A stretch of 12,502 bases of DNA from Filomicrobium sp. (GTDB taxonomy: Bacteria; Pseudomonadota; Alphaproteobacteria; Rhizobiales; Hyphomicrobiaceae). Position numbers and translations under genes: made by a program. Each line of letters opens with the position of its first letter. The stretch's first letter is position 1. The notes under the pieces were generated by a model. It was not told the DNA's origin, searched no databases, and saw only the letters and a program-made list of their open reading frames with translations. The DNA is taken from NCBI GenBank assembly GCA_021775655.1, contig JAJFHK010000245.1, positions 1 to 12,502 of the forward strand, in the 5' to 3' direction. This document shows positions 1 to 12,502 of this stretch, piece by piece.

Positions 1-1610
1 CCCGCGATCGACACCATCTCGTCGCCGTTGCTGGGTTCAAGCCCTGTCGTTTCGGTATCGAAGACCACATACGTGAGATCGCGAAGGCGCTGCCGGGCAA
101 GATCGCCTTCTTCCTCGCGACGCTCCAAGAGATCGAAGTCATAAAACTCGACGCGGACCGGCGGTGCGCCTGACGATTGCGCGGCATGCGCGGAAAGCGG
201 AGCAGGGACGGTCATCCGTAGGCTTGCGCGTCCGTCTTGAAGCGCTTCAGACCAAGCATCCGAGCGGTGTTTGTCGAGGACATCTCTCCCGGTCATGACA
301 CCGGCACCGTTTTCAAGCTGTGCGTCGAGCCAGGAAGCAAGCACGTCACCAGGCACCGGCTCGCCTCGCCAAATAATATCGAGAGTGCCTCGGTGTTCCC
401 CACAACTTGCCGCGAGCGCAAAAGTTTGTGTGCCGGTTGTCTCAAGAAGCGACCTGATTAATCTGTCCATCAATTCGATGATCAAATTGCTGTCGCAGTG
501 AAGCCAACAAGCTTCGCCGCTGACATCGCAGTGCACAACCGGGTGCTCGCGATAACGCCGGCTGATACAGCTCAACAGGTTGGCGGAATTGACATCGCTC
601 ATCGGCCAAAGCGTCGTATCTTCGGAATTATAATCGCTCGCCAGTTTATCGAGCAGCTCCGAGAGCGAGTGGCAATGACTTGCAATTCCCGAAACGGCGA
701 CATGCTGGGCTTCACGATGGATTCCGGCTGCGCTAATCAGCTGTTCGCATTCCTTGCGCAGTTCTTTCACCGGCTGGCGCAGATCTGAGATTGCATTCTT
801 GAGGAGACTGTCGCGCGATGCCAGCGCGGCCATCTGCCGGGTGGCATCGGAGAATGTCAAAACGTAACTTTCCGGCGCGGCCTGAGTGTCGTCGAGAATC
901 AGGCTCATTTTGCCTTGCAGAACGTGACGCCCGTCGGGCGTCGCAAACACCATCGGTGTCATCAAGTGGTCGGGATGGGATTTGTAGCGCCCCGATGTCA
1001 CCCTATTGGTCAGGCGTTCTAGAGTATTAAGAAACGGCGGCCGGTTGACGACGGTAAAAATCGATCTTCCGAGACCGAGATTGCCTCCATAGTGAAGTGC
1101 CTGCAGTGCACGCCGGTTATAAAGCAGCACCTGATGATCGAGATTGCAGACGATCACCCCTTCGTTGAGGTCGCGTAGCACCGTCTCCAGCCGGCTGCGC
1201 TGTCTTTCAAGCGCTGCCGTCGCGTCGGCAACCTTGCTATCGGCTTCGGACCTCAGCTGCCGCACGGCTTCACTGGCTTCACGCACAATAGGACCGAGCA
1301 AGCCCAGATACTGAGCAGCCCCATCTGCGATTTCATGATCCGGATTGGCGTGCATCATTGTCTGTAGATCACGCGACAGTGCAACTATCGGACGAGCCAC
1401 GTTTGTGTCGAACATGTGCCCAACCCAGGCTATGAGCCCGATGAGCGCAATGCATGCCGCTCCGCCAAGCAGCACCAGCGGTGGAATCGGGTTGCCATCC
1501 ATGCGCAAGACGGCAAGCCATATAGCGACACCCATCACAAGAGGAATCGCCACGGCTATCAAAGCGAAGAAGGCGGCGATCCGCGCGCGAAGACTGAACC
1601 GCTCAATCAT
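1..1610 (-). CDS. Membrane-anchored HAMP/PAS/degenerate histidine-kinase-like protein fused to DnaQ-type 3'-5' exonuclease (partial)
   Basis: The reading frame is open from ATG at 1610 to the left window edge (536 residues visible), so the C-terminus is missing. Two membrane segments (about residues 12-35 and 43-66) precede a HAMP-like linker, a coiled coil (about 110-145) and a PAS-like region (about 142-260). Next come a helix resembling a histidine-kinase dimerisation helix (266-292, ISDLRQPVKELR), where the phospho-accepting His is absent, and an ATPase-like segment (about 340-470) without a recognisable N-box Asn. From about 513 a DEDD exonuclease begins with VVFDTETTGLEP; D518 and E520 are the first two metal ligands. 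The start is forced: an in-frame TGA lies two codons upstream of ATG 1610, and GGGGGA sits 9 nt before it. It is divergent from the DUF4212/symporter pair. PAS-exonuclease genes beside VC_2705-type symporters are, as I recall, a recurring arrangement. Exonuclease identity is firm; a sensing role is inferred. Confidence 0.85.
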   Translation of the reverse strand, partial: MIERFSLRARIAAFFALIAVAIPLVMGVAIWLAVLRMDGNPIPPLVLLGGAACIALIGLIAWVGHMFDTNVARPIVALSRDLQTMMHANPDHEIADGAAQYLGLLGPIVREASEAVRQLRSEADSKVADATAALERQRSRLETVLRDLNEGVIVCNLDHQVLLYNRRALQALHYGGNLGLGRSIFTVVNRPPFLNTLERLTNRVTSGRYKSHPDHLMTPMVFATPDGRHVLQGKMSLILDDTQAAPESYVLTFSDATRQMAALASRDSLLKNAISDLRQPVKELRKECEQLISAAGIHREAQHVAVSGIASHCHSLSELLDKLASDYNSEDTTLWPMSDVNSANLLSCISRRYREHPVVHCDVSGEACWLHCDSNLIIELMDRLIRSLLETTGTQTFALAASCGEHRGTLDIIWRGEPVPGDVLASWLDAQLENGAGVMTGRDVLDKHRSDAWSEALQDGRASLRMTVPAPLSAHAAQSSGAPPVRVEFYDFDLLERREEEGDLARQRLRDLTYVVFDTETTGLEPSNGDEMVSIA

Positions 1611-1738
1611 CGAGGTTCATCCCCCAATCCGAGGGCAAGCAGCTTCTCCCGACCGGACCTGCCGTTGCGCAGAGCCTCATAACCAAGGGCTTTCGGTCCC
1701 CCATCGAACGGTCCTCCCAACAGGATATTTTGTTGCAT
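1607..1738 (-). CDS. Possible 43-residue small ORF translationally coupled to the exonuclease gene
   Basis: An ATG at 1738 opens a 43-codon frame whose TGA stop (1609-1607) overlaps the exonuclease ATG (1610-1608) in an ATGA arrangement typical of coupled genes. The C-terminal half has a plausible composition, including GRSGREKLLALGLGDEPR. The predicted start has AGGA directly abutting the ATG, which is poor spacing. A second frame in the same stretch, ATG at 1704, has a well-placed GGGAGGA 7 nt upstream and ends at 1605, so either frame, or neither, may be used. I recognise no family. It could also be the C-terminal remnant of a lost gene, because the frame stays open up to about 1861. Confidence 0.25.
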   Translation of the reverse strand: MQQNILLGGPFDGGPKALGYEALRNGRSGREKLLALGLGDEPR

Positions 1739-2056
1739 TCCTACATCAGAGACGGGATCGAAACATCCACTATGCCCGTCAGTCTTTGATATGCCACCAT
1801 CTGTCCAATTTCGGCGCGGGGGTGTTCTGCTCCAGTGGATCTTCGGATTCTTATTGTGGCATCAGGATTTTGTTTGGAAATACTGCAGCGCACACAAACC
1901 CACACACAACTAATGGCGCGTTGCATCTTTCGTAGAACATGGAATTGTTGCGCCAGCCCCACGCAGTCAAAAGGGGTGGTTCGCCTCGCCAATAGGGGCG
2001 ACGTCAGCAACCGCCTGCCTCAATCAAGAGGCAGCAGAGGGGAGAACTCCAAGGCT
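1739..2056. promoter_or_regulatory. Divergent intergenic region with leader stem-loops before the DUF4212 gene
   Basis: This non-coding stretch separates the minus-strand exonuclease gene from the plus-strand DUF4212/symporter genes and must hold promoters for both. Visible structure: a CA-rich tract around 1891-1909; TGGCGC (1914-1919) mirrored by GCGCCA (1950-1955); TCGCC/GGCGA with a 6-nt loop (1986-2001); and CTGCCTC/GAGGCAG with a 6-nt AATCAA loop (2015-2034). The last hairpin ends 1 nt before the AGAGGGGAGA ribosome-binding site at 2036-2045. No convincing sigma-70 or sigma-54 promoter could be assigned by eye. The hairpins could affect translation or mRNA stability; that is inference. 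Confidence 0.45.
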
Positions 2057-2314
2057 ATGGACAACGAATCCGGCAATGCGTACTGGGCGGCTAATATCCG
2101 CCTCGTCACCGTGCTGCTCGCCATCTGGGCATTCGTCTCATTTGGTATGGGCATCCTGCTTCGCCCTATGCTCATGGACATCAAGGTCGGCGGCGTCGAC
2201 CTCGGTTTCTGGATGGCACAGAACGGCTCTATCTACGTCTTCCTCATCCTGATCTTTGTCTACGCAGTGATGATGAACGGCATCGATCGCCAGTATAACG
2301 TCGACGAAGAATAA
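2057..2314 (+). CDS. DUF4212 small subunit of a sodium:solute symporter (TIGR03647 type)
   Basis: An 85-residue protein with two membrane segments (about 14-36 and 48-74) and the family-typical stretch FWMAQNGSIYVFLILIFVYA, followed by a short charged tail (DRQYNVDEE). This family is encoded directly upstream of VC_2705-type symporters and is regarded as their small partner subunit in the inner membrane. The frame extends upstream to GTG 1835, but ATG 2057 is the better start: AGAGGGGAGA (2036-2045) lies 11 nt before it and homology begins at MDNESGNAYW. The stop is 20 bp from the symporter start, so the two are almost certainly co-transcribed and made together. Its biochemical role is not established in the family as far as I know. 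Confidence 0.92.
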   Translation: MDNESGNAYWAANIRLVTVLLAIWAFVSFGMGILLRPMLMDIKVGGVDLGFWMAQNGSIYVFLILIFVYAVMMNGIDRQYNVDEE

Positions 2315-2334
2315 GTTCTGGAGGGAACGATCCA

Positions 2335-4110
2335 ATGGATCTGAAAACAATGACTTATATCGTTGTTGGAGCAACGTTCTTGCTCTACATCGGTATTGCC
2401 ATCTGGGCACGCGCTAGTTCAACCAGCGACTTCTACGCAGCCGGCCGCGGCGTCAATCCGATCGCCAACGGCATGGCAACTGCAGCTGACTGGATGTCGG
2501 CAGCTTCGTTTATCTCCATGGCGGGCCTGATTGCCTTCCAAGGCTATCAGGGCGCCAAGTTCCTTATGGGCTGGACCGGCGGCTACGTGCTGCTCGCACT
2601 CCTGCTCGCGCCATACCTGCGTAAATTCGGCAAGTATACGGTTCCCGAGTTCATCGGCGACCGGTTCTACTCGCAGATGGCACGCCTTGTGGCGATCCTC
2701 TGCCTCATCACCATCTCCATCACCTACGTGATCGGTCAGATGAAGGGCGTCGGCGTTGCCTTCTCGCGCTTCCTCGACCTTCCCTACGAGTGGGGCCTTT
2801 ATGTGGGTATGTCGATCGTCTTCATCTACGCCGTTCTCGGCGGCATGAAAGGTATCACTTATACTCAGATCGCCCAGTACTGCGTGCTGATCACCGCCTA
2901 CACAATCCCAGCGGTGTTCATCTCGATGAACCTTACTGGCAACCCGATTCCTCAGCTCGGCCTCATCGGTAACGATGTCGGATCAGGTACGCCGCTGATA
3001 GCAAAGCTCAACCAAACGATTCAGGATATTGGCTTCGGTGCTTACGATGGTGACCCGCCAAGCTATCTGGACATGCTTCTGTATACGATCACTTTGATGA
3101 TTGGTACGGCAGGTCTGCCACACGTGATTATCCGCTTCTTCACCGTTCCAAAGGTGTCAGACGCGCGTTGGTCTGCCGGTTGGGCACTCGTGTTCATCGC
3201 GTTGCTCTACACGGTTGCTCCCGCTGTGGGTGCCATGGCCCGCTACAACGTGACCACCACCATCTGGCCGAATGGCGTCCAGGGTGAAGCCATCGCAGTG
3301 GATCAACTCCCGCAGTGGTTCCAAAACTGGGAAACCACCGGCCTCCTCAAGTATGAGGATAAGAACGGCGACGGTAAGATCCAATTCTACAATGATAAGT
3401 CAGAAGCCATGAAGACCTTGGCAACTGAAAGGGGCTGGCAGGGCAACGAGCTGACCAAGTTCGACCGCGACATCATGGTTCTCGCGAACCCGGAGATCGC
3501 AGGACTACCGAACTGGGTGATCGCGCTGGTCGCGGCCGGCGGTCTGGCAGCCGCGTTGTCAACTGCTGCCGGTTTGTTGTTGGCGATATCCTCGTCAATC
3601 TCGCACGACCTCCTAAAGAGCATGTTGATGCCGAACATCACCGAGCAAGGCGAACTGACGGCGGCTCGAGTCTCGATGGCAGGTGCCATCGCGGTCGCCG
3701 GATACTTTGGCCTTAACCCACCGGGCTTCGCAGCCCAGGTTGTGGCCCTGGCGTTCGGGCTTGCGGCATCCTCGATCTTCCCCGCGTTGATGATGGGAAT
3801 CTTCTCCAAACGCATCAACTCGCATGGGGCGATTCTGGGCATGGTGGCAGGTATCGGCGTCACGCTGGCCTACATCTTCGCTTATAAGGGAATGTTCTTC
3901 ATCCCCGGTACGGCGATCTTCCCGGCTTCGACGCCAGAGTACTGGATCATGGGCGTTTCGCCTGAGGCCTTCGGCTGCATTGGTGCACTCGTCAACTTCA
4001 TCGTGGCCTATGTGGTCTCGAGCGTGACGGCAGCTCCACCGAAGGAAATCCAGGACCTCGTTGAATCGATCCGCGTTCCTCGCGGAGCCGGTGTTGCGAC
4101 CAGCCACTAA
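2335..4110 (+). CDS. Sodium:solute symporter large subunit, VC_2705 subfamily (TIGR03648 type), acetate-permease-like
   Basis: A 591-residue polytopic inner-membrane transporter of the SSS (SLC5-like) family, expected to couple Na+ entry to uptake of a small organic solute. The N-terminal region has SDFYAAGRGVNP (31-42) and DWMSAASFISMAG (52-64), which resemble the acetate permease ActP, then GKYTVPEFIGDRF. The SSS signature is at 402-425 (AALSTAAGLLLAISSSISHD), where S409/T410 lie at the likely Na2 sodium site. Between membrane segments there is a hydrophilic insert (about 318-390) containing an EF-hand-like loop, DKNGDGKIQFYN (342-353). The start ATG has GGAGGGA 8-9 nt upstream, and the gene follows DUF4212 after 20 bp. 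A terminator follows at 4161-4195. The substrate cannot be read from sequence; acetate or another short carboxylate is the usual guess. ActP proper lacks a DUF4212 partner, which argues against calling it actP. Confidence 0.92.
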   Translation: MDLKTMTYIVVGATFLLYIGIAIWARASSTSDFYAAGRGVNPIANGMATAADWMSAASFISMAGLIAFQGYQGAKFLMGWTGGYVLLALLLAPYLRKFGKYTVPEFIGDRFYSQMARLVAILCLITISITYVIGQMKGVGVAFSRFLDLPYEWGLYVGMSIVFIYAVLGGMKGITYTQIAQYCVLITAYTIPAVFISMNLTGNPIPQLGLIGNDVGSGTPLIAKLNQTIQDIGFGAYDGDPPSYLDMLLYTITLMIGTAGLPHVIIRFFTVPKVSDARWSAGWALVFIALLYTVAPAVGAMARYNVTTTIWPNGVQGEAIAVDQLPQWFQNWETTGLLKYEDKNGDGKIQFYNDKSEAMKTLATERGWQGNELTKFDRDIMVLANPEIAGLPNWVIALVAAGGLAAALSTAAGLLLAISSSISHDLLKSMLMPNITEQGELTAARVSMAGAIAVAGYFGLNPPGFAAQVVALAFGLAASSIFPALMMGIFSKRINSHGAILGMVAGIGVTLAYIFAYKGMFFIPGTAIFPASTPEYWIMGVSPEAFGCIGALVNFIVAYVVSSVTAAPPKEIQDLVESIRVPRGAGVATSH

Positions 4111-4116
4111 ATCACT

Positions 4117-4140
4117 ATCAGGCGGCCTCGGCCGCCTGAT
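4117..4140 (+). repeat. Perfect 11-bp inverted repeat after the symporter gene
   Basis: ATCAGGCGGCC and GGCCGCCTGAT flank a 2-nt TC centre, 6 bp after the symporter stop. The transcript would form a GC-rich hairpin with a tight loop. No T-tract follows, so it is more likely an mRNA 3'-end stabiliser or half of a two-part terminator with the 4161-4195 hairpin than a terminator alone. Confidence 0.6.
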
Positions 4141-4160
4141 GGTCTGACATCAACTTTCAT

Positions 4161-4195
4161 AAGCGGGTTCCAGCGGAAGTTGGGGCCCGCTTTTC
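4161..4195 (+). terminator. Rho-independent terminator downstream of the symporter gene
   Basis: AAGCGGG (4161-4167) pairs with CCCGCTT (4186-4192), and the stem runs into TTTTCTT. An inner TTCC-AGC-GGAA stem (4168-4178) tightens the large loop. It closes the DUF4212/symporter unit and separates it from the CBS-DUF294 gene. Confidence 0.65.
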
Positions 4196-4221
4196 TTCGG
4201 ACGGGCTATACCATTTAGCCA

Positions 4222-4255
4222 CTGACAAAAGTCAGCTAGTTTTGTCCTCGATCAA
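4222..4255. promoter_or_regulatory. Overlapping inverted repeats, possible operator (Fnr/FixK-like half match)
   Basis: CTGAC-AAAA-GTCAG (4222-4235) is a perfect short palindrome. It overlaps GACAAAA-N9-TTTTGTC (4224-4246), which in turn overlaps TTGTC-CTCG-ATCAA (4242-4255). The last resembles the Fnr/FixK consensus TTGAT-N4-ATCAA with one perfect and one poor half. All lie 63-96 bp upstream of the CBS-DUF294 start, where a regulator would act. Binding by an Fnr/FixK protein is inference only. Confidence 0.35.
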
Positions 4256-4317
4256 GTGCCTGCAGACCGAGGCGCGGCAGGATTGTGCGAGCGTAGATTG
4301 ATCAAGGAGGCCAACCC

Positions 4318-5805
4318 TTGGAAGAGAAAAAGCAAGGAGCGCAAGGCGACGATGCGGCAGCAGGTCTCCCCAGCCGCGACACAGCAATTGAACTAATGAC
4401 GGCCTCTGCGCGCGATCTTATGACGGTCGGCGCAGTAACAATCCCGCCCGCTACAACGGTCATCGAAGCTGCTCGCCTGATGCGTCGGCACGATATCTCT
4501 TGCTTGCCCGTTGTCGAGAATGAAAAAATCGTCGGGATGTTCACCGACAGTGACCTGCGTAACCGCGTCGTCGCCGAGGCCGTGGAACTTAGCCGGCCGA
4601 TCGCAGATGTCATGTCGACCGGGATTGAGACACTCGACTGTGACGCGCTTGCATTCGATGCGCTAGTAATCATGATGCAGCACGACATCTCGCATCTGCC
4701 GATTACACACGATGGCAAGATCGCCGGCATACTGACGCGGACGAATATCGTGCGCGCTCAGTCTCGGTCGGCTGTTTATATGATCAGCGAGATTCACCGG
4801 CACGATAACATTGACGAAATGGCCAAGGTGGTCGGTCAAATCCCGCAACTGCTTGTCAGTCTCGTCGAAAGCGGAGCTTCAGCCCACAAGACAGGCCGCA
4901 TCATTACCTCGATTGCCGACGCCTTGACCCACCGTCTGATTGGCCTTGCCGAATCCCGTCTGGGGCCTGCGCCGGTTCCCTACGTTTGGGCTGCCTGCGG
5001 CTCGCAAGGGCGACAAGAACAGACCGGAGTTTCCGACCAGGACAATTGCCTCATCCTTGCTGATGCTTATGATGAATCGGTCCATGGCGCCTACTTCACC
5101 GAGTTTGCAAAATTCGTCAGCGACGGCCTCGATGCGTGCGGCTATTTCTATTGCCCTGGCGACATGATGGCGACCAACCCTGAGTGGCGTCAGCCGATAA
5201 GCCGGTGGGACAGGTACTTCCGTGAATGGATCGATCATCCAGGACCCAAGGCACAGATGCTCGCCAGCGTGATGTTCGACTTGCGCCCGATACATGGAAA
5301 ATTCCAGCTCTTTGATGAACTACAGGCGCCGATGCTCGAACGGGCAAGAAAAAACTCGATCTTTATCGCCCACCTGCTGAGCAATGCCCTGACCCATCGA
5401 CCCCCTTTGGGATTCCTTGGAACGTTGTCTCTCGAAGGCGGTGACCATCGCGGCACGATCGACTTGAAAAAGAATGGCGTCGTTCCGATCGTCGACATCG
5501 CGCGCGTATACGCCCTTGAAGCTTCAATCACGGAAGTGAATACCCACCGCCGCCTTGAAGAGGGCCGCCAGGCCAGCGTTATGAGCGAGGCCGGAGCAGC
5601 AGATCTTTTGGCTGCATTCGAATTCATCGCCATTACCCGCTTGCGCCATCAAGCCCATCAGATTCGGGCTGGCGGCAAGCCCGACAACTTCATGTCCCCA
5701 AACGAAATTTCGCATCTGGAGCGTGATCAGCTAAAGAAGGCATTCCAGGTCGTCAAAACCATCCAATCCGCGCTGTCGAACGCCCACCAGATCGGGGCCC
5801 GCTAA
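4318..5805 (+). CDS. CBS-pair, DUF294 putative nucleotidyltransferase protein
   Basis: A 495-residue soluble protein. Two CBS domains (about 31-85 and 95-148) probably bind an adenine nucleotide. A DUF294 nucleotidyltransferase domain follows (about 165-320) with CGSQGRQEQTGVSDQDN at 227-243; the G-S/G-R-x-E and D240-x-D242 pattern matches the GlnD/GlnE-type catalytic core. The rest (about 335-490) fits the DUF294_C substrate-binding domain. The target is unknown; such proteins are thought to modify or sense by nucleotidyl transfer. The start is TTG 4318: AAGGAGG (4304-4310) lies 7 nt upstream, and the first ATG (4396) would enter the first CBS domain without a good site. Many relatives have an N-terminal cyclic-nucleotide-binding domain, which is absent here. 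It lies downstream of the symporter beyond a terminator, so it likely has its own promoter. It probably regulates the symporter system; this is inferred from context. Confidence 0.88.
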   Translation: MEEKKQGAQGDDAAAGLPSRDTAIELMTASARDLMTVGAVTIPPATTVIEAARLMRRHDISCLPVVENEKIVGMFTDSDLRNRVVAEAVELSRPIADVMSTGIETLDCDALAFDALVIMMQHDISHLPITHDGKIAGILTRTNIVRAQSRSAVYMISEIHRHDNIDEMAKVVGQIPQLLVSLVESGASAHKTGRIITSIADALTHRLIGLAESRLGPAPVPYVWAACGSQGRQEQTGVSDQDNCLILADAYDESVHGAYFTEFAKFVSDGLDACGYFYCPGDMMATNPEWRQPISRWDRYFREWIDHPGPKAQMLASVMFDLRPIHGKFQLFDELQAPMLERARKNSIFIAHLLSNALTHRPPLGFLGTLSLEGGDHRGTIDLKKNGVVPIVDIARVYALEASITEVNTHRRLEEGRQASVMSEAGAADLLAAFEFIAITRLRHQAHQIRAGGKPDNFMSPNEISHLERDQLKKAFQVVKTIQSALSNAHQIGAR

Positions 5806-5840
5806 GCCGCGCGACCTCGTCAAAAAAGGACGGCGCACAC

Positions 5841-6356
5841 GTGATCTACTTATTGCTAGCAACTCTTGCCCTTGGCGGCTGCGCAGCCGGGGTCGTATGG
5901 ATGGTCGCAAAACCCTTCGGTTGGAAGCCTCCCGGCGTACTCTACTTGATAGCCGCCGCCGCCGGTATGCTGGGCTATTCAGTCTACGACGAGTACACAT
6001 GGTTTGACCGCGCCACGACTGCCCTCCCCAACAGGCTCCAAGTCGTGCGTTCCTATGCCACCAGCATGCCTTATCAGCCCTGGACCTATGCTGCCCCCCG
6101 CATCTACCGATTTGACGCGGTCGACCTCGGCTCATTGCGCGCTAATCCCAAGGCTCCTGACCTCGCGCTTATCAGGCTCCTGCGGGTCACCAGAAACACA
6201 TCTAGCAACAACGTTTCAGCGATCCTGGATTGCCCCAACGCGCGCTACACCGAAATTGATACTTCGACGCAGTTTACCGAAAGCGGTATCCCCAAAAATC
6301 CTGACTGGCAAAGCCTCACTGACCATCGGGCGTTGAAAGCGGCGATCTGCAAGTAG
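5841..6356 (+). CDS. Unknown small membrane protein
   Basis: A 171-residue protein starting at GTG 5841, with AAAAGGA ending 11 nt upstream, 35 bp after the CBS-DUF294 stop and probably co-transcribed. Residues 2-22 and about 32-49 are hydrophobic and likely span the membrane. The rest is polar, with RNTSSNNVSAILDCPNARYT around the centre and cysteines at 131 and 170 that could form a disulfide if the tail is periplasmic. I do not recognise a named family. LGGC near the N-terminus resembles a lipobox, but there is no positively charged n-region and a second membrane segment follows, so lipidation is unlikely. The function is unknown; its position suggests an accessory role to the upstream gene, with weak support. 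Confidence 0.7.
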   Translation: MIYLLLATLALGGCAAGVVWMVAKPFGWKPPGVLYLIAAAAGMLGYSVYDEYTWFDRATTALPNRLQVVRSYATSMPYQPWTYAAPRIYRFDAVDLGSLRANPKAPDLALIRLLRVTRNTSSNNVSAILDCPNARYTEIDTSTQFTESGIPKNPDWQSLTDHRALKAAICK

Positions 6357-6371
6357 GGCCGCGCGCTGGCT

Positions 6372-6500
6372 ATGGCTGGTTCCGCGTGCGCAGCTATTGT
6401 CGCATTTGCATCGGTTGGCGCCGCTACAGTGCACGCCCAAAAAAATGCACCAGCGAACGGTAGAGGTTCGCCGGTGCATTTGATGTTTCGTTCGTTTTAG
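6372..6500 (+). CDS. Possible 42-residue secreted peptide or leftover 5' end of a lost gene
   Basis: ATG 6372 to TAG 6498-6500 encodes a short peptide that reads like a Sec signal peptide: a small-residue hydrophobic stretch (AAIVAFASVGAATVHAQ) with a VHA|Q cleavage site, followed by only about 19 residues. It is in the same frame as the preceding 171-residue gene, five codons after its TAG stop. No good ribosome-binding site is visible. The 3' half coincides with the terminator hairpin of the opposite gene, so a real gene would have to read through that hairpin. A degraded remnant of an exported protein is the most likely reading; chance is possible. Confidence 0.25.
   Translation: MAGSACAAIVAFASVGAATVHAQKNAPANGRGSPVHLMFRSF
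6439..6481 (-). terminator. Strong intrinsic terminator of the L,D-transpeptidase gene (convergent junction)
   Basis: AAATGCACC-A-GCGAAC (6443-6458) pairs with GTTCGC-C-GGTGCATTT (6466-6481) around a 7-nt loop: a 15-bp stem with a single mismatch. Read on the minus strand it ends in seven consecutive T (6445-6439), 41 nt after the transpeptidase stop. On the plus strand the tail is GATGTTTCGTTCG, so it may also stop transcripts of the 5841 gene less efficiently. Confidence 0.85.
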
Positions 6501-6521
6501 CGCCAAGAGTTCGAGAGCAAC

Positions 6522-7100
6522 TCAGTACGACGTGAATTTCTTCCAGGTCACTGTCACTTTGGTGCCGACTCCGACGCGAGAATAAAGATGCGCGACGTCC
6601 TCGTTATACATCCGGATACAACCCTTCGACACAGCCGATCCGATAGTCCACGGCGCGTCAGTACCGTGGATGCGGTACAGGCTCGATCCAAGATACAGCG
6701 CGCGCTTGCCGAGCGGATTAAGAGGATGGCCGCCTGGAACGTGTGCGGGCAACTTCGGATTTTCGCGACGCATCGAAGCTGTTGGTGTCCAGCCCGGATT
6801 GACCTTCTTCTGAGAAACTCGGGTCACACCCGACCAACGGCTTTGTTTGCGTGGTACTGCGATTGGGTAACTCGTCGCCTCACCACGGGCATAGATGTGA
6901 TAGAGCTTCCGGTCGCCGAAGCTGACGATGATCTGGCCAGGCGTATACTTCGGAGAGAACGCCACGCTCGATTGCGATCCGCCCGACCATAAGAAGTCAA
7001 ACAGATCTTGCGCCGAAGCGCTGGCGCTTCCAAGGCTTGTAAGAGTGGTCGACAGAGCAGCGACGACGACCGCGCTGCGCAGAGATTGTAGGAACGACAT
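6522..7100 (-). CDS. Secreted L,D-transpeptidase (YkuD family)
   Basis: A 192-residue exported enzyme expected to form or modify 3-3 peptidoglycan crosslinks, or attach proteins to peptidoglycan, in the periplasm. A signal peptide covers residues 1-30 with predicted cleavage ASA|QD. The YkuD domain runs about 53-186, with the catalytic motif HGTDAPWTIG (145-154) and SKGCIRMYNED (158-168); H145 and C161 are the catalytic pair expected in the family and R163 is conserved. AGGA lies 8-9 nt upstream of ATG 7100. The domain is complete and of usual length, without a LysM or other binding module. It follows opgH on the same strand after 302 bp with no clear hairpin-plus-T terminator between, so co-transcription is possible but not shown. 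Rhizobiales carry many such paralogues, so no gene symbol is given. Confidence 0.93.
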   Translation of the reverse strand: MSFLQSLRSAVVVAALSTTLTSLGSASASAQDLFDFLWSGGSQSSVAFSPKYTPGQIIVSFGDRKLYHIYARGEATSYPIAVPRKQSRWSGVTRVSQKKVNPGWTPTASMRRENPKLPAHVPGGHPLNPLGKRALYLGSSLYRIHGTDAPWTIGSAVSKGCIRMYNEDVAHLYSRVGVGTKVTVTWKKFTSY

Positions 7101-7402
7101 GGCAAATATCCTGTTCTCGTGCTTGTGCTCTTAGCTCGGTTCGAGACCCCAGCGGCAGCAGTTGCCGGCAAACGCTATCGATCCCCAAAACGATAACAGT
7201 GCCCACGAATGTGCCGCTCCGGCCCGCATGCGGCAACCCCAAGGCAGTCACTTGGAGGCAATTGAGCCGCTATAGGCGAAGTTCTGTTTTTCGATTGTCG
7301 CAACTAAGCCACACTCGATCCGGTGAACCTGAAATGATTCGGACTTCTCGTTCGTTAATCGGGTTTCATATTTGTAGAAACCTTCCCGCCGCAGCGGCCC
7401 AA
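7101..7402. other. Intergenic stretch between opgH and the L,D-transpeptidase gene
   Basis: About 300 bp without a convincing gene. A GGTTTC/GAAACC inverted repeat (7362-7382, 9-nt loop) lies shortly after the opgH stop but has no T-tract. A TATCG/CGATA repeat (about 7175-7195) lies 75-95 bp upstream of the transpeptidase start and could be part of its promoter region. Short frames here show no family resemblance. Confidence 0.4.
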
Positions 7403-9250
7403 CTACTGAGCCGCAACGAGTTTGGGGTCGTTCGTTCGCAAATCTGGCTTGCCGGGAGGTTCTTCGCCCTTCCGCAGCAACCTGGCCAAGAGCGGTGGCA
7501 TGGCAACATCTTCTGGGATGTCCCACAGCCCGGTGCGACGACTCCACTGGCCCGCGGCATCCGAGGCGGTCAAGACCGCGAACGGGATACTGACAACGAA
7601 ACCGGTGACGACTGGTAAGGCCCAAGGCAGCATTGATGGAACATAACTAAAAAAGAGCGCGGCGATGCCAAGTCCGAACGCGGTTTGCGGAAGAAACGTC
7701 ACAATCGCTTCCTTCCACGACACCGAGCGCACAGCCCGTTCTTGTGCCCGCCAGTCAAGGCGTTTTCCGAACGCTAGCCCGATGGCAAAGATTGCTATGG
7801 CAAAGTTCACGATCGGGGACACAAGCGTGGAAAACAGGATCTCGAAGATTCCGCCCGTCACGACGCGCCCGCGCCCGCCGTACCTCTGGCACTGTTCACG
7901 ACTTGCAATGATGCCCGCAAGACCCATCAGCTTTGGCATCAAGCTCATCAAGATAATAACGCTGAATAACACCGCCGCATGACCGGCGGGATAGTCGCCG
8001 ACGTGACTGTTCGTCAATACGGAAATACTTCCGATGGCGATGAAAGCCATCCAGCCCACCGCGCCAAGATACATAAGAATAGCGAGCGCCAGTTGCATGC
8101 GACTCATTGGGTGCAGCCCAGGCATACTGAGCAGCTGTAGATATTGCATGTTCCCCTGACACCACCGCAATTCGCGGCGGATAAAGTCGGGAAGCGTCGG
8201 AGGGTTCTCTTCCCAACTTTCTCCTTCCTCGGCGAGAACACGCACGTGATATCCGGCTCTTCGCATCAGCACCGCTTCGACCTGATCGTGGCTCATGATT
8301 TGGCCGCCGAGCGGACCGTGCCCGGGCAGCACAGGAAGTTTGCAGTAGTCGCGAAATGGCGCCATTCGGATCAGTGCATTATGCCCCCAGAAGGGACCGC
8401 AGTCGCTCTGCCACCATGCTGAACCGGACGTGTAGGCACGCATGCCGTGACGCATGCCGAACTGGAAGCACCTGGTGAATAGTGATTTGGCAGGCGTACC
8501 AACAACGAGACTTTGAAGAATTCCGATGCGCGGATTGTCCTGCAGGATGCGCACCAGCCGCGTGATGGCCGCAGCCGACATGAAGCTGTCGGCATCGAGC
8601 GGCAGGAAGAAATCGTAATTTTCGCCGGCACGCTGACAGAATTCTTCGATGTTGCCAGCCTTATAACCATGATTGGAGGTGCGGCGACGGTAATGAACCT
8701 GGTCCGCGTTCTCTACCACTGATTTCCAATTGGCCATGGCCAATTCTTCGGCAAGCCCGACCGACTTGATGTTGGTGTCGCTGAGAACATGGAAGTCGAA
8801 ATGAGCTGACAAGCCCGCCTTCTGAATTTCGTCACAAATCGCCTTGAGGCGGCCGATAGCCTCGCGCGGATCTTCATTTCGTATCGCCATCACTATGGCG
8901 GTTCGCGCGAAAATCGGCTTGTCCGGAACCTCGACAAGGGCAAAAGGGTCTTCAGTTGCCGCCTTCTCACTACGGTTCAAAACGAATGCGCCGATAATGG
9001 CATTCCAGAATCCGATCGAAAGCCATGGCAGAGTGACGAGGAATGCCAGCAGCATAGCTGCCTTCAACACTGACCAGCCGCCATAAGAGAGGATGTATGC
9101 CATCTCCGACGCGAGGGCAGCTACAGTCACGACATTCAAAACCGCCACGAGTAAGCGGCGGCGAACCAACGTCCGGCTCGACCGGCCAGCTCGATTGCGC
9201 GGGCGAGACGTCATGGCTACGAGCCGGAGCCCATCGCGAACTTGCAACAT
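7403..9250 (-). CDS. opgH: Glucans biosynthesis glucosyltransferase OpgH/MdoH
   Basis: An inner-membrane family-2 glycosyltransferase that polymerises glucose from UDP-glucose into the backbone of osmoregulated periplasmic glucans. Numbered from ATG 9250 (615 residues), two membrane segments lie near the N-terminus (about 33-52 and 60-90). The cytoplasmic GT domain has FHVLSDTN (153-160), the DxD motif PLDADSF (217-223), HDQVEA (321-326) and the product-binding RRELRWCQGNMQY (358-370). At least five further membrane segments follow. The frame stays open to ATG 9340, but 9250 is preferred: GGAG (9260-9257) lies 6 nt upstream, and the extra 30 residues look unlike protein from this family. The protein is much shorter than E. 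coli OpgH (about 850 residues), mainly because it lacks the long N-terminal cytoplasmic part. No opgG lies beside it, unlike the usual opgGH operon. Confidence 0.92.
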   Translation of the reverse strand: MLQVRDGLRLVAMTSRPRNRAGRSSRTLVRRRLLVAVLNVVTVAALASEMAYILSYGGWSVLKAAMLLAFLVTLPWLSIGFWNAIIGAFVLNRSEKAATEDPFALVEVPDKPIFARTAIVMAIRNEDPREAIGRLKAICDEIQKAGLSAHFDFHVLSDTNIKSVGLAEELAMANWKSVVENADQVHYRRRTSNHGYKAGNIEEFCQRAGENYDFFLPLDADSFMSAAAITRLVRILQDNPRIGILQSLVVGTPAKSLFTRCFQFGMRHGMRAYTSGSAWWQSDCGPFWGHNALIRMAPFRDYCKLPVLPGHGPLGGQIMSHDQVEAVLMRRAGYHVRVLAEEGESWEENPPTLPDFIRRELRWCQGNMQYLQLLSMPGLHPMSRMQLALAILMYLGAVGWMAFIAIGSISVLTNSHVGDYPAGHAAVLFSVIILMSLMPKLMGLAGIIASREQCQRYGGRGRVVTGGIFEILFSTLVSPIVNFAIAIFAIGLAFGKRLDWRAQERAVRSVSWKEAIVTFLPQTAFGLGIAALFFSYVPSMLPWALPVVTGFVVSIPFAVLTASDAAGQWSRRTGLWDIPEDVAMPPLLARLLRKGEEPPGKPDLRTNDPKLVAAQ

Positions 9251-9629
9251 TCTTTTCTCCGTAACTGTCCTGCGAGCGCAGCCAGCATTCTGGCATAACG
9301 CCGACTGAGAACCCTCATTGGATTTTGATGAACGCCACATGAACCAAAGCGTTCATTCCGCCTTGCGATCTGAACCATCAGGGCGGGTAACGTCGCTTAA
9401 GCCCTAACGCTCTAGCTTATTGCGTTGCTGTGCGACGTTGGTTCACACGTGAACGTGAGCAAGTGTGTTTGCATGTGTATGAATTTAGTCGCTGCAGTAT
9501 TTTGCTGAGCCGATTTGAATGCCCGGATTCAAAGCAGAGATCTGCCTACTTTGGCGTCCAATTGAGCAAATAAAATTGGTGGTTCGAATCGTTGGTGAAG
9601 GCACAAAGTGGTCGTCACAATATTACCAA
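9251..9629. promoter_or_regulatory. Upstream region of opgH with nested stem-loop and TGAAC half-sites
   Basis: A gene-free stretch between opgH and the next upstream minus-strand gene. AACGTCGC (9389-9396) pairs with GCGACGTT (9432-9439), enclosing a second stem AACGC/GCGTT (9406-9410, 9422-9426). GTTCAC-AC-GTGAAC (9441-9454) is a near-palindrome next to it. Further TGAAC/GTTCA half-sites occur at 9329, 9340, 9351 and 9371. CCAATT/AATTGG (9558-9579) is an AT-rich hairpin after the upstream gene, perhaps a weak 3' end. Which elements are operator, leader or chance cannot be told by eye. Confidence 0.4.
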
Positions 9630-10511
9630 CTACCGTAATGGCTTTCGATAGGTTTCGACGCGCGCCATCCAGCCCTGCTTCCAGCGCTTGTCCCGCGGAT
9701 TGTTTGCGATACGGCGCAAGAGTGCGAATCGCGCTGCATCCGCAAACTCACCGAGTACGACGCGCGGCTCTTTCGAAGTCCCCTGCATCGCCAGTAGGAC
9801 TTGCTTGAGACCCCAGCCTTCGGGGCGATCGGATTTACGGTTGGAAAACGTTTCGGATTCGCTGATCCCCTCACCTTTGAAGTTGATGTAATCGATCAGA
9901 GGGTAAAGGTCGTCGGATGCGGCCACGACGCGATTGAACTGATTGCGGACGTGCGTACGGTCCTTCTGGTTCTGCAAGCTTTCTTCGATCCGAGGCAAGG
10001 CTTCCTGCATACGCAATGCAAGGAATTGCGCTTGAAGGCCGAATGTGTCGAGGAGGAACGCGCGTAAGTTGGTCATTTTTTCCGAGTGGAACGCGCGCTC
10101 GAATTCCTGTTTCGTCTTCCATGGCGAAGGAGGAACGGGCGCAACATCGAGCCACCTCGGTGGCCTCGCACCCCGGTTGCGCAAAAACTCCATCATCGCT
10201 GGAAAGCTCTCGACGAACCGGGATTTGAGCCCTTCCGAAAACCAGATGAAATGACCAATGCCCAAAGACGCGAAGTCCTCGCTTGCATTCCACGCTGTGA
10301 TGACATCCCGGACGCCACCCGTTTCATTCAGCCAAACCTGACGGCCAACCTTCGCTGCAAGTTCCGGCGAGACTTGAATGGGCTTCATAGGGGCGACTGC
10401 AAGTTGCGGTTTGGTGACAAGAACGGGTGCAGGTGCTTCAGCGAGTGCCATTGATGATGACGCAATTGCCATGGTCGAGACAAGGATTCCAAAGAAGCGC
10501 AGCAAGTCCAT
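9630..10511 (-). CDS. Exported protein with lysozyme-like (GH24-like) motifs, function unknown
   Basis: A 293-residue protein with a signal peptide (about 1-25, ALA|EA). The conserved-looking core starts at VWLNETGG (59-66) and ASLGIGHFIW (81-90), and later has YINFKGEG (208-215) and GWGLKQVLLAM (232-242). Glu63, followed about 20 residues later by GIGH and then by an FxxGxG helix segment, resembles T4-type lysozyme (Glu11, T-I-G-I-G-H at 26-31, the helix ending FQMGE). The lysozyme spacing is a few residues shorter (17 against 21 from Glu to GIG). I recall similar exported proteins annotated only as hypothetical. The start is uncertain: GAGGA directly abuts ATG 10511, whereas TTG 10505 is 6 nt from it and would give MLRFFGIL as the signal-peptide start. 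Neighbouring L,D-transpeptidase and opgH genes support an envelope role. A muramidase function is a hypothesis. Confidence 0.75.
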   Translation of the reverse strand: MDLLRFFGILVSTMAIASSSMALAEAPAPVLVTKPQLAVAPMKPIQVSPELAAKVGRQVWLNETGGVRDVITAWNASEDFASLGIGHFIWFSEGLKSRFVESFPAMMEFLRNRGARPPRWLDVAPVPPSPWKTKQEFERAFHSEKMTNLRAFLLDTFGLQAQFLALRMQEALPRIEESLQNQKDRTHVRNQFNRVVAASDDLYPLIDYINFKGEGISESETFSNRKSDRPEGWGLKQVLLAMQGTSKEPRVVLGEFADAARFALLRRIANNPRDKRWKQGWMARVETYRKPLR

Positions 10512-10620
10512 TCCTCATTGTGCTGGTTTTGAACTGTAAACTCACGCGCCGTTTTAGGCGCTGGCAAGGCTGTACTTCTGCAATGGAATGCAACACCAAT
10601 GGATGACGAGCAACGGGGCA

Positions 10621-12078
10621 TCAACTGGCGCGTCGCCGGATCGTCCCTATCAGCACTGCAAACAGGCACGTCCATGTGACCCCGATAACGACGGCCCATG
10701 GCCACGGAACCGCCCCCAGCCCAAATCCAATACCCCACTGCGTTGCAATCATGACAGCGACGACACTTGAAAACACGGCAATCACGCTTGCCATGTCATC
10801 TGCGATGTGACGCAGAAAGTAGGCGGTGACAAACAGGCCGAGCAGCCCACCGTAGGTGTAGCCCATGATCTGCAGGCCAAACCACAATATTGATGGTTGC
10901 TGTCCGAAACCAACAGCGATCAAGGCAAGGATGATCGCAAAGGCGACGACGAGAAATCGCGGCCCACCGAGCAGCCCATCCGAATTCTCGTTTCGCGTCA
11001 GACCGAGATCGAAATAGGCCGACGAGGCCAAACCGCTAAGAGCCGAATCGAGAGAAGACATTGCCGCTGCGAGCAGACCGGCAATCAACAATCCCCGCAA
11101 GCCCGCTGGCAATTCATGCCGAATGAAGTGGGGGAACACGTAATCAAAGCGCTTCTCTGCCACCAATGCGCTGACGGCGTCCTGCGGAAAGGCTTGGTAA
11201 AAAGCAAACACCGCGACACCAGCGCTGAGGAATAAGACCGTGCTGATGATGTCGGCGGCGCCCGCTGCCGTGACTGCAATACCAGCTTGCCGCGCGTTGC
11301 GGCAGGCAAGTGCGCGCTGGGCCACATCCTGGTCGGCCCCTCCAGTAGCCAGCCCGAGTACGAAAGCGAAGAGATTCCCCATCCAGAACGTCGCTGGGTC
11401 TGCGAAGTCGAGTCGGAAATCGAACACCTGGAATTTGCCGGCTTCCATGCCGACCGCGACAATCTGTGAGAAACCGTCCGGCAATGACAGTCCCACATAG
11501 AGGATCGTTGCCAGCGCACCTGACAAGAAGAGCATGAGCTGTAGTGCGTCAGTCCAGATGACAGCGCGAAGTCCACCGGTCAGCACGTAGATGGCAGCGA
11601 TGCCTGAAATTAGCGCTATGGCCTGGACGAGCCCGAGATCAAAAAAAACCGAAACGGCGATGGCGCATCCAGCAAGCCGGACTGCACTTGCAAGACACCG
11701 GCTTACAATGAAAACAATGGTGCCGCTCACTCGGGTCCATGGCCCAATCCTGTGTCCGAGGTACTCGTAGACCGTCGAAACATTCAGGCGATAAAATTCC
11801 CGAACGAAGATTGTCGCGACAATGTAGGCAGCGAGAAATGAGCCAAACCAGAGCTGCACGTATGTGAAATTGCCGGCGATGGCCACACCCGGCACGCCGA
11901 TGAACGTTAGCGCCGACAGTTTGGTTGCCCAGGTCGAGGCCGCAACCGGCAGCCATCCTTCCTTACGGCCAGCCAGAAAATAATCGGATTCATTTTGCGC
12001 ACGGCCGCCGACAGCAACGCCCAGGATGAGCACCGCCACGGCATATCCACCGATGGCCAGCCAATCGAGAGCCATCAT
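10621..12078 (-). CDS. Sodium:solute symporter family protein (second type, SLC5-like)
   Basis: A 485-residue polytopic transporter of the SSS family. SDYFLAGR (31-38) and STWATKLSALTFIGVPG (48-64) match the first conserved block; TGGADQDVAQRALACRNARQA (245-265) matches the family DQ-x-x-x-QR segment; the SSS signature is LLIAGLLAAAMSSLDSALSG (330-349) with S341/S342 at the likely sodium site. About 13 membrane segments can be drawn. It lacks the EF-hand-like insert and has no DUF4212 partner, so it belongs to a different subfamily from the symporter at 2335-4110. Two ATG codons stand in tandem (12078 and 12075); AGGCGG lies about 10 nt upstream. It starts 21 bp after the malic-enzyme stop, so an operon is likely, and its substrate may be a carboxylate or sugar acid. 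A weak GCGCC/GGCGC hairpin at 10546-10561 follows without a T-tract. Confidence 0.9.
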   Translation of the reverse strand: MMALDWLAIGGYAVAVLILGVAVGGRAQNESDYFLAGRKEGWLPVAASTWATKLSALTFIGVPGVAIAGNFTYVQLWFGSFLAAYIVATIFVREFYRLNVSTVYEYLGHRIGPWTRVSGTIVFIVSRCLASAVRLAGCAIAVSVFFDLGLVQAIALISGIAAIYVLTGGLRAVIWTDALQLMLFLSGALATILYVGLSLPDGFSQIVAVGMEAGKFQVFDFRLDFADPATFWMGNLFAFVLGLATGGADQDVAQRALACRNARQAGIAVTAAGAADIISTVLFLSAGVAVFAFYQAFPQDAVSALVAEKRFDYVFPHFIRHELPAGLRGLLIAGLLAAAMSSLDSALSGLASSAYFDLGLTRNENSDGLLGGPRFLVVAFAIILALIAVGFGQQPSILWFGLQIMGYTYGGLLGLFVTAYFLRHIADDMASVIAVFSSVVAVMIATQWGIGFGLGAVPWPWAVVIGVTWTCLFAVLIGTIRRRAS

Positions 12079-12099
12079 GTCGGGGTGCCGCCTGCCAAG

Positions 12100-12502
12100 C
12101 TACCATCCTGCCTCATAGGCGCCGATCACCGCCATGTTGACGATATCGGAATCGCGCGAACCAAGCGAACAGATCTGCACAGGCTTTTCCATACCAACAA
12201 GGATCGGTCCAATGATGGTCGCGCCACCGAGTTCACGCAGCATCTTTGTTGAGATTGATGCCGCATGAAAAGCCGGCATGACCAGCACGTTGGCGGTGTC
12301 TGACAAGCGGCAGAACGGATAAAGAGACATCAGCTCAGGATTTAGCGCAACATCGGCGGCCATATCTCCGTCGTACTCGAAATCGACGCCCATCTCATCA
12401 AGCAGCGCTACTGCTTTGCGAACGTCATCCGAGCGCTCACCGCGCGGCTGACCGAACGTCGAATAGGCAAGCAGGGCAACCCGCGGCTCGATGCCGAAGC
12501 TG
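12100..12502 (-). CDS. maeB: NADP-dependent malic enzyme, C-terminal phosphotransacetylase-like domain (partial)
   Basis: The last 133 residues of a gene that begins beyond the right edge. The stretch EPRVALLAYSTFG, then DFEYDGDMAADVALNPELM, PFCRLSDTANVLVMPA, GGATIIGPILVG and SDIVNMAV is typical of the phosphotransacetylase-like regulatory domain that ends rhizobial malic enzymes, which decarboxylate malate to pyruvate with NAD(P)+. In these enzymes the domain lacks transacetylase activity and mediates acetyl-CoA control. A free-standing phosphate acetyltransferase cannot be excluded because the N-terminal catalytic part is outside the window, but the short tail after IVNMAV and the similarity to rhizobial malic enzymes favour MaeB. 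NADP against NAD preference cannot be judged. A symporter gene follows after 21 bp. Confidence 0.85.
   Translation of the reverse strand, partial: SFGIEPRVALLAYSTFGQPRGERSDDVRKAVALLDEMGVDFEYDGDMAADVALNPELMSLYPFCRLSDTANVLVMPAFHAASISTKMLRELGGATIIGPILVGMEKPVQICSLGSRDSDIVNMAVIGAYEAGW

Follow-up and report, generated by a model that had tools for sequence, protein, structure and literature searches.

Sensors built on a histidine-kinase (HK) core normally end in phosphotransfer, and the locus analysed here raises the question of what such a sensor does when the fold is kept, the chemistry discarded and an intact nuclease attached. The locus lies at one edge of a 12,502-nucleotide stretch of Filomicrobium sp. 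DNA (contig JAJFHK010000245.1), the whole of which is referred to as the window; it represents an entire contig (C163) of a genome that is divided over 529 contigs and is 70% complete. A preliminary description of this stretch had proposed that a partial gene encodes an HK-like sensor unable to act as a kinase, followed by a DEDD-type exonuclease with an intact motif I. Sequence profiles, predicted folds, and a comparison of 198 homologs confirm the observation, while the interpretation given with it, in which ligand binding could gate the nuclease, is supported in part. The sensor-exonuclease fusion is a conserved protein family, a description of which was not found in the open-access literature searched. 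If the nuclease is gated by the sensor, bacterial membrane signalling would gain a new type of output through this family.

Materials and Methods

Homologs of the window protein numbered 177 at E<=0.001, and among the best 120 of these most had a length of 700-725 aa. The set of 198 homologs consisted of these best 120 of 177 and 78 new ones that were obtained by searching with the region covering the DHp and CA parts only, whereas alignment A1 was restricted to 59 of the best 120. Genomic context was compared in 17 full-length loci, comprising the window, five loci from a contig scan with a single query, and 11 from a draw of 385 genomes. As controls, 20 exonuclease loci were picked among the other listed matches of the 385-genome draw, and the related loci L051-L078 were the next-best listed exonuclease matches, which were picked and do not represent a random draw. 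Sixteen genomic copies of the fusion were inspected, which overlap in part with the 198 homologs (e.g., L010 and P0013 are at zero length from each other in the tree). AlphaFold2 models were made of the 536 aa encoded in the window (mean pLDDT 76.2, pTM 0.50) and of the 709-aa relative P0001 (mean pLDDT 80.1, pTM 0.60); in view of these values the domain folds are usable and the domain arrangement is not. Since the matches listed for the full-length model in a structure search were taken up by the exonuclease, the sensor part was modelled separately.

Results

The fusion gene and its continuation

The fusion gene (3..1610, minus strand) is an open frame of 536 aa that runs off the contig end and covers residues 1-536 of the approximately 709 aa expected for the complete protein. 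The most likely home of the remaining exonuclease part is C387:1-585 of the same genome; window positions 1-65 and C387:1-65 form a 65-bp overlap with four substitutions, all A to T on the coding strand. Judged from these sequences, C387 would carry the rest of this gene, the differences reflecting strain variation, or else hold a second copy that is nearly identical, while an assembly effect is also possible. Continuation is favoured because a homolog of the next, convergent gene on C387 also lies 3' of the fusion in L006, L008, L009, and L010. A fusion created by chance or by assembly at the contig end was ruled out by the single-chain homologs of approximately 700 aa that are found across many contigs and, in the case of L010, in a 4.47-Mb chromosome record.

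Source names of the homologs include Filomicrobium, other Hyphomicrobiaceae, Methyloligellaceae, Stappia, Rubrimonas, Azospirillum picis, and Cohaesibacter, as well as Candidatus Thiodiazotropha, a gammaproteobacterium, and a small number of more broadly named bins. Among the matches listed in order of E-value, at least 12 of the 385 genomes of the class (including the source genome, in which the gene is cut by the contig end) had a match that spans the sensor and the HK-like part and reaches the exonuclease.

A membrane sensor with the order of a histidine kinase

Hydropathy places two transmembrane (TM) helices at residues 17-35 and 45-63 (1422..1562, minus strand), separated by a short loop that leaves no periplasmic domain, and the model of the window protein has helices at 7-35 and 42-87 in this region. 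Exactly two TM segments were found by hydropathy within the first 140 residues of 191/198 members, with a median loop of 15 aa, which makes a periplasmic ligand domain unlikely; sensing would therefore proceed via the cytoplasmic PAS domain, the membrane, or partner proteins. The TM helices are followed on the same strand by a HAMP-like and coiled segment (residues 64-128, 1227..1421), recognized by weak HAMP matches and the predicted model, and by a PAS domain (residues 140-257, 840..1193), recognized by family matches and the predicted model. Further downstream are a DHp-like helical hairpin (residues 257-330, 621..842), with helices predicted at 257-293 and 299-329, and a CA/HATPase-like domain (residues 331-476, 183..620), of which the alpha/beta fold spans residues 338-469 in the predicted models. 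A linker with a conserved EFYDFDLL motif (residues 477-505, 96..182), in which residues 478-501 are predicted with low confidence (pLDDT below 50), connects the sensor to the exonuclease.

The kinase-like architecture that the preliminary description had placed in residues 260-475 is thus present in the predicted fold, and the best Foldseek matches of the sensor part are the histidine kinases 4i5s and 9a5d, with strong E-values and low overall TM-scores (0.27-0.36 by target). The HATPase_c signature expected of a histidine kinase was not recovered by Pfam: at E<=0.1 the window protein did not match this family, nor was it among the best 25 of the 54 Pfam families with matches among 59 members at E<=1, the other families each matching at most one member. 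A profile-profile comparison of the HK-like region with 11 HK cores from neighbouring genes, selected for an intact H box, gave a probability of 98 and an E-value of 1.5e-13 over 202 columns. Profiles and predicted folds together assign the sensor part to the TM-HAMP-PAS-DHp-CA histidine-kinase fold, the HAMP part being weak.

Loss of the kinase residues

The phospho-acceptor His is replaced by Ser275 (codon 786-788) in the window protein and most often by Glu in the family; position 275 is Glu in 145, Asp in 15 and His in none of the 198 homologs, and His was equally absent from the 15 of the 16 genomic copies in which the H box was readable. The G1 Asp is replaced by Trp414 (codon 369-371), and this site holds Trp in 194, Phe in two, Tyr in two and Asp in 0/198 homologs. 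At the N-box, Arg383 and Ser387 stand for Asn in the window protein, while position 383 is mostly Arg or His and position 387 mostly Arg or Lys across the family, both Asn being kept in 0/198. The protein thereby combines an HK fold with the loss of the kinase residues, as in DivL-type proteins, and judged from these replacements the HK-like part cannot act as a kinase. In the family, mostly basic residues now occupy the former Mg-binding Asn sites 383 and 387, as if the nucleotide pocket took a new role.

The search with the DHp-CA region returned 98 proteins, of which 97 carry RNase_T, and the exception, P0137 (533 aa), stops inside the nuclease. This search, whose reach is confined to proteins that are 0.55-1.75 times as long as the query and have short words in common with it, found no relative of the HK-like region that would be active. 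Within that reach, the dead kinase core appears to occur only in the sensor-exonuclease fusion.

Conservation differs by domain: 73/204 columns of the exonuclease are at least 90% conserved versus 3/70 of the DHp part, and the TM and HAMP-like parts are about as little conserved as DHp. The corresponding figures are 25/132 for PAS and 17/146 for the CA-like domain, among homologs down to about 37% identity, and W335, G365, D373, and G416 are invariant in the 59 sequences of A1.

An intact exonuclease domain and its relatives

The window contains the start of the DEDDh exonuclease (3..95, minus strand), with motif I represented by Asp518 (57-59) and Glu520 (51-53). The remaining motifs, which could have been lost past the window edge, are retained, as the DEDDh pentad (D-E-D-H-D) is intact in 196/198 homologs and in 16/16 genomic copies. 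Five catalytic residues on an RNase H-like fold place the domain in RNase_T (PF00929), of which another exonuclease is encoded on C190 of the same genome, and the fusion is predicted to be an active, membrane-tethered DEDDh 3'-5' exonuclease.

In a quick tree, built from 78 exonuclease domains, 19/20 controls were separated from all associated exonucleases (SH-aLRT 100), several controls being derived from the same genomes as associated ones; control L091, which itself lies beside a DUF294 gene, fell inside the associated group. N-terminal forms within this group include TM-HAMP-PAS-DHp-CA, TM-PAS, bare TM (a hairpin in L054 and L055, a single TM in L052), EamA, and forms without TM (L062 and L063). 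The full sensor form needs six changes on the exonuclease tree, so that the kinase-like part may have been either gained or lost. EamA-exonuclease fusions were seen beside DUF294 in L058 (7274-8779, plus strand), L059 (8246-9763, minus strand), and L060 (8403-9911, minus strand), the EamA part, a two-repeat transporter domain, being assigned by Pfam in L058 and L059 and by TM pattern and tree position in L060. Single-chain DEDDh exonuclease-CBS-DUF294 fusions were present in L070 (8062-10317, plus strand) and L071 (6503-8638, minus strand).

Genomic context

Divergent from the fusion gene, the window encodes a DUF4212/TIGR03647 small subunit of a sodium/substrate symporter (2057..2314, plus strand) and a TIGR03648 VC_2705-family large subunit of a sodium/solute symporter (2335..4110, plus strand; 830 bits at a cut-off of 320.75), followed by a CBS-CBS-DUF294-DUF294_C putative nucleotidyltransferase (4318..5805, plus strand) with an intact GSQGR...DQD motif. 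This GSxGR...DQD motif, which we take to be the catalytic motif of the DUF294 nucleotidyltransferase, is intact in 41/41 DUF294 proteins. The CBS-DUF294 protein of the window is without the N-terminal cNMP-binding domain that is found in relatives L006, L007, L010, and L046; this domain is just under the cut-off in L047 and also absent from the more distant L051, and a search of the window for a remnant of it near the DUF294 gene found none. At the other end of the window a second SSF symporter (10621-12078, minus strand) adjoins a gene that is cut by the contig end and encodes a C-terminal PTA_PTB domain (12100-12501, minus strand), while the frames at 5841-6356 (plus strand) and 9630-10511 (minus strand) had no family match over a curated cut-off.

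DUF294 was present in the fetched stretch of 12/17 full-length loci and 27/28 related exonuclease loci, versus 2/20 controls, and the symporter pair in 8/17 full-length and 14/28 related loci (L051-L078). A frame of approximately 900-1080 aa with an HK core was found in 9/17 full-length loci. In eight of these (L007, L040-L043, and L048-L050) it immediately follows the fusion gene on the same strand, with abutting frames in L048-L050. These neighbours are called CrbS-like by inference from their sequences: the seven of the nine that were inspected for this have an intact H box and between 10 and 12 hydrophobic segments, and of the five that were scanned all had HisKA and HATPase_c and two an SSF match below the cut-off. 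A CrbS-like HK is absent within the window, and one is located on C356 of the same genome (55% identity, one internal TGA). A response regulator was seen in one of 10 neighbouring proteins scanned (L045). All three partners occur together in 2/17 loci (L007 and L041) and at least one in 15/17, the window having DUF294 and the symporter pair; the two partner-free loci, L009 and L044, lie on cut or short contigs. The context of the relatives, i.e., symporter pair, CBS-DUF294 protein and CrbS-like HK, points to carboxylate uptake.

Discussion

The fusion family appears to sit within a known nutrient-signalling neighbourhood. According to the passages on these genes in a study of Pseudomonas putida (PMC9927547), pp_0354, which encodes a CBS protein, shares an operon with pp_0353, a gene of the RNase_T family; the pp_0354 promoter is bound by ErdR, and the pair is a target of MxtR/ErdR, which corresponds to CrbS/R. 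Pyruvate growth was impaired by deletion of pp_0353 or actP-I, whereas a strain deleted for pp_0354 had no defect on pyruvate, and in the conditions of that study neither the pp_0353 nor the pp_0354 deletion changed growth with acetate or succinate (PMC9927547). The same passages place a pair of this type beside actP in P. aeruginosa PAO1 and P. fluorescens NCTC10783. In the portions consulted of two further papers, the CrbS/R regulon of P. fluorescens includes a cAMP-binding/CBS/nucleotidyltransferase protein (PMC5715377), and RpuS/R, a system for pyruvate, belongs to the same SLC5/STAC type (PMC9100948). The present locus resembles pp_0353/pp_0354 in combining an RNase_T exonuclease with a CBS-domain protein and a link to pyruvate, the likeness being one of described features; unlike the window fusion, pp_0353 is presented in those passages of PMC9927547 with no mention of a PAS or HK-like part. 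The authors of that work called the role of pp_0353 unclear and suggested mRNA decay, and a gated nuclease would offer a concrete handle on its effect on pyruvate growth.

The reading favoured here, and held to be probable on the basis of sequences and predicted models, is that of a membrane-tethered DEDDh exonuclease under the control of a kinase-dead, HK-derived sensor, which would govern either its activity or its placement and thereby tune acetate/pyruvate-type uptake. The PAS/DHp dimer would switch conformation on a cytoplasmic or membrane signal. This signal might be a ligand for the PAS domain, the symporter's state, or the phosphorylated response regulator belonging to a CrbS-like system, which the dimer perhaps binds as DivL does DivK~P. 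Relay of the switch to the nuclease could run via the CA-like domain and then via the EFYDFDLL linker, and the nuclease would trim a short RNA or oligonucleotide and so tune uptake; candidate substrates are uptake-gene mRNA, a short oligonucleotide, or the product of DUF294. Within this scheme a gated-nuclease output is likely, as far as sequence and models indicate, and the usual location of the family near genes for small-carboxylic-acid uptake suggests a nutrient sensor that cuts nucleic acid and does not pass phosphate. Against this reading, and against strong claims on mechanism, stand the absence of a CrbS-like kinase from the window, the lack of any extracellular sensing domain, the small number of loci with all three partners, the single response regulator among the neighbours scanned, the weak conservation of DHp and its omission by relatives, and the differing phenotypes of pp_0353 and pp_0354.

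Alternatively, the sensor half could be a membrane anchor only, holding a constitutively active exonuclease beside the symporter. Exonucleases of the same clade are indeed carried by a bare TM hairpin, one TM, EamA, or TM-PAS, and the hairpin of the fusion is almost loop-free, but the conserved PAS and CA-like positions, including the four invariant residues, go beyond the needs of an anchor, which renders this explanation unlikely. The poor conservation of DHp, together with the TM-PAS-, TM- and EamA-exonuclease relatives that omit the kinase-like part, nevertheless indicates that this part may be optional or a mere spacer. A further proposal is that the dead DHp-CA acts mainly on a two-component system, by pairing with the CrbS-like HK or competing for its regulator, with the nuclease as a separate output; the directly downstream HK genes, the CrbS-like gene on C356 and the DivL precedent (PMC4211667, in the part consulted) speak for it, whereas 8/17 loci (including the window, L006, L008, and L010) are without such an HK in the fetched stretch and relatives without the HK-like part keep the exonuclease and its DUF294 neighbour, and its probability is rated as low.

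Somewhat less credible still is a writer/eraser couple, in which DUF294 would add nucleotides to a protein or RNA 3' end, or make a nucleotide signal, that the exonuclease removes. It would account for the linkage of the two genes, their fusion in L070 and L071 and the uniformly intact DUF294 motif, but in P. putida the loss of pp_0353 and not that of pp_0354 caused the pyruvate defect, according to the relevant passages of PMC9927547. It is very improbable that the protein is an ordinary epsilon subunit of DNA polymerase III or another housekeeping exonuclease, although part of the source annotations carry the name "DNA polymerase III subunit epsilon". PolC and epsilon exonucleases are its nearest solved structures, and P0001, P0070, P0105, and P0119 passed the broad epsilon-family domain model TIGR00573 (110, 117.8, 99.6, and 110.2 bits; cut-off 71.5), although all four stayed below the cut-off of 222.7 of the dnaQ_proteo equivalog TIGR01406 (117.9, 125.3, 123.2, and 110.3 bits, respectively); this shortfall, the separate tree group of 19/20 controls and the membrane tether rule out an ordinary DnaQ, and the genome encodes a further RNase_T-family exonuclease on C190.

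The sensor-controlled exonuclease that is favoured here shares features with several known systems. In Caulobacter, DivL provides a precedent for a dead HK core that acts as an input sensor by reading a phosphorylated regulator, as described in the part of the source consulted (PMC4211667; PDB 4q20). DivL has Tyr at the His position, where the fusion family mostly has Glu, and the family is moreover without ATP-site residues and carries an exonuclease. A nuclease is presumably absent from DivL. WalK/VicK-type kinases (4i5s and 9a5d) have the same TM-HAMP-PAS-DHp-CA order and are the best structural matches of the sensor part; unlike the fusion, they have kinase activity and the H, N, G1, and G2 boxes, and they are not known to carry a nuclease. 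PolC/DnaQ-type DEDDh exonucleases have the fold and the five catalytic residues in common with the fusion, but are parts of replication polymerases and are not known to be membrane-bound. In eukaryotes, IRE1 and RNase L, one of which is a membrane sensor, place a kinase-like module ahead of a nuclease output; their kinase and nuclease folds are unrelated to those of the fusion, and gating is established for them. By analogy, the fusion might tentatively be regarded as a bacterial counterpart of IRE1/RNase L in logic, in which a kinase-derived nuclease switch and DUF294 would act as eraser and writer of a nucleotide mark or signal that sets carboxylate uptake.
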